Shown: positions 1 to 64,000 of the stretch, in pieces
Layout of the letters: each line of letters opens with the position of its first letter
Numbering within the stretch: the stretch's first letter is position 1
Source of the DNA: Oscillospiraceae bacterium
GTDB taxonomy: Bacteria > Bacillota > Clostridia > Oscillospirales > Acutalibacteraceae
Length of the DNA: 64,000 nucleotides
Assembly (NCBI GenBank): GCA_015066295.1
Contig: SVOR01000003.1
Span: forward strand, 1 to 64,000
Reading direction: 5' to 3'
Made by a program: the position numbers and the translations under genes
The notes under the pieces: generated by a model
Database searches by the model: none
Told to the model about the DNA's origin: nothing
The model's input: the letters and a program-made list of their open reading frames with translations, nothing else

Positions 1-3
1 AAC

Positions 4-3000
4 ATGGCAAGACAGTTCAAAACCATGGACGGTAACAATGCCGCTGCTCACGTATCCTATGCGTTTACAGAAGTTGCTGGTATTTATCCTATCACTCCGT
101 CCAGTCCTATGGCAGACTATGTTGACCAGTGGTCAGCTCAGGGACGCAAAAACATTTTCGGTACAACAGTTAACGTTGTAGAGATGCAGTCAGAAGCCGG
201 TGCTTCGGGTACTGTACACGGCTCACTCGCAGCCGGTGCTCTCACCACAACCTATACTGCTTCTCAGGGTCTTCTTTTGATGATTCCGAATATGTACAAA
301 ATTGCAGGTGAATTATTACCCTGCGTATTCCACGTATCAGCTCGTTGTGTTGCTTCACACGCTCTCAACATTTTCGGTGACCATTCCGACGTATATGCCT
401 GCCGTCAGACAGGCTTCGCAATGATGGCTGAAACAAACACTCAGGAAGTTATGGACCTTGGTGCTGTTGCACACTTGGCTTCTATCAAGAGCCGCGTTCC
501 GTTCTTAAACTTCTTTGACGGTTTCCGTACATCACACGAAATTCAGAAAATTCAGATTTGGGACTATGATGACCTTAAGGAAATGTGCGATATGGATGCT
601 GTTGAGGCATTCCGTAAGCGTGCCCTTAATCCTGAGCGTCCTGTAATGCGCGGTTCTCACGAAAACGGTGATATCTTCTTCCAGCACCGTGAGGCCTGCA
701 ACAAGTACTACGATGCAGTTCCCGCTATTGTTGAGGAATATATGGATAAGGTTAATGCTAAGCTTGGCACAGACTACAAGCTCTTTAACTACTACGGCGC
801 AGCCGATGCTGAGCGCGTAATCGTTGCTATGGGCTCTGTATGTGACGTTGCAGAAGAGGTTATCGATTACTTAACCGCTAAGGGTGAAAAGGTTGGTCTT
901 ATTAAGGTTCGCCTCTATCGTCCTTTCTCTGCTAAGCATTTAGTAGACGCTATCCCTGCAACAGTTAAGAAGATTGCAGTACTTGACAGAACTAAGGAGC
1001 CCGGCTCACTTGGTGAACCGCTTTACCTTGACGTTGTTACTGCTCTTGCTGCTACCGGCAGACGTATTGATACAGTAATCGGCGGCCGTTACGGTCTCGG
1101 TTCTAAGGATACTCCTCCTTCAAGCATCTTTGCAGTATATAAGGAGCTTGCTAAGGATGAACCCAAGCCTTACTTCACAATGGGTATTGTTGATGATGTT
1201 ACAGGTCTTTCTCTTGAAGAGGAAGCTGCTCCTAACACCGCAGCAGAGGGTACTATTGAGTGTAAATTCTGGGGTCTCGGCGGCGACGGTACCGTTGGTG
1301 CTAACAAAGACTCTATTAAGATTATCGGTGACCACACCGACAAGTATGTTCAGGCATACTTCCAGTACGACTCTAAGAAAACAGGTGGTATCACAATTTC
1401 TCACCTTCGTTTCGGCGATAAGCCCATCAAGAGTCCTTACTATATAAATAAGGCTGACTTCGTTGCTTGTCACAACCCGTCATACGTTATGAAGGGCTAC
1501 AAGATGGTTAACGACGTTAAGCCCGGCGGTGTATACCTAATTAACTGCCAGTGGACTGCTGAAGAGCTTGACAAGCATATGCCTGCTGACGCTAAGCGTT
1601 ACATCGCTCAGAACAACATTCAGCTTTACACAGTTAACGCTATCGACTTGGCTGCCCAGATCGGTCTTGGCAAGCGTACAAACACCGTTTTACAGTCTGC
1701 ATTCTTCGCACTTTCTAAGGTTCTTCCTGCTGAAGAGGCTATCGGCTATATGAAGGAAAAAGCTCAGAAGTTCATGAAGAAGGGTAAAGAAATCGTTGAG
1801 ATGAACGAAAAGGCTATCGATGCCGGTGCTACTGCATTCGTTAAGATTGACGTTCCCGCAAGCTGGGCAAATGCTACCGATGATGCTCAAGAGGCTGCAT
1901 CTGTAGGTGCTGAAAAGCTCGTTAAGATGGTTGATACCATTATGAAGCCCGTTGCTAAGATGGAAGGCGATTCACTTCCTGTTTCTGCATTCGAGGATTG
2001 TGCCGACGGTACATTCGAGCAGGGTGCTTCTGCTTATGAGAAGCGCGGCGTTGCCGTTATGGTTCCTGAGTGGAATGCTGAAACCTGTGCTAAGTGTAAC
2101 AAGTGCGCATTCGTTTGTCCTCATGCAACAATTCGTCCCTTCGCTTTAACCGCTGATGAGGTTGCTGCTGCTCCCGATAATATGAAGGTTGCTCCGAAGC
2201 CCATCATCAGAACTGAATATAGCTACACCCTTGCAGTATCTCCGATGGATTGTATGGGATGCGGCGTTTGTATCGGCGTATGTCCGACCAACTCACTCAA
2301 AATGGTTTCTCGTGAATCACAGGAAGGCCAGCAGGCAGTATTTGATTACTGCGTAGATAAGGTTACCGAGAAGGAAGTAGCAAGTGATGCTAACGTAATT
2401 TCTTCACAGTATCTAAAGCCCTATCTTGAGTTCTCAGGCTCATGCGCAGGCTGTGCTGAAACAGCTTATGCTCGTATCATCACACAGCTCTTCGGTGACA
2501 GAATGTACATCTCTAACGCTACAGGTTGTTCGTCAATCTGGGGTGGTCCTGCTGCTACATCTCCGTACACCACAGATAAGAAGGGTCACGGTCCTGCTTG
2601 GGCTAACTCACTCTTCGAAGATAATGCTGAGCATGGTCTCGGTATGTATCTCGGTCAGAAGGCTATCCGCGACAGACTTATCGCTCAGGTTAAGGAAATG
2701 GCAGAGTCTGACAAGGCTTCTGCAGAATTCAAGGCTGCTGCCGAGCAGTACCTTGCAACCGTAAATGACGGTAAGGCTAACGTAGCCGCTTCTGATGCTC
2801 TTATTGTTGAGCTCGAGAAGGCTGCAGCTGCAGGTTGTCCTGTTGCTCCCGAAGTTCTCGCAAGCAAAGAATACCTCTCCAAGAAGTCTATCTGGATCTT
2901 CGGTGGTGACGGTTGGGCTTACGATATCGGCTTCGGCGGTGTTGACCACGTACTCGCTTCGGGCAACGACGTTAACATTATGGTATTCGATACCGAGGTT

Positions 3001-3540
3001 TACTCAAATACAGGCGGTCAGGCTTCTAAGGCTTCTAACATCGGTCAGGTTGCACAGTTTGCTGCTGCAGGTAAGGCTATCGCTAAGAAGTCATTAGCTG
3101 AAATCGCTATGTCATACGGCTACGTTTACGTAGCACAGATTGCTATGGGTGCTGACCAGAATCAGACCTTAAAGGCAATCAAGGAAGCTGAGGCTTATCC
3201 GGGTCCGTCAATCATCATTGCATACTCACCCTGTGAAATGCATTCGATTAAGGGCGGTATGGTTAACTGCCAGAGCGAAATGAAGAAGGCTGTTGAGTGC
3301 GGCTACTGGGATATGTTCCGTTATAATCCTGCTGCAAAGGCAGAGGGCAAGAACCCGCTCACCATCGACAGCAAGCCTGCAACTGCTGACTACAAGGAGT
3401 TCCTCCTTGGCGAAGCACGTTACTCTTCACTTACACGTTCATTCCCCGAACGTGCAGAAGAGCTCTTCAACACAGCTGCAAATGCTGCTAAGGAGCGTCG
3501 CGCTCACCTTGAAAAGCTCGCTGAAGTTTACGGTAAGTAA
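4..3540 (+). CDS. nifJ: pyruvate:ferredoxin (flavodoxin) oxidoreductase
   Basis: 1178-aa ORF; N-terminus MARQFKTMDGNNAAAHVSYAFTEVAGIYPITPSSPM, two 4Fe-4S motifs (CAKCNKCAFVCPH, CMGCGVCIGVCP), TPP region GDGWAYDIGFGGVDHVLASG. Confidence 0.97.
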   Translation: MARQFKTMDGNNAAAHVSYAFTEVAGIYPITPSSPMADYVDQWSAQGRKNIFGTTVNVVEMQSEAGASGTVHGSLAAGALTTTYTASQGLLLMIPNMYKIAGELLPCVFHVSARCVASHALNIFGDHSDVYACRQTGFAMMAETNTQEVMDLGAVAHLASIKSRVPFLNFFDGFRTSHEIQKIQIWDYDDLKEMCDMDAVEAFRKRALNPERPVMRGSHENGDIFFQHREACNKYYDAVPAIVEEYMDKVNAKLGTDYKLFNYYGAADAERVIVAMGSVCDVAEEVIDYLTAKGEKVGLIKVRLYRPFSAKHLVDAIPATVKKIAVLDRTKEPGSLGEPLYLDVVTALAATGRRIDTVIGGRYGLGSKDTPPSSIFAVYKELAKDEPKPYFTMGIVDDVTGLSLEEEAAPNTAAEGTIECKFWGLGGDGTVGANKDSIKIIGDHTDKYVQAYFQYDSKKTGGITISHLRFGDKPIKSPYYINKADFVACHNPSYVMKGYKMVNDVKPGGVYLINCQWTAEELDKHMPADAKRYIAQNNIQLYTVNAIDLAAQIGLGKRTNTVLQSAFFALSKVLPAEEAIGYMKEKAQKFMKKGKEIVEMNEKAIDAGATAFVKIDVPASWANATDDAQEAASVGAEKLVKMVDTIMKPVAKMEGDSLPVSAFEDCADGTFEQGASAYEKRGVAVMVPEWNAETCAKCNKCAFVCPHATIRPFALTADEVAAAPDNMKVAPKPIIRTEYSYTLAVSPMDCMGCGVCIGVCPTNSLKMVSRESQEGQQAVFDYCVDKVTEKEVASDANVISSQYLKPYLEFSGSCAGCAETAYARIITQLFGDRMYISNATGCSSIWGGPAATSPYTTDKKGHGPAWANSLFEDNAEHGLGMYLGQKAIRDRLIAQVKEMAESDKASAEFKAAAEQYLATVNDGKANVAASDALIVELEKAAAAGCPVAPEVLASKEYLSKKSIWIFGGDGWAYDIGFGGVDHVLASGNDVNIMVFDTEVYSNTGGQASKASNIGQVAQFAAAGKAIAKKSLAEIAMSYGYVYVAQIAMGADQNQTLKAIKEAEAYPGPSIIIAYSPCEMHSIKGGMVNCQSEMKKAVECGYWDMFRYNPAAKAEGKNPLTIDSKPATADYKEFLLGEARYSSLTRSFPERAEELFNTAANAAKERRAHLEKLAEVYGK

Positions 3541-3553
3541 TATTTCCAAAACA

Positions 3554-3588
3554 AAAATTCCCGATGAAATTCATCGGGAATTTTTTTA
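3554..3588 (+). terminator. Rho-independent terminator after nifJ
   Basis: aaattcccgatgaaattcatcgggaattttttt hairpin plus T-run. Confidence 0.85.
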
Positions 3589-3600
3589 TTTTGTATAATG

Positions 3601-3807
3601 CTATTTATCTTCGGTATACTTAATAATGTCCGAAACTTCGCAACCAAGTATGCGGCAAAAATCATCAATTTTCATAGTGCTTATGCCGCCGCCTTTTTTT
3701 ATACGGTCAATTGTGGCACTGCTAATGTTGTGCTTGTTTATAAGTGTATATGTTGTGATTTTTTTCTTTTTTAACGTTTCCCAAAACGGCTCATAGCTTA
3801 TCAACAA
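3601..3807 (-). CDS. XRE/Cro-type helix-turn-helix regulator
   Basis: 68-aa ORF with HTH_3-like sequence LINKHNISSATIDRIKKGGGISTMKIDDFCRILGCEVSDIIKY. Confidence 0.85.
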   Translation of the reverse strand: MLISYEPFWETLKKKKITTYTLINKHNISSATIDRIKKGGGISTMKIDDFCRILGCEVSDIIKYTEDK

Positions 3808-3860
3808 ATTTCACCATCCTACTAATACCTATATATTTAGCATAAATGGGTAAAATTATG

Positions 3861-3889
3861 TTGACAATAGTCATAATTATGACTATAAT
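3861..3889 (+). promoter_or_regulatory. consensus sigma-A-type promoter whose spacer is a perfect palindrome (putative operator)
   Basis: TTGACA-N17-TATAAT; ATAGTCATAATTATGACTAT (3867-3886) equals its own reverse complement. Confidence 0.8.
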
Positions 3890-3909
3890 AAATTACGGGT
3901 GACATAATA

Positions 3910-4311
3910 GTGTCTAAACGCATTTTATTTATTTTATTTTCTGCGTTGTTCCTTTTGGTTGGCGCAACGATATATGTGTTGTTGCGACCAAACACCTATA
4001 TTGCTCAATTTATTGGAAATCTAATTGGTCTTAACCCGCTTGGCGAGGTTGGTTGTAATTTTTTAAAGTTCTACCTACCCGATTTTCTTTGGGCAATAAG
4101 TCTTTGCTTCGCTTTATATGCAATTTATCTGCCAAACCCTAAGACCTCAATAATACTGTCGGTAGTAGTATTTGTTTGCGGTGTGGTTTGGGAGGCATTA
4201 CAGTGGGCAGGAGTGCTCGGTGGAACGGGTGACTTATTAGATGTAATTATGTACCTCGTAGCGAGTATGCTCGCTGTAACATTTAACTTAAAAAAGGAGA
4301 AAACAAAATGA
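3910..4311 (+). CDS. small integral membrane protein (VanZ-like topology)
   Basis: GTG start, several hydrophobic segments, 133 aa. Confidence 0.6.
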   Translation: MSKRILFILFSALFLLVGATIYVLLRPNTYIAQFIGNLIGLNPLGEVGCNFLKFYLPDFLWAISLCFALYAIYLPNPKTSIILSVVVFVCGVVWEALQWAGVLGGTGDLLDVIMYLVASMLAVTFNLKKEKTK

Positions 4312-4790
4312 AAAAATTATTAACACTTTTATTGGCAGTTATTTTGGTTGTGACGTTTGGTGCTTTTGCACTTGGTAGCGGTGAAGACGGCGAGTCAGAC
4401 CAAGGTTCAGGAAATGCAGACACTACCGATATCGGCGATTATTCAGTAGTTATTGATAGTTGTAGATTGGCAAAGGACTTTGAGGGAGATAATGTTGTTA
4501 TAGTAAAATACAAGTTTACAAACAATGCCGACGATGCTGCAGCATTTTATCTTACCTTTGATGATGCAGTATATCAAAACGGTGTAGGTCTTAATGAGGC
4601 TTATGTGCTTAAGGATAGCGCTAACTACAGTGCCGATAATCAGACGAAGGAAATCAAAAAGGGTGCAACACTTGATGTTGAGGTTGCTTATGAACTTAAC
4701 GATAACACTACCGATGTAGAGGTTGAGGTAAAAGAGCTGTTCAGCTTTAGCGATAAGACTATCAAGAAAACCTTTAAAATCAAGAAATAA
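4308..4790 (+). CDS. secreted DUF5067-like protein
   Basis: N-terminal signal sequence; DYSVVIDSCRLAKDFEGDNVVIVKYKFTNNADDAAAF resembles DUF5067. Confidence 0.6.
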   Translation: MKKLLTLLLAVILVVTFGAFALGSGEDGESDQGSGNADTTDIGDYSVVIDSCRLAKDFEGDNVVIVKYKFTNNADDAAAFYLTFDDAVYQNGVGLNEAYVLKDSANYSADNQTKEIKKGATLDVEVAYELNDNTTDVEVEVKELFSFSDKTIKKTFKIKK

Positions 4791-4802
4791 AATCCAAAAC
4801 AA

Positions 4803-4836
4803 AAAAGGCTCCCTCTGATGAGGGAGCTGTTTTTTA
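4803..4836. terminator. terminator between convergent genes
   Basis: aaaggctccctctgatgagggagctgtttttt. Confidence 0.8.
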
Positions 4837-4844
4837 TGAAATGT

Positions 4845-5795
4845 TTAATACTGCTTTAAAATATCAAGTACGTATTCAAGCTCTTCGGGTTTAATCTTAT
4901 CGGTGGGTTTATCTTCTAAAATACATTCGGTGAAGTATTTTATCTCATCAAAATATGCGTCGGTAGCGGGGAGGTTTATACAGGTCTCAGTCGATACAAC
5001 ATCATTGTTAACCTCAATGGTTTCGCAATCGTTTTGATAGATGGTAAGCTTTTCGTTTTTAAGCTCAACCGTAGCCTCTTCAAAGGTAAAGCGGAAGCCA
5101 TACGAGAACTTGTATTTGCCGGCGTACCAAGCCGACTGTGCCGAAATAAAGAAATCGTCATACTCGTATATACCGTTCATATAGTCGTTGTTGCATTTTT
5201 GCACACGCTTAACCGATATATTTTTGGGTGCGCCAAAGGTGTATATAAGCCAGTCGAGGTCGTGAATATGTAGGTCAAAGGGGACAAGACCGCTACGGTC
5301 AGGGTCGGCCATCCAACCATCCCAACTCCATTTTGGTGTGTCACCCATACGCTCAACGTAGCCGTTAAGCAGTTTGCCGTATTTGCCCGAATCAACAAGG
5401 TCTTTAACAAATACGTACTCACTCCAGAAGCGAAGAACCTGTGCCACCATAAACTTAACACCCATTTTCTTGGCGGTGTCGTATACGCGTTTAACGTCCT
5501 CGCGGTTAAGCGAGATGGGCTTTTCGCAAATTACGTGCATACCCTTTTCCATAGATTTAATTGAATACTCAACGTGCAAATAGGTAGGCAGACAAATATC
5601 AATTATGTCAAGCTCCTCATTTGCTATCATATCCTCATAGCTTGTGTAAAGGTGATAGGGGGAATCTTTGTATTTTTCGAGTCGCTCGGGACGAATATCG
5701 CAAAGGGCAACAAGCTCAGCACCCTCAATTCTCGGCCAAGCAGTAATATGCGCACCGCTAATGCCACCAACACCTAAAACGCCTACTTTTAACAT
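4845..5795 (-). CDS. Gfo/Idh/MocA family oxidoreductase
   Basis: N-terminal LKVGVLGVGGISGAHITAW Rossmann fold; GMHVICEKPISLN motif. Confidence 0.93.
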   Translation of the reverse strand: MLKVGVLGVGGISGAHITAWPRIEGAELVALCDIRPERLEKYKDSPYHLYTSYEDMIANEELDIIDICLPTYLHVEYSIKSMEKGMHVICEKPISLNREDVKRVYDTAKKMGVKFMVAQVLRFWSEYVFVKDLVDSGKYGKLLNGYVERMGDTPKWSWDGWMADPDRSGLVPFDLHIHDLDWLIYTFGAPKNISVKRVQKCNNDYMNGIYEYDDFFISAQSAWYAGKYKFSYGFRFTFEEATVELKNEKLTIYQNDCETIEVNNDVVSTETCINLPATDAYFDEIKYFTECILEDKPTDKIKPEELEYVLDILKQY

Positions 5796-5808
5796 AAATT
5801 ACACCTCT

Positions 5809-6636
5809 TTAAAATGTTTTGATAACGTCTTCAATAAGATTTTTAGCGTAAAGAATATCCTCTAACTGTTTTTCACCGCTGATTTCACGCTCAATAGTAA
5901 CGGGTCCGTCATAACCGATGGAGTGAAGCTTGCGTAAAAACTCGGGGAAGTTAGCCTTACCTGTGCCGAGCTTTACCTCTCTGCCTAAGTCGTGACCGTT
6001 GGTGGGGTATAGGCCGTCCTTTGCGTGAATGTTACGTATATATTTACCCACAACGTCAATGGCATCAACGGGGTTTGCCTTGCCATAAAGAATAACGTTG
6101 CCGGTATCAAAGTTAATGCCGAGATTGTCGGTGCCTACATCCTCAAAGGCTCTAAGCATTGCAACGGGTGTTTCCTGACCCGTTTCAAAAAGCAGATATT
6201 GCTCGTTTTTCTTTAAATGCTCGGCAACTGTGCGAATACCAACAATAAAGCCGTGGTAGTTCGGGTCATAAGGATTTTCGGGTATAAAGCCCATGTGAGT
6301 AACAACGTCGGTAACGCCTAATTTCTTAGCAAAATCGGCACCATCGCATAGATTTTTAATTCTCATATTACGGTATGAAACGGGGACGAGTCCCAGAGTC
6401 TCTTGTCCGTCGTAGAAGTCCCAAACGCAAGGACCTTCCCAACCACACCAAAAAGCGGTTATTGTAATGTTGTATTTATCTACCGCTGCCTTAATTTTTT
6501 CAGCTTCTTCATCGGTCCAAAGAGTCGGGTCCCAAGAAATAAGCTGACACTCGCAAAAACCGTTTTCAACAATTTTTGCAAAGCTTTTTTCAATGTCCTT
6601 ATCGGGCTTATGATTAACACATACGCCAACCTTCAT
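5809..6636 (-). CDS. sugar phosphate isomerase/epimerase (xylose-isomerase-like TIM barrel)
   Basis: LGINFDTGNVILYGKANPVDAIDVVGKYIRNIHAKDG motif. Confidence 0.9.
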   Translation of the reverse strand: MKVGVCVNHKPDKDIEKSFAKIVENGFCECQLISWDPTLWTDEEAEKIKAAVDKYNITITAFWCGWEGPCVWDFYDGQETLGLVPVSYRNMRIKNLCDGADFAKKLGVTDVVTHMGFIPENPYDPNYHGFIVGIRTVAEHLKKNEQYLLFETGQETPVAMLRAFEDVGTDNLGINFDTGNVILYGKANPVDAIDVVGKYIRNIHAKDGLYPTNGHDLGREVKLGTGKANFPEFLRKLHSIGYDGPVTIEREISGEKQLEDILYAKNLIEDVIKTF

Positions 6637-6752
6637 AAAATAACCTCCAAAGTGATTGAAATTAGTATATTTTTATGATACACTAATAATATGATTTTTT
6701 AAAGAGTAAAATTGTCTTATAATAGCATAATATTGACTTGTGAGGTGATATA

Positions 6753-7589
6753 GTGGGTAACGTTTTAAAAGAAATGGAGATTATCGATTATGGCAATTTC
6801 CCCGTGAAGCTTCTTAAAGCCGATACCTCGCCCAACCGCAATTGCTTTCCAATGCATTGGCACGACAGAATGGAGATTTTGCGCATAGAAGAGGGTCGTG
6901 TTAATATAAATTGCGGCAACACGGTGATAACTGCCCAAAAGGATGACATTGTTATAATAAATTGTAAGCAGGTTCACTTTGCCCGTACGGGTGACGAGGG
7001 TGTTAAATATGCCGTTATTATGTTCGAGCTATCCCGATTTTTAGAAAACGAATTTTTTGGAGATATTTACATACGTCAGCTGCTTTTTAAGCGGTTAAAG
7101 ATAAAAAATCTTATAAAAGATGATGAGCTTTTAAATATTCTTGACTCTATTATAAAATACGGCAAAATTCGCGGTGAGCTTTCTGCTATGATGATAGAGG
7201 GCAAGATTTTAGAGTTTTTGGCTATGCTTATTGATAGATATGTCGACGAGGATGAGTCCTACATGGCGAGTGACGAAAAATTCACTGGGGTGCTCGACTA
7301 CGTGGACGAGCATTTTGCAGAGGACCTAAACGTGCCAATGCTTGCGCAAATGTTTGGCTACGATAAATCATATTTTTGCCGAAAATTCAAATCACAGACC
7401 GGTGTAACCTGCGGCTCCTACGTTAATTCACTTCGTATGGAGGCGGCGGGAGCGCTGCTTCGAAAAAATAACGATAGTGTGTCGGTAATAGCGGCAAGGT
7501 GCGGCTATAACGATGCCAACTATTTTTCCCGTTCATTTAAAAAGACCTATGGCGTTACACCTGCCCAGTGGCGTCGGCTATATAAGTAA
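6753..7589 (+). CDS. AraC family transcriptional regulator
   Basis: cupin-like N-terminus; C-terminal HTH_18 (FGYDKSYFCRKFKSQTGVTCGSYVNSLRMEAA...CGYNDANYFSRSFKKTYGVTPAQWRR). Confidence 0.93.
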   Translation: MGNVLKEMEIIDYGNFPVKLLKADTSPNRNCFPMHWHDRMEILRIEEGRVNINCGNTVITAQKDDIVIINCKQVHFARTGDEGVKYAVIMFELSRFLENEFFGDIYIRQLLFKRLKIKNLIKDDELLNILDSIIKYGKIRGELSAMMIEGKILEFLAMLIDRYVDEDESYMASDEKFTGVLDYVDEHFAEDLNVPMLAQMFGYDKSYFCRKFKSQTGVTCGSYVNSLRMEAAGALLRKNNDSVSVIAARCGYNDANYFSRSFKKTYGVTPAQWRRLYK

Positions 7590-7600
7590 AGGAGCATATT

Positions 7601-8158
7601 GTGACAAAAACAAAAAGTTGTTGTTTTACGGGCTACCGACCCCATAAGTTCGGTTTTGAGTTTTCACCCGAAAATAAAGAGTTTGTTTCCCTTGAAAACA
7701 AGCTTATTGACGCCGTTTTTTCGTTGGCAGATGAGGGCTGTTATAAATTCTATTGCGGTATGGCAATGGGCTTTGACCTGCTTGCCGCCGAGAGTGTAAT
7801 AATGCTTAAAAAACTATACAAAAAAGCGCGTATAGATTTAGTCGCCGTTATCCCTTTCGAAAAGCAGAGTGATGCGTGGGACGAGCAGTGGAAAAGCCGC
7901 TACCAAAGGGCTCTTCGTCAGGCCGATTCGGTGGTGTATATTTCGCGGGAGTATAAAAAGGGCTGTTACCACACCCGCAACTGCTATATGGTTGATAATA
8001 GTGATACCATAATTACGTGGTACGACGGGCAGTCGGGCGGTACCGCCGCAACACTTAACTATGCTACACGCAAGGGCAAAAAAATAGTTAATTTATCCGA
8101 TAGCGGCGCCCACGAATATATAATGGATTCACCATACGATATAGTTTATGATGAATAG
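7601..8158 (+). CDS. SLOG/DUF1273 (YpsA-like) protein
   Basis: CCFTGYRPHKFGFE and YCGMAMGFDLLAAE motifs. Confidence 0.85.
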   Translation: MTKTKSCCFTGYRPHKFGFEFSPENKEFVSLENKLIDAVFSLADEGCYKFYCGMAMGFDLLAAESVIMLKKLYKKARIDLVAVIPFEKQSDAWDEQWKSRYQRALRQADSVVYISREYKKGCYHTRNCYMVDNSDTIITWYDGQSGGTAATLNYATRKGKKIVNLSDSGAHEYIMDSPYDIVYDE

Positions 8159-8196
8159 GATTTAGGGGTTAGGATTTAGGATTCAGGATTTAGGGG
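8156..8196 (+). repeat. TTTAGGA-type degenerate heptad repeat, copy A
   Basis: taggatttaggggttaggatttaggattcaggatttagggg; followed by hairpin gggcgaacaaagttcgcccgttttttt. Confidence 0.85.
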
Positions 8197-8257
8197 CGAA
8201 CAAAGTTCGCCCGTTTTTTTAGCATCATTTAGGTAGTGCTTGAAAAAATATACAATA

Positions 8258-8332
8258 CCTATAAAATGTTAGATTTTTTCATTAAATATATAACATTTTA
8301 TTGTTTTTTCGAATAAAAATCTTTGTTATAAT
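8258..8332 (+). promoter_or_regulatory. palindrome-bearing promoter element, copy 1
   Basis: acctATAAAATGTTAgattttttcattaaataTATAACATTTTATtgttttttc, then TATAAT; near-identical to 62148-62201. Confidence 0.7.
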
Positions 8333-8474
8333 TACTCTGTGGAATTTTATACAAATAAGGAAACAATAAAGCAATCGCGAAAAAATTTTTTATCCGTGAT
8401 GTTGGCATTGGCTGTCGAGATGGGTTATATGTCGATATGCTTCCACGCTACAAATTATTAGGAGGAAATTCACT

Positions 8475-11400
8475 ATGAAAGGCAAAAAACTTTCAAAAGC
8501 ATTGGCTTTTCTATTGGCCGTTGTAATGGTTTTCACAACGTTGCCGATGTTTGCCTTTGCTGAAGGTGAGGCAGAAACATATTGTGTTACTAAAGCTTCA
8601 CCCGCAATTCCTATGAATGCCATGACGCAGGTAAAACTTAGTGATTTAACATTTGAAATCGGCGATTCAATTGTTAATGGCGCTAATGTGGAAATCACAT
8701 TAGACGACACTACTAGCGATGTGGCTATCGGCAATGGTATTATTGTTGCTTATAACAAGGGTGCATACCCCGCAACAATCAGTTATCAAGGCCAAACACA
8801 GACTGTTTACATAGTAGTAAAGAGTTTAAGCGACACCGAATGGGTGCTTTACGAGCAAACATTTGGTGATTACTCGGCCGCTACTACTGAAAATCCTGTA
8901 CCGATTCCTGATGGTTGGGTTTCACAGGCTTACGCAAGTGAGAGCCATCTCGATGCTTCAATAAGATATACATACGTTGAATTTGAAAACGTAAGACCTT
9001 ATGCAACCAGCAATAATACGTTTACGGCCCCCGGTGTTGTACCGATTGGTAAGTACAGAGATTTACCGGGTGGTGTTAGCATGTATGGCGCACCGGCATA
9101 TTTTACACTTAATGATAGTGTTGTAAAGGATTTTGCCGATTACACTATAACCTCTAATATGATTATATATTCTAACAACTACTATTGTGCTTATACTACT
9201 TCACCGGTTGGCGCAGGTCTGTTTGGTCGTGCGCAGGTTAGTGCTACAGGTAGAATGGATGTAGAAAACACCGACTTTAGTGCTATTGTCGTTGACCCTG
9301 CGTCAAGAACTAAGGACGGCGTTGCATACGGTCTAAACGTAGCTCATCTTAAGATGATATCAAAACCCAACAACAGTAATGTTCGCGCAAAGAAAACGGC
9401 AACATTCTTTAAGGAGAATGATGCAAACATTCGTTGGAGCTACCTAAACGGCAAACAAAATAAAGAAGTTTCTTTAACACTTAAATACGACGGTACAACC
9501 GCTACATTATCATCATCTGCAGATACCGAGGCACGTACCTTTACTGTAAGCGACATTGCTGACAATAATGGTGCAGTTGGTGTTGCCGTACAGCAGTTCG
9601 ACGATAGCGGTCAGACAACAGCCGTTAATGTTAAGACCTTTAAGGTTGCACTTAATAACGCACCTGCCGATTGCCCCGTTTATAGCGATATTCCCACCTA
9701 TGAAGTTTCTAAAACGTCACCTGCTATCCCAATGAATGCCATGACTAAGGTTAATATGGCTGACCTTAGTTTTGAAATTCAGGACACTACAGTTAATGGT
9801 AAGTCGGTTGAGCTTACATTGATTGATAATACCGATAATGTAGTAATTAGTGACGGCGCTATTTTTGCTTACAAGAAGGGTATCTACGCCGCTACTTTAA
9901 CCTACGAAGGCGTAGAAAAGACTGTATATATTGTAGTAAAGGACGCAGAGGATAAAGAATGGGTGCTTTACGAAGAGACGTTTGGTGATTATTCAGACGT
10001 TACCTATGAAAGCAATACTGCTTTCCCTGCTGGTTGGGCTGCACAGGCTTATTTAGCAAAGGATGTAAAAGACCTTTCTAATAATGTCTTGACCGATCTT
10101 CAATATTCGTATTTTGATTTCCCGTACGTTTCACCGTATAAAACAAGCTATTACGATATGACTGCCGTGGCACCCGGTATCAACCCGATACCTTCTACGC
10201 GTCTACATCCTGATTACCAATTCAAGGCGTATGGTATGACCGGTTATATGATTCTTAACGATAGCGTTGTAAACGCATTTGCCGATTATACCATTACTTC
10301 AAATATGGTTGTTTTTGGTAACGCTCTATACGTTACACAGGGCACAACGGCAGGTGGCGGTCTATTTGGCCGTGCTATCGTTAATGCTGACGGTAAGTTT
10401 GAAGAAGAATTGACATCACTTACCGGATTTTTAGCTCAACCGACAACCGACCATAACGGCAATGCTGACACCGGTTTACACGTTCATCAGTTAACCGTAA
10501 CTCCGAAATCCGGCGCTACCAACGTATCAGTTTCAAGAACAAAGCTTACCAATAGTGCTTCAAGCACTCAGTGGGAATATTTAAGAGGTAAAAACAAGAA
10601 GGCAATAGACCTCTCTGTTAAATTTGATGGCGCAAAAGCTACACTTTCTTCACCAAGCGATGCAGCCGGAGTTAACTACGTAGTAAATGACGTTGCACAA
10701 AACAATGGTGCAGTTGGTGTTGCTACCAGCTATTTCGATGACGGTGGTCAGGCTACCGTTGTGGTTGTAAAAGAGTTTAAGGTTGCTCTTAACAACACTG
10801 CAGGTTATTGCCCCGCTTATAGCGAGCTTTCAATCTATAAGGTTGACGACAATACACCCGTTGTTCCGATGACTGCTCACTCATACACCAACCTTGCTAA
10901 CGTTATGTTAAGCTTTGGCGATGACCTTGTGTTAGCAAATGCTGCAGAGTGGACTTCACTTGATGAGCAGCCCGTATTTGAAGGCTCGAAGGTTACCGTT
11001 TACGGTGCAGGTACATATACCGCAAAGGCCACCTATAAGGGTGTTACCAAAACTGTTTACTTCGTAGTTAAAAATGCCGATGACGCAAATTACGTTGTTT
11101 ACGGTGCTGACTTTGACCGTGACGTAGGCAACGATTGGACACTTTATAACGGCAGTTTTGCTGTGCTTGATAAGACCGACGTTTACAACGATACGTCTAA
11201 CTACGAGATGTTCAATGGCTTTAAGATTGCCCAAAACAACTATTTGATGCTCGATAACGAGATTATCAGGAACCTGCGCGACTACACAATGAGTGTTGAG
11301 TTTGGTTACAGCGGCACAATGAGTGATAACTCATGGGGTTGTCTATATCTATTAGGACGTGCTGACGTAACAGTGCCTACTGCCGACTTTAACACCGCAA

Positions 11401-13403
11401 TGGTAGGCTTTATGCCGAGATTATCGTCAACACCTATCCGTTTGTTCTACAGGAACGATAAATATAACACCAACTGTAAGGATACCGCAGAGCAAGATTA
11501 CATCTATACCGTTGGTGATTTAGTAGAAGCAACCGTTAAGCTAAATGATAAGCAGGTTATCGCTACTATTGATGGTGTAGAAATTTACGACACCTTAAAG
11601 GATTCAGCTTATACCGCCACTATGAGAGACCGTCTCCCCGTTACGGGTGGTAACGTAGGTCTTAAGGCTTCCTACAACTATGCAATTAAGCGTTACGAAA
11701 TAAGACTTAACGCCGAAACAGTTGAGGGTGCACCTGCTTGCGCACCGCTTAACAACGTTCTTACCAACAACACCCTCTATATGACCGAGGGTACACGCCT
11801 CGCTATGTCAGACGTTAAGCTTGTATTCGGTAATGAAACCGTAGCAGGCGACAAGGCTAAGTGGAGCTACGTTCGAAATGACGTAACAGAGGTTAGTGAC
11901 TTCTTCAAGACCGTTTGTGCATTTACTGAAGGCAGTGAGAATATCACCGCCACCTACAATGGTCAGACCATCAACATCACTATTGTTGTTGAGACAGTTA
12001 AGACCGCTAACACCTATCCGGTGCTTACTTCAATGGTTGAGACCGACGGTAACGGTACAGCCGTTATTAAGCCGGTAGCAGATGACAACTATGCTTATCA
12101 AATTGCCATAACACCTAATGCAGGTTACGTTGTTGATACTGATAAGTCATACGTTTACAGCTACAAGACAACCATTAAGATGCTTGGACGTACTGCAGAC
12201 AGCACAGGTAACACACTTGTTGCCGACTTTGACGCACTTGACGACATTGTAGTTAACCTAACCTTTAAGGCTGACAAAGCTGCTGACGTTACCATGATTG
12301 GTAGCACCATTCGTTACGCAAATGAAGAAACAGGTGTTACCAACGGTATTCGTTTTGGTATGCGTTCATACAACGTTAAGAATGCAAGAATTGATACTAT
12401 AATCGTTGATGGCGTTGAGTATAATGTTGTTGGCGTAGGTATGGTAATGTTGCCGAAACCCTTGCTTGAGGGTGAGCTCACTGTAAACACCAAGAACGCA
12501 CGCTATAAGGAGTTTACCTCGGTAGTTGATTCTACCGCTAACTATGCCGACTTTGCAATGGTGCTTACAAATCTTCCTGAGGAATATCTAACACTTGATA
12601 TTGCTTCACGCGGATTTATTAAGTACGAAATCTCTGAAGGCAATTACGGTTACTACTATGCAGACGAATTACAAAGCTCGTTTGAAAAAATCGAGAAGCG
12701 TATCGAATCTGCAGAGCTCAAGTTTGACTTCTATTATTCTGATTTCGATAAGGGTTATATAACCATGGTTTACGACGACTACCGTGGTGACTTAGGTACA
12801 GTATTTAGTATCTTTGAAGAGAAAAATGTACCTCTCGTTGCTGCAATTCCGCCCGAAACCGTAACCTCTGACAGTAAAGCTGCATTACTTCACAATATTC
12901 AGAATGCAGGCGGCGAAATCATTGGTCACCACTTCACAGTTCTGACATCTGCTATGACTTCAGAGCAGAAGTTTGATAAGCTCAAGACAACCTACGATGT
13001 ATTAACAAGCTACGGACTAAATGTTAATGGTTATATATTAGCAGGTGGTACCAACCAGGGCGATATCAACCGTAAGGAAATTGAAACAATGCTTAGAAAG
13101 ATTGGTTTCAGTTATAGTGATCTTTATGGTATTTCACCTAACTACTACCATCCACGTTCTTCAATGGCTACAAGTAATGATAGCACAATTAAGAAAAATA
13201 TCACTACTGCGGGCAATAGCAAAACATGGCTTTCATTCTATGCTCATGACCTTAATACAGAACGTACGGCAGATGAGTTGCGCGAACTCATTGAGTATAT
13301 CCAGGCTGACCCTAACGTTGAGATTGTTACATATAAGTACATCTATCAAAACTTTGGTAACTTCCGTAATCCTGTAAATTGGAATAACGGTGTTACACAG
13401 TAA
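8475..13403 (+). CDS. large secreted modular protein with C-terminal polysaccharide-deacetylase-like domain
   Basis: signal peptide MKGKKLSKALAFLLAVVMVFTTLPMFAFAEG; repeated modules beginning SPAIPMNAMT; C-terminus YITMVYDDYRGDLGTVFSIFEEKNVPLVAAIPPE...GGEIIGHHF resembles NodB. Confidence 0.75.
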   Translation: MKGKKLSKALAFLLAVVMVFTTLPMFAFAEGEAETYCVTKASPAIPMNAMTQVKLSDLTFEIGDSIVNGANVEITLDDTTSDVAIGNGIIVAYNKGAYPATISYQGQTQTVYIVVKSLSDTEWVLYEQTFGDYSAATTENPVPIPDGWVSQAYASESHLDASIRYTYVEFENVRPYATSNNTFTAPGVVPIGKYRDLPGGVSMYGAPAYFTLNDSVVKDFADYTITSNMIIYSNNYYCAYTTSPVGAGLFGRAQVSATGRMDVENTDFSAIVVDPASRTKDGVAYGLNVAHLKMISKPNNSNVRAKKTATFFKENDANIRWSYLNGKQNKEVSLTLKYDGTTATLSSSADTEARTFTVSDIADNNGAVGVAVQQFDDSGQTTAVNVKTFKVALNNAPADCPVYSDIPTYEVSKTSPAIPMNAMTKVNMADLSFEIQDTTVNGKSVELTLIDNTDNVVISDGAIFAYKKGIYAATLTYEGVEKTVYIVVKDAEDKEWVLYEETFGDYSDVTYESNTAFPAGWAAQAYLAKDVKDLSNNVLTDLQYSYFDFPYVSPYKTSYYDMTAVAPGINPIPSTRLHPDYQFKAYGMTGYMILNDSVVNAFADYTITSNMVVFGNALYVTQGTTAGGGLFGRAIVNADGKFEEELTSLTGFLAQPTTDHNGNADTGLHVHQLTVTPKSGATNVSVSRTKLTNSASSTQWEYLRGKNKKAIDLSVKFDGAKATLSSPSDAAGVNYVVNDVAQNNGAVGVATSYFDDGGQATVVVVKEFKVALNNTAGYCPAYSELSIYKVDDNTPVVPMTAHSYTNLANVMLSFGDDLVLANAAEWTSLDEQPVFEGSKVTVYGAGTYTAKATYKGVTKTVYFVVKNADDANYVVYGADFDRDVGNDWTLYNGSFAVLDKTDVYNDTSNYEMFNGFKIAQNNYLMLDNEIIRNLRDYTMSVEFGYSGTMSDNSWGCLYLLGRADVTVPTADFNTAMVGFMPRLSSTPIRLFYRNDKYNTNCKDTAEQDYIYTVGDLVEATVKLNDKQVIATIDGVEIYDTLKDSAYTATMRDRLPVTGGNVGLKASYNYAIKRYEIRLNAETVEGAPACAPLNNVLTNNTLYMTEGTRLAMSDVKLVFGNETVAGDKAKWSYVRNDVTEVSDFFKTVCAFTEGSENITATYNGQTINITIVVETVKTANTYPVLTSMVETDGNGTAVIKPVADDNYAYQIAITPNAGYVVDTDKSYVYSYKTTIKMLGRTADSTGNTLVADFDALDDIVVNLTFKADKAADVTMIGSTIRYANEETGVTNGIRFGMRSYNVKNARIDTIIVDGVEYNVVGVGMVMLPKPLLEGELTVNTKNARYKEFTSVVDSTANYADFAMVLTNLPEEYLTLDIASRGFIKYEISEGNYGYYYADELQSSFEKIEKRIESAELKFDFYYSDFDKGYITMVYDDYRGDLGTVFSIFEEKNVPLVAAIPPETVTSDSKAALLHNIQNAGGEIIGHHFTVLTSAMTSEQKFDKLKTTYDVLTSYGLNVNGYILAGGTNQGDINRKEIETMLRKIGFSYSDLYGISPNYYHPRSSMATSNDSTIKKNITTAGNSKTWLSFYAHDLNTERTADELRELIEYIQADPNVEIVTYKYIYQNFGNFRNPVNWNNGVTQ

Positions 13404-13405
13404 TT

Positions 13406-13446
13406 AAAACAAAAATCCCAAGTGTGAAAACACTTGGGATTTTTTT
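13406..13446 (+). terminator. Rho-independent terminator
   Basis: aaatcccaagtgtgaaaacacttgggattttttt. Confidence 0.85.
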
Positions 13447-13479
13447 AGGATTTAGGGGTTAGGATTTAGGATTTAGGGG
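13446..13479 (+). repeat. TTTAGGA-type heptad repeat, copy B
   Basis: aggatttaggggttaggatttaggatttagggg. Confidence 0.85.
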
Positions 13480-13488
13480 TGGAGACGT

Positions 13489-14053
13489 TTATTCAAAATA
13501 AAAACAATCGTCTTGCCATTTAATAGGATTTGTATCAATATATTTCCAAATCTTTTTGTAACCATTTTCACCACGTATTATATGGTCATGGAATGAACGT
13601 TGGAATATATTTGCGCCAACCTCACTATTCACAAAACATTTTAACGTTGAAACCGCGAGTGATATTTTATTGTTTGTAGGGGACGGCGCCTTCGACGTCC
13701 CGCCATTGCTATCAACCTTTAATATTATGTGAATATGGTTGGGCATAATAACATACTTATCTACCGATACCATAGGTACATTATTAGTTGATAATATATA
13801 TTTGTCTACTGTTTTTCCAACACTTGATAGTTTTATTTTCGGGACGTCGTGGGCGCCGAGTCTCGGCTGCCGCCTCGGTCGGTGCTTTTACTTCGTAGAG
13901 GTGTCCACCGGACACCCGCACCCCTACGATATTACCAAAAATCTTTTCTTTGTTTTTTGCACATATCGTCACAAAATAATAGCCGCTTGTGCTGTAATTA
14001 TAATTTTTTAATCGTGTTGGTTTGCGTTTAGGAATACCCATAAAATAACTCAC
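13489..14053 (-). pseudogene. RAYT/IS200-like (Y1 HUH) transposase, frameshifted
   Basis: N-part KPTRLKNYNYSTSGYYFVTICAKN (13784-14053) and C-part VSVDKYVIMPNHIHIILK...IFQRSFHDHIIRGENGYKKIWKYIDTNPIKW (13489-13773) lie in different frames; reading PKIKLSSVGKTVDKYILSTNNVPMVSVDKY bridges them. Confidence 0.88.
13855..13927 (-). repeat. ~70-bp dispersed repeat inside the RAYT gene (second copy ~53079-53145)
   Basis: reverse complement ggtgcgggtgtccggtggacacctctacgaagtaaaagcaccgaccgaggcggcagccgaga matches the 53-kb intergenic copy. Confidence 0.85.
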
Positions 14054-14055
14054 TT

Positions 14056-15006
14056 TTACTTCGAAACCACGTTTTGCGGATTACCCTCTAAAAATGCTGA
14101 AATATTATTTTCTACAATATCAAAAAGACGTTGCCTTGTTGTGAGAGGTACCCAACCCGAATGGGGCGTAATTGTAATATTTGGGGCATTTAAAAGGGGA
14201 CAGCTATCGCTCATCGGCTCACGTTTTACAACGTCGACCGCGGCACCCGATAATTTGCCGCTTGTAAGGGCATCTCGCAGTGCGTCCTCGTCCACTAATC
14301 CACCGCGTGCGGTGTTGATAAAAAATGCACCGTTTTTGCATTTTGCAAAGGTGTCAGCATTAAACATATCTGCATTATCCTGCGTTAACGGGCAGTGTAG
14401 GGTTATAATATCTGAAGTTTTTAACAACTCATCAAACGATACGAATTCGGTTATGCCGTCTTTTCTTACAGTTCTTGTATAAACGATTACCTTCATATCA
14501 AATGCCCTTGCAATTTTGGCGACGGTTTTCCCAATACTGCCGTAACCTATAATGCCAAGCGTTTTACCCGCAATTTCATCGGTGGGGAAGGCTATGGGTG
14601 AAAATAAAGGGCTTCTTACCCAACCGCCATCCTTAACAAAGTCGTTATATTCGTTTATCTTGCAGTAGTGATTTAAAATATAGCCGAAGGTCTGTTGCGC
14701 TAAAGCACAAGTCGAATAACTACCCGCATTACAAACAGTAATTCCTTTTTGTTTGCAGTATTCAATATCAATATTATTGTAGCCCGTCGCAAAGGTGCCG
14801 ATATATTTAAGGCACGCGCCCTTATCGATTATATTTTTATCAACGTTTACCTTGTTGCAAAGCAAAATATCGGTATCAACAATTTCTTTTTCGAGTTCCT
14901 CATAGGTTAAATTATCGAAAATTTTTACCTCACCGAATTTATTAAAACGTTCAAAGGAAATATCGCCGCAGGATATAACGGCGCCCTCGGTTATTATAAT
15001 TTTCAT
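14056..15006 (-). CDS. D-isomer-specific 2-hydroxyacid dehydrogenase
   Basis: GKTLGIIGYGSIGKTVAKIARAFDMKV NAD-binding motif; INTARGGLVDEDALRDAL; PNITITPHSGW. Confidence 0.93.
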   Translation of the reverse strand: MKIIITEGAVISCGDISFERFNKFGEVKIFDNLTYEELEKEIVDTDILLCNKVNVDKNIIDKGACLKYIGTFATGYNNIDIEYCKQKGITVCNAGSYSTCALAQQTFGYILNHYCKINEYNDFVKDGGWVRSPLFSPIAFPTDEIAGKTLGIIGYGSIGKTVAKIARAFDMKVIVYTRTVRKDGITEFVSFDELLKTSDIITLHCPLTQDNADMFNADTFAKCKNGAFFINTARGGLVDEDALRDALTSGKLSGAAVDVVKREPMSDSCPLLNAPNITITPHSGWVPLTTRQRLFDIVENNISAFLEGNPQNVVSK

Positions 15007-15056
15007 ATTTTTCTCCTAAAAAGGTGTGACAGAAATCACTTCCGCCACACCGATTT

Positions 15057-15269
15057 TTATTGCTTAATATTTTTACGTGTCACCTTGGTTTTGCTGCCGT
15101 CCTTTTCGACGATATAGGTGTTTTCAAGCTGACCGATAAGGCTGTTTTTGAAGGAATCAATATATTCTCTGCGAAGCTTAAATTGCTCTGCCTTTTCCTC
15201 CTCGTTAAGCCCCTCAGCCTTTTGCTTGCGAGCAAGCTCGTTAATTCTTTTAATTTTTTCTTCTGTCAT
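15057..15269 (-). CDS. DUF896 (YnzC-like) protein
   Basis: KRINELARKQKAEGLNEEEKAEQFKLRREYIDSFK. Confidence 0.9.
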   Translation of the reverse strand: MTEEKIKRINELARKQKAEGLNEEEKAEQFKLRREYIDSFKNSLIGQLENTYIVEKDGSKTKVTRKNIKQ

Positions 15270-15279
15270 ATCTTAACCT

Positions 15280-15879
15280 CTAAATTTCGTTTCTTCCGTC
15301 AAGCGCGCGGGATAGTGTAACCTCGTCGGCATATTCAAGCTCGCCGCCAACGGGTATGCCGTAAGCAAGGCGAGAAATTTTAATGCCCATGGGTTTTAGC
15401 AGTCGCGAAATATAGCTTGCGGTTGCCTCGCCCTCAACGGTGGGGTTGGTAGCCATAATTACCTCGGTAACAGTACCGTCGGCAAGGCGTGACATAAGCT
15501 CTTTAATCTTTAACTTGTCAGGGCCAATGCCGTCAAGAGGGGAGATGGCACCATGCAAAACGTGGTAAAGACCCTTGTATTCGCGTGTGCGCTCAAAGGC
15601 CATAATATCCTTTGGATTTTCAACCACACAAATAACGCTTCTATCCCTGTTTTCATCGGCACATATACTGCACTTATCCTCGTCGGTAAGGGCTTGACAG
15701 GTTTCGCAAAAATGTATCTTTTCGCGAGCGTTAACAAGCGCTTCGGCAAATCTTTTTGCCCTTTCGGGCGGTTGCTCTAAAATAAAATATGAAAGGCGTA
15801 GCGCTGTTTTTTTGCCAATTCCGGGCAGGCGCTCAAACTGTGCGGCAAGCTCGTTTAATGAAGTAATGTTATAAGACAT
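15280..15879 (-). CDS. recR: recombination protein RecR
   Basis: LAAQFERLPGIGKKTALRLSYFIL; zinc finger CETCQALTDEDKCSIC; Toprim. Confidence 0.96.
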   Translation of the reverse strand: MSYNITSLNELAAQFERLPGIGKKTALRLSYFILEQPPERAKRFAEALVNAREKIHFCETCQALTDEDKCSICADENRDRSVICVVENPKDIMAFERTREYKGLYHVLHGAISPLDGIGPDKLKIKELMSRLADGTVTEVIMATNPTVEGEATASYISRLLKPMGIKISRLAYGIPVGGELEYADEVTLSRALDGRNEI

Positions 15880-15891
15880 TTTTTTCTTCCT

Positions 15892-16230
15892 TTAGAAAAG
15901 TCCCGGCATATTAAGTCCGCTGGTAATTGCACCCATTTCGTCCTCGGCCGTTTTAATGGCGTTGCCGATTGCCTCGTTTACGGCAACTGTAATTAAATCC
16001 TCAAGCATTTCGCTGTCGTCCGGGTCAACTGCGTCGGGGTTTATCTTAATTGATTTTATAAGATGCTTGCCGTCAACCGTTACGCTTATAAGTCCACCGC
16101 CAGAGGTTGCGGTATATTCGCGATTTTCAAGGTCTTCTTGAAGGGTAGCCATATCGGCTTGCATCTTTTGTGCTTGTTTAAGCATGGCGTTCATATTTCC
16201 GCCGCCCGAATTAGGTATTCTGCATTTCAT
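15892..16230 (-). CDS. YbaB/EbfC nucleoid-associated protein
   Basis: MNAMLKQAQKMQADMATLQEDLENREYTATSGGGLISVTVDGKHLIKSIKI. Confidence 0.93.
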   Translation of the reverse strand: MKCRIPNSGGGNMNAMLKQAQKMQADMATLQEDLENREYTATSGGGLISVTVDGKHLIKSIKINPDAVDPDDSEMLEDLITVAVNEAIGNAIKTAEDEMGAITSGLNMPGLF

Positions 16231-16240
16231 AAAAAAACTC

Positions 16241-17899
16241 CTATCTGTTACCGGGAACTTCGAGTTCCTTCAGTTTGTTTTTAAGTGATTCTAAAGCGTC
16301 GTCGGGGTTGCTTGCCACTTTCTTTCGGTAGGGTCCCAACTTATAGGTTTTGCCAAGCACCGTTTCTACCGCTCGGCGCAGCTTGTCGCGGTGGATACCA
16401 CTTTTTTGGTTCATAAGCTCGGGGAATTGGGGATTGACGCTATCAATCAGACAGAAATCACCGTTAATATACGCACTCGAACCCTCAAGTATACCCCTTA
16501 ATAGTGGGGAGGAGGTAGAAAGTTCGTTTAATACTTCAAGCCATACCATACTGTCAATAAGTCCGTCGCCGATTTGGTTTTGTTCGGGTTCGGGTGATTC
16601 CTCAACTATGGCAGGTTCCTCAATCTCATCCTCAATGGGTGGGATGTATTCTTCCTCAATTACCTTTGCGGGTTCTGGCTTAACCTCTTCGACAACGTCG
16701 GCAACCTTTTGGCGAATTTTAACTTCTTCGGTATCTTCACTTGGCTGAACGGCTATTTTTACTCCGCCTTTTTCAAGCGCTGTAACTCTGCGTTCAAGCG
16801 AGTCAATATCGTTTCGAAGCTTTGGTGAGCAAAGCTTAATAAGCGCTAACTCCATCTCGGTACGGCGGTTGCCGTTTTGCATACGTGTCACAGTTTCCTG
16901 CAAAAATGCGAGAGTTAGCATAACGTCCTTAATGTCATAATCGGCGGCCTGATTTTCAAGAGCCTCTAAATGCTTGGCCGAGCAGATTATCGGTCGCTTA
17001 GCGCCCCTAACCGTTTTAATAATCATTAGGTTTCGGTAGTGCGAAATCATATCATCAAGCAGTCTTAGCATATCAACCGATGCGCCGTAAAGCTTATCAA
17101 GTAAAACAAGCGCTGCCTCGCGGTCACCCGACTTAATGGCATCTGCCATTTTTATAAGGTGCACATTGCCTGCCATACCGCAAACCTTTGCAACCGTTTC
17201 CTCGTCTATTTCGCGTGAGGCCGAAACGCAAAGGTCAAGCACCGATAAGGCGTCGCGCATACCACCGTCGGCAATAGCGGCAATCATCGCCGTTGCATCG
17301 TCGGTAATGCTGAAGCCTTCGTTATTGGCAATAAACTTAATTCTCTCACAAATCTTATCGGCATCAATTCGCTTAAAATCAAAACGTTGACAGCGTGAAA
17401 GAATTGTTGCGGGTAATTTGTGCACCTCGGTAGTTGCGAGGATGAAAATAACGTGGGGTGGCGGTTCCTCAAGCGTTTTAAGAAGCGCGTTAAATGCGCT
17501 TATGGTTAGCATATGCACCTCGTCAATAATATAAACGCGGTATTTAGCATTAGCAGGGGTAAAGGCGACCTGCTCTCTAAGCTCACGAATATTCTCAACA
17601 CTGTTATTGGATGCGGCGTCGATTTCGACAATATCCATAACCTCGCCGTCAGAAATAGCGCGACAAGCATCGCACTCACAACAAGGGTCACCGCCTATGA
17701 GTGACAGACAGTTAACCGCCTTGGCGAGTATTTTAGCACAGCTTGTTTTACCCGTACCGCGAGTACCCGTAAATAAATAGGCGTGGAAAACCTTACCCGA
17801 ATCAAGCTCGTTTTTGAGTGTTTCGGTAATATGCTCCTGACCAACAACCTCAGAAAAGGTGTCGGGTCGGTATTTGCGGTATAAAGCCTTATAAGACAC
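16241..17899 (-). CDS. dnaX: DNA polymerase III subunit gamma/tau
   Basis: VSYKALYRKYRPDTFSEVVGQEHITETLKNEL; Walker A GTRGTGKTS. GTG start at 17899 preferred (aggtgg upstream); the longer ORF to 17965 runs into the SRP RNA. Confidence 0.95.
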   Translation of the reverse strand: MSYKALYRKYRPDTFSEVVGQEHITETLKNELDSGKVFHAYLFTGTRGTGKTSCAKILAKAVNCLSLIGGDPCCECDACRAISDGEVMDIVEIDAASNNSVENIRELREQVAFTPANAKYRVYIIDEVHMLTISAFNALLKTLEEPPPHVIFILATTEVHKLPATILSRCQRFDFKRIDADKICERIKFIANNEGFSITDDATAMIAAIADGGMRDALSVLDLCVSASREIDEETVAKVCGMAGNVHLIKMADAIKSGDREAALVLLDKLYGASVDMLRLLDDMISHYRNLMIIKTVRGAKRPIICSAKHLEALENQAADYDIKDVMLTLAFLQETVTRMQNGNRRTEMELALIKLCSPKLRNDIDSLERRVTALEKGGVKIAVQPSEDTEEVKIRQKVADVVEEVKPEPAKVIEEEYIPPIEDEIEEPAIVEESPEPEQNQIGDGLIDSMVWLEVLNELSTSSPLLRGILEGSSAYINGDFCLIDSVNPQFPELMNQKSGIHRDKLRRAVETVLGKTYKLGPYRKKVASNPDDALESLKNKLKELEVPGNR

Positions 17900-17931
17900 A
17901 AAAATCCACCTCACAAAAAAATCGCATATTC

Positions 17932-18051
17932 TGGCGCACGAATGGACCGATTTACTGCGGCGCACGGAAAGAACTACTTAATGCTGCTCGGTTCCCCGCC
18001 TGACATGGTTCGTAGTTTCCCGTCGCACAGGACCCGCCCATTCGCACGCCA
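17932..18051 (-). ncRNA. ffs: small bacterial SRP RNA
   Basis: minus strand tggcgtgcgaatgggcgggtcctgtgcgacgggaaactacgaaccATGTCAGGcggGGAAccGAGCAGCattaagtagttctttccgtgcgccgcag...ccattcgtgcgcca; terminal stem plus conserved SRP apical motif. Confidence 0.9.
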
Positions 18052-18185
18052 AAATACACGATTAAAATCTAATAACTATTATAATATAAATATATAAATT
18101 AGTCAACAAATTAAATAGTAAAAATTTTTGTTGTATTGCGGGGGCAAATTAGGTATAATTAAAATGTATATATCTAAATTTCGAG

Positions 18186-18860
18186 GTGTTTTTAATGAAA
18201 GAATTTACAGCAAAGGAATTGTTTTCCTTCGACCACACAATAGCGGCTGAGGTTTTCAGCGACGTAAACTATGCTTGGGAGGTTTTGCCCAAAATAGGTG
18301 ATTTTATCTTAAAGCTCGGCGAAACGTTATCCAAAGACCTTTTCGACAAAAAGGGCGATAACATCTGGATTGCAAAGAGTGCTAAGGTAGCACCCACAGC
18401 CAGCATTACAGGCCCTTGCATTATTGATGAGAATGCCGAAATCAGACACTGCGCCTTTATCAGAGGCAATGCAATTATCGGTAAGTCGAGCGTGGTAGGC
18501 AACTCTACCGAGCTTAAAAACGTTATACTTTTCGATAACGTTCAGGTGCCGCACTATAACTACGTTGGCGATTCGGTGCTTGGTCATTACTCACACATGG
18601 GTGCCGGCTCCATTACGTCAAATCTTAAATCGGATAAAAGCCTTGTTACCGTTAAATATGATGGTGGCAAATTTGAAACGGGTCGTAAAAAATTCGGCGC
18701 AATGCTTGGTGATTTTGTAGAGGTTGGTTGCGGCAGCGTGCTTAACCCCGGTACAATTATTGGCAAAAATACTAATATATATCCCTTATCATCTGTGCGC
18801 GGTTACGTTCCGGGTGGCAGTATCTATAAAAAGCAGGGCGAAGTTGCCACAAGGAGATAA
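18186..18860 (+). CDS. left-handed beta-helix (GlmU-like) acetyltransferase/nucleotidyltransferase family protein
   Basis: hexapeptide repeats: APTASITGPCIIDENAEIRHCAFIRGNAIIGKSSVVGNSTELKN. Confidence 0.8.
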   Translation: MFLMKEFTAKELFSFDHTIAAEVFSDVNYAWEVLPKIGDFILKLGETLSKDLFDKKGDNIWIAKSAKVAPTASITGPCIIDENAEIRHCAFIRGNAIIGKSSVVGNSTELKNVILFDNVQVPHYNYVGDSVLGHYSHMGAGSITSNLKSDKSLVTVKYDGGKFETGRKKFGAMLGDFVEVGCGSVLNPGTIIGKNTNIYPLSSVRGYVPGGSIYKKQGEVATRR

Positions 18861-18866
18861 GGCTCG

Positions 18867-19397
18867 ATGGAAAAGTGGGATATTTTAAACGGGGACGGAG
18901 AGAAAACGCATAAGACTGCGGTGCGTGGCAGAACTATTTTGTCAAGCGGCGAATATCATCTTGTTGTGCACATCTGGTTACTCTCCGAGGACGGCAGGTA
19001 TCTAATACAACGCCGTTCGCGTTTTAAAAAGCTTATGCCGGGCGAATGGGCGGCAACGGGCGGCGCAGCTGTATCGGGCGAAGATTCTTTTATGGCGGCC
19101 TCACGTGAGCTAAAAGAGGAGCTTGGCATTAAATCAGACAGAAACAGTCTTAAATTTGTTAAAAGAATTAAGAAAAGAAATTCCTTTGTTGACGTTTGGA
19201 TGATGAAAACCGACGTACCCGTAAGTGAATTACGACTTCAAAGAAGCGAGGTTGAAAAGGCGCAGTGGGTAACAAAGGAGCAGCTTAAAAAAATGATAGC
19301 CGATGGTGATTTTCACGACTATGGTAGGTATTACTGGTCTATTATCTTCGGTCTTGATAAGCAGGGTGATAGGCAGGCTGTCCCCGAAGGAGTTTAA
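18867..19397 (+). CDS. NUDIX hydrolase
   Basis: Nudix box GGAAVSGEDSFMAASRELKEELGI. Confidence 0.92.
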   Translation: MEKWDILNGDGEKTHKTAVRGRTILSSGEYHLVVHIWLLSEDGRYLIQRRSRFKKLMPGEWAATGGAAVSGEDSFMAASRELKEELGIKSDRNSLKFVKRIKKRNSFVDVWMMKTDVPVSELRLQRSEVEKAQWVTKEQLKKMIADGDFHDYGRYYWSIIFGLDKQGDRQAVPEGV

Positions 19398-19399
19398 AT

Positions 19400-20311
19400 A
19401 TGAGTTTACAAAAAGAAAAACGCACCTGCGTTGTTTGTCATTCCTATTTTTTCGAGGATGATGACGTGGTTTTTTGCCCCACCTGTGGTGCACCGCACCA
19501 CCGCGAATGTTATAATTCGCTAGGCAAGTGTGCTCTTGAGGAGCTTCATGGCACAGATAAAGAATATGATTTCAAAAAGATAACGCTTGAAGCCGAGCAG
19601 GAGCCTAAGGAAGAACCTAAAAAGCAGCCAACAGAGGCGCAGTGTGCATTTTGTTATACAAAGCTTAAAGAGGACGACAAGGTTTGTCCCTATTGCGGCA
19701 AGCCCCGTATAGGTATGGGCTTTATTGGTGTTGATTTCCTTGGCGGTGTCGACGGTGCAACCGATATTGGCGACGGCGTTACCGCTACCGAAGCCAGAGA
19801 TTTTGTTGTCGTCAATACACATAGGTATATACCTAAATTTGCTTCAAAAAGAAAAACGTCATGGAATTGGATGGCGTTCTTGTTACCGCAAGCGTGGTAT
19901 TTTTCTCGCAAAATGTATGCACTTGGCGCCGTTATTTTGGCAGTAATGGTCGCGTCAAGCATCATTACGTTACCCGCAACCAATGCAATACTTGCACAGC
20001 TACCACAGGAATATACCAACGAAGAGTTTATAAGATATTTGTTTGAGTCCTTATCCACGATGGATATAGTTCCGCTTCTTTTAATGGCGGTTAGCAGTAT
20101 CCTGAACGTAGCCGTTCGCTTGTTTGGTGGACTGTTTGGTGATTATTGGTATAAAAAACACGTTATATCAAAAATAAAGGATAGGGCAAATTCAGATTTA
20201 GAAATCGAAGATTATAACCAAAAGTATGGCGGCGTAAATATAATTTTGGGTCTTATAGGTATTATGATAATATCTAACCTACCGTCACTGTTAACACTCT
20301 TTATTTCATAG
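19400..20311 (+). CDS. prokaryotic RING-finger/zinc-ribbon membrane protein (DUF2628-like C-terminus)
   Basis: CVVCHSYFFEDDDVVFCPTCGAPHHRECYNSLGKC; second ribbon CAFCYTKLKEDDKVCPYCG; C-terminal TM segments. Confidence 0.8.
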   Translation: MSLQKEKRTCVVCHSYFFEDDDVVFCPTCGAPHHRECYNSLGKCALEELHGTDKEYDFKKITLEAEQEPKEEPKKQPTEAQCAFCYTKLKEDDKVCPYCGKPRIGMGFIGVDFLGGVDGATDIGDGVTATEARDFVVVNTHRYIPKFASKRKTSWNWMAFLLPQAWYFSRKMYALGAVILAVMVASSIITLPATNAILAQLPQEYTNEEFIRYLFESLSTMDIVPLLLMAVSSILNVAVRLFGGLFGDYWYKKHVISKIKDRANSDLEIEDYNQKYGGVNIILGLIGIMIISNLPSLLTLFIS

Positions 20312-20326
20312 ACTTTCAGTTAAAGG

Positions 20327-21208
20327 ATGTGTAAATGTATGAAGATTAAAAAGGCAATAATCCCCGCAGCAGGTATGGGTACACGCGTTTTACCCGCATC
20401 TAAGGTTGTGCCTAAGGAGATGCTTCCCATTGTCGATAAGCCGGCAATTCAGTACATCGTCGAAGAGGCGGTAGCGGCAGGCATTACCGATATACTTATT
20501 ATTACAAACCGCGGCAAGGGTGCAATAGAGGACCATTTTGACCACTCTTTTGAGCTTGAAGCTCTGCTTCATAAAAAGAAAAAATGGCAGGCTTATAAAG
20601 AGGTTACCTCGGTAAGTCAGCTTGCCAATATTTACTTTTTGCGTCAAAAGGAAACAAACGGACTTGGCGACGCCGTTTTGCGTGCCAAGCAGTTTGTAGG
20701 GGACGAGCCCTTTGCGGTACTCTACGGCGATGACGTTATCGTCGGTGAAACACCTGCAATCGGGGGACTTTGCGAAGCGTACGAAAAGTATGGCAAAAGC
20801 GTAGTTGGTATAAAGAACGTTACCGACCGTGAGGTTACACAGTATTGCTCTTTAAAGGTTGAGTCTTTAGACGATAAGACCTTTGCGGTTAGCGATATGA
20901 TCGAGAAACCGAGCATCTACAATAAGTTTTCAAACTATGCAATTTTGGGCAGATGCGTGCTTGAAAGTGAGATTTTTGAAATACTCGAAAACACACCACT
21001 CGGTGTTGGCAACGAGCTTCAGCTTACCGACGCTATGAAAACAATTGCAAGGCGCAAGGGTATGATAGGCGTGGAATTTGACGGTGAGCGTCACGATATG
21101 GGCAATAAATTCGGCTTTATTAAGGCTAACATTGACGTAGGCCTTGTGCATCCCGAAACCAAGGGTGAGCTTCGAGCATACATCAAAAAATTAGCAGAGG
21201 AATTATAA
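20327..21208 (+). CDS. galU: UTP--glucose-1-phosphate uridylyltransferase
   Basis: KKAIIPAAGMGTRVLPASKVVPKEMLPIVDKPAIQYIVEEAV. Confidence 0.96.
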   Translation: MCKCMKIKKAIIPAAGMGTRVLPASKVVPKEMLPIVDKPAIQYIVEEAVAAGITDILIITNRGKGAIEDHFDHSFELEALLHKKKKWQAYKEVTSVSQLANIYFLRQKETNGLGDAVLRAKQFVGDEPFAVLYGDDVIVGETPAIGGLCEAYEKYGKSVVGIKNVTDREVTQYCSLKVESLDDKTFAVSDMIEKPSIYNKFSNYAILGRCVLESEIFEILENTPLGVGNELQLTDAMKTIARRKGMIGVEFDGERHDMGNKFGFIKANIDVGLVHPETKGELRAYIKKLAEEL

Positions 21209-21888
21209 TGAAATATACAACCTTGCTTTTTGATTCGGACGATACCTTGCTTGATTTTGCACGCTCCGAAAAAGAGGCTTTAAAAATTGTTATGTGTGAG
21301 AACGGTCTGCCCTTTAGCGACGAAATTCATACTTGTTATTCTCGCGCCAATAAAAGCTTTTGGGAAGCGTATGAATGCGGAGAGATTGAGAAAAGCGAGA
21401 TATACGTAGGCCGTTTCAGAAAGTTTTTAAGTGATAGCGGCATTGATGCTGACCCTGCCTTTATAGCAAGAAACTATGAGGCTAATCTTGCAAAGCAATT
21501 TTTTATGATAGACGGTGCGGCTGACCTTATTAAAAAACTTAAAGAAAAGTACCGCATCTACATAGTTACTAACGGTAACGAGCAAATACAAAAAAGCCGC
21601 CTTAATGGTAGTGGACTTATAAATTTAGTTGACGGTGTTTTTGTGTCTGAAGCGGTAGGTGTGCCTAAGCCCGAAAAACGATATTTTGATTATGTTTTTT
21701 CTCAAATAGAAGAAAAAGACAAAGCAAAAATACTTATTATCGGTGACAGTCAGTCGTCAGATATTTTGGGCGGCATAAACGCAGGTATTGATACCTGCTG
21801 GTATAATCCGTTTGGTAAAACGGGCAAATACACCCCAACCTATGAAATTAAAAATTTAAGTGAACTCGAAAAAATGCTTGAGAGCTAA
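21208..21888 (+). CDS. HAD hydrolase, YjjG-like
   Basis: TLLFDSDDTLLDF; PKPEKRYFDYVFSQI; IIGDSQSSDILGGINAGIDTCWYNP. Confidence 0.9.
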   Translation: MKYTTLLFDSDDTLLDFARSEKEALKIVMCENGLPFSDEIHTCYSRANKSFWEAYECGEIEKSEIYVGRFRKFLSDSGIDADPAFIARNYEANLAKQFFMIDGAADLIKKLKEKYRIYIVTNGNEQIQKSRLNGSGLINLVDGVFVSEAVGVPKPEKRYFDYVFSQIEEKDKAKILIIGDSQSSDILGGINAGIDTCWYNPFGKTGKYTPTYEIKNLSELEKMLES

Positions 21889-22025
21889 TCTCAAGCATTT
21901 TTTGTTTGCGAAAAAAACGGAATTTCTGCTACGTTTCGACAAAATTTTCGAAAAGAAGATGCTATAATTTTAATAGCATCTTTTTTATATGCGGAAATTT
22001 GTAAAATGAAAACGGAGGAGAAACA

Positions 22026-24665
22026 ATGAAAAAAAGAATTTTAGCTATTATATTAGCATTAGCGATGCTAATAGGCGTTTGCCCGTTGGAAACTCTTGTT
22101 TGTGCGAAAGAAGCAATTTCTGCGGCTTTTACCCAAACGGTAGAGGGCAACCTCGATGAGCAAGAAACAATTGCCGAAGAGGTCTTCGTTATAGGCGAGG
22201 ATGAAAGTCGCCGTGACGAAACCACAAAGCACTACATTTTAAGCAACGGCAACCGAAAAGCCGTTAAATATTCACAGCCGGTACATTATAAAAATAACGG
22301 CAAATGGGTGGATATTGACAACACACTTGAATATGACGAAACAACCAACGAATATACCAACAAAGAAAATTCGTTTAAGGTTAATTTTAATAAAAATTCA
22401 GGCAGCGAAAAATTATTTGCCATTGAAAATAGCGGCTACACAATGTCTTGGAAATACAAGTCAAATTCGAGCAATAGGTCGGTAGTTAACGGTAAACCTC
22501 AGGCAAATAAGAGCGAAAATCTTAACGGCTTTGAAAAATACACCGAAAAGGTTAATAGCAAGATAAAATATGAGGGCTTTGAAGACAAAAGCACGCTCGA
22601 GTATGTTGTAACCGCTACGGGTGTTAAAGAAAACATAATTTTACAGTCGGCTGACTGTAAAAACGAATTTACATTTGAGGTTAAAGCTGACGGCTTAAAC
22701 CTAACAAAAAATGAAGACGGCAGTATTACTTTCACCTCTAAAGAAACAAACGAAGTGGTGTTCTATATTCCTGCGCCATTTATGTATGATGCAAACAACG
22801 AAATATCATACGACGTAGAGTATAACATTATTTCAAAAAATAAGAAGCATACATTAACCTTGTCGGCAGACCGCGAGTGGCTTGACAGTGCCGACAGAGC
22901 CTATCCCGTAACCATTGACCCTGTTGTTGAAACACAACAGAAAAAATCGACAATTGCATCAACCTTTGTTTCGAGCGAAATGCCAAGCACCAATTTTGGC
23001 AACGCTGGTGACGCCTATGTTGGTGTTGAATCAGCGAATTACGGAATTTGCCGTTCTCTATTCAAAATTCCGTTACCAAGCTTAAACAAGGGCGATATGG
23101 TTGTTGGTGCATATATGGGACTTTATTTGCATAATAACAGCTTTTACACAAGCAGTATGCCAGACAAGCAAATCAATGCGCATGCCATAACTAAATCTTG
23201 GAACGAAACAAGTGTAACTTGGAACTCAAACGTTACGTACGATAGTGTTGTATTGGACTATAATTACATAAAACGAAGCGAAACCAGTGGCTCACTTTGG
23301 TTAAAACAGTTTGATATAACACGAACAGTTAAAGGCTGGTATGAGGGCACTTCTACCAACTACGGTATTATGATTAAGGCGGCGGCAGAGACGGGTAGTA
23401 ACGCCGACGTTGCGGCGCGCTCATGCTTCTGGACCGAAAATCAAGACGGGTCATCTGATTTATATCCTTTTATTGCCATTGAATATCGCAACAACAAGGG
23501 CTTAGAAGATTATTGGAGTTATACAACTGCAGGTGCAGAGGATGCAGGAACCGCATATATTAACGATTTTACGGGCAACCTTGTGTTTGCTAATACTATT
23601 GCATCAAGCAGTAGTGAATTGGGTGCTCTATCAATACAATTAGTATATAACGGATATGTTGCCGGCACAAAGTTTGTTGCAGCAAAGGGCAACAATATGA
23701 CGACCACCGTTGGACAAGGATGGCGACTTAACGTGCTGCAAACCGTTAGGCCGTCAAGCGTTTATAATTTAAGTGGTAGTGCCGCTACTAATTATCCATA
23801 CGTATACGAGGATAGCGACGGCACCGAACACTATTTTTATAAAGATACCTCGTCGGGTACAACCAAATACGTAGACGAGGATGGCTTAGGTCTTACCTTG
23901 TCTTTGGGAACAAGCTCTGTAAATTGGAAATACCGTATTACAGACAAAGCAGATAACAAATACTATTTCAATTCGGTAGGTAACCTTTATGTTATAAAGG
24001 ATGCCAACGGTAATGAACAATTAAGAGCAACCTACGATTCAACAAATAAGAGGATTTTAACCGCAAAAGATGCGGCAGGTCACCTATTCTCGTTTACCTA
24101 TACCAATGATTATATTACCAAAATCACCGACCCCGCTATGCGTGAAACCTCGTTTTATTACGGTGGTGTAGGCAGAACTACGACCGTCACATTCAACGAC
24201 GGCACCTATGCTCAATATGAATATGATAGTGACGGATGCTTAACTAAAGCAATCGCAAGTAGCGGATATACCATTGAATTTACCTATACAGAAGGTTCAA
24301 AAGGCAAAAGAGTTGCTAGTGTTTTTGAAAAAGGCGAAACAACCGAGAACCCCGGTTCTGAAGATGGTCAGATGATAACCTTTGACAGAGCACAATATAA
24401 TACAACCATTATTCGCACTGCTGGTCTTGACGGCATACACAATACCGAGGATGCAAATTGCGGCGCCGACGACGTTATTACTGTTTTACAGTTTGATAAT
24501 GCAGGTCGTACAATTTCACAACAGTTGCGTTACGGTAGCGGTGAGGAAATAGGCGCGGGCGCATATACCTATACTTCGGCAAGTATGACACCTCTACACT
24601 TGGCTCTAAAAACAAGGTTGCAACAAGTGCCTCGCTTGGTAAAAATACTTACAATTTACTTATAG
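22026..24665 (+). CDS. secreted WapA-like RHS/DNRLRE protein, N-terminal part (frameshifted)
   Basis: signal peptide; DNRLRE region STNFGNAGDAYVGVESANYGICRSLFKIPLPSLNKGDMVVGAYMGLYL; start of RHS/YD repeats; frame lost near 24585. Confidence 0.88.
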   Translation: MKKRILAIILALAMLIGVCPLETLVCAKEAISAAFTQTVEGNLDEQETIAEEVFVIGEDESRRDETTKHYILSNGNRKAVKYSQPVHYKNNGKWVDIDNTLEYDETTNEYTNKENSFKVNFNKNSGSEKLFAIENSGYTMSWKYKSNSSNRSVVNGKPQANKSENLNGFEKYTEKVNSKIKYEGFEDKSTLEYVVTATGVKENIILQSADCKNEFTFEVKADGLNLTKNEDGSITFTSKETNEVVFYIPAPFMYDANNEISYDVEYNIISKNKKHTLTLSADREWLDSADRAYPVTIDPVVETQQKKSTIASTFVSSEMPSTNFGNAGDAYVGVESANYGICRSLFKIPLPSLNKGDMVVGAYMGLYLHNNSFYTSSMPDKQINAHAITKSWNETSVTWNSNVTYDSVVLDYNYIKRSETSGSLWLKQFDITRTVKGWYEGTSTNYGIMIKAAAETGSNADVAARSCFWTENQDGSSDLYPFIAIEYRNNKGLEDYWSYTTAGAEDAGTAYINDFTGNLVFANTIASSSSELGALSIQLVYNGYVAGTKFVAAKGNNMTTTVGQGWRLNVLQTVRPSSVYNLSGSAATNYPYVYEDSDGTEHYFYKDTSSGTTKYVDEDGLGLTLSLGTSSVNWKYRITDKADNKYYFNSVGNLYVIKDANGNEQLRATYDSTNKRILTAKDAAGHLFSFTYTNDYITKITDPAMRETSFYYGGVGRTTTVTFNDGTYAQYEYDSDGCLTKAIASSGYTIEFTYTEGSKGKRVASVFEKGETTENPGSEDGQMITFDRAQYNTTIIRTAGLDGIHNTEDANCGADDVITVLQFDNAGRTISQQLRYGSGEEIGAGAYTYTSASMTPLHLALKTRLQQVPRLVKILTIYL

Positions 24666-24736
24666 GCGGCAACGGCGAGGATGCAAGTCTTTGGGAAAGC
24701 GTAATTGGAGATACCATCACAGGCACAACAACGGCG

Positions 24737-27700
24737 GTGAGCACACAAAAATATATGGGTGCAAAATCGCTGGAAATAAAAAATACAGCTTTGACGGATG
24801 GTGGCGTTAGCTTTTTAAGACAAAGGGTTAATAAATTTGAAATCGGCAAAAAATACACCCTTTCGGCATACGTTAAAACGGTTGGCCTCGCAAGTGTTGA
24901 CGGCATAGTATCGCCAAACGACTATAAAGGCGCATATATTCAGGTTAATGCCTGTGATTCGTCGGGCACCGCGATAGCCGAAGCGTATTCGGAATTATTA
25001 ACCGAGGATACCGACAAAGACATTAACAACGGCTTCAGAAGATTGTCGGCAACCATAGAAATCCCTGAAAATACGGCGCAAATAAGGGTTTATGTGGCAC
25101 TTAGAGATATGACGGGCTCGGCATACTTTGATTGTATCCAGCTTGAAGAGGGTGATGTCGCCAGCACCTATAATATGCTTGAAAATGCAAGCTTTGAAAC
25201 CACGTCGGGCGGTTTGCCGACCAAGTGGACGGTTAAAAACATTACCTACAGTATATCCGACGATACCGTTAAACAGGGCTTCAGCACTGCGACCAAAAAA
25301 CATGGCGCCGGTTCAATGCGTATACTTGGCTCGGCAAGCACACAAAAGCATATTTATCAGCGTGTGCCCGTTGAACCTAACGATAACGATACGTATATTG
25401 TAAGCGGTTGGGCAAATGCGTATGCCGTCAGCAATGTGTTACATTCGGCGAATTTTGATATCTGTCCCGAGGTTAAATATACAAAAACCGATGCAAGCGG
25501 TACCAAAACTACGGTTTACCAAAAGAAAACCGCGGCAAAATTCAATACTTCCGTAACAGGTTGGCAATATAGCGCCAGCTCGTTCTCGCTTAAATATACG
25601 GGTGGTGAATCGGGCTGTACATATAAACCAGAGATGGTTACCGTAATAGTTAGATATTACAATCAGGCAAATAGGGTTTACTTCGACCACATTATGCTTT
25701 GCAAGGAGCCCGCATCAACCTATACCTACGATAAAAAGGGTAACGTTGTTTCTGTAGCGGCAAACGGCGAGCAAAGCACAAACTCGGTATATGATGATAA
25801 TAACGACCTTGTTTCATACACCGATACGGTGGGCAACAAAACAGAACTGCTTTATAACGACTATCATCAATTGATACGTACAATAACACCAAAAGGTGTA
25901 TTTATCGTTAATGGTTATAACGATAACGGCACCTACAGGGCTACCGAAAAACGCAACAAAGCGAGCGCTGCAAACGCAACCCTGACTATAAGAACCCATC
26001 AGGATTATCATACCGATGATACAAGCACCGCAGTAAAGGAAAATGCCTACGTAAAATCGGTTTATGACGAGCACGGCAGAGCATCGGCGACCTATACTTA
26101 TGACTATGCTTCGGGTGCCGTAACCTCGGTTACCGATGCCAAGAATACCGAAACAGTTAACACCTATAACGATGATTTCACCCTTTTAACCGCAGTTCAA
26201 ACAGGCAATAGCAAGGTTTCTTATACATACAAAGAGGGTAGCAGTATAGTAACTTCCATATTGTTTGGTTCGGCGGCAAAAAATGAGCAGTATAGTTTTG
26301 AATATGATAATTTTGGTCGTGTAACGGCTACTAAGGTGGACAATACCGCCCTTGCAACCAATACCTATGCACCACGTAATGGTGCGCTCACCTTGACAAC
26401 CTACGGTAACGGTGATACAATAGGTTATAGATACAATCGTTTAGGTCTTGTTGACCAGACCGTACGCACTGATGGCGACAATGTAAGAACATTTAATTGG
26501 GCATATTCGTCGGTAGGTGTGTTATTAAGTCATACTGATAGCGCAAATAACCGCAAATATAATTACGACTATGACTCATTAGGCAGACTTATCCGTCAAG
26601 AAATTCGCACACAGGATAATTCGGGTCATATCGGTTTTGTTGAGCAGGGTTATGATTTACGCAACAACATAAACAAACTTATCCTTACCATCGGTAGCAC
26701 AACGGTTAAGCAAAACTATAGTTATTCAGCATATAGCAAAAACGATGCCGACGGTAATGCTATTGCAAATAGTTCTGCAAGTTATGCTAAGGATAATTTG
26801 CCTACGCTTTATGAAATAGAGTCAGGAGCATATGCTACCTATACCTATGACTCAATAAACCGACTTAACAAGCGTACACTTTCAACCGACAGACCAATAT
26901 ACAACAACTATGTATACTGGCTGTCTGATAGAAATACCGCCGATACCGTTGACCTTTACAGAACAACACAGCTATTAAGGGAAATTGTAGACAACACAGC
27001 GTATGACTACACCTATGATGTATCGGGTAATATAACAGCTATATCTAAAGCAGAACGAGCTGAAACTAATACCGATGCAATTGAAATTACAGGCTCGGCA
27101 GAATACCGTTCATACGCTTACGATAACCTGAATCAATTAATACGTGAAAACAACACAAGTAATGGTAAAACAACCGTATTTGCTTATGATGAGTTAGGTA
27201 ATATTACTTCAAAAACCGAGTATTCTTATACCACAGGCGATTTAGGCGCTGTAAACAAAACTATACTTTACGGCTACTCAAACGACGGTAAACAAGGCTG
27301 GAATAATCTGCTTACCTCGGTTGACCTTAACGGTGACGGTGTTATTACCGCTAATGAGCAGATAAGCTATGATGAAATAGGCAATCCTACAAGCTATCTT
27401 GGTAATACACTTGCTTGGGATGGCAGACAATTAACAAACTATAATGATATTATCTACAGCTACGATGCTGACGGTATCAGAGCAAGTAAAACCGCAGATA
27501 ATATTAAGACCGAATATTACTACGTAGGCGACGTAATACATTACCAGGTATCTACAGATATTACTACGGGTGAAAAGGTAAACGAATTATACTTCTTGTA
27601 TGATAGTTACGGTCACCTTACCGCAATTAAACTTATTACCGGTGAATCTAACGACATATACTACGTAACCACCAATATGCAGGGTGACGTACTGGGCATC

Positions 27701-28522
27701 TACACCGCAGGCGGCGATTTAATAACCGCTTATGATTATGATGCCTGGGGCAACTGTACTGCTACTAATTATATTGCCGAACATAGCCTAATTGGCGAAA
27801 TTAACCCAATTAGATACAGGGGTTATTATTACGATGTTGATACAGGGCTGTATTACTGTAATAGTCGGTATTATGATGCTAATACAGGTAGGTTTATCAA
27901 CGGCGATTCGCAACTTAATACGTCGCTTGGTGTTTTAGGTTGCAACATGTATGCTTATTGCTTAAACAATCCAGTAAGAAAAGCTGATTATGATGGTAAA
28001 AAGCCTGGAGATTTATTCGATACTATAGATGCGGCAGCAATTGATTTTGCAATGAATTATAATGCGCTTTCTATTGAATTCAATGTAGAACGCTCCGCAG
28101 CAATTTATGAAGTGGAGGCTACCGTTAGGAAGAAAATTTCGGTTACAAGAAATTTTCTTTGGTGGACCTGGACGGGGACCAAAACAGTGAAAACCACAAA
28201 AATATATTATGCATACAAAGTGAAACGACCTGGTAACTCAGAGGAAACAACGGCACCTCAAGCACCTGTAGGAAAGAAAAGAGTGGCTATTATACATACA
28301 CATGCGGCATATAGCAATGAACCGGGACACAGCAATGAGTTTTTTTCGCCACAGGATAAAATCACCGCGGGTAATGTGGGCGCGAAAGGCGTGCTGTTTT
28401 CTTATTTAGTTACGCCAAATGGAATAGTAAAAAGATTGGATATTAAAGGTGACACTGGAATTGTTCCAATATTTTATTATGCACCATACGACCCGTATCA
28501 CCCTGCTAGAAGGAGAGGCTAA
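24737..28522 (+). CDS. RHS core and C-terminal toxin region (continuation of 22026 after frameshift)
   Basis: YD repeats; IRYRGYYYDVDTGLYYCNSRYYDANTGRFINGD core end; C-terminus AIIHTHAAYSNEPGHSNEFFSPQDKITAGNVGAKGVLFSYLVTPNGIVKRLD resembles DUF4329/JAB-like. Confidence 0.88.
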   Translation: MSTQKYMGAKSLEIKNTALTDGGVSFLRQRVNKFEIGKKYTLSAYVKTVGLASVDGIVSPNDYKGAYIQVNACDSSGTAIAEAYSELLTEDTDKDINNGFRRLSATIEIPENTAQIRVYVALRDMTGSAYFDCIQLEEGDVASTYNMLENASFETTSGGLPTKWTVKNITYSISDDTVKQGFSTATKKHGAGSMRILGSASTQKHIYQRVPVEPNDNDTYIVSGWANAYAVSNVLHSANFDICPEVKYTKTDASGTKTTVYQKKTAAKFNTSVTGWQYSASSFSLKYTGGESGCTYKPEMVTVIVRYYNQANRVYFDHIMLCKEPASTYTYDKKGNVVSVAANGEQSTNSVYDDNNDLVSYTDTVGNKTELLYNDYHQLIRTITPKGVFIVNGYNDNGTYRATEKRNKASAANATLTIRTHQDYHTDDTSTAVKENAYVKSVYDEHGRASATYTYDYASGAVTSVTDAKNTETVNTYNDDFTLLTAVQTGNSKVSYTYKEGSSIVTSILFGSAAKNEQYSFEYDNFGRVTATKVDNTALATNTYAPRNGALTLTTYGNGDTIGYRYNRLGLVDQTVRTDGDNVRTFNWAYSSVGVLLSHTDSANNRKYNYDYDSLGRLIRQEIRTQDNSGHIGFVEQGYDLRNNINKLILTIGSTTVKQNYSYSAYSKNDADGNAIANSSASYAKDNLPTLYEIESGAYATYTYDSINRLNKRTLSTDRPIYNNYVYWLSDRNTADTVDLYRTTQLLREIVDNTAYDYTYDVSGNITAISKAERAETNTDAIEITGSAEYRSYAYDNLNQLIRENNTSNGKTTVFAYDELGNITSKTEYSYTTGDLGAVNKTILYGYSNDGKQGWNNLLTSVDLNGDGVITANEQISYDEIGNPTSYLGNTLAWDGRQLTNYNDIIYSYDADGIRASKTADNIKTEYYYVGDVIHYQVSTDITTGEKVNELYFLYDSYGHLTAIKLITGESNDIYYVTTNMQGDVLGIYTAGGDLITAYDYDAWGNCTATNYIAEHSLIGEINPIRYRGYYYDVDTGLYYCNSRYYDANTGRFINGDSQLNTSLGVLGCNMYAYCLNNPVRKADYDGKKPGDLFDTIDAAAIDFAMNYNALSIEFNVERSAAIYEVEATVRKKISVTRNFLWWTWTGTKTVKTTKIYYAYKVKRPGNSEETTAPQAPVGKKRVAIIHTHAAYSNEPGHSNEFFSPQDKITAGNVGAKGVLFSYLVTPNGIVKRLDIKGDTGIVPIFYYAPYDPYHPARRRG

Positions 28523-28914
28523 TGAAAAATAAGATAATAATCAACGTTTTGGCGCTAGTTGTGATTATTGCGGTTTCTTTCAGTAGCGGAATGTTGTTAT
28601 CAAAAAAAAGGTTGACAAATGAGGAAATAGGAACCTTTGAATTAACGGACTATACCGAACAAATAGAAAAATTCTCGTCTGAATATTGTTGGGAAATGCC
28701 TTTAAGTAACTCCCATACCGTTAAAGATTTTGCGGTAATAGACTTTTCACTTCGTTTAGATGTTAAGGTAAAGAATTTAAAAGTCTCTTATGATGATGGA
28801 AATGATACATGGTATGTTTGTGCAGATGTGTGTAATAAACGTCGTTCTGCCTCAACGGCACATATTTTTTATCGTGCACAAGATGCTAAAATTCTCGCAA
28901 TATGGTGCCAATAA
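28522..28914 (+). CDS. putative membrane-anchored NTF2-like immunity protein 1
   Basis: ATG overlaps the RHS stop; N-terminal TM; LKVSYDDGNDTWYVCADV...AKILAIWCQ; paralogous to the next gene. Confidence 0.6.
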   Translation: MKNKIIINVLALVVIIAVSFSSGMLLSKKRLTNEEIGTFELTDYTEQIEKFSSEYCWEMPLSNSHTVKDFAVIDFSLRLDVKVKNLKVSYDDGNDTWYVCADVCNKRRSASTAHIFYRAQDAKILAIWCQ

Positions 28915-28935
28915 ACTACTAAAAGGGGGCATCCC

Positions 28936-29325
28936 ATGAAAAAGAAGATAATAACCAATGTTTTGATAATGGTTGTAATAGTTGCACTTTCTTTTTGGGC
29001 AGGTGTGTTAGTGAAGCGTTCAAAAGCAAATGCCGAAACAATAGGTGTTTTTAAATTAGAATATTGCGAAGAAGTTTTAGCTTACGGCGATGCTGGTTTA
29101 GAAGCATACGGACCGATTGACACCCCCGACGACGCAAAGGCGGCGGCAAAGTATTATTTTGAAAAATATCGTAAACTTCGCGACCCGTTGGCAGTAGCTT
29201 ACGATGCCGAAAGTAAAACGTGGTATATTAGAAATATAACTCCCAAAAATCAGCTTGGTGGAGGAATGAATTTGATAATTACCGCCGACGAAGGCAAAGT
29301 GCTGTCGATTTGGTTTGAAAAGTGA
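28936..29325 (+). CDS. putative membrane-anchored NTF2-fold immunity protein 2
   Basis: DTPDDAKAAAKYYFEKYRKLRDPLAVAYDAESKTWYIRNITPKNQLGGGMNLIITADEGKVLSIWFEK resembles the NTF2-fold immunity family. Confidence 0.68.
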   Translation: MKKKIITNVLIMVVIVALSFWAGVLVKRSKANAETIGVFKLEYCEEVLAYGDAGLEAYGPIDTPDDAKAAAKYYFEKYRKLRDPLAVAYDAESKTWYIRNITPKNQLGGGMNLIITADEGKVLSIWFEK

Positions 29326-29333
29326 GGGGTAGA

Positions 29334-29457
29334 ACACAGGGGACGGTTCTGTGTGTTGACAAATTTCAGATAATTTAAAAATGCTTGACCTTTAAAGGTC
29401 AAGCATTTTTTTATATTTATCGCAAATAATATTTTTGGTGATTTGATGAAAAATTTT
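29334..29457 (+). repeat. left copy of ~123-bp direct duplication flanking the island
   Basis: acacaggggacggttctgtgtgttgacaaatttcagataatttaaaaatgcttgacctttaaaggtcaagcattttttt...ttggtgatttgatgaaaaatttt; right copy 32860-32982. Confidence 0.9.
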
Positions 29458-29783
29458 TGCACACAAGGGGACGGTTCTATTGGCACACAAGGGGACGGTT
29501 CTATTGTGTTGACAAAGATCGCGTTCAATGGTATAATTTATTAGGGTGATAAATATGCCAGAGCACACAAGGGGACGGTTCTCTTGTGTGAACCTAAGCA
29601 CACAAGGGGACGGTTCTATTGTGTTGACAGCACACAAGGGGACGGTTCTATTGTGTTGACAAAGATCGCGTTCAATGGTATAATTTATTAGCAGGAACAC
29701 AGGGGACGGTTCTGTGTGTTGACAAATTCAGAGGAGACAAGGGGACGGTTCGATGCACACAAGGGGACGGTTCTATTGTGTTG
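29334..29783 (+). repeat. cluster of nine REP-like hairpins (ACACAAGGGGACGGTTCTATTGTGT)
   Basis: copies at about 29334, 29459, 29483, 29563, 29598, 29630, 29696, 29736 and 29755. Confidence 0.92.
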
Positions 29784-29809
29784 ACAAAGATCGCGTTCAA
29801 TGGTATAAT
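29781..29809 (+). promoter_or_regulatory. consensus promoter of the RAYT gene
   Basis: TTGACA-N17-TATAAT; the -35 is donated by the end of the REP-like hairpin; same block at 29509-29537 and 29656-29684. Confidence 0.8.
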
Positions 29810-29826
29810 TTATTAGGGTGATAAAT

Positions 29827-30570
29827 ATGCCAAGAGCAGCACGTAGAAAAAGTGAAAGCGGAATATATCATATAATACTTCGCGGAATAAATAAGCAAGT
29901 GATTTTTGAAGATGAAGAGGATTTTTCTAAATTTTTAGAAACACTTAAAAACTATAAGGCAATAAGTGAGTATAAAATATTCGCTTATTGCCTTATGTCA
30001 AATCATATACATTTGCTTTTAAAAGTAGAAAAAGAAGATTTAGATTTGATAATGAAACGAATAGCCGGCAGTTATGTTTATTGGTATAACTGGAAATATA
30101 AACGGAAAGGCCATTTATTTCAGGACAGATTTAAAAGTGAGCCGGTTGATGATGATGCATATTTTTTAACGGTTATCCGATATATTCACCAAAATCCTAT
30201 AAAAGCAGGTGTTAGTAAATTTATTGACAGATATAAATACAGTAGTTATAATAATTATGTTGAAACTCCTGAATTTGTTGATACGGATTTCTGTTTAAGT
30301 ATGATAGATTTAGAACAATTCATACAATTTAACAAAGAGTATAATGATGATGTATGTCTTGAACTCGAAGCTGATGATTATAGAATGACGGATGAAGAAG
30401 CAAGGACTATAATTAAAAAGGTTTCCAAATGCAATACTGCTGCAGAGTTTCAGTTGTTATCTATTGATAAAAGAAATAAATTTATAAAAATTTTAAGGGA
30501 GCAAGGTTTGTCGATAAGACAAATTTCAAGGCTGACGGGTATTAGTTTTAATATTGTCAGAAAATTTTAG
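29827..30570 (+). mobile_element. RAYT (REP-associated Y1 tyrosine transposase) with C-terminal HTH
   Basis: MPRAARRKSESGIYHIILRGINKQ; HUH motif NHIHLLLK; GHLFQDRFKSEPVDDDAYFLTVIRYIHQNPIKAG; REP-like hairpins directly flank it (29755 in +, 30571-30598 inverted). Confidence 0.93.
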
Positions 30571-30600
30571 AACACAATAGAACCGTCCCCTTGTGTTTGC

Positions 30601-30777
30601 AATCCATCGGCAGGTACACAATTAACCAATATCACGTTGAATGACCCACGCTGGCCTTCATCTGAGGGATGGGTTAAAATGCAACAGATAGTACCTACAT
30701 CTCAGGGGAACATTAACATTCATTACGTTTATAATCAAACCTTGAAAATATTTGATGATTTCAAGTTCAAGCCATAG
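30601..30777 (+). pseudogene. orphan RHS toxin C-terminal fragment 1
   Basis: open frame without start: NPSAGTQLTNITLNDPRWPSSEGWVKMQQIVPTSQGNINIHYVYNQTLKIFDDFKFKP*; begins at the edge of a REP-like copy. Confidence 0.72.
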
Positions 30778-30797
30778 CTTAAAGAAGGAGCAATACA

Positions 30798-31223
30798 GTG
30801 AAAGATAATATTATATTTAGCAAAATATGGGAAGATGATGACATAATAGAATTAAAAGTTGTGTGTTCCTCTCCCGTGGCAACAATCACATCACAAATAT
30901 ATGTTTCGGATTCTTTAATTGATGAATTGATTTGCCAAATTAAGCAATTTCTTGATGGGAATATCGAAGAGGGCTTGTGGGCAAACGAAGATAAAGGAAA
31001 TGATTCGACGGCGTGTGTATCATTGCGATTATTTAGTAAAGACAAACTAGGGCATATCATTATCGAAGTGTTTGCGGAACTCGACGATGGAGGAAACTTC
31101 ACTGAACACAATTGTTGCTTTTTCGTTGATACTGAGTATGGTTTATTAATGAAATTTTGCGAAAGTTTAATTTGCTTAAAGAACCATCCAGTGGGATATG
31201 AAATTCGCTTAAATGACAATTAA
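30798..31223 (+). CDS. putative immunity protein for orphan C-terminus 1
   Basis: 141-aa acidic protein directly downstream of the C-terminal fragment. Confidence 0.55.
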   Translation: MKDNIIFSKIWEDDDIIELKVVCSSPVATITSQIYVSDSLIDELICQIKQFLDGNIEEGLWANEDKGNDSTACVSLRLFSKDKLGHIIIEVFAELDDGGNFTEHNCCFFVDTEYGLLMKFCESLICLKNHPVGYEIRLNDN

Positions 31224-31266
31224 AGGGGAACACAGGGGGAACACAGGGGACGGTTCTGTGTGTTGA

Positions 31267-31574
31267 CCGACCGCTCAATTAAGTGACATTATTTTAAGGG
31301 TAGTTAAGTTCGCTTAACTACCCTTTTTTACGGCACGCGTAGCGGTCTGTTAAACTTGACAACCTACGGCAACGGTGATACAATAAATTACAGATATAAC
31401 CGTTTGGGTCTAGTTGACCATAAGCACACAAGGGGACGGTTCTCTTGTGTGAACCTTAGGTGGGATTAAAATGAGTACAGAAAAAATAAAAAATTTACTT
31501 GGAGACAGAGTAGAAATATTAGAAATGACTATTAAAAATGTTGATAATCAACTGCAATTGCTGTTGAAAACAGA
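31267..31574 (+). repeat. ~308-bp duplicated unit, copy 1 (terminator + RHS-core fragment + REP-like hairpin + immunity gene 5' end)
   Basis: near-identical to 31604-31912 (about 4 mismatches by eye); contains LTTYGNGDTINYRYNRLGLVDH. Confidence 0.9.
31471..31574 (+). pseudogene. truncated copy of the 31810 gene, interrupted by a REP-like copy
   Basis: identical first ~34 codons MSTEKIKNLLGDRVEILEMTIKNVDNQLQLLLKT, then gataacacaaggggacggttctattgtgttgg. Confidence 0.8.
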
Positions 31575-31603
31575 TAACACAAGGGGACGGTTCTATTGTG
31601 TTG

Positions 31604-31912
31604 GACCAACCGCTCGATTAAGTAACATTATTTTAAGGGTAGTTAAGTTCGCTTAACTACCCTTTCTTACGGCACGCGTAGCGGTCTGTTAAACTTGACA
31701 ACCTACGGCAACGGTGATACAATAAATTACAGATATAACCGTTTGGGTCTAGTTGACCATAAGCACACAAGGGGACGGTTCTCTTGTGTGAACCTTAGGT
31801 GGGATTAAAATGAGTACAGAAAAAATAAAAAATTTACTTGGAGACAGAGTAGAAATATTAGAAATGACTATTAAAAATGTTGATAATCAACTGCAATTGC
31901 TGTTGAAAACAC
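31604..31912 (+). repeat. ~308-bp duplicated unit, copy 2
   Basis: see copy 1. Confidence 0.9.
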
Positions 31913-32124
31913 AACACGAAGAAGATGTTCTTTTGATGTCCTTTTACAATGTTTCACGTTTTAAGATGGGAGAAATATCAACGCCTTTAGAAATACAGGG
32001 CTTTGAAATGGTTGACCATTCTATAGACGGTTGGGCAAAGGATTCTATATATGAGATTCGTGATTTCGAAGATGACAATATTAAATTTTTCTGTGAGTCC
32101 TTTAAAGTTGAGAGAACACAATAG
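31810..32124 (+). CDS. putative orphan immunity protein, 3' end disrupted by an inverted REP-like copy
   Basis: 104 aa; last codons (RTQ*) are read from agaacacaatagaaccgtcccc. Confidence 0.5.
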   Translation: MSTEKIKNLLGDRVEILEMTIKNVDNQLQLLLKTQHEEDVLLMSFYNVSRFKMGEISTPLEIQGFEMVDHSIDGWAKDSIYEIRDFEDDNIKFFCESFKVERTQ

Positions 32125-32142
32125 AACCGTCCCCTTGTGTTC
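32115..32142 (-). repeat. inverted REP-like copy
   Basis: aacacaatagaaccgtccccttgtgttc. Confidence 0.9.
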
Positions 32143-32145
32143 CTT

Positions 32146-32362
32146 GGGGGTCGGTAACTATATAGTGAATGTTGCTGTTCCCTCCGTCACAATTAATATC
32201 TTAGATAGACAAGGAAAGTTACCATATGACTATTATTCATATCCTTGGGAAGCAGAGGCTAACAAATTGGGTGGGGCTACACTTTCTCAAAAAGGGAGAA
32301 CTCCATTACCACAAGGAGAATATACTTCATATTGGAGTTTAGTGCAGTTGTTTTTTGAATAA
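32146..32362 (+). pseudogene. orphan RHS toxin C-terminal fragment 2
   Basis: VGNYIVNVAVPSVTINILDRQGKLPYDYYSYPWEAEANKLGGATLSQKGRTPLPQGEYTSYWSLVQLFFE*; PWEAEAN...GG resembles RHS-associated toxin C-termini; no own start. Confidence 0.68.
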
Positions 32363-32372
32363 GGAGGATATT

Positions 32373-32795
32373 ATGAAACAAATTAAGGTGTCACTTTGTA
32401 TACTGTGCACCGCTTTTATGCTTTTATGTTGTTCTTGCGGCTTATTTGGTGATCAAGAGTATGCGTGTGTGATTGACCATGTGGAGTCAATTGAAATTGT
32501 CAGGCTTGAAGAATATGTGCAAGAGGAATATAGATACGAATATACAGTACTGTCTAAAATAACAGATTGCACTACGTTTGTTGATAGGCTTAACAATATA
32601 AAGCACTCTGTCAATTGGGGTGAACCGAGTCAGTTTGATATTGGGTATGTTGTTATTAAAATCGAATATCTTAATGGTGATTACGAATTGCTCTATACCA
32701 ATGCGCAAATGTTTAATCGTTCTGGCGTAAATCAGTATGGATATTTCTTTTTTGACGATGAGCAGTTTAATTCTCTAATTTCTGATTATATATGA
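32373..32795 (+). CDS. putative lipoprotein immunity protein for orphan C-terminus 2
   Basis: aaggaggatatt ATG; lipobox LLCCSC; adjacent to the C-terminal fragment. Confidence 0.55.
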   Translation: MKQIKVSLCILCTAFMLLCCSCGLFGDQEYACVIDHVESIEIVRLEEYVQEEYRYEYTVLSKITDCTTFVDRLNNIKHSVNWGEPSQFDIGYVVIKIEYLNGDYELLYTNAQMFNRSGVNQYGYFFFDDEQFNSLISDYI

Positions 32796-32859
32796 GGAAG
32801 AACGAGTGGAGAACACAGGGGACGGTTCTATTGTCTCCAAAAACAAAACTGAATAATAA

Positions 32860-32982
32860 ACACAGACGACGGTTCTGTGTGTTGACAAATTCAGATAATT
32901 AAAAAATGCTTGACCTTTAAAGGTCAAGCATTTTTTTATATTTATCGCAAATAATATTTTTGGTGATTTGATGAAAAATTTT
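32860..32982 (+). repeat. right copy of the island-flanking direct duplication
   Basis: matches 29334-29457 through the first codons of the TauE-like gene. Confidence 0.9.
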
Positions 32983-33333
32983 AAGAAAAATATTAAGCGG
33001 TCGCTCGGCGGTGTGCTGATAGGCGTTATAAATGGACTGCTCGGCTCGGGCGGCGGTATGTTGGCGGTGCCCGTCCTTAAAAGAGCAGGCTTTGACCAAA
33101 GAAAAGCTCAGGCCAATGCAATAGCGGTAATTTTACCCATAAGCATTGTAAGCTGTGTGATGTACCTTATTCGCGGTGATGTTAATTTAACAGATGGTTG
33201 GTCTTTCTTGCCGGGTGGTATTTTGGGCGCTGTCATCGGCACCTTTTTACTCTCAAAAATACCCACAAATATACTTCGCAAAATATTTGCAGCATTTATG
33301 ATTTGGGCAGGCGTGCGCCTGCTTACAAAGTGA
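32971..33333 (+). CDS. half-size TauE/SafE family transporter subunit A
   Basis: GVLIGVINGLLGSGGGMLAVPVLKRAGFDQRKAQANAIAVILPIS. Confidence 0.82.
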   Translation: MKNFKKNIKRSLGGVLIGVINGLLGSGGGMLAVPVLKRAGFDQRKAQANAIAVILPISIVSCVMYLIRGDVNLTDGWSFLPGGILGAVIGTFLLSKIPTNILRKIFAAFMIWAGVRLLTK

Positions 33334-33695
33334 ATATCGGCGCCCTTTTAGCAGGGCTTTTTTCGGGAATAATAGCGTCAATGGGTATGGGCGGCGGTGC
33401 GGTACTGCTTATATACCTTACGGTGTTTATGGGGGTCGAGCAGTTAAAGGCGCAGGGAATAAATCTTATGTTTTTTATACCCATAGGCATCCTCGCTTTA
33501 ATTATCTATACGGTGAAAAAACAAATAGAATGGAAAAAGGTGTTGCCAATAGCGGCATTTGGTATTGTTGGCTCGTTTTTAGGTATATATTTGTCGGGTC
33601 TTATCGGCGGCGATTTGCTATCCCAAATATTCGGCGGATTTCTCTGCTTGCTCGGAATCAAGGAAATTTTTACTAAAGATAAAAAGAGGTCTTGA
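33330..33695 (+). CDS. half-size TauE/SafE family transporter subunit B
   Basis: GTG start overlapping the previous stop (GTGA); VNIGALLAGLFSGIIASMGMGGGAVLLIYLTVFMGVEQLKAQGINLMFF. Confidence 0.8.
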   Translation: MNIGALLAGLFSGIIASMGMGGGAVLLIYLTVFMGVEQLKAQGINLMFFIPIGILALIIYTVKKQIEWKKVLPIAAFGIVGSFLGIYLSGLIGGDLLSQIFGGFLCLLGIKEIFTKDKKRS

Positions 33696-33727
33696 AAAGG
33701 GGATAAATAGGTGCTATAATTAAAAAA

Positions 33728-33739
33728 GAATAAATGTTC
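33728..33739 (+). promoter_or_regulatory. putative LexA (SOS) box at lexA
   Basis: GAATaaatGTTC, 7/8 to GAAC-N4-GTTC, just downstream of a TATAAT. Confidence 0.55.
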
Positions 33740-33757
33740 GGTAGGATGTGAACACAA

Positions 33758-34348
33758 ATGTCAAGACCAACTTTAAGCGAAAAGCAGTTAAAGGTATATA
33801 ATTTTTTAGTTAAAAAATCATCGAGCGGTTTGCCGCCAACCGTCAGAGAAATCTGTATGGCTACCGGTATTAAATCCACCTCAACCGTCCACGCCATTTT
33901 AAGCGTGCTTGAGGATGGGGGATATATCTACCGCGATGCAGGTTGTTCTCGCGCGATAAGAATCGAGGGCGCGGTTGAGTCGGCGGCGGTGCCGGTGCTC
34001 GGTCGTGTAACGGCGGGTCAACCTATATTGGCGGTTGAGCAAATTGAGGATTATATTCCTTATCCCACACGCGATGCCGAGGGTCTTTTTGCGCTTCGTG
34101 TTGAGGGTTACAGTATGAAAAACGTCGGCATTATGCCCGGAGACATTGTTGTTGCCGATAAAAACGCCTACGTTAGAAGTGGCGATATAATTATCGGTAT
34201 GGATGGCGACGAGGCCACCGTTAAGCGCCTTGAAAAGCTTGGCGACGGCACCGTTGTATTTATGCCCGAAAATGAAGATTTTGACCCAATTTACCCCGAG
34301 AATCCTTCGGTGCTCGGTAAGGTAATCGGCTCGTACCGTAAGTATTAG
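33758..34348 (+). CDS. lexA: LexA repressor
   Basis: LSEKQLKVYNFLVKKSSSGLPPTVREICMATGIKSTSTVHAIL; catalytic EGYSMKNVGIMPGDIVVADK. Confidence 0.96.
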   Translation: MSRPTLSEKQLKVYNFLVKKSSSGLPPTVREICMATGIKSTSTVHAILSVLEDGGYIYRDAGCSRAIRIEGAVESAAVPVLGRVTAGQPILAVEQIEDYIPYPTRDAEGLFALRVEGYSMKNVGIMPGDIVVADKNAYVRSGDIIIGMDGDEATVKRLEKLGDGTVVFMPENEDFDPIYPENPSVLGKVIGSYRKY

Positions 34349-34357
34349 GAGAAGCAC

Positions 34358-34795
34358 ATGAAAAAGTACGTTGAATTATTTACCGACGGCGCCTGCTCGG
34401 GCAATCCGGGGCCGGGTGGCTGGGGTGCAGTTTTAAGATATGGCACAAAAGAAAAGGAGCTTTGCGGTGGCGAGAGTGATACCACCAATAACCGTATGGA
34501 ACTAACGGCGGTTATTATGGGTCTAAAGGCACTTAAAGAGCCCTGTGTTGTGCGACTCGTTACCGATTCAAAATACGTTGCCGATGCCGTCACTAAAGGA
34601 TGGGCGGTGTCTTGGCGCAATAACGGCTGGCGCAAGGCCGATAAAAAACCTGCCTTAAACAGCGACTTGTGGGAGGAGCTTTTAGACCTTCTCGAAATGC
34701 ACGACGTTAATATCGAGTGGGTTAAGGGACACGCAGGTCATCCCGAAAACGAGAGATGCGATAAAATGGCGGTAAATTTTTACAAAAATTTTTAA
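34358..34795 (+). CDS. rnhA: ribonuclease HI
   Basis: [60 protein letters not shown]. Confidence 0.96.
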
Positions 34796-34798
34796 TTT

Positions 34799-34834
34799 AC
34801 TATTGAAATGTATACTAAAATGGTATACAATAGT
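34799..34834 (+). promoter_or_regulatory. dyad-symmetric promoter upstream of iscS-iscU
   Basis: ACTATTgaaatGTATACtaaaatgGTATACAATAGT with TTGAAA-N17-TACAAT. Confidence 0.6.
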
Positions 34835-34869
34835 AGCCGAAAGAAATTTGTGCAAAAAGGAAATGCAGA

Positions 34870-36057
34870 ATGAAGAGATTTATTTATGCCGATAATTCGG
34901 CTACAACCAACCTTGATGCCGCAGTTTTAGAGCAAATGATGCCCTACCTTACAACACAGTACGGTAATGCATCAAGCCTATATAGCTTTGCTGCCGGCTC
35001 TAAGGAAGCAATAGAAAAAGCAAGAGCCCAGGTTGCTACGGCTATCGGTGCTTTGCCGCGTGAAATTTACTTTACCGCGGGTGGAAGCGAGTCGGATAAC
35101 TGGGCAATTAAGGGTATTGCCAAGCGTATGCTTAAAAACGGCAAAAACCATATTATTTCAACCAAGTTCGAGCATCATGCGGTATTGCATACGCTTGATG
35201 CACTTAAAAAGGAAGGTTTTGAGGTCACACTGCTCGAGGTTCATTCGGACGGTCTTGTACGCGTTGATGAATTAAAGGCGGCCATTAAAGAAACCACAGG
35301 ACTTGTTACGGTTATGTATGCCAATAACGAAATTGGCACAATTCAGCCCGTTGCCGAAATCGGCAAAATTTGTCGCGAAAAGGGTGTAGTTTTCCACACC
35401 GATGCAGTGCAGGCGGTGGGCAACGTGGCAATCGACGTTGAGGCGCAGTGCATTGATATGCTTTCAATGTCGGGTCATAAATTCCACGGACCTAAGGGTG
35501 TTGGCGCGCTTTATATTAGACGCGGTGTGTTGCCGCTAAACCTTATTGACGGCGGCGCACAGGAAAACGGCCGACGCGCAGGCACCGAGAATACGGCTGG
35601 TATTGTAGGCATTGGTGCCGCAATTGAAAAGGCAGTTGCTACAATGGATGCGCGCAACGAAAAATGTCAAAAAATCAGAGATTATATAATGGATGAGTGC
35701 TTAAAAATTGAGCGTTCAAGGGTTAACGGCGACCGAGTAAATCGTCTGCCGGGTAACGTAAATATGTGCTTTGAGGGTGTTGAGGGTGAATCTTTACTCT
35801 TAATGCTTGATGCAAAGGGCATTTGCGCTTCGTCGGGTTCGGCCTGTACATCAGGCTCGCTCGACCCGAGTCACGTGTTACTCAGCATCGGTCTTAAGCA
35901 CGAGGTTGCACACGGCTCGCTCAGACTCTCATTCAGCGATGATAACACAATGGAGGATGCCGAATATATCTGTTCGGTATTGCCGCCAATTATAGAAAGA
36001 CTTCGCGCTATGTCACCGCTTTGGGACAGAATTAAAGCGGAGGAAAGGGAGAACTAA
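34870..36057 (+). CDS. iscS: cysteine desulfurase
   Basis: [63 protein letters not shown]. Confidence 0.94.
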
Positions 36058-36059
36058 AA

Positions 36060-36494
36060 ATGTATACTGAACAGGTTATGGAGCATTTTGAGAATCCACG
36101 CAACGTGGGTGAGCTTCCCGATGCTAACGGCGTTGGCGAGGTTGGTAATGCAAAATGCGGCGATATAATGAAAATGTATTTAAAGATAGAAAACGGCATC
36201 ATAGTCGACGTAAGATTTAAAACCTACGGTTGTGCTTCGGCTATTGCTACAAGCTCTATCGCAACCGAAATGATTAAGGGTCAGCCCATTGAGGATGCCC
36301 TTAAGCTTACCAACAAGGCGGTTGTTGAGGCTCTCGGCGGTTTGCCGCCGCACAAAATTCACTGCTCAGTTTTGGCAGAGCAGGCTGTTAAAATGGCATT
36401 GGCAGATTATTATACAAGACAGGGCGTTGACCCAACACCCTTCGTTGGCAAGATAAACTGCAATTGCGACCATTGTGATTCTTGTTCACACTAA
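36060..36494 (+). CDS. iscU: Fe-S cluster scaffold IscU/NifU
   Basis: MYTEQVMEHFENPRNVGELPDANGVGEVGNAKCGDIMKMYLKI. Confidence 0.94.
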   Translation: MYTEQVMEHFENPRNVGELPDANGVGEVGNAKCGDIMKMYLKIENGIIVDVRFKTYGCASAIATSSIATEMIKGQPIEDALKLTNKAVVEALGGLPPHKIHCSVLAEQAVKMALADYYTRQGVDPTPFVGKINCNCDHCDSCSH

Positions 36495-36516
36495 TATAGT
36501 TTAATCATTATTTACG

Positions 36517-36571
36517 CCTTTCTTTCATATAATTTTTTAGATAGCAAAATTATATGAGTAATAAAGAAAGG
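36517..36571 (+). promoter_or_regulatory. leader hairpin sequestering the RBS of the S1-domain gene
   Basis: CCTTTCTTTCATATAATTTT ... AAAATTATATG-agtaat-AAAGAAAGG; the right arm is the Shine-Dalgarno sequence. Confidence 0.65.
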
Positions 36572-36578
36572 TTTGATA

Positions 36579-37511
36579 ATGATGACTAAGTTTTTCCCTG
36601 AGGGTTGGCTCTCGGATACGCCCCAGAACAAAAAGGGGATGCACACACCCGTTAGCATAAGTGAGGCGGCGGGTAGGGCGGATATTCTTGAAGCGACTGC
36701 CTATATGTGCGATTCCGACCATAATTTACTTGTAAATCTTGGTTGTATGAAGGGAATAATACCACGCGACGAGGGTGCCATCGGTATTAGCGACGGCAGT
36801 GTGCGTGATATAGCACTTATTTCACGTGTCGGCAAGCCCGTTTGCTTTACCGTTAAAAGCGTACAAACCGATGAAAACGGCAAAATGTATGCGCGGCTTT
36901 CACGTCGTGAAGCACAGCAAATTTGCAGGGATGAATTTATATCAAAACTAACACCGGGGCAGGTAATTAGTGCCCGTGTTACACACCTTGAAAGCTTCGG
37001 CGCCTTTTGTGATATCGGTTGCGGCAACATAGCGCTTTTGCCGATAGATTCAATCTCGGTGTCGAGATTTTCGCACCCGAGAGACCGCTTTAGCGTCGGT
37101 ATGGATATTAGGGTGGTTGTAAAGCAAATAATGCCCGATGGTAAAATTTTGCTCACACACAAAGAGCTGCTTGGCACTTGGCAGCAAAATGCCGATTTAT
37201 TAAGCGCAGGGCAGACCGTTTCGGGTATAGTGCGCTCGGTTGAAAGCTATGGTGTTTTTGTCGAGATAACACCTAATTTAGCAGGCCTTGCCGAGTCGAA
37301 ATCGGGTGTATACATAGGTCAGCAGGCCAGTGTTTACATTAAAAGCATAATACCCGAAAAAATGAAGGTTAAGCTTATAATAATAGATAGCTTTGATGGG
37401 GATTATTCGTCCGACGTAAAATATTTTTACGAGGGCGAAAGGATGGACGAATGGGTTTATTCGCCCATCGGCGCAGGGAAGCAAATATATACACAGTTCA
37501 ATTCCGATTAG
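36579..37511 (+). CDS. S1 RNA-binding domain protein (ribosomal protein S1-like)
   Basis: S1 motifs GQVISARVTHLESFGAFCDIGCGNIALLPIDSIS and GQTVSGIVRSVESYGVFVEITPNLAGLAE. Confidence 0.85.
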   Translation: MMTKFFPEGWLSDTPQNKKGMHTPVSISEAAGRADILEATAYMCDSDHNLLVNLGCMKGIIPRDEGAIGISDGSVRDIALISRVGKPVCFTVKSVQTDENGKMYARLSRREAQQICRDEFISKLTPGQVISARVTHLESFGAFCDIGCGNIALLPIDSISVSRFSHPRDRFSVGMDIRVVVKQIMPDGKILLTHKELLGTWQQNADLLSAGQTVSGIVRSVESYGVFVEITPNLAGLAESKSGVYIGQQASVYIKSIIPEKMKVKLIIIDSFDGDYSSDVKYFYEGERMDEWVYSPIGAGKQIYTQFNSD

Positions 37512-37514
37512 GAG

Positions 37515-38372
37515 ATGTTAAAAATGCAGGAAGAAAGAAAATGCAATCAGACGGGTTGCAATGGCGACTGCAGCTCGTGTGCATCGGCCAATAAACAGCC
37601 CGAGTCACTTTTAGAGCCGCTTAACGAGTATAGCACCGTTAAAAAGGTTATCGGTGTTGTAAGCGGTAAGGGTGGTGTAGGTAAGTCACTTGTTACGGCA
37701 GGCTTGGCGCTTTCAATGAATCGTGCAGGCTATTCCACCGCAATTCTTGATGCCGATATCACAGGCCCGTCAATACCCAAAATGTTTGGTATAAACACAC
37801 GTGCCATGCAGGATGAAACAGGTATTTTACCCGCAGTTACCGAAAACGGCATTAAGCTAATGTCGGTTAATTTATTGCTCGAGGATGCCGAGTCACCGGT
37901 TGTCTGGCGCGGTCCCGTTATTGCGGGCGCCGTTAAACAGTTCTGGAGCGAGGTTAATTGGGCCGACACCGACTATATGTTTATCGACTGTCCTCCCGGT
38001 ACGGGTGACGTACCGCTCACCATTTTCCAAAGCTTACCTCTTGATGGTATTGTTATTGTAACCTCACCTCAGGATTTGGTTTCACTCATAGTTAAAAAGG
38101 CATTCAATATGGCAAAGCTTATGAACATTCCCGTACTCGGCATTGTTGAGAATATGAGCTACGTTAAATGCCCCGACTGTGGTAAGGAGTTCCATATTTT
38201 CGGCACAGGCAAGACCGAGAGTGTCGCTGACGAGCTCGATTTACCCTTGCTCGCAAGAATACCGATAGATACCGATATGGCATCACTTATTGATAACGGT
38301 ATGTTCGAAAAAATACAGAACAATTACTTTAAGGATGCGGCGGCATATATCGACGCTAAATTAAATAAATAA
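37515..38372 (+). CDS. Mrp/NBP35 family P-loop ATPase
   Basis: VIGVVSGKGGVGKSLVTAGLALSMNRAGYSTAILDADITGPSIPKMFG. Confidence 0.94.
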   Translation: MLKMQEERKCNQTGCNGDCSSCASANKQPESLLEPLNEYSTVKKVIGVVSGKGGVGKSLVTAGLALSMNRAGYSTAILDADITGPSIPKMFGINTRAMQDETGILPAVTENGIKLMSVNLLLEDAESPVVWRGPVIAGAVKQFWSEVNWADTDYMFIDCPPGTGDVPLTIFQSLPLDGIVIVTSPQDLVSLIVKKAFNMAKLMNIPVLGIVENMSYVKCPDCGKEFHIFGTGKTESVADELDLPLLARIPIDTDMASLIDNGMFEKIQNNYFKDAAAYIDAKLNK

Positions 38373-38374
38373 CA

Positions 38375-38410
38375 AAAAACGACACAGTGCAAACTGTGTC
38401 GTTTTTTTTA
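38375..38410 (+). terminator. terminator
   Basis: aaaacgacacagtgcaaactgtgtcgtttttttt. Confidence 0.85.
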
Positions 38411-38446
38411 GGGATTAGGATATAGGGGTTAGGATTTAGAGGTTGG
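38409..38446 (+). repeat. TTTAGGA-type heptad repeat, copy C
   Basis: tagggattaggatataggggttaggatttagaggttgg; overlaps the stop of the 38436 gene. Confidence 0.75.
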
Positions 38447-39140
38447 AGATAAGCTCGGGTAGTTCGGCAACGGTGTCAATTTGTAGCTCGGGCTTTTCAA
38501 TTTCGGGGAATATCCAGGTACCCGTCGTTCGCACCCATACGGGCGTATAACCTGCTTTGCGTGATGCGTCAACGTCGTTTTGTGGGTTGTCGCCAACGTA
38601 AAGCATTTCGGATGGGTACAAACCTAATCGCTGTGCCATTATTTCATAGGGAATGGTTGACGGCTTTTGTGCGCCAACGTCGCCTGATACGATAATCTCG
38701 TCAAATTTATCGGCAAGTCCAACCCTGTTAAGTTTAGCATACTGTAATTCGTGTTGACCGTTAGTAATTAGTCCCAATTTAAAACCCATTTTACGTAAAG
38801 TGTCAAGGGTGGGTATTGCAAAATCATACGGTACAGCCACCTGTTTATAGGTAGGTGCTATGCAAACCTTATAAAAATCATCAATGGATATTACGTCATC
38901 CCTTAAAATGCCCTGTTTTACAAGTTGTTCAAAAACGGCATGCCACGGTTTTAGGTTGTGTATATAGTGGCGGTCGGTATATATAAGCGCTTCCAGTGCC
39001 TGTTCACGTGTTACACCGTCGCAAAATGGCCAAGCGGACAAATCGCATTCTTCAAAGATTTTTCTAAAGGTTGCGTATCGGTCAAACAAGGTATGGTCAA
39101 GGTCAAAAACAATTGCTTTTATCATAAAATCACCTATCAA
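38436..39140 (-). CDS. HAD family hydrolase
   Basis: KAIVFDLDHTLFDRYATFRKIF; GAQKPSTIPYEIMAQRLGLYPSEMLYVGDNPQNDVDASRKAGYTPVWV. Confidence 0.9.
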   Translation of the reverse strand: MIGDFMIKAIVFDLDHTLFDRYATFRKIFEECDLSAWPFCDGVTREQALEALIYTDRHYIHNLKPWHAVFEQLVKQGILRDDVISIDDFYKVCIAPTYKQVAVPYDFAIPTLDTLRKMGFKLGLITNGQHELQYAKLNRVGLADKFDEIIVSGDVGAQKPSTIPYEIMAQRLGLYPSEMLYVGDNPQNDVDASRKAGYTPVWVRTTGTWIFPEIEKPELQIDTVAELPELISNL

Positions 39141-39368
39141 ATATTATATCATCCGCAACTTTAATTGACAAGTGCGTAATCACAAAAAAATGCGCCGATT
39201 AGCAAGAATAAAAGAACGCTTTTTTTGTTAAAAAATAGTCAAAGGAATAATATTTTCGCTGGGGTGTGCTATTTTTCCATTTGGCAAACGTCAATGAAAA
39301 TTATTTCCACGAAAATGAAAAAAACTATATTTTATCTAAAAATGCCGAAACATTTTTTCGCAAAACTA

Positions 39369-39397
39369 TTGCAACAAATTTGATAGTTTGGTACAAT
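39369..39397 (+). promoter_or_regulatory. promoter of the 39.4-kb catabolic operon
   Basis: TTGCAA-N17-TACAAT. Confidence 0.6.
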
Positions 39398-39426
39398 AAA
39401 AATAATAAATTAAAAGGGGATTTGCT

Positions 39427-40827
39427 ATGTTATATTCCGGTTTAAATTACAAAGTAAAAATAGGTCTTGTACCTATCCGTCGTGACGTAACACCTCGCCC
39501 CGGTATCTTCAACTGGGAAAAGGCGGAAGAACGCGGAGTAGCCTGCGTTAAGTACATTATCGACAATTTCACAACCGAAAACGTTTCCTTCGTTGACCTT
39601 AAGGGTGTAAACGACGTTGAGGTTATGTATTGCGAGAATGACGTTGACAAGGCTCTCGAAAAGTTTAGGGCAGAAAAGGTTGATGCCGTTGTAATCATCA
39701 ACTCAAACTTCGGTAATGAGGAAGCAGCAGGCCGTTTTGCGAAAGAGATGGATAGACCCGTACTTCTTTGGGGTCCCATCGATGATGTATTCGAGCCCGA
39801 CGGTATGAGATACACCGATACCCAGTGCGGACTTTTCGGCACAAGCCGTCAGTTCCAGCGTCTCGGTGTTAAGTTTAGCTACATAGAAAACTGCAAGATT
39901 ACCGATGAAGCCTTTGCCGAAGGCTTAAATAAGTTTATTGCCGTTGCTTGTATGGTTAAAAACTTCCGCGGTATGCGTATCGCTCAGGTAGGTTGTAGAC
40001 CTAAGCCCTTCTGCTCGGTTATGATTAACGAGCACGAGCTACTTGCTAAATTCGGCGTTCAGGTTGTACCCGTGAATATGGCAACCGTAATTGACAAATT
40101 CAATCGCGTTATGAAAGAAAACGTTGATGAGATTAAGAAGGGTGCCGACCTTATTCGCGCAAGATACGAGATTGATGAAATTGTTGAAAAAGATGCCGAA
40201 AAGATGTATGCATTAGTTCTTGTATACAAGGAAATTTTTGAAGAAACCAAGGTTCAGGCAATTTCTTCTGAGTGTTGGACTTCAATGACTCTCGGTGTTG
40301 GCGTTGTGCCCTGTACCGCATTTAGCTTCTTGGCAGATATGGGCTACATCGTTGCTTGTGAGTCGGATATTTACGGCGCTATTGCCATGAGTATGCTTTC
40401 TTGTGCAACCTTGGGCGAAAAGATTCCTTTCTTTGGTGAATTTACCGTTCGCCACCCCGAAAACAAAAATGCTGAGCTTTTATGGCACTGCGGTCCCTTT
40501 GCTTATTCGCTTAAAGCAGAGGATAGCGTTGCTAAAAACATTAACCAACGTCCTTGGTTTAGGGTCAAAGACGGTAAGTACACTGTATGCCGTATGGATC
40601 AGGATAATGGTGACTACACCTTCTTAAACGGTACCTGTACTGCAACCGATGGCCCGTACACGTTCGGTACCTACCTTTGGGCGCAGTTCGACGACCTAAA
40701 CAAGTGGGAGAGAAAATTGGTTGAAGGTCCCTACATTCACCACATGGCAGAGATTGAGGGCGACTATACCGAACATATCAGAGAATTTTGTAAATACGCC
40801 GGTGACATTACTCCGGATAATGTATAA
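39427..40827 (+). CDS. L-fucose/L-arabinose isomerase-like protein
   Basis: KIGLVPIRRDVTPRPGIFNWEKAEERG...LLWGPIDDVFEPDGMRYTDTQCGLFGTSRQ; resembles the fucose-isomerase-like superfamily. Confidence 0.72.
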   Translation: MLYSGLNYKVKIGLVPIRRDVTPRPGIFNWEKAEERGVACVKYIIDNFTTENVSFVDLKGVNDVEVMYCENDVDKALEKFRAEKVDAVVIINSNFGNEEAAGRFAKEMDRPVLLWGPIDDVFEPDGMRYTDTQCGLFGTSRQFQRLGVKFSYIENCKITDEAFAEGLNKFIAVACMVKNFRGMRIAQVGCRPKPFCSVMINEHELLAKFGVQVVPVNMATVIDKFNRVMKENVDEIKKGADLIRARYEIDEIVEKDAEKMYALVLVYKEIFEETKVQAISSECWTSMTLGVGVVPCTAFSFLADMGYIVACESDIYGAIAMSMLSCATLGEKIPFFGEFTVRHPENKNAELLWHCGPFAYSLKAEDSVAKNINQRPWFRVKDGKYTVCRMDQDNGDYTFLNGTCTATDGPYTFGTYLWAQFDDLNKWERKLVEGPYIHHMAEIEGDYTEHIREFCKYAGDITPDNV

Positions 40828-40842
40828 AAAGGAGAAAGAAAG

Positions 40843-42279
40843 ATGCAAATACAGATGAATGACTTTTTATTCTCAATGATTCTTACCGAGCTTGAGGATG
40901 CAGTTGGTGTTGAAAACTGTTCAACCCGTCAAATTGACAAGGTAACACATAGTGTTGACTATTATTGGCTTTCACGTATGTGGGCTGACCGTGGTCGTCG
41001 TATGCCCGAGGCAGACATCGTTGTTTGTCCTAAGGATGCGAAAGAGGTTTCAAAGGTAGTTAAAATTGCTAACTACTACAAGCTCCCCGTTACTACATGG
41101 GGCGCAGGCGGTGGTACACAGGGTGGTGCTATTCCTGTTTGCGGCGGTATTATTCTTGATACCAAGAGAATGAATCAAATTTACGAGGTTAACACCGAGG
41201 GTATGTACATAGAGTGTGGCACAGGTGCTATCTACAAGCACATTGAGTGGGCTGCAAACGAGGTAGGCAAGGCTACAATGCACTATCCTTCATCACTTAC
41301 CTGTTCAACCGTTGGCGGCTTCTTGGCTCACCGCGGTATCGGCGTTTGCTCAACCAAGTACGGCAAGATTGACGATATGGTACTTCAAATGGAGGTTGTT
41401 CTTCCTAACGGTGATATCATTTACACTTCACCCGCACCCAAGCACGCAGCAGGTCCCGACCTTAATCAAATTTTCATCGGTTCTGAGGGTACACTCGGTA
41501 TTATTACCAAGGCTCAGATTCGTATTTTTGACCAACCTGAGGAGCGTCGCTTCCGCGGCTTCTTGTTCCAGGATATGACAGGTGCATTCAAGGCTTCTCG
41601 CGAGCTTTTACAGAAGTTTAAGCCTTCTGTTATGCGTCTTTATGACGAGGCTGAAACCTCATCACTCATCAAAAAGATTGTTGGTGTTGAGCGCAAGGGC
41701 GCATTTATGAATATCGCAATCGAAGGCTGCAAGGAAATGGTAGAGGTTGAGGAGAAGATTCTTCTTGATACCTTTGCTAAGTACGGCGCAGAGGACTTAG
41801 GCAGCGAGTACGGTGAAAAATGGTGGGAAGAGAAGATTACGTTCTTCTATCCCGGTCACATGATGGACATTCCGCAGATGTTCGGTACAATGGATACAAT
41901 CGCTCCTTACGGCAAGATAGAGGAAATCTATTGGGCTATGAAGGAAGCTATTGAAACCAACTTCCCGCAGGCTAAGTTTATTGCTCATTTCTCACACTGG
42001 TACGAGTGGGGTGCAATGGTTTACGACCGCTTTATCGTTGAGGGTAAGGACGTTCCGCAAGACCCCGTTGAGGCACTCAGACTTCACCAGGCTATCTGGA
42101 CCTGCGGTGTACGTGCTGCATTGGCACACGGCGGTGTTGTTAACGACCACCACGGCGTAGGTATCAAGCTCGGTCGTCTTATGAAGGAGCAGTATGGTCC
42201 TGCAATGCAGGTATTTGAAGGTCTTAAGAAACAACTCGACCCCAACGGAATTATGAATCCGTTCAAGTTGGGACTTTAA
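40843..42279 (+). CDS. FAD-binding oxidoreductase, GlcD/AGPS-like
   Basis: FAD_binding_4 region VTTWGAGGGTQGGAIPVCGGIILDTKRMNQI; HGGVVNDHHGVGIKLGRLM. Confidence 0.88.
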   Translation: MQIQMNDFLFSMILTELEDAVGVENCSTRQIDKVTHSVDYYWLSRMWADRGRRMPEADIVVCPKDAKEVSKVVKIANYYKLPVTTWGAGGGTQGGAIPVCGGIILDTKRMNQIYEVNTEGMYIECGTGAIYKHIEWAANEVGKATMHYPSSLTCSTVGGFLAHRGIGVCSTKYGKIDDMVLQMEVVLPNGDIIYTSPAPKHAAGPDLNQIFIGSEGTLGIITKAQIRIFDQPEERRFRGFLFQDMTGAFKASRELLQKFKPSVMRLYDEAETSSLIKKIVGVERKGAFMNIAIEGCKEMVEVEEKILLDTFAKYGAEDLGSEYGEKWWEEKITFFYPGHMMDIPQMFGTMDTIAPYGKIEEIYWAMKEAIETNFPQAKFIAHFSHWYEWGAMVYDRFIVEGKDVPQDPVEALRLHQAIWTCGVRAALAHGGVVNDHHGVGIKLGRLMKEQYGPAMQVFEGLKKQLDPNGIMNPFKLGL

Positions 42280-42294
42280 TGGGAGGAATAAAAA

Positions 42295-43380
42295 ATGAAT
42301 TTATCAGAGAAAAGTAAACAACACGTAGATTCCTGCCGTTTTTGTTGGATGTGCCATCACATCTGTCCGATAGGCAATGCCACAGGTCAGGAAAGAAATA
42401 CTGCACGTGCACGTGCACTTGGCATCTCACTTGTTAATCGCGGTGCTATTGATTTAGCCGAAATTATGGATAACATTTACGAATGTGGCGGTTGCTCGGC
42501 TTGTGTACACGACTGTACTACAGGTTGGGACCCCGTTATGTTCACAAAGGAAACTCGTTTACAGGCAGCGTTAGAGGGTAAGTTACCCGAGTATATAGGC
42601 AAGATGGTTGACAATTGTTTAGAGTTTGGCAACGCTTACGGCAAAACCGAGCTTTGCGAGAAGTTAACCGACGCTATTGCTAAGCACAGCGCCAAAACCG
42701 ATACACTTCTTTATCTCGGTGTTGATGCAAGATATATGGCTTGCAAGCAGGCTGTTAAGGCTATCGAGGTGCTCGAAAAAGCAGGTATCGACTTTACCGT
42801 TTTAGCTGACGAAGCACCAAGTGGCGCTCAGCTCGACTTCCTTATCGGCGCGGCCGACGAGGCTAAACAGCAGATGACTGCTGCCGCAGCAGTTATGGAC
42901 GACTACAAAACAGTAGTTATTTATGACCCAACCGATGCGAAGGTTATTAAGCAGCTTTACAAAACCTATGGTATCGACGTAAAGGCTAATGCCGTTACGT
43001 ATACCGCATTCTTGGCTGATTTAGTTAAGAATGGTCAGTTAAAGGGCGCAAACAGTGGCAAGACCGTTGTTTACCAAGACCCCTTCCAGCTTGCTCGTAA
43101 CCTCGAGGAAACCGAGGAGGCTCGTCAGGTAATCTCTGCTTTTGCCGACCTTCACGAAATGCTCCTAAACCGCGGCGAAACAGTATGGGCAGGTAATATC
43201 CTTATGGCTCAGTATATGCCCGAGGTTATTAAAAAGGTATCAGAGCGTCGTCTGTTCAACGTTAAGAGCATCGGCGAAAAGGCCATCGTTACCGCTTGTG
43301 TATCTGAATACGTTGCCCTTAAAAACGTAGCTCAGGATGATGTTGAAGTTCTTTCAATCGAAGATTTGATTTTAGGTTAA
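42295..43380 (+). CDS. (Fe-S)-binding oxidoreductase subunit, GlcF-like
   Basis: two ferredoxin-type motifs CRFCWMCHHICPIG and CGGCSACVHDC. Confidence 0.86.
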   Translation: MNLSEKSKQHVDSCRFCWMCHHICPIGNATGQERNTARARALGISLVNRGAIDLAEIMDNIYECGGCSACVHDCTTGWDPVMFTKETRLQAALEGKLPEYIGKMVDNCLEFGNAYGKTELCEKLTDAIAKHSAKTDTLLYLGVDARYMACKQAVKAIEVLEKAGIDFTVLADEAPSGAQLDFLIGAADEAKQQMTAAAAVMDDYKTVVIYDPTDAKVIKQLYKTYGIDVKANAVTYTAFLADLVKNGQLKGANSGKTVVYQDPFQLARNLEETEEARQVISAFADLHEMLLNRGETVWAGNILMAQYMPEVIKKVSERRLFNVKSIGEKAIVTACVSEYVALKNVAQDDVEVLSIEDLILG

Positions 43381-43393
43381 TGGGGGTATACAA

Positions 43394-44233
43394 ATGTTAG
43401 TATCATTACAAACCGTAATCGGTATGGCCGAAAAAGGCGATTACTGTATACCTGCATTTAACGTATATAACACCGAAACAGTTATGGGCGTTATAGCCGC
43501 AGCAGAGGAGGCAAAGGCACCTGTTATTATTCAGGTTTACCCCCGACTTCTCAACGAAGAGGTTGGCTACTACCTTTGCCCAACCGTAATTGCAGCTGCT
43601 CGTAAGGCAAGTGTTCCCGTTTGCTTCCACCTCGACCACGGTCCGAGTGAGTGGGAGGTAACCCGCGCACTTCGTTGGGGTTGCACAGGTATTATGCTTG
43701 ACGGCTCGGCTCACGATTTCGAAAAGAACGTAGAGATGACCAAGCACATTGTAGAAATCTGCAAATCGCTTGATATCGGTGTTGAGGGCGAAATCGGTCA
43801 CGTTGGTAGTGTAAACGACGACGCTATGTCAGAGTTTACCGACCCTGCCGAAGCCGCAGAATTCGTAAAGAAAACAGGCGTTACCTGTTTGGCAGTGCTT
43901 ATCGGTAATGCTCACGGCCATTACAAGAAGCCGCCGAAGCTTGATATCGAGCGTGTTAAGGCTATTCGCGAGGCAACGGGCGGTATTCCGCTTGTTCTTC
44001 ACGGCGGTTCGGGTATTCCCGACGAGCAGGTTAAGGCAGCTATTGCTGCGGGTATTCGCAAAATGAATATCGGTACCGACGTATGCTGTGCATTTGCAGA
44101 CGGCACACTTGAGAGTCTTAACGACCCCGCACGTAGCCTTGCGGTTGACCTCTTTATGAAAAAACCGATTGAAACTGTTAAGAAAATGGCACTTGAGAAA
44201 ATCAAGTTGGTTGGTGCCGAAGGAAAGGCTTAA
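43394..44233 (+). CDS. class II fructose-bisphosphate/ketose aldolase family
   Basis: YCIPAFNVYNTETVMGVIAAAEEAKAPVIIQ; VCFHLDHGPS; IGNAHGHY; LVLHGGSGIPDEQVKAAI. Confidence 0.9.
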   Translation: MLVSLQTVIGMAEKGDYCIPAFNVYNTETVMGVIAAAEEAKAPVIIQVYPRLLNEEVGYYLCPTVIAAARKASVPVCFHLDHGPSEWEVTRALRWGCTGIMLDGSAHDFEKNVEMTKHIVEICKSLDIGVEGEIGHVGSVNDDAMSEFTDPAEAAEFVKKTGVTCLAVLIGNAHGHYKKPPKLDIERVKAIREATGGIPLVLHGGSGIPDEQVKAAIAAGIRKMNIGTDVCCAFADGTLESLNDPARSLAVDLFMKKPIETVKKMALEKIKLVGAEGKA

Positions 44234-44235
44234 TT

Positions 44236-45147
44236 ATGGGTAAAATCGTCGGAATTGGTGCCTGTGTTATGGATACGCTTTTAAGCGTTTCCGAATATCC
44301 TAATGAGGATACCAAAACCCGTGCAATCAGTAGTACCTTAGCTGGTGGCGGACCCGTTGCAACGGGTCTTGTGGCCGCCGCTAAATTGGGCGAGGATACG
44401 GCTTTTATCGGTGTTTTATCGGATGATAATGCAGGTCAATTTTTAATAAATGACTTTAAAAAATACAATGTTGATACTGAATTTATAAGTGTAAAATCAG
44501 GCTATCGTTCCTTTACGTCGGTAATTTGGCTTAGTCAAAGCACCGCAAGTCGCACCTGTGTTTTCGATAAGGGCGATTTACCAAAGCTCATTTTAAGTGA
44601 CGAGCAAAAGGCGGCCATTAAGGCGTCACAGCTTTTAATGGTTGACGGAAATGAACTTGATGCGGCGGTGGATGCGGCAAGATTTGCTAAATCCAACGGC
44701 GTTAAGGTGCTTTACGATGCAGGCGGACTTTACGAGGGTGTTGAGCGACTTCTAAAATGCTCTGATATCCTTATTCCGTCTAAGGAATTCGCCCTCGGTC
44801 ATACAAAGTGTATGACGGTTGAGGGTGCGGCAGCACGTCTTTACGAAATGTATAATCCTGAGGTAGTTGTTATTACCTGCGGTAAGGATGGCGGCATTTT
44901 GTTCGACGGCAAAAAGCATATTTCGTATCCCATATATCCGGCTTCGGTGGTCGATTCAAACGGCGCAGGCGACGTTTTCCACGGCGCTTTTGCAGCAGGT
45001 GTTGCCAAGGGCTTCAATTATGAAAAATGCTGCCACTTTGCAAGTGCCGTATCGGCAATTAAGTGTACGGGTATAGGCGCCCGCCAAAGTGTGCCCACTT
45101 ATAGCGAAGTTCAAAAGTATTTAAAGGAGAACGGTTATGAATTATAA
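44236..45147 (+). CDS. PfkB family carbohydrate kinase
   Basis: VVDSNGAGDVFHGAFAAGVAKG. Confidence 0.92.
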   Translation: MGKIVGIGACVMDTLLSVSEYPNEDTKTRAISSTLAGGGPVATGLVAAAKLGEDTAFIGVLSDDNAGQFLINDFKKYNVDTEFISVKSGYRSFTSVIWLSQSTASRTCVFDKGDLPKLILSDEQKAAIKASQLLMVDGNELDAAVDAARFAKSNGVKVLYDAGGLYEGVERLLKCSDILIPSKEFALGHTKCMTVEGAAARLYEMYNPEVVVITCGKDGGILFDGKKHISYPIYPASVVDSNGAGDVFHGAFAAGVAKGFNYEKCCHFASAVSAIKCTGIGARQSVPTYSEVQKYLKENGYEL

Positions 45148-45931
45148 AAAAGCATATAAATCGGCCAACGGTTACACCCCTATTTGCAAAATAGGTGAGT
45201 GCAGCTTAAAGAAGCTCGAGTTTGGTATAATCGAGCTTGAGGCAGGCCAGTCACTTAATTATAATACCGAGGATAAAGAAACAGCGTTCATTATGCTCGA
45301 GGGTCACTGTGACGTAAGCTTTGGCGATACCAAGTGGGAAAACATCGGTAACCGAAGCAACGTTTTCGAAAACCGCAAGGCAGAAAGCTTTTATATGCCG
45401 CGGCAGCAGGAGTGCGTAATCACCGCTATCGACCATATAAAGATTGCTGTTTGTGCAACCCCCGTTGCTGAAAAAACCGAGCCTCAGGTACTTCGTGAGG
45501 ACCACGTTGTATTAAAGCTTTTAGGCGAAGTACCGTTCGAACGTGAAACAAGCTTTATTATTGACGGCAATTCCAATGCAAAAATCCTCACAATAGGCGA
45601 GTGCTACTGCACCGAGGGTAACTGGGCAGGCTTCCCACCCCACAAGCATGATGAGGACAATATGCCTACCGAGTGCATTGCAGAGGAAATTTACTACTTC
45701 CTGTTTGACCCCAAGCAGGGCTTTGCCGTTCAGTGCCTTTACACCGCAGACGGCGAAATTGACGAGGCGTACCGCGTTAAAAATGATGAGTTGGTTGAGT
45801 TCCCCGTTGGTTATCATACCACCGTTTCAACCCCCGGTTATCAGACCTATTTCTTGTGGCTGATGGCAGGCGATTATCAGGGCTTTAACCGTAGCAACGA
45901 CCCCGAACACGACTGGATTGCAAACAGATAA
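45137..45931 (+). CDS. 5-deoxy-glucuronate isomerase family (IolB/KduI-like cupin)
   Basis: EGNWAGFPPHKHDEDNMPTECIAEEIYYFLFDPKQGFAVQCLYT...DEAYRVKNDELVEFPVGYHTTVSTPGYQTYFLWLMAG. Confidence 0.87.
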   Translation: MNYKKAYKSANGYTPICKIGECSLKKLEFGIIELEAGQSLNYNTEDKETAFIMLEGHCDVSFGDTKWENIGNRSNVFENRKAESFYMPRQQECVITAIDHIKIAVCATPVAEKTEPQVLREDHVVLKLLGEVPFERETSFIIDGNSNAKILTIGECYCTEGNWAGFPPHKHDEDNMPTECIAEEIYYFLFDPKQGFAVQCLYTADGEIDEAYRVKNDELVEFPVGYHTTVSTPGYQTYFLWLMAGDYQGFNRSNDPEHDWIANR

Positions 45932-45979
45932 ATTTAAAAATAGAGATATGCTTTGAAAGCGTATCTCTATTATGCTATA

Positions 45980-46017
45980 ATAATGATTGTAGTTGTCAAA
46001 AAAACGACAATCATTAT
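45980..46017 (+). repeat. short inverted-repeat element (compact version of 56314-56420)
   Basis: ATAATGATTGTAGTTGTCaaaaaaaCGACAATCATTAT. Confidence 0.8.
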
Positions 46018-46036
46018 AAAAAAGGTGGATTTTAAA

Positions 46037-46687
46037 ATGTTAGAAACTTTAAAGAAATTAAACCCCAATATTCCTTTTTATTCGGTTGACGATAAGGAAT
46101 TTGCACCCTTTGGCAGAGTTGTTAAAGACTTCGATGCATCGGCTATTATCGAAGCCGCAAAGAAGATTGAAAACCCCGCAGAAGGCTCATCATACGTACC
46201 GAGCGAGCCTACCTTTGAGTGCCTTGATGCCGCAAAGGTTATGCAGGATAAGCTTTATGGTCAGGTGGCCTGTCAGGTTGGTTACTGTTGGGGACATAAT
46301 ACAATGATGAACGCTACCGAGTGGCATACAGGCAGCGAAATCAATATTGCCATTACCGATATCGTTTTAATCCTCGGTCACGTTTGGGACGTTAAGGATA
46401 ATAAAATAGATGCTTCTATGTTCAAGGCATTCTACGTTCCGGCAGGCTATACACTCGAAGTATACGCAACCTCACTTCATTTCTGTCCCTGTCAGTTGTC
46501 TGACGACGGCTTTGGCTGTGTTGTAGGACTTCCTAAGGACACAAATACGGCGCTTGTTGATAGCAAGGAAAGCAGTCTTTTATGGGCTAAAAACAAATGG
46601 TTGTTAGCACACACCAAAAACGAAGGTCTTGTTGCACGCGGTGCAGTTGCAGGCATCACGGGCGAGAATTTTGAAATTAAATATTAG
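46037..46687 (+). CDS. DUF4867-like protein
   Basis: MLETLKKLNPNIPFYSVDDKEFAPFGRVV...VGYCWGHNTMMNATEWHTGSEINIAITD; ATG at 46037 follows aaaggtgg. Confidence 0.72.
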   Translation: MLETLKKLNPNIPFYSVDDKEFAPFGRVVKDFDASAIIEAAKKIENPAEGSSYVPSEPTFECLDAAKVMQDKLYGQVACQVGYCWGHNTMMNATEWHTGSEINIAITDIVLILGHVWDVKDNKIDASMFKAFYVPAGYTLEVYATSLHFCPCQLSDDGFGCVVGLPKDTNTALVDSKESSLLWAKNKWLLAHTKNEGLVARGAVAGITGENFEIKY

Positions 46688-46695
46688 GTGATAAA

Positions 46696-48165
46696 ATGAA
46701 ATACCTATTAGGTGTCGACTTTGGCGGCGGTGCCTCAAAGGCAACGCTTATAAGCGAAAAAGGGCAGATAATTGCCGAAAATACAGTAGAATATCCGACC
46801 TATCATCCGTCGGCCGATGCGTGCGAGCAAGCGCCGCAGGACTGGCTTGATGCGTTATGCACCAATACCTCCGCTATCATTAAAAAAAGCGGTATTTGCG
46901 CTACCGACATCAGCGCCGTTGCGATAGATTCGGCCACACACACAAGCCTCGTTTGTGATAAAGATTTTGTGCCGCTTAGAAACGCAATACATTGGACCGA
47001 TTCAAGAAGTCGTGCCGAGGCTCTGACTCTCGACCGCCTTTACGGTGACGAGATAATGAGCAAAACCTATCATAGACCAAGCACTATATGGACACAGGCT
47101 CAGCTTTTGTGGCTTAAAGAAAACGAGCCCGAGGTTTTCGGGAAAATAAGCTATATTTTCTTCGAAAAGGATTATATCCGCTTCTTCCTAACGGGTGTCT
47201 TTGTTACCGATTATATCGAGGCTGAGGGCAGTATGCTTTATAACTGTAACGAGCAAAAATGGGATGAGTCGCTCTGTGCTATGGCGGGCATTACTACCGA
47301 TATGTTGCCGCCACTCGTTAAGCCCACCGATATCATCGGCAAAATAACCGCCGAAGCATCCGAGAAAACAGGCTTAGCAGAGGACACACCCGTCATTTGC
47401 GGCACAACCGATACCGTTTTAGAGGTCTTTGCTTCGGGTGCGGTAAATAAGGGCGACGTTACGGTAAAATTGGCTACGGCTGGCAGAATTTGTGTTATAA
47501 CCGATAAGCCCTATCCCGACCGTCACCTTGTAAACTATTCACACGTGGCAGACGGTCTTTGGTACCCGGGTACTGCAACCAAGGCGGCGGCCTCAAGCTA
47601 CCGCTGGTATCGTGATACCTTTGGTGAGGATTATAGGGAGCTTGATAGCGGTGCCGAACAGATACCGCTCGGCAGCGATGGTATGTTTTTCCATCCGTAT
47701 ATTAACGGCGAATTAACACCCTATGGCGAGCCGTCGCTTTGCGGCAGCTTTACGGGTGTTCGCGCCACACATACAAAGCCCCACTTTACACGTGCAGTGT
47801 TGGAGGGGGTTGGTTATTCCTTGCTTGACAGTAAAAGATACCTTGATTCACTCGGTATTGATTACAATAAAACCGCTACCGTAATCGGCGGCGGCGCAAA
47901 GGGTAAGCTTTGGCGACAGATAGTTGCCGATATGCTCGGCATCGAGCTTGTCGTAACCACGAGCAGTGATTCGTCGCTCGGCTCGGCTATGCTCGCAGGT
48001 GTGGCAATTGGCGTGTTTAAAAATCCCGAGGATGCGGTTAAAAAGTGCGTACAAATTGCCGATAAAACCGTGCCAATCAAGGAAAACACCGAAAAATATG
48101 CCGAGTTATTTAAAGATTATAAACGAATAGCCGATGCGCTATTACCAATTTATCGGGAGCGATAG
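46696..48165 (+). CDS. FGGY family carbohydrate kinase (xylulokinase-like)
   Basis: YLLGVDFGGGASKATLISEKGQII; ICGTTDTVLEVFASGAV; ATVIGGGAKGKLWRQIVADMLGIELV. Confidence 0.93.
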   Translation: MKYLLGVDFGGGASKATLISEKGQIIAENTVEYPTYHPSADACEQAPQDWLDALCTNTSAIIKKSGICATDISAVAIDSATHTSLVCDKDFVPLRNAIHWTDSRSRAEALTLDRLYGDEIMSKTYHRPSTIWTQAQLLWLKENEPEVFGKISYIFFEKDYIRFFLTGVFVTDYIEAEGSMLYNCNEQKWDESLCAMAGITTDMLPPLVKPTDIIGKITAEASEKTGLAEDTPVICGTTDTVLEVFASGAVNKGDVTVKLATAGRICVITDKPYPDRHLVNYSHVADGLWYPGTATKAAASSYRWYRDTFGEDYRELDSGAEQIPLGSDGMFFHPYINGELTPYGEPSLCGSFTGVRATHTKPHFTRAVLEGVGYSLLDSKRYLDSLGIDYNKTATVIGGGAKGKLWRQIVADMLGIELVVTTSSDSSLGSAMLAGVAIGVFKNPEDAVKKCVQIADKTVPIKENTEKYAELFKDYKRIADALLPIYRER

Positions 48166-48166
48166 A

Positions 48167-49549
48167 ATGAAAATTGTTGTTTGCATCCGACAAGGGTTGG
48201 ATGGCGATATAAACCCATTTGATGCCTGCGCTTATGAGGCGGCATTGCAAATTGCGGGCAGTGAAATCACGCTACTCAGTATGGGTCCCGAAAAAACCAA
48301 GGACTTTTTGCATCAGCTAACGCGCAGAGGTGCAAAAAATGCTGTTTTGCTTAGTGACGCCGCCTTTGCGGGCGCCGATACCTTGGCAACGGCTTACGCA
48401 CTCGGGTTAGCCATCAAAAAAATAAAGCCCGATATGGTTTTTTGCGGCAGACAAACCTTGGTGGGTGATACCGCGCAAACGGGACCAATGCTTTCTGTTA
48501 TGTGCGATTATTCGCTTATAACGGGCGTAATGGAAATAAAGCAGATAGATAAAAATATCACCTGTATGACACGTACAGAGGGCGAAATTACGGCGGCGCT
48601 TCCGACACTTATAACGGTTGAGCGCATTAACAATCTGCGACTTCCTTCAATACGCTCTAAAACGGGCGAAATTGAGGTCTGGTCGGCCGACGATATTGGT
48701 GCCGATAAGAGCAAATGCGGTCTTATCGGCTCGCCAACTCGGGTGCTTAAAACCTACGAAAACTCACAGGGCAAGCGCAAATGCAAATTTATCACCCTCA
48801 GTGAGCTAGATGAAGTTGTAACCACCGCCCTTGCCGAGCAGAGCAAAAAGCTCGACATTAAAAGCAGTGGCGAGCATAAACTCAAAAAGGTTGTAATAAT
48901 AGGGGAGAACGTTCGCGAATTTGCCGATACTATAAGTGATGACATTTGCTTGCTAACCAACGATGACGAGCAAAAAATTATTGATTATATAGTTAATAAT
49001 AAACCGAATGCGGTTTTGTGGGGCAGTGATGCGCGCTCAAAGCGTATGGCGGCTACCGTAGCCGCAAGGCTCGGGCTCGGTCTTTGCGCCGACTGTACGG
49101 TACTCGAAACCGATGGCGAAAAGCTCATTATGTACCGCCCCGCACTCTCGGGTAGTATAATTGCTAAAATCGAGAGCCTGACAAAGCCCGCAATGGCAAC
49201 CGTACGCACAAAGGATTCGCTTAATAAGGACGTCTTTGTTGCGGTGGGCTATGGCGCAAAAGATAGTCTCGAATGGGTTAAAGACTTGGCGAAAAAGTAT
49301 GATGCCGAGCTATCCTCAACCCGCAAAGCAGTGGATAACGGCATTATGCCGTACGCCACACAGGTCGGTCTTACGGGTCGCAGCGTGGCACCCCCCGTAT
49401 ATATTGCGGTGGGTGTTTCGGGCGCTGTTCACCATATCGTTGGTATGCAGTCGTCGGGCACAGTAATCGCTATAAACAGCGATAAAAATGCCGATATATT
49501 CGACTATGCCGATTACGGCATAATTGAGGATATAGGATTTAGGATTTAG
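48167..49549 (+). CDS. electron transfer flavoprotein, EtfB-EtfA fusion
   Basis: EtfB-like N-half MKIVVCIRQGLDGDINPFDACAYEAALQ; EtfA-like C-half with FAD motif YATQVGLTGRSVAPPVYIAVGVSGAVHHIVGMQSSGTVIAINSDKNADIF. Confidence 0.88.
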   Translation: MKIVVCIRQGLDGDINPFDACAYEAALQIAGSEITLLSMGPEKTKDFLHQLTRRGAKNAVLLSDAAFAGADTLATAYALGLAIKKIKPDMVFCGRQTLVGDTAQTGPMLSVMCDYSLITGVMEIKQIDKNITCMTRTEGEITAALPTLITVERINNLRLPSIRSKTGEIEVWSADDIGADKSKCGLIGSPTRVLKTYENSQGKRKCKFITLSELDEVVTTALAEQSKKLDIKSSGEHKLKKVVIIGENVREFADTISDDICLLTNDDEQKIIDYIVNNKPNAVLWGSDARSKRMAATVAARLGLGLCADCTVLETDGEKLIMYRPALSGSIIAKIESLTKPAMATVRTKDSLNKDVFVAVGYGAKDSLEWVKDLAKKYDAELSSTRKAVDNGIMPYATQVGLTGRSVAPPVYIAVGVSGAVHHIVGMQSSGTVIAINSDKNADIFDYADYGIIEDIGFRI

Positions 49550-49556
49550 GGTATAG
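49526..49556 (+). repeat. TTTAGGA-type heptad repeat, copy D
   Basis: gaggatataggatttaggatttagggtatag; encodes the last residues (EDIGFRI*) of EtfBA. Confidence 0.8.
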
Positions 49557-49557
49557 A

Positions 49558-49587
49558 AAACGGGCGACCATCGGTCGCCCGTTTTTG
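49558..49587 (+). terminator. terminator
   Basis: aaacgggcgaccatcggtcgcccgtttttg. Confidence 0.85.
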
Positions 49588-49675
49588 TTAAATAAATATC
49601 TACAATTGAAAAATCATATTATATATGGTAAAATATAAATGTATATGATTTTATGCTTTCGAGGGAGGCAAAATT

Positions 49676-52600
49676 ATGAAAAAATTTGTATCGGTATTTT
49701 TAGTGCTTATGCTGCTCTTATCGGCTCTGCCGATGGGACTATTCAGCATCACCGCAAGTGCGGAAACGGTCGATTATGACGATTTTGACATCTACGATGG
49801 TATTCTTGTTGAATATTTAGGTCCAGGTGGCGACGTTGTAATTCCGGCAACCGATGCCGACGGCAACCCTGTTACCGAAATTGATAGCAAGGCTTTTTAT
49901 GATAACGATGATATCACAAGCGTTGTTATTCCCGAAGGCATCACATGGATTGGTAGCGAAGCATTTTCTTTTTGCGACTATCTCGAAACTGTAAAGCTTC
50001 CATCTACGCTCCAAAAGTGTAGAATTTCTGTTTTCCGTATGTGCACCGCACTTAAAAATATTACAATTCCTGCAAAGCTTAAGGACGTTCCTCAGGACTT
50101 CTGCTCAGGTTGTACTTCTTTAGAGGAGGTTGTTATTTCATACGGCGTTGAGACAATTGGCGGATATGCATTTAGCGGTTTAAAAAGTCTTGAAAGTATA
50201 GTATTTCCTGAAACCGTAACCGATATTTACGGCTTGGCAATGGCGAACAGCAAAATGAACGTATGCAACGTTACTATTTGTAACCCTAATTGCAGCCTGG
50301 GATATATGGGATATGCCGGAAAAGAAGGTCGTGAGGCACCATTCAGCGCTGCTGACGGCGCGAATACAACCTGGAATTTTTTTGTGCCTGAAGATTCAAA
50401 GGTATTGGAAATCCTTCAAAATTTAGAAATTGAACGTTCAAGACTAATTGTGGCACAAAGTGGTTATTTTGAGAATTTGCCGGAAAATCAAATAGGATAC
50501 GGTATACCCTCGGATGACCCAATCGATTGTTATAAATATACGGTTGTAGATGGTGAGGCCGTAATAACAGATGTTATGCACAGTATAAGCGGCGACATTA
50601 CCATCCCATCGACCTTGGGGGGATATCCGGTTACTATAATTGGTAGCTATGCTTTTAATTACTGCGATGAAATTACAAGTATAACCATACCGAGTAGTGT
50701 TATTGGTATCGGAATTTCTGCGTTTGGATTTTGCACAGGTCTAGAAAAAGTAACTATAGGAAAAAATGTTCAAAGCATAGGTGAGTATGCTTTTTCTCAT
50801 TGCGAAAATCTTGAAAGTATAGCCGTCCCTAATAATGTTAAAACTATTGAAGATTTTGCATTTTCACATTGCTATAAGCTTAAAGAAATAAAAATTCCCG
50901 CCAACGTAAAAAGTGTGGGCGTGGGTGCTGTTGTTGGTTGCAGAGCTCTTGAAAGTCTCGTTGTTGAAGAGGGCAATACCGTTTATTACAGTAAAGATAA
51001 TTGTATTATTAAGAAATCAAATAACGAGCTTGTCGCAGGTTGTAAAAGCAGTGTGATTCCTAACAATATTAAAACAATAGGAAGATACGCATTTGCAGTA
51101 TGTCAAGAATTAAATGGTATAACGATACCTGATAGTGTAACAAGTATTGGTTGTTCCGCATTTGCATTTTGTGAAAACCTTGAAAGTATAGTTATTGGTA
51201 GTGGCGTAAAAAGAATAGAAGAATTTGCTTTTGAGCAGTGCAATAAACTTAGCATTGTTAAATTTAAGGGTAACAAAAACAACCTTTATATAGCTGCAAG
51301 CGGTAACGATGTTTTAAAGACAACTACGTGGTATTATGTTGGTTGCGGAAATCATAAATATTCCAACAACTGTGACGCAAGCTGTAACGTATGTGGTGCT
51401 ACCCGTACTGCACCGCATAGCTATAAGTCAAGCGTTACAAAGGCTACAACCTCTAAAAATGGTAAGATAGTTAAAACTTGTAGTGGTTGTAAGAAAAAGG
51501 TAACAAGCACTATATACTATGCAAAGAGCTTCTCGCTCTCTAAAACAAGCTTTACCTATAATGGTAAAGTACAAACCCCCACCGTTACGGTTAAGGATGC
51601 AAAGGGCAAGGTAATTGACCCCAAATACTACACCTTAAGCTATTCGTCGGGCAGAAAGAATGTCGGCACATACAAGATAAAGGTAACTCTTAAGGGTAAT
51701 TATAGCGGTAGCAAAACACTCAGCTATAAGATAAATCCGATAAGCATATCCAAGTGTAAGGTTAGCATTTCGGGTACTTCCTACACCTACAACGGCAAGA
51801 CAATTAAGCCGAGTGTTAAGGTATTATCTGCCGGCGGCAGTACACTTAAAAACGGCACACACTATACCGTAACCTATTCAAAGGGCTGTAAAGCTCCCGG
51901 CACCTATAAGGTAACCGTTAAGATGAAGGGTAGCTATTCGGGTAGCAAGAGCTTTACCTACAAGATTAACCCGATTAGCATATCTAAGTGTAAGGTTAGC
52001 ATTTCGGGCACAAGCTATTACTATAATGGCAAGGTTATTAAACCGAGTGTTAAGGTATTATCTGCCGGTGGCAGCACACTTAAAAATGGTACACACTACA
52101 CCGTAAGTTATTCGTCGGGTTGTAAAAATCCCGGTACCTACAAGGTAGTAGTTAAGATGAAGGGTACCTACTCGGGTAGCAAAACCTTTACCTATACCAT
52201 TAAACCGCAAATAAAGATTTCTACCTGTCAGATAAGCCTTTCAGGAACATCTTACACCTACAACGGCAAAACGCAAACACCGAGTGTAACGGTAGTAAAT
52301 GCCGAAGGCACAACACTCAAAAACGGTACACACTATACCGTAAGCTATTCATCGGGTCGAAAGAATATCGGCACATACAAGGTAACCGTAAAGATGAAGG
52401 GTGCCTATACAGGAAGTAAAACCTTAACCTATAAGATCAACCCGATAAGTATATCTAAGTGTAAGGTAAGCATTTCGGCTACAAGCTACACCTACAACGG
52501 CAAAGCCAAGACCCCCAGCATAACGGTTAAGACCGCAAGTGGTACTACACTTAAAAAGGATACGCACTACACAGTAAGCTATTCATCCGGCAGAATTAAC

Positions 52601-53008
52601 GTTGGCACCTACAAGGTGACTGTAAAGATGAAGGGCACCTACTCGGGAAGTCAGACCTTTACTTTCGATATATTGCCGCCCAAAACGAGTATTACCTCAC
52701 TTGTGGAAAACGGCAAAACATTGAAGGTTGATTTTGCCAAGAAAACCACACAGGTGACAGGCTATGAGATACAGTATGCAACCGACGCTGACTTTACCGA
52801 TGCGCTCACTAAGACTATAGCCGATTATAATACAACAAGTGCTACAATAACAGAACTTAAATCGGGAGCAACGTATTATGTACGTGTTCGCACCTACAAA
52901 ACGGTAAACGGAGTTAATTATTATAGCGGTTGGTCAAGTGTTCAGTCCATCAAAACAACGGGATTTTTGCCCGATGATAATGCCGGCTGGATTCCGGGTT
53001 GGTATTGA
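49676..53008 (+). CDS. secreted BspA-type LRR surface protein with tandem Ig/MBG-like repeats and C-terminal Fn3
   Basis: signal peptide; LRR_5 repeats (AFSFCDYLETVKLPSTLQ...); five ISKCKVSISGTSYTYNGK-type repeats (51730-52670); Fn3 VTGYEIQYATDADFTDALTKTI. Confidence 0.88.
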   Translation: MKKFVSVFLVLMLLLSALPMGLFSITASAETVDYDDFDIYDGILVEYLGPGGDVVIPATDADGNPVTEIDSKAFYDNDDITSVVIPEGITWIGSEAFSFCDYLETVKLPSTLQKCRISVFRMCTALKNITIPAKLKDVPQDFCSGCTSLEEVVISYGVETIGGYAFSGLKSLESIVFPETVTDIYGLAMANSKMNVCNVTICNPNCSLGYMGYAGKEGREAPFSAADGANTTWNFFVPEDSKVLEILQNLEIERSRLIVAQSGYFENLPENQIGYGIPSDDPIDCYKYTVVDGEAVITDVMHSISGDITIPSTLGGYPVTIIGSYAFNYCDEITSITIPSSVIGIGISAFGFCTGLEKVTIGKNVQSIGEYAFSHCENLESIAVPNNVKTIEDFAFSHCYKLKEIKIPANVKSVGVGAVVGCRALESLVVEEGNTVYYSKDNCIIKKSNNELVAGCKSSVIPNNIKTIGRYAFAVCQELNGITIPDSVTSIGCSAFAFCENLESIVIGSGVKRIEEFAFEQCNKLSIVKFKGNKNNLYIAASGNDVLKTTTWYYVGCGNHKYSNNCDASCNVCGATRTAPHSYKSSVTKATTSKNGKIVKTCSGCKKKVTSTIYYAKSFSLSKTSFTYNGKVQTPTVTVKDAKGKVIDPKYYTLSYSSGRKNVGTYKIKVTLKGNYSGSKTLSYKINPISISKCKVSISGTSYTYNGKTIKPSVKVLSAGGSTLKNGTHYTVTYSKGCKAPGTYKVTVKMKGSYSGSKSFTYKINPISISKCKVSISGTSYYYNGKVIKPSVKVLSAGGSTLKNGTHYTVSYSSGCKNPGTYKVVVKMKGTYSGSKTFTYTIKPQIKISTCQISLSGTSYTYNGKTQTPSVTVVNAEGTTLKNGTHYTVSYSSGRKNIGTYKVTVKMKGAYTGSKTLTYKINPISISKCKVSISATSYTYNGKAKTPSITVKTASGTTLKKDTHYTVSYSSGRINVGTYKVTVKMKGTYSGSQTFTFDILPPKTSITSLVENGKTLKVDFAKKTTQVTGYEIQYATDADFTDALTKTIADYNTTSATITELKSGATYYVRVRTYKTVNGVNYYSGWSSVQSIKTTGFLPDDNAGWIPGWY

Positions 53009-53016
53009 TACTAATA

Positions 53017-53050
53017 TAACAAAAAAGCACCGAGAAATCGGTGCTTTTTT
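53017..53050 (+). terminator. terminator
   Basis: aaaaaagcaccgagaaatcggtgcttttttt. Confidence 0.85.
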
Positions 53051-53079
53051 TAGGATTTAGGATTTAGGATGTAGGGTGC
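53050..53079 (+). repeat. TTTAGGA-type heptad repeat, copy E
   Basis: taggatttaggatttaggatgtagggtgcg. Confidence 0.85.
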
Positions 53080-53150
53080 GGGTGTCCGGTGGACACCTCT
53101 ACGAGTAGAAGCACCGACCGAGGCGGCAGCCGAGATAGGTGTCCTCGACA
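53079..53150 (+). repeat. intergenic copy of the dispersed repeat found inside the RAYT gene
   Basis: gcgggtgtccggtggacacctctacgagtagaagcaccgaccgaggcggcagccgagataggtgtcctcgac. Confidence 0.85.
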
Positions 53151-53172
53151 TCCTGTTTTTATAGTCCTAATT

Positions 53173-54156
53173 TTAATCTTCTTTATATACTCTGACATAA
53201 TCTACAATCAATGCATCGGGCAGTAAATTATCATTAACAGCGCCGCCCCAAGAACCAAACTCGGTTGTGATTTTAAGATAAGTCTCCACCTCACAAGAGC
53301 CAAGGAAGTTGCTTTGTGTATTATCAAATTTATTTGTTTGAATACCGTCAACGTAAAAATAGTATCCGTTTTCATTCCAAAGTAGTGCAAAGGTATGAAA
53401 CTTGCCGTCATAAAGCTTTTTATTTCTGCTTTCACAACCTTGTGATTTATGGTCTGCACCATACCCGTCGCAATGAATAGCGTGGTTTATAAGGCCGTTT
53501 TTAACGTTAAAGCTCTCCATAATATCAATTTCGGCACCGTCTACTGCACCATTACCAACCTTTGAAACGTTGCTCATAAGCCAAAATGCCGACCAGCAAC
53601 CTGTGGCTTTGGGTAGTTTACATTTAATTTCAAAATATCCGCGTGCTTGTGCAAACAGGTTACGCTCCCGTTTAGTTCTTGAACGAACGCCGCCCGAAAT
53701 CAAACTGCCATCATTAGCCCTTGAAACACCTACGTGGAGGTTGCCGTCCTTGAGCCAGACCATATCATCATCCCATTTGCCACCTATATCACCGCGGTTC
53801 CATTCGGGGCAACGTTCCCACTTTTTCGAATCAAGCTTGTCGCCTTCAAAATCATCAAAGAACGAAAGGGTGTATTTTTGACCGTCTAAAATAAAGGTCT
53901 CTCCAACAGGTATAAATTTATCCACAGTGGGTTCACCGCTTTCATTATTATTGCTTTCGGTTGGTTTACTACTGCTTGAATCGCTTGAGCTTTGGTCGCT
54001 CGAAGTGTCAGACGGGGTAGAGGAGGATGAATAACTATTGGTACTGTTATCGTTTGATGATATAAGGTCATTGTTTGCAGTAATCTTTTTATCAGCACAA
54101 GCGCAAAGTGTAAAAAGAAGCGCCGTACAAGAAAAAAGTGCTAAAATTTTTCTCAT
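53173..54156 (-). CDS. glycoside hydrolase family 16 lipoprotein
   Basis: lipobox TLCAC; YTLSFFDDFEGDKLDSKKWERCPEW; catalytic motif AEIDIMESF. Confidence 0.9.
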   Translation of the reverse strand: MRKILALFSCTALLFTLCACADKKITANNDLISSNDNSTNSYSSSSTPSDTSSDQSSSDSSSSKPTESNNNESGEPTVDKFIPVGETFILDGQKYTLSFFDDFEGDKLDSKKWERCPEWNRGDIGGKWDDDMVWLKDGNLHVGVSRANDGSLISGGVRSRTKRERNLFAQARGYFEIKCKLPKATGCWSAFWLMSNVSKVGNGAVDGAEIDIMESFNVKNGLINHAIHCDGYGADHKSQGCESRNKKLYDGKFHTFALLWNENGYYFYVDGIQTNKFDNTQSNFLGSCEVETYLKITTEFGSWGGAVNDNLLPDALIVDYVRVYKED

Positions 54157-54181
54157 ATAAATAACTCCTTGCAAATGTATT

Positions 54182-55531
54182 TTACATTCTAAGTCCCTTT
54201 GGATAGTGGTTTTTAGCGGTGCCGTTTACTGCCTTTATGCCACCGAGTGAGTGGCCTTCAACCGTCACAACACCCCAACCGTTTTGGCAGTCTACCTCAA
54301 TTTCCTCGCCATGCAGATATTTTTGTATTTTCTCATCGGTGGGCGATAATTCAACTTTATTTTTAAAGTGTTTACCCATCGCCATAAAGAATTGGTGGTG
54401 CGGTTGGATATAGTTTTTCTTGATTTCACCAATAGTTACGCCACAACTAAATGCGCCGTCGGGCACGTAAAAGTCGGGTGTGAAATATACAACGTTGTCA
54501 CCGTAAAGGGCAACGTTTTCTTTTTTATAGGCGGTGAGAGTCTTATCCAAAAAATCAAACACAAGGGACGGTATTTTTTGTGTTTTACCGCCGCTTGTTT
54601 TGGTGTAAGGTACCGCTTCCTCGGTATTATGCAATACCGCCATAAACTGTCCTTCGCCGCTTGCTATGTGCGGGTAAAATCTGCGACAAAGATTTATGTT
54701 TTCGGTTTTACATCCGTAAAAGCAAATGCCGTCGGCCGTCGAGTCGGCAACACTTTGTTTAACACTAACAAGCTCAAATTCAGGGTGCGATGACAAGAAG
54801 TTATCAACCACCATCTCGTTTTCATCGAGCGAAAAGGTGCAGGTCGCATAGACGATATATCCGCCGTTTTTAAGCGCTTTTGCGGCATTTTCGAGTATAT
54901 CTGCCTGCCTTTCGGCACACATTTTTACGTTTTGCACACTCCACTCCGATATGGCAACGTCGTCCTTTCTGAACATACCCTCACCCGAGCAAGGGGCATC
55001 AACCATAATCATATCAAAGGTGCTTTCAAATTTGCTTGCAAGGCGCGACGTATCCATACAGGTGGTAACGCAGTTTTCTAATCCTAAGCGCTCAATATTA
55101 CCGGTCAGTATTTTACAACGCGACGGTATAATTTCGTTAGATACAAGTACGCCGTTTGCCCCAAGCTTATTCTTTATTTGTGTAGATTTTCCACCCGGTG
55201 CGGCGCACATATCGAGTATCTTCCAATCGGGTTTTATATCTATACATTCGGCAGGCGCCATAGCGGCAGGCTCTTGCACGTAGATAAGCCCTGCATGGTG
55301 GTAGGGGTGAAGCCCCACCTTGTCATAGTTAAGATAAAATCCGTTATCGACGTAAGGGATTTTTTCGTTGCCAAAAACATTGATTTTCTCAAAATCTTTA
55401 AGCGAAATTTTATCGGTGTTAACCCTGTATGCCTTTATGGGCGTCCCGTTAAGTGCCGCAATAAATTTATCATAATCGTCACCGAGAAGCGACTTCATAC
55501 GCTCGCAAAATTCAAATGGTAGCTGTTTCAT
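54182..55531 (-). CDS. RsmF/NOL1-family rRNA (cytosine-C5) methyltransferase
   Basis: ILDMCAAPGGKSTQIKNKLG; MVDAPCSGEGMFRKD; YATCTFSLDENEMVVDNFL. Confidence 0.93.
   Translation of the reverse strand: MKQLPFEFCERMKSLLGDDYDKFIAALNGTPIKAYRVNTDKISLKDFEKINVFGNEKIPYVDNGFYLNYDKVGLHPYHHAGLIYVQEPAAMAPAECIDIKPDWKILDMCAAPGGKSTQIKNKLGANGVLVSNEIIPSRCKILTGNIERLGLENCVTTCMDTSRLASKFESTFDMIMVDAPCSGEGMFRKDDVAISEWSVQNVKMCAERQADILENAAKALKNGGYIVYATCTFSLDENEMVVDNFLSSHPEFELVSVKQSVADSTADGICFYGCKTENINLCRRFYPHIASGEGQFMAVLHNTEEAVPYTKTSGGKTQKIPSLVFDFLDKTLTAYKKENVALYGDNVVYFTPDFYVPDGAFSCGVTIGEIKKNYIQPHHQFFMAMGKHFKNKVELSPTDEKIQKYLHGEEIEVDCQNGWGVVTVEGHSLGGIKAVNGTAKNHYPKGLRM
54557..54585. repeat. REP-like hairpin inside the RsmF ORF
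   Basis: AAACACAAgggacggtattttTTGTGTTT versus island consensus AACACAAggggacggttctaTTGTGTT. Confidence 0.5.
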
Positions 55532-56280
55532 ATATTATCACCACTATCCATTTCGATTTGCAGCATGCACATACCTACTGCCGTTATTGCGGCGGTTTCG
55601 GTGCGAAGTATACGCTTGCCGAGTGAAATTGAAATGCCACCCATATTTTTAGCCTTTTCGATTTCATCCTCGCTAAATCCACCCTCGGGACCGATGAGTA
55701 TGCCGACGTTTTTGCAATTTTTAAGTTTTTGAAGGGCCAAAACCGTGTCGGCCATTCCGTTTTCGTTTTCGTAAGGTACAAGCAATAAATCGTAGTCTTT
55801 CGCCATATTTAGCGCGGTGTTATAATCACAAACGGGTAACACCTCGGGAATACTGCTGCGCTTGCTCTGTTTAGCGGCGCTTTCGGCTACTGCTTGCCAA
55901 CGCGCAACCTTTGACTTTTTCTTTTTATCGTCAAGCTTTACAACCGAGTATTTCATTTCAACCGGTGTAACAGTGGCAACGCCAAGCTCGACCGCCTTTT
56001 GTATAATAAGCTCTAATTTATCACCCTTAGGCAGCCCTTGCAGCAGATGAATTTTAACGGGCAATTCGGTCGCTTGGTAATCCTCACTTATAACTTCAGC
56101 TATAACAGTATCTGTGCTAAATTCGGCAAGGCGACACAAATCACTCTTGCCATCAAAACTAACAAGAAACTCGTCGCCAACGTTCATACGCAAAACGTTT
56201 TTTATATGATTATAATCAGCACCGATAATATAATATTGACCGAGTGCATCCTTGGGTTCATTAACAAAAAAGTTATACAC
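55528..56280 (-). CDS. rsmE: 16S rRNA (uracil1498-N3)-methyltransferase
   Basis: HLLQGLPKGDKLELIIQKAVELGVATVTPVEMKYSVVK; ILIGPEGGFSEDEIE. Confidence 0.94.
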   Translation of the reverse strand: MYNFFVNEPKDALGQYYIIGADYNHIKNVLRMNVGDEFLVSFDGKSDLCRLAEFSTDTVIAEVISEDYQATELPVKIHLLQGLPKGDKLELIIQKAVELGVATVTPVEMKYSVVKLDDKKKKSKVARWQAVAESAAKQSKRSSIPEVLPVCDYNTALNMAKDYDLLLVPYENENGMADTVLALQKLKNCKNVGILIGPEGGFSEDEIEKAKNMGGISISLGKRILRTETAAITAVGMCMLQIEMDSGDNI

Positions 56281-56313
56281 GTCTTTACCTCACCAAAAAT
56301 ACTTTATTTAAGT

Positions 56314-56420
56314 ATAATGATTGTAGTTTGTCGAAGCGCGAAAAGCGCTTCGACAAGCCACTTTAAAAGTGGCATAGGCAAAATCAAATATTTGTATTTG
56401 ATTTCGCGCGACAATCATTG
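56314..56420. repeat. multi-hairpin MITE-like element 1
   Basis: ends ATAATGATTGT...CGACAATCATT enclose three hairpins (TTGTCGAAGCGC/GCGCTTCGACAA; GCCACTTT/AAGTGGC; ATCAAATA/TATTTGAT). Confidence 0.8.
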
Positions 56421-56422
56421 AA

Positions 56423-56510
56423 ATGGTTAAAGGCAAATTTTCTTCGAAAATTTGCTATAAAATCAAAGATTTTATGTCGAAACTTATCAGTTTCGACTTT
56501 CAGTAACCAT
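56423..56510. repeat. multi-hairpin MITE-like element 2
   Basis: ATGGTTA...TAACCAT ends enclose three hairpins (GCAAATTTT/AAAATTTGC; ATAAAATC/GATTTTAT; GTCGAAAC/GTTTCGAC). Confidence 0.75.
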
Positions 56511-56623
56511 TATAAAACAATTATAAGGATTTTACAAGAATAAAAAAACTCGTTCCTTCGAACGAGTTTTGGTGCGGATATATAATAAAGAAAGCACTTG
56601 CTAAAAACAAGTGCTTTTAAAAA

Positions 56624-56710
56624 TGGTGCGGATAACAGGACTTGAACCTGCACCGAGTTGCCCCGACTAGAACCTGAATCTAGCGCGTCTGCCAGTTCCG
56701 CCATATCCGC
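56624..56710 (-). tRNA. tRNA-Leu, anticodon CAG
   Basis: GCGGATATGGCGGAACTGGCAGACGCGCTAGATTCAGGTTCTAGTCGGGGCAACTCGGTGCAGGTTCAAGTCCTGTTATCCGCACCA; long variable arm, encoded CCA. Confidence 0.95.
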
Positions 56711-57051
56711 ATATTAAATTGTTTAATGGGGCAGCCGCGCCCCGCGTGACTCTTGCGGTGCCCGAAATTTTTAACGGCTCAGGTTTCGCCTAAAAATTTC
56801 GACCGCGGCGCCTTTTTGACCTTCGCCTAATCTCACACCGTGAGGGCTTGGTCAAAAACTGCCAGTTCCGCCATATCCGCATATTAAATTGTTTAACGGG
56901 GCAGCCGCGCCCCGCGCTTGCCCTCAGAAATATAGTCGCACTGCTCGCTTGGAGCGCATCGCATTGCTCCTTATTTCTTCACCTCAGCGTCACGCCTTTA
57001 TCGTCCACCGGACGCGGCGCACCGCTTCGCCCAGTTCCGCCATATCCGCAT
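56691..57051. repeat. ~170-bp-spaced repeats carrying the tRNA-Leu 5' end
   Basis: gccagttccgccatatccgcatattaaattgtttaaYggggcagccgcgccccgcg at 56691 and 56861; partial ccagttccgccatatccgcat at 57031. Confidence 0.88.
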
Positions 57052-57093
57052 AGCAAATAATATTATATTCACAAATAAGATAAAAGTCAAGAA

Positions 57094-57120
57094 AAAACCG
57101 CGGCATATTGCCGCGGTTTG
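57094..57120 (-). terminator. fucI terminator
   Basis: aaaccgcggcaatatgccgcggttttttc on the minus strand. Confidence 0.8.
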
Positions 57121-57124
57121 AAAA

Positions 57125-58939
57125 TTACTTTCTTATATTTTTGTACATCGGTCCATAGGCTGCGCAGGCTCTGTAATCCTGTCCTTCCTTGTCCATACCA
57201 AATGCGTTCCAAGCTGATGGACGGAAAATCTTGTCCTCAGGTACGTTGTGCATTGATACGGGGATGCGGAGAATAGAGCAGAGCGTAATTAAATCGGCAC
57301 CGATATGCCCGTAAGAAATTGCGCCATGGTTAGCGCCCCAATTTGCCATAACCTCATAAACGGTCTTAAAGGGGCTGCCGTCTTTGCCGTCACAACGTGG
57401 TGCAAACCATGTGCAAGGCCAGGTGTAGTCGGTGCGCTTCCAAAGTGTATCCGAAACGTCCTCGGGCAGAGCAACTGTCCAACCCTCTGCAATTTGAAGT
57501 ACGGGGCCAAGACCCTTAACGAGGTTAAGACGAATCATTGTTACGGGCATTTCAGTCTTTGTTTCAAAGCGAGAGGAATATCCGCCGCCACGGAAGTAGC
57601 CAAGGTCGGCATAGTTCCAGGTTGTAGCGTCCATAATCTTCTGCTGGTCTTCTTCGGTAATATTATACCATTCTTTCATTACAGCATTACCGTTTTCATC
57701 ACGACATTCTCCACAAGCATCAAGACAGCATGCACCCGAGTTTATAAGGTGAATAATACCGTTTGAGTTCTTTGCCTTGCCTTCAAGCGAATAATTAGCG
57801 GCACGCTTAACGGCATCCTCGCTCCAATAAGTGCGAACGTCGGCAAACATTTGGGCACGATTGGTGAGCAGCTTCATAAACAGCATACCAAGGCCGTTAA
57901 GGACGTCGTTTTCGGTAGCAAGAATATATGGCTCGCGCGCACCCTCCCAGTCGAACGAGGTATTGAGCATTGCCTCAGGGAAGTCGCAGTTGGGGTAGAA
58001 GTCGGTCCATTGACGCTGACCCTGGAAGCCTGCGGCAATAGCGTTATGACCAACCATTTCCTCCTCGCAGCCTTCGGGTAAGTTTTTATTGCCGTTCATA
58101 AGGTCCTTAATTATAACCATCATTTTAACAACAAATTCCCAGTCGGCATCCTTACGCTCGCGAGATTTTTGTAATTCGGCAGGGTTCTTATCAAAGCCCT
58201 CTTTGCAGTATTTTTTAGCCCATTTTAAAGCCTTTTCATACTCAGACTTATCGTAAATCTCCTCGGTCATTCGACGGATAATTTCAACCTCGTCAACCGA
58301 TTCAACACGCATACCGAGGTATTCTTCGATAAATTCGGGGCTGATAATGGAGCCGCCAATACCCATACAAATAGAGCCAATCTGCAAATATGATTTACCA
58401 CGCATTGTGGCGGCGGCAACGGCTGCACGTGCAAAGCGGAGGAGCTTTTCCTTAACGTCCTCAGGCACACAGGTAACCTCATCAAGATTTTGTACGTCGT
58501 GGCCGTAAATACCAAATGCAGGCAGACCCTTTTGAGCGTGAGTTGCAAGCACCGATGCCAAATAAACCGCACCGGGACGTTCGGTACCGTTAAAGCCCCA
58601 AACACCCTTAATTGTCATAGGGTCGGTATCCATTGTTTCCGAACCGTAGCACCAGCAGGGAGTTACGGTAAGCGTAATATCAACACCGGCCTTTCTGAAT
58701 TTGTCGGCGCAGGCGGCAGCCTCACCAACGCGACCGATGGTTGTATCGGCTATAATAACCTTTACGGGCTCGCCGTTGGAATATCTAAGATTTTCTTCAA
58801 AGAGCTTTTTTGCGGCATTAGCCATAGCCATTGTTTGCTCCTCAAGTGATTCACGTACTTTAAGTACACCGCGTCGACCGTCAATGGTGGGACGGATGCC
58901 GATTACGGGATAATCGCCAATCAATCTGTTCTTAGCCAT
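57125..58939 (-). CDS. fucI: L-fucose isomerase
   Basis: [86 protein letters not shown]. Confidence 0.95.
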
Positions 58940-59127
58940 ATTTAATATCCTCCTAATAAATTATGGTATTTTTATTATAATTGTAAAATATAATTTTTTC
59001 TTGTGTAATAATGAACACAATATAATAAAATTCACGTAAATATAATAAAAACGAACATATTTATTTAAAAACATTGAAATTAGCAGCAAATATGGTATAA
59101 TATTCTTGTGTTAAAGACAAGGGGAGG

Positions 59128-60003
59128 GTGAGAATAATGCAGGAATATGTATATCGCGAAACACAGGAGAGGGGCACCGCCGAATTTCCGCTTGAATACC
59201 ACTTTGTTGACGAAAATCATCCAAGGTATGAGATGATGTACCACTGGCACAGCGAGTATGAAATTATATATATAATAAAGGGCGAAATCAATCTTATCCT
59301 TGATGGAAACGAGTGTTTAGCCAAGGCCGGCGACGTTGTTTTTGTGGGGGACCGTGTGTGTCACGGCGGTCACCCAAGCGAATGCGAATATGTCTGCTTA
59401 GTTTTCGACCTTCACGCCTTTAATTCGGGCAATAATCTTATCACCAAGCATATAGATAAACTGCTTAATCACGAAATTAAAATTCAGCGGTTAATACCGA
59501 GAGAGCAAGCGCAGGTTACCGATATTGTTAAAGATATGGTAGGAACCGTGGCCGAGAAAAAAGCAGGGTATGAAATATGCGTTTACGGTCTGCTTTATCA
59601 GGTTATCGGCGCAGCGTTGTCAGAGGGCCTATATACAGCACGCAAAAACGTGGGCACCAAACGTGAGGGAACTTCAAATCATCGCGGTCGCATCCTTATT
59701 AAAAAGGTCATAACGTATATCGAGGAACATTATACCGAGCCTATAACACTCAGCGAGTTATCGGGTATCGCTAATATGTCGAATAAATATTTTTGCACCT
59801 TTTTTTATAATTACACCCATCGCACACCAATAGATTACGTTAATCATTACAGAATAGAATGTGCCTGTGAGCAGCTTCGCAACACCGATAAATCAGTTAT
59901 CGATATTGCGTATGATACGGGCTTTAATGATGCGAGTTATTTCACCAAGGCATTTAAAAAATACGTAGGCGCAACGCCGCTAAATTATCGTAAAAGCTCA
60001 TAA
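59128..60003 (+). CDS. AraC family regulator (divergent from fucI)
   Basis: cupin HWHSEYEIIYIIKGEINLILDG; HTH LSGIANMSNKYFCTFFYNYTHRTPIDYVNHYRIE...TGFNDASYFTKAFKKYVGATPLNYRK. Confidence 0.93.
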   Translation: MRIMQEYVYRETQERGTAEFPLEYHFVDENHPRYEMMYHWHSEYEIIYIIKGEINLILDGNECLAKAGDVVFVGDRVCHGGHPSECEYVCLVFDLHAFNSGNNLITKHIDKLLNHEIKIQRLIPREQAQVTDIVKDMVGTVAEKKAGYEICVYGLLYQVIGAALSEGLYTARKNVGTKREGTSNHRGRILIKKVITYIEEHYTEPITLSELSGIANMSNKYFCTFFYNYTHRTPIDYVNHYRIECACEQLRNTDKSVIDIAYDTGFNDASYFTKAFKKYVGATPLNYRKSS

Positions 60004-60401
60004 AAAAACAACACCCGAAAGGGAGACACTTCGTAAAGAAGTGTTCTCCCTTATTCATTTTTTATATAAAAATTGACACTTTCTACAGATAAGTGTCATA
60101 GTGGGTTACGCAATTTCAAAATGTGCGTAACGGGAGTACATATTTTAAAATTAACCTATCTCAAAAACAAGAATATTAAGTGATATTGTGAGACAGGTCT
60201 CACAGTGATATTTTGCGTTATCACGCAAAGTGATATTGAAACTTGCAGTTTCAGTGATATTATATTCGCCCCAAAAACTCGCGAAGCGAATATAACTTGG
60301 GCGTAGCTCAAATATAACTGCGTAGCAATATAAATCGCCGCCCGCGAATATAACTGTGGCACCTTCCTTACGGAGGGTGCCACAAAGGGTGTTGTTTTTT
60401 T
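60002..60401. repeat. composite hairpin array bounded by 15-bp perfect inverted repeats
   Basis: AAAAAAACAACACCC (60002-60016) and GGGTGTTGTTTTTTT (60387-60401); inside, AGTGATATT at 60179, 60204, 60229, 60253 alternates with palindromes; AATATAACT-type units at 60289-60355. Confidence 0.85.
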
Positions 60402-62142
60402 ATTGTCGTTTAAGACTTTTAATATATTGCGTGGGTGTTTGCCCAAACTCTTTTTTAAACGCAAATATATACGAGTCGGGGCTTTTATATCCAAGCATTT
60501 CGGCGGTACGATGTATTGTTCTATTTTCAACTCGCAATAGATTTTTTGATGCTGCAAGTTTTTTCGAGATTATATATTGTTGCAATGTCATACCTGTTTC
60601 GTTTTTAAACACTGTGCTTAAATATTTACTGTTAAATCCGAATTTAGCGGCGATTGTCTCAACGGTAATCGTATTCCAATTATTGTTGCCGTTTTTATCA
60701 AGAAATGCTTTTATTTTAGACGATATGGATAACGCCGATGCATCCTCTTGATTTTTTGTTGCATTATCGCAGGCAATAAGCAGGGAATTTATAATATCGA
60801 AAAGCTCTTTTGGATTTTTGGTATTCTTTGCTTTTTCAAAAGTTTTATCGGCATCGGGTAGTGTGAAAATCATATTATAGGCAAGGTCGGGTATTTCTAT
60901 ATTGGTATCAAAGCCTATCCACACGTATTTCCAGTTTGCATTGTTTGCTTTAAAATAGAATTCGCTGTTTGGCGGCAAATAAAAGCAACGTCCCGTATTG
61001 GCACGGATAATACAATTGGATTTTGTGTCGCGTTTGGGTAAAGCAGATAATATATCCGCCTGTGCCTTTTGGCAGGTACGTGTGTTCGGGCGAGTAATCA
61101 GCTTATAATCGCTTACCGTAATTATTGCGCCGGCAGGCTGTGAGTAGGACGCGGCACAATAATCCGATTTAGCTATCGGTCTGTTCTTTTGATTAAGCCT
61201 TGTAATAAAGCCCATACGCTTATAAACCCAAAAGCCGTTATCTGTTGTGAAAATTTCACATGATAGGGTATAGTCGGCAAAATGCTTTACAATATCAGAA
61301 TTCAGCTTTAAAACAAATGGGATTACATTGTTGGTAATTTCCAAAAAAGCTTTAAAGGGTCCGCTTTCAATAAGTTTAACGTTTTTGAGCGGCAGCTTAT
61401 CAAAAAACTGTTCTACGGTAAACGGGTTGTCTTCTTTATTCCAATTTTTAAATTCGTAAGAAAATAAAACAAAATTGCCGTCCTTATCGGTTTTGCTTAC
61501 AATGAAGAACTTTTTAACCCTTTTTTGATATTCGCCGTAAAGGGTGTAGACGCCTTGCTTTTTAACCTTAAAGGTATTGTTTTTTAAAACTACGTCCGCT
61601 TCTTCACAGCTCCACTTAATTTGTCTGCCATTCACTGAAATTTTTTGTGAAAAGCCAAAGTTAAAATCATTTAAATTATATTCCGTATTAATGCGAATGG
61701 GTATTGCCGGGCTTGAATACTTTACGGTGTGTGGGGTGTTTGGCGCTATGGCATTTTTGTTATTAAGCGTTATGTTAAAGTTTTTGATATGTATAGCCAT
61801 ATCGTGCGAATATATACCTACCGTGCCGTTGCTCGTTGGTATTTTTTGCTTTTTACCTATAAAGGCGGGGTCTTTTTCGGTGTCGTATAATTCAATTTCG
61901 TCGTCGCCATTTTTCGCTATATACATTTTTATGTGTTGCCCGTTAAAACAAGTGCGCAAATTATAAATAACGTCGGTGCGTCTAATTGTACCACTGCCCG
62001 AGGTTGTAAAACCAAAAACGTGGTAGGGTATTCTAAAAGGCCCGCAAAGACTGTTTGCAGGTTCGCTTTCTTCGTTTACTGTTTTGGGTGTTATGTATAT
62101 ATCGCCGTGTGTTATATTTTGATAGTTTTTTAAATCGTCCAT
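60400..62142 (-). CDS. AraC family regulator with N-terminal module homologous to the 8475-13403 secreted protein
   Basis: C-terminal HTH ITVETIAAKFGFNSKYLSTVFKNETGMTLQQYII...LGYKSPDSYIFAFKKEFGQTPTQYIKSLKRQ; N-part shares SPAIP, FADYT and IELYDT/VGI signatures with the secreted repeats. Confidence 0.85.
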   Translation of the reverse strand: MDDLKNYQNITHGDIYITPKTVNEESEPANSLCGPFRIPYHVFGFTTSGSGTIRRTDVIYNLRTCFNGQHIKMYIAKNGDDEIELYDTEKDPAFIGKKQKIPTSNGTVGIYSHDMAIHIKNFNITLNNKNAIAPNTPHTVKYSSPAIPIRINTEYNLNDFNFGFSQKISVNGRQIKWSCEEADVVLKNNTFKVKKQGVYTLYGEYQKRVKKFFIVSKTDKDGNFVLFSYEFKNWNKEDNPFTVEQFFDKLPLKNVKLIESGPFKAFLEITNNVIPFVLKLNSDIVKHFADYTLSCEIFTTDNGFWVYKRMGFITRLNQKNRPIAKSDYCAASYSQPAGAIITVSDYKLITRPNTRTCQKAQADILSALPKRDTKSNCIIRANTGRCFYLPPNSEFYFKANNANWKYVWIGFDTNIEIPDLAYNMIFTLPDADKTFEKAKNTKNPKELFDIINSLLIACDNATKNQEDASALSISSKIKAFLDKNGNNNWNTITVETIAAKFGFNSKYLSTVFKNETGMTLQQYIISKKLAASKNLLRVENRTIHRTAEMLGYKSPDSYIFAFKKEFGQTPTQYIKSLKRQ

Positions 62143-62147
62143 ACGTC

Positions 62148-62226
62148 ACCTATAAAATGTTAGATTTCTTAGTAATTATATAACATTTTATTGTTTTTTT
62201 CAAGAAAAAATTCGGGTAAAATAAAA
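62148..62226 (+). promoter_or_regulatory. palindrome-bearing promoter element, copy 2
   Basis: accTATAAAATGTTAgatttcttagtaattaTATAACATTTTATtgtttttttc then taaaat; between the divergent regulator gene and an RNA candidate. Confidence 0.7.
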
Positions 62227-62452
62227 ATGGTCCTATTAAATTTAATAGTGACCTCCTAGTATTTACGTATGGCTGATGTAGAACGCTTATTTTAAGCGGT
62301 TATGCATCGGTCATACGGTTGTACACATTTATTTAATATTTAAAATGGTGAGGGAGAAGAGATTACCTGGAGTGACCTCTGGACTTCGGCCATGAACAAA
62401 CAGTAATATTTAGCAAAAATCCCGACAGAGTATTCTGTCGGGATTTATTTTT
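62222..62452 (+). ncRNA. candidate structured non-coding RNA with terminator
   Basis: long stem CGTATGGCTGATG/CATCGGTCATACG enclosing AACGCTTA/TAAGCGGTT; ends at terminator aaaatcccgacagagtattctgtcgggatttatttttttt; no convincing ORF. Confidence 0.4.
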
Positions 62453-62517
62453 TTTATTGTAAAATATAAAAATTTATGATAGAATTACTGTGAGTAAAAA
62501 TATATCGAGGTATATCT

Positions 62518-63189
62518 ATGCGAATGCGTAAAAAAAAGAATCTTGAAGCAAGGCTCGAGGCTTGTTCTGAACGACTTATTATTATCGAGCGTGATGATAG
62601 AGATTTTAATTCGGCCGACGAAAATAAAGATTATATTGATTTTTCAAACTATTTCGAAAACGATAATCCAATTCATCTTGAAATCGGTTGTGGCAAGGGA
62701 CAATTTGTTTGTGAATTGGCAAAGAGAAATCCGAATATTAACTTTATTGCGGTTGAAAAAATCGGTAACGTTATTGTCTCCGCAGCAGAAAATGCCATCA
62801 AAGAGGGCATAAAAAACGTCGTTTTCCTAAAATGCTCGGCAGAATATCTGCACAGTTATATAATGGATAGCGTTGTTTCGAGAATTTATCTTAACTTTTC
62901 CTGCCCGTATCCTAAAAAGGCGTACGCATCGCATAGACTGACTTCGCCAAGGTTTTTAAACATTTACAAAAAACTCTTAAAGCCTGAAGCCGAGATACAT
63001 ATGAAAACCGATAATAAAGGCCTCTTTGAGTTTAGTATTGAGCAGTTATCGGGAAACGGTTTTGCACTAAAAAACGTTTCACTCGATTTGCATAACAGCG
63101 ATTTTGAGGGTAATATAGTCACCGAGTATGAGCAGCGATTTGTTAATCTCGGTTGCCCGATTTATCGTTTAGAAGCATACATAATTTGA
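62518..63189 (+). CDS. trmB: tRNA (guanine-N7-)-methyltransferase
   Basis: HLEIGCGKGQFVCELAKRNPNINFIAVEKIGNVIVSAAENA; IYLNFSCPYPKKAYASHRLTSPRFL; HMKTDNKGLFEFS. Confidence 0.92.
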   Translation: MRMRKKKNLEARLEACSERLIIIERDDRDFNSADENKDYIDFSNYFENDNPIHLEIGCGKGQFVCELAKRNPNINFIAVEKIGNVIVSAAENAIKEGIKNVVFLKCSAEYLHSYIMDSVVSRIYLNFSCPYPKKAYASHRLTSPRFLNIYKKLLKPEAEIHMKTDNKGLFEFSIEQLSGNGFALKNVSLDLHNSDFEGNIVTEYEQRFVNLGCPIYRLEAYII

Positions 63190-63204
63190 TGGGGGTTGAA
63201 AAAG

Positions 63205-64000
63205 ATGATTAAAAGGTTATTTGCATTGCTCTTGTGTGTAGCAGTTATGTTTTCGCTTGTTGCGTGTGGTGGCGGTAGCGAGAGCGGCGGCACCAATAAC
63301 AAGGGCGAAAAGGTAAATTATGGTAGCGTTAAGCTAATCGAAGAGTATGAAGACACCATAACGGGCGTATTTGACGAAAAAAATATTGTTCTTACGTTCG
63401 CAGCACTTAGTGACACACACTTAGCCGGAAATGAGCAACAGTATCAATCATCATATGATAGATTCACAAAGGCCATAAATTCGTGTGAAAAGTTTGCTAC
63501 TACCAAAAAGTTAGATGCCATTTGTATTGCGGGTGACTTGGGTAATTGTACAAATTCACCTGCTAACGTAATTGGGGTTAAGGACGGTCAGACTAAAGAG
63601 CAAGCACAGGCAGAACAGGGAAAAATTGAACGCGAAAACTTTTTACGCGCATATCTTGCCGCAGCCGATGTTAAAACAAAACTTTTTTACTGCCTTGGCA
63701 ACCACGATAGCATGAATGGATCTAACGCGCAGTTATACATTGATTCGTTCTCCGGTAAGAACAAGCAGTATTATAATCGCTTCTATGGTGATGACCTTGA
63801 TAAAGAAGCATTGGTTAAGGGTAACAGACACGTTAAAATTAACGGATATAACTTCTTGGCTCTTGAAGGTTCAGCTGAAGGAAAAACCGATGCCGATGGA
63901 CATGCATGGCTTGAATCGAAGATTAAGTCTATTATTGCTGAGGATCCGCAACAAACCATATTCTTATTCCATCATTATCCCCCTACAGGCCTTGCGTTTG
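63205..64000 (+). CDS. calcineurin-like metallophosphoesterase lipoprotein (3' truncated by window)
   Basis: ATG at 63205; lipobox SLVAC; TFAALSDTHLAG, CIAGDLGN, CLGNHDS, LFHHYPP; open to the window end. Confidence 0.85.
   Translation, partial: MIKRLFALLLCVAVMFSLVACGGGSESGGTNNKGEKVNYGSVKLIEEYEDTITGVFDEKNIVLTFAALSDTHLAGNEQQYQSSYDRFTKAINSCEKFATTKKLDAICIAGDLGNCTNSPANVIGVKDGQTKEQAQAEQGKIERENFLRAYLAAADVKTKLFYCLGNHDSMNGSNAQLYIDSFSGKNKQYYNRFYGDDLDKEALVKGNRHVKINGYNFLALEGSAEGKTDADGHAWLESKIKSIIAEDPQQTIFLFHHYPPTGLAF

What the first reader, a model, noticed from the sequence alone, without database searches (positions are those of the whole stretch)
29334..32982. RHS toxin cassette graveyard punctuated by REP-like hairpins and a RAYT transposase
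Downstream of a full WapA-like RHS gene lies a ~3.5-kb island. It contains orphan C-terminus 1 plus putative immunity gene, two copies of an RHS-core fragment each with an immunity-like gene, and orphan C-terminus 2 plus a lipoprotein immunity gene. REP-like hairpins (acacaaGGGGACGGTTCTattgtgt) sit at many cassette boundaries: C-terminus 1 begins at a REP edge, and the 31810 gene ends inside one. A RAYT sits in the middle. Orphan rhs-CT/immunity modules are established. What may be new is a REP/RAYT system marking the breakpoints, which could make the hairpins recombination sites for toxin C-terminus shuffling.
Basis: partly seen in the sequence, partly recalled or inferred. Interest (0 to 1): 0.88.

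Follow-up and report, generated by a model that had tools for sequence, protein, structure and literature searches.

The report
Toxin-immunity scrapyard jointed by mobile hairpins
Behind a toxin-delivery (RHS) gene of an uncultured Clostridia bacterium lies a row of worn-out toxin tails with their antidote genes, and most of the broken edges in it fall within 4 bases of a small mobile hairpin (REP) whose transposase gene sits in the middle; related bacteria also carry these hairpins beside their RHS genes far more often than chance would give.

Summary
The window has 16 REP cores (GGGGACGGTTCT, up to 1 mismatch), all within 3.5 kb (0.11 expected); the rest of the 1.54-Mb genome has 6. Both orphan C-termini are real RHS-type toxin tails: CT1 homologues are fused to RHS cores and followed by homologues of its immunity gene; a CT2 homologue precedes a homologue of the lipoprotein gene. 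Seven of ten homology-defined junctions lie within 4 bp of a REP edge (8% expected). The pattern recurs: in 13 related genomes with both RHS and REP, 41 of 106 REPs lie within 6 kb of an RHS core (1.8 expected), and RAYT units sit directly behind RHS-immunity pairs in five other loci. In a sister species, modules with unrelated toxin/immunity genes share a 3' flank beginning in the last REP. Shuffling at REPs is only partly supported: RHS arrays occur in genomes without REPs; several RHS-REP genomes lack a detectable RAYT; the founding RHS-core joint is at a terminator; here REP joints truncate both toxins while both immunity genes stay open. Best reading: a selfish REP/RAYT element lodges behind RHS-immunity pairs, and its ends serve as joints for rearrangement and decay that spares immunity.

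The parts
22026..28522 (+). Main RHS gene (DNRLRE domain, YD repeats, Rhs_assc_core 27737-27997, DUF4329 C-terminal domain); split into two frames by a frameshift near 24.59 kb
28522..29325 (+). Two tandem immunity-like genes (28522-28914 and 28936-29325) related to each other (29-31% identity); the second weakly like NTF2-fold immunity Imm-NTF2-2 (below cut-off)
29333..29457 (.). Left copy of the island's flanking direct repeat: REP, terminator, start of the TauE-like gene, cut off at a REP edge
29461..29782 (.). REP cluster (7 cores at 29467-29763 plus one with a mismatch at 29741) with two truncated copies of the RAYT promoter/5' end (29510-29560, 29657-29691)
29824..30570 (+). RAYT (Y1/HuH REP-associated transposase), between inverted REPs at 29763(+) and 30579(-)
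30571..30597 (-). REP at which CT1 begins
30598..30777 (+). Orphan C-terminus 1, 5'-truncated RHS/CdiA-type toxin tail
30798..31223 (+). Immunity gene of CT1 (intact frame)
31240..31264 (+). REP at the 3' end of the CT1 immunity gene, before the terminator
31265..31572 (+). Tandem unit copy 1: terminator, RHS-core scrap 31338-31420, REP 31432, truncated 5' part of the 31810-type gene
31604..31911 (+). Tandem unit copy 2: terminator, RHS-core scrap 31677-31759, REP 31771, start of gene 31810
31810..32124 (+). Immunity-like gene (inferred from position), 3' end replaced by the REP at 32123(-)
   Evidence: no homologue found
32144..32362 (+). Orphan C-terminus 2, toxin tail that starts after the position of the HEYGH motif of its homologue
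32373..32795 (+). Lipoprotein immunity gene of CT2 (intact frame)
32812..32982 (.). REPs 32818 and 32865 and right copy of the flanking repeat; the 32865 REP with its terminator is shared with the sister species

Best explanation
The island is the eroding tail of an RHS contact-toxin locus. Orphan toxin-tail/immunity modules accumulated behind the main RHS gene, as in known rhs and cdi loci. A REP/RAYT element (a short mobile hairpin family with its Y1 transposase) lodged between immunity genes and their terminators and multiplied there. REP edges then became joints of further rearrangement: deletions, tandem duplications and fusions. These joints cut off the RHS core and the front of both toxin tails, while both identified immunity genes stayed open, so the locus probably still gives protection without making those toxins. 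In the sister species the REP-terminator block caps modules with different cassettes, so it could also serve as the downstream homology arm for cassette exchange, with the RHS core as the upstream arm. Shown: gene identities, REP placement, recurrence in relatives, positions of the joints. Inferred: that REP recombination or RAYT cleavage causes the joints, that immunity is under selection, and that REPs serve as exchange arms.
For: 16 of 22 REPs of the genome in 3.5 kb. CT1 and CT2 confirmed by homologues with cognate immunity genes in the same order. Seven of ten homology ends within 4 bp of a REP edge against 8% of positions. RHS-REP association in relatives: 41 of 106 REPs within 6 kb of RHS, 1.8 expected. 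RHS-immunity-[REP-RAYT] in L064, L085, L088, L101, L187. Sister-species modules share the 3' flank from the last REP on. RAYT fragment 99.5% identical between species whose flanks are 79% identical, with identity ending at the REP.
Against: The ten junctions were picked by hand and some are nested or duplicated. REP-edge joints also occur without RHS (G013), so they may be a general trait of this element. Two genomes with RHS and many REPs have none near RHS (G108, G073). No within-species comparison was possible. Intact immunity frames could also reflect recent age rather than selection.
Confidence: 0.65

Rival explanations
1. REP/RAYT is an active cassette-shuffling system: RAYT cutting or REP-REP recombination exchanges toxin C-termini and loads new ones on the RHS gene.
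For: REP is the 3' edge of variable cassettes in G075; RAYT unit recently mobile; recurrent position behind RHS-immunity pairs.
Against: REP-free arrays; RAYT not detected in four genomes with REPs at RHS; RHS-core 5' joint is at a terminator, not a REP; joints here truncate the toxins.
Confidence: 0.15
2. Neutral landing ground: RHS islands are unselected DNA, so REPs pile up there as selfish insertions and the truncations are ordinary decay in the same DNA.
For: G040, G013 and G073 have many REPs away from RHS; immunity-like genes between REPs are dispensable DNA in part.
Against: Joints lie within 4 bp of REP edges far more often than REP coverage predicts; REP-poor genomes carry their few REPs at RHS. 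REP density per non-coding base over whole genomes was not measured.
Confidence: 0.15
3. Assembly artefact: REP-rich repeats made the assembler join unrelated pieces.
For: It is a MAG; sister-species contigs break at RHS cores, and contigs C5 and C42 overlap by exactly 114 bp.
Against: The island is one contig with unique sequence between REPs; the same layout recurs in independent assemblies, including a complete isolate chromosome, Petroclostridium sp. X23.
Confidence: 0.05

Closest known systems
Orphan rhs-CT/rhsI and cdiA-CT/cdiI modules (Poole et al. 2011, PMC3150448)
   Same: Toxin-tail/immunity pairs behind a full-length gene, some retaining upstream core homology, some interrupted by mobile elements
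   Different: There, exchange is proposed through conserved VENN/DPxGL-region sequence; no REP/RAYT at cassette edges is described in the passages read
Orphan immunity gene arrays left by effector displacement (Kirchberger et al. 2017, PMC5361080)
   Same: Toxin lost or replaced, immunity gene kept behind the locus
   Different: Type VI effectors; breakpoints there are not confined to specific sites
REPtron: TnpAREP/RAYT gene flanked by REPs (PMC6006769)
   Same: Y1/HuH transposase gene between REPs, REPs elsewhere in the genome
   Different: No GT[AG]G foot seen at these REPs; REPtrons are described as not moving as a unit, whereas here the unit looks recently exchanged
porA deletion between REP clusters in Neisseria meningitidis (van der Ende 1999, as cited in PMC10210955)
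   Same: REP clusters as joints of gene deletion (title in the reference list only)
   Different: Not a toxin/immunity locus; different repeat family

Membership tests
Orphan rhs-CT/immunity module | Toxin tail homologous to the C-terminus of an RHS protein, without its own RHS N-terminal part | tested here: met
   CT1: L197 and L198 carry it fused to an RHS core. For CT2 the homologue's contig ends before any RHS core could be seen
Orphan rhs-CT/immunity module | Cognate immunity gene directly downstream | tested here: met
   Homologues in the same order for CT1 and CT2
Orphan rhs-CT/immunity module | Toxin activity and specific neutralisation | not testable with these tools
   Needs expression; both tails look truncated
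RAYT / TnpAREP | Y1 transposase domain with HuH motif | tested here: met
   Y1_Tnp 1.2e-16; NHIHLLL in the sequence
RAYT / TnpAREP | NCBIfam REP_Tyr_transpos cut-off (80 bits) | tested here: inconclusive
   73 bits
RAYT / TnpAREP | Gene flanked by REPs of a family dispersed in the genome | tested here: met
   Inverted REPs on both sides; six further copies elsewhere
RAYT / TnpAREP | GT[AG]G tetranucleotide at the REP foot (canonical subclasses) | tested here: not met
   None beside the 17 copies printed; atypical subclasses lack it
REP-mediated cassette exchange | Cassette gain or loss with crossovers inside the REP among strains | not tested
   One genome per species held; the sister-species module comparison is suggestive only

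The most novel reading that the evidence does not exclude
REP hairpins and their RAYT transposase are a recurrent, functional partner of RHS toxin loci in Clostridia: RAYT cuts at REPs behind immunity genes and so drives both loss of toxins with retention of immunity and loading of new cassettes, with the REP-terminator block as the fixed 3' end of the variable region.
Probability: 0.14. Interest if true: 0.85.

Novelty: new variant of a known kind. Interest (0 to 1): 0.6.

Why it matters
How orphan toxin/immunity arrays form, and what marks the downstream edge of a cassette, is an open question for RHS and CDI systems. A mobile hairpin family that recurs exactly there is a concrete, countable candidate for the downstream joint, and a possible route by which a cell drops the toxin and keeps the antidote. 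No paper in the searched library holds both 'RAYT' and 'Rhs'; that library lacks most subscription journals.

Tried and rejected
That REP/RAYT is needed for arrays: rejected, since REP-free arrays exist. That REPs are everywhere and sit at RHS by chance: rejected. Pfam/NCBIfam for the orphan tails: no hits; PDB for CT1: none; relatives were needed instead. CT1 in 150 family genomes: none besides its own; found only at order level. The REP-edge test over all self-alignments had too few alignments in G072, G094, G107 and G122 to be informative. Single 12-mer hits in G004 and G070 have weak arms and were left out of the second statistic; the G141 hit seen in L194 lies in a coding frame without arms, and G141 counts as a negative there. 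Searches failed on wrong frames.

Full report
WHAT IS THERE. The REP core GGGGACGGTTCT occurs 16 times (up to one mismatch), all between 29339 and 32829; shuffled sequence gives 0.11. The whole genome (a 1.54-Mb MAG) has only six more. The hairpin (arms ACACAA / TTGTGT) folds clearly better than shuffles in three of four copies tested. The RAYT gene (29824-30567) has a Y1 transposase domain, scores just under NCBI's REP-transposase cut-off, and lies between inverted REPs. The REP-RAYT-REP layout occurs in many clostridial loci.

THE ORPHANS ARE REAL TOXIN TAILS. No curated profile hits them, but relatives settle the matter. CT1 matches sequences in three genomes of the order (79, 69 and 59% identity): in two it is the end of an RHS-core protein and in one it lies in an orphan RHS module, and each time the next gene is a homologue of the window's 30798 gene. 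It also matches DUF637 proteins next to hemagglutinin-repeat genes on Arsenophonus plasmids. CT2 matches a domain with an HEYGH motif in G248, followed by a homologue of the 32373 lipoprotein. In the window CT2 begins just after the position of that motif, and CT1 keeps about its last 58 residues; both starts lie 2-3 bp from a REP edge. Both immunity genes are open. The toxins look dead and the immunity genes alive.

JOINTS. With REPs masked, homology ends were mapped inside the island. Seven of ten lie 2-4 bp from a REP edge: the copied TauE start (29457), two truncated copies of the RAYT 5' end (29560, 29691), the RHS-core scrap (31420), the first copy of the 31810-type gene (31572), CT1 and CT2. 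Only 8% of island positions are that close (binomial about 2e-6). The ten were chosen by hand and are partly nested, so the figure is indicative. Three ends are elsewhere: the 5' end of the RHS scrap and the two ends of a terminator repeat.

NATURAL EXPERIMENT. In the sister species G075 (goat rectum MAG RGIG3041; L099 and L051 give the same matches) the orthologous site between the HAD-hydrolase gene and TauE has no RHS. It holds REP, a RAYT cut off at its 5' end at a REP, REP, a lipoprotein gene, REP, terminator, TauE. Flanking genes are 79% identical; the RAYT piece is 99.5% identical over 390 bp and the identity stops at the REP. The unit therefore moved or was exchanged recently (inference). 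Elsewhere G075 carries RHS modules whose cores all begin at one breakpoint (CCTATG, joined to a terminator). Their toxin/immunity genes differ, yet the 3' flanks become alike from the last REP onward. There the variable cassette ends in a REP.

RECURRENCE. Among 13 other family genomes with both an RHS core and REPs, 41 of 106 REPs lie within 6 kb of an RHS core (1.8 expected), as do 11 of 55 clusters (0.9 expected) in 7 of 13 genomes (0.8 expected); none of 500,000 simulations reached the cluster or genome counts (one search includes two further genomes with weak hits; positions). Cluster counts were made by hand. RAYT units sit directly behind RHS-immunity pairs in L064, L085, L088, L101 and L187; in L064 a recombinase-like fragment lies between. 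Orphan tails in these islands include a PT-HINT pretoxin and a truncated DUF6973.

LIMITS OF THE SHUFFLING MODEL. RHS cores are found in 54 of 150 family genomes, and tandem RHS cores exist in genomes with no exact REP, such as G120, G050, G021 and G099; the G120 array read in full shows no REP and no comparable hairpin family. RAYT was not detected in G004, G070, G072 or G186, which have REPs at RHS (completeness 80-97%). Some genomes are rich in REPs away from RHS (G040, G013, G073), and REP-edge joints occur in G013 without RHS. So REP/RAYT is an overlay on a known kind of array, not its cause. Whether its joints also help exchange is open.

MECHANISM. Most likely REP/RAYT is a selfish element that settles between immunity gene and terminator. 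REP-REP recombination or RAYT nicking then makes edges that are joined illegitimately, giving duplications and deletions in which loss of toxin is tolerated and loss of immunity is not. The positions of joints are shown; the enzyme responsible and the selection are inferred. Known precedents are orphan rhs/cdi modules (PMC3150448), immunity arrays left by effector displacement (PMC5361080), REPtrons (PMC6006769) and REP-cluster deletion of porA in Neisseria (cited in PMC10210955). No held paper links RAYT and Rhs.

Noticed in passing
window 24545-24737: The main RHS gene changes reading frame once relative to the intact sister-species gene (L137); a real mutation or an assembly error cannot be told apart here.
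   Followed up: partly
L072 14984-15118 and other places in genome G040: G040 has 320 exact copies of the REP core, many in arrays with a unit of about 20 bp and an orientation switch inside the array, without any RHS core. Unusual for REPs.
   Followed up: partly
L193 1885-3525; L064 11409-11954: A large recombinase-like gene (G004), and a fragment with the same C-terminal sequence (G094), sit inside RHS islands, so other mobile elements use these islands too.
   Followed up: no
L191 3842-5273 (genome G066): A gene pair resembling the immunity pair behind an RHS tail in G004 lies between two REPs in a genome with no RHS core found, near S1-like and Mrp genes that also lie downstream of the window's island. 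Resemblance judged by eye.
   Followed up: partly
L093, L102, L110, L113, L115, L118 (Sporomusa silvacetica); L087, L107, L108 (Anaerovirgula multivorans): Several RAYT copies or fragments per genome, each with the REP about 66 bp upstream, suggest that the REP-RAYT-REP unit moves like an insertion sequence.
   Followed up: no

Follow-up and report, generated by a model that had tools for sequence, protein, structure and literature searches.

Gene organization and domain layout of R1

Near the right end of the window, as we call the whole 64,000-nucleotide stretch analysed here, lies the gene of a chimeric AraC-family regulator (R1), whose cupin is interrupted by a module of the kind found in secreted surface proteins. 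An AraC regulator had been placed here on the minus strand by the initial annotation, and the open reading frame, the coordinates, the strand and the helix-turn-helix (HTH) all agree with that assignment. Beside R1, a fucose-isomerase-like gene recognized by eye (57125-58939, minus strand) is divergent from an ordinary AraC regulator (59128-60003, plus strand). The features of R1, and the secreted protein with which it was compared, are as follows.

60400-62142, minus strand: R1, chimeric AraC-family regulator, 580 aa (open reading frame, Pfam, paralogue R2 of like architecture)
61954-62142, minus strand: first part of the split cupin (AraC ligand-binding domain), residues 1-63 (PF02311 test on the joined protein; hhalign)
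60994-61953, minus strand: inserted, circularly permuted surface-protein module, residues 64-383 (BLASTP, profile searches, rotation test)
61753-61953, minus strand: C-terminal part of a ConA-like (3keto-disac_hyd type) domain, residues 64-130 (profile match)
61489-61731, minus strand: Ig-like domain, residues 138-218 (profile, 58.6 bits; AF2 pLDDT about 95; structure comparison)
60994-61479, minus strand: N-terminal part of the ConA-like domain, residues 222-383 (profile match)
60853-60993, minus strand: second part of the split cupin, residues 384-430 (PF02311 positions 44-77 at residues 380-412; joined test)
60412-60669, minus strand: AraC double HTH, approximately residues 492-577 (PF00165/PF12833; AF2; Foldseek)
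8475-13403, plus strand: secreted protein, 1642 aa, with four Ig-like repeats, ConA-like repeats and, by eye, a deacetylase-like C-terminus (profile; signal peptide by hydropathy)

The C-terminal region of R1 matches HTH_AraC with an E-value of 6e-17 (Pfam), and the double HTH scores above the cut-offs of both families (61.8 bits against 26.6 for PF00165 and 57.3 against 33.6 for PF12833). A Foldseek search with the AF2 model of R1 also matched this part to AraC-family DNA-binding domains. No signal peptide or membrane segment was found in R1, as had been proposed initially: its highest 19-residue hydropathy is 0.88, compared with 2.38 for the 1642-aa secreted protein (8475-13403). The net charges of the two proteins are +21 and -64, respectively.

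A circularly permuted module nested in the cupin

BLASTP between R1 and the 1642-aa secreted protein returned several independent stretches (E 1e-12 to 3e-6) in which several of the repeats were matched, and the peptides quoted in the initial annotation fall within these stretches. A module profile was also built, which drew only on secreted repeats, taken from this genome and from others, and excluded the regulators; its match to the Ig-like domain of R1 covers residues 139-218 and scores 58.6 bits (i-E 7e-20). Profile-profile comparison of the R1 module with modules of other Clostridia gave an E-value of 1.5e-12, so that the HMM-HMM similarity proposed as a check is significant. The homology first claimed for the N-terminal ~330 aa was thus upheld by BLASTP and profiles for residues 64-383, and residues 1-63 had to be reassigned to the cupin. 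In structure comparison (VIA-align), the Ig-like part, modelled by AF2 with a pLDDT of about 95, was closest among bacterial Ig folds to LigA (Z 7.0) and EA1 (Z 6.7), both below 8.

The second domain type of the module appears, from sequence profiles, to be PF06439 (3-keto-disaccharide hydrolase/DUF1080, ConA-like). Native-order homologues from other Clostridia pass the cut-off of this family (L063, 28.2 bits; L073, 55.9 bits), the permuted copy in intact R1 is not reported by Pfam, and a weak sequence match in the PDB connects the ConA-like domain of the module to the CBM66 of a levanase (E 0.02). In R1 the domain is split and the order of its pieces is reversed: profile positions 152-223 correspond to residues 57-134, ahead of the Ig-like domain, and positions 44-82 correspond to residues 278-309, past it. 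With the insert rotated to the native order, the top score for a single domain rose from 17.5 to 41.2 bits in R1 and from 23.8 to 46.4 bits in R2, whereas the maxima over 200 composition shuffles were 10.2 and 7.6 bits, respectively. Judged by these profiles, the order of the insert (jelly-roll C-half, Ig, jelly-roll N-half) is that of one complete module, circularly permuted. The split profile match bears out the earlier description of the slice as the end of one module plus the start of the next, which amounts to a one-period circular permutation.

AF2 models of full-length R1 and of the insert alone, computed from alignments that left out R2, are good for the Ig-like domain and the HTH and contain no model of the cupin or of insert residues 320-373, so the closure of the permuted fold rests on the sequence profiles. 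Foldseek with the permuted insert gave only Ig-type or low-quality matches, since a sequential aligner is unsuited to a permuted domain. A slice of one period taken from a tandem array is necessarily a circular permutation wherever it is cut; such a slice would make a foldable module with adjacent ends, which could have entered the cupin in one step.

Intact R1 shows only a fragment of PF02311 in Pfam (residues 380-412, 14.9 bits). After removal of residues 64-383, the match becomes continuous from residue 31 and reaches 33.6 bits (E 3.7e-8; cut-off 21.1); alternative joins scored 23.7 to 26 bits. In hhalign, five ordinary AraC proteins encoded in this genome match the joined R1 and R2 cupins colinearly through the point of joining; together with the PF02311 match of the joined protein, this result indicates that the module occupies a cupin turn. 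Because PF02311 stays below Pfam thresholds in R2, the joined form included, the split cupin rests on R1 and on the R1-R2 alignment. A gene fusion, as suggested at first, is plausible on this evidence, but as a domain inserted into the cupin and not as an N-terminal addition, given that PF02311 is restored once residues 64-383 are taken out.

Paralogue R2 and the origin of the chimera

A second chimera, R2 (579 aa), is encoded on contig C36 of the same genome (L022:638-2377), with junctions as in R1 and 39% identity over the full length. The fusion is therefore not confined to one misassembled contig, and the search for other AraC proteins of this architecture yielded R2 and none among the other genomes searched. 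Identity between R1 and R2 is 29% in the N-cupin, 45% in the jelly-roll C-half, 53% in the Ig-like domain, 36% in the jelly-roll N-half, 43% in the C-cupin and 36% in the HTH; by these values, constraint on the insert is no weaker than on the DNA-binding domain. The conservation of the Ig-like domain and the jelly-roll C-half above that of the HTH or the N-cupin suggests that the insert has been kept by selection.

In the Ig-domain tree, built on few columns, R1 and R2 group together as a clade (100/100) that has a long branch and falls outside the secreted modules of the genus itself. This clade suggests one old fusion and then a duplication that gave R1 and R2, and its position speaks against a recent copy of the module from the 8475 protein. 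A mobile in-frame insertion element was also considered and found no support: a protein search of the genome returned only diverged relatives of the insert, and the three segments differ little in GC content. Outside this genome, no chimera was found in overlapping samples of the family (n=100), genus (n=4), order (n=394), class (n=391) and phylum (n=398), in viral contigs, or in a contig scan with the two-regulator alignment, which was based on two peptide patterns only. Module proteins are present in the other three genomes of the genus (two of them ~86% complete), and no chimera was found there.

Secreted module proteins and shared promoter elements

R2 is divergently transcribed from the gene of a 926-aa secreted protein (C36) with the same modules, at a distance of 210 bp. 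The signal peptide of this partner, MKRAKFSKVLAFLLAAVMIFSALPLMAFA, was read directly and has no YSIRK-G/S motif. R1 adjoins no module gene, and its presumed target, the 8475 gene, lies ~52 kb away. By eye, the secreted proteins have deacetylase-, phosphatase- and lyase-like parts. A lipoprotein-type metallophosphatase near R1 (63196-64000, plus strand) begins with a stretch that, by eye, resembles the C-terminal domain of module protein C18. In Clostridia MAGs, many of them of ruminant and other herbivore gut origin, the module of Ig-like and 3keto-disac_hyd domains comes joined to a range of parts that look catalytic (L052, L054, L022, L023, L053, L062-L081), including GDPD (Pfam) and metallophosphatase-, alpha/beta-hydrolase-, beta-helix- and deacetylase-like parts (by eye).

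The following elements were located around the promoters of R1 and of the 8475 gene.

62175-62203, minus strand: R1 promoter, TTGAAA-17-TATAAT (11/12)
62153-62190, unstranded: inverted repeat TAAAATGTTA-N18-TAACATTTTA over the R1 promoter, candidate R1 operator (repeat search, window and genome)
8262-8300, unstranded: inverted repeat TAAAATGTTA-N19-TAACATTTTA, candidate R1 target, upstream of the 8475 gene
62266-62317, plus strand: conserved leader-type RNA hairpin, z -5.4, pointing away from R1
62417-62446, plus strand: intrinsic terminator of a short divergent transcript, before trmB

The perfect inverted repeat at the R1 promoter flanks the -10, and between the end of the repeat at 8262-8300 and the downstream TATAAT (8327-8332) of the 8475 gene lie ~26 bases. 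The full repeat has two matches in the window against 0.00 expected, and its 16-base core occurs exactly twice in the 1.54-Mb genome, at R1 and at 8475; other genomes of the genus hold zero to two sites each. Around the repeat, the two promoter regions are 92% identical over 53 bp, a likeness that could partly reflect duplication instead of an operator. A second element, TAATAAAYTWTGTKCCACAWWT, has sites without mismatch only in the C36/R2, C21 and C18 intergenic regions, all belonging to module genes. As this pattern was derived from its own three sites, the telling feature is its distance from the next-best site in this genome, which has 3 mismatches and lies away from module genes. The link of R1 and R2 to the surface proteins also appears to be regulatory, by way of shared promoter elements, a connection absent from the initial annotation.

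The leaders of C36 and C21 in this genome are 90% identical over 135 bp. The leader hairpin, GTATRGGCTGAYGT...TGCRTYGGTCWTAC, is present in exactly three genome copies, upstream of C36, upstream of C21 and beside R1; the two copies outside the window lie in L022 (~2501-2543) and L054 (~7454-7496), and the hairpin shows changes on both sides of the stem. Rfam gave no match for this hairpin at the gathering threshold, and lower-threshold matches mostly overlap the terminator region. Elsewhere in the window (49454-49647, plus strand), the enterobacterial sRNA STnc540 scored 38.5 bits against an Rfam cut-off of 38, probably by chance. A short transcript next to R1 runs divergently from it (62340-62446, plus strand). 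It has a hairpin, perhaps an ORF of 16 codons (MVREKRLPGVTSGLRP), and a strong terminator ahead of trmB, and may represent either a small RNA or what is left of a leader. The ancestral unit may have consisted of regulator, operator, hairpin leader and module gene, an arrangement still complete at R2/C36; from it, R1 appears to have lost the module gene and C21 the regulator, and 8475 appears to retain the operator alone.

Proposed working of the switches and alternative explanations

Our reading, held with slightly better than even confidence, is that R1 and R2 are two divergent AraC switches of surface-module genes, which probably sense a ligand through their nested module copy. The nested, permuted architecture, the pair of paralogues, the shared promoter elements and the divergent gene pair are observed, and from them we infer DNA binding, direction of control, ligand and allostery. 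In the cytoplasm, a ligand would be bound by the nested Ig plus ConA-like module, which a single break has rotated such that its two ends adjoin within a turn of the R1 cupin. The likeliest ligand is a glycan or an oligosaccharide akin to the ligand of the surface proteins, and a cupin ligand may take part as well. A glycan is favoured by the ConA-like domain type and by the hydrolase-like domains on the secreted proteins (GDPD in relatives). Ligand binding would alter the cupin or the dimer, and with it the way in which the C-terminal HTH pair binds DNA. The DNA site of R1 would be the TAAAATGTTA-N18/19-TAACATTTTA repeat; R1 may repress itself, the -10 of its promoter being flanked by the repeat, and may activate the 8475 surface-protein gene, which has the repeat immediately ahead of the -35 region and a good -10 beyond it. 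R2 would act alike through TAATAAAYTWTGTKCCACAWWT at its divergent partner C36 and at two further surface-module genes (C21 and C18). This arrangement suggests that the same kind of module is used outside for work and inside to switch that work on. A more specific version, in which the permuted target-type module in the cupin makes an allosteric switch as an inside proxy, responding to a shared ligand or to unexported surface protein, is possible but in our view doubtful.

The main rival to a glycan as the sensed ligand is homotypic binding, by which the nested module would recognize unexported surface protein and the regulator would report its cytoplasmic backlog. The module is common to the regulators and to the targets that they seem to control, and neighbouring modules may touch in the tandem arrays in which they come; however, the regulator modules are not the closest relatives of the target modules in the Ig-domain tree, a single module per regulator suits a small ligand equally well, and we judge this explanation distinctly unlikely. 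The insert might also be a passive remnant that is tolerated in a loop or replaces the function of the cupin, with the regulator acting via the cupin or constitutively. Domain insertions are often tolerated and the R2 cupin has diverged, yet R1 and R2 are both full-length open frames with like junctions, and the insert is conserved above the DNA-binding domain at an overall identity of 39%; this possibility, too, seems unlikely, if still worth keeping in mind.

The two remaining explanations concern the structure of the gene itself. A plain N-terminal fusion, consisting of a surface module and then the AraC HTH with no cupin, would suit the sub-threshold Pfam cupin of intact R1, but the PF02311 score of the protein without residues 64-383 and its colinear alignment across the join make it very improbable. 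The genome is a draft of 44 contigs with R2 on a contig of 5.4 kb, but an assembly or binning artefact has negligible probability in view of two 39%-identical copies with like junctions and the 90% identity of the C36 leader to the C21 leader in the same genome. Misassembly of R1 in particular is ruled out by R2, which has the same junctions at another place in the genome.

Comparison with known systems and significance

R1 shares with the AraC/XylS family (AraC, RhaS/RhaR) the C-terminal double HTH and a cupin that is recognizable after removal of the insert, but differs from it in the 320-aa module of secreted proteins that interrupts this cupin. RhaR has an inverted-repeat or divergent promoter layout, and the promoters of R1 and R2 resemble those of AraC and RhaS/RhaR in this respect. 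The best NCBIfam match of both regulators is TIGR04094 (YSIRK-targeted surface antigen transcriptional regulator), at 55.2 bits for R1 and 71.6 bits for R2, covering the HTH part only and far below the cut-off of 200. As in TIGR04094 systems, an AraC-type regulator is paired with a tandem-repeat surface-protein gene, from which R2 is divergent; unlike in those systems, the signal peptide of the partner lacks YSIRK and the regulator contains a module of the kind found in its partner. In Streptococcus, the AraC-type Spy1337 lies next to and divergent from surface protein R28 and is a proposed activator (PMC7098570).

Engineered domain insertions (AraC-LOV2, AraC-PDZ) make AraC switchable (PMC10558690). 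Like R1, these hybrids hold a foreign domain within AraC, with function given or kept, but they are man-made, and most of the insertion sites that give switches fall in the region joining the ligand-binding to the DNA-binding domain (I113, S170) (PMC10558690). The R1 insertion differs in position, being located at a turn of the cupin. Among RNA polymerase insertions, inserted domains have been noted as themselves permuted (PMC13114784). The native-order homologues of the module reach the PF06439 cut-off, and the resemblance to CBM66-type ConA-like domains is weak; the R1 copy differs from these domains in its circular permutation, its cytoplasmic location and its place within a transcription factor. 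In the literature searched, of which coverage is incomplete, we found neither a description of a regulator that nests a module of its presumed targets nor work combining AraC, domain insertion and cupin.

If the proposed reading is true, R1 and R2 would be a clear case of a sensor evolved from its own regulon, and a natural counterpart of the engineered domain-insertion switches. They would also point to a simple origin for circular permutation, in which a one-period slice of a tandem array, taken at an arbitrary phase, is both permuted and foldable. For the surface proteins of gut Clostridia, the elements described here would provide a predicted regulon together with its operators.
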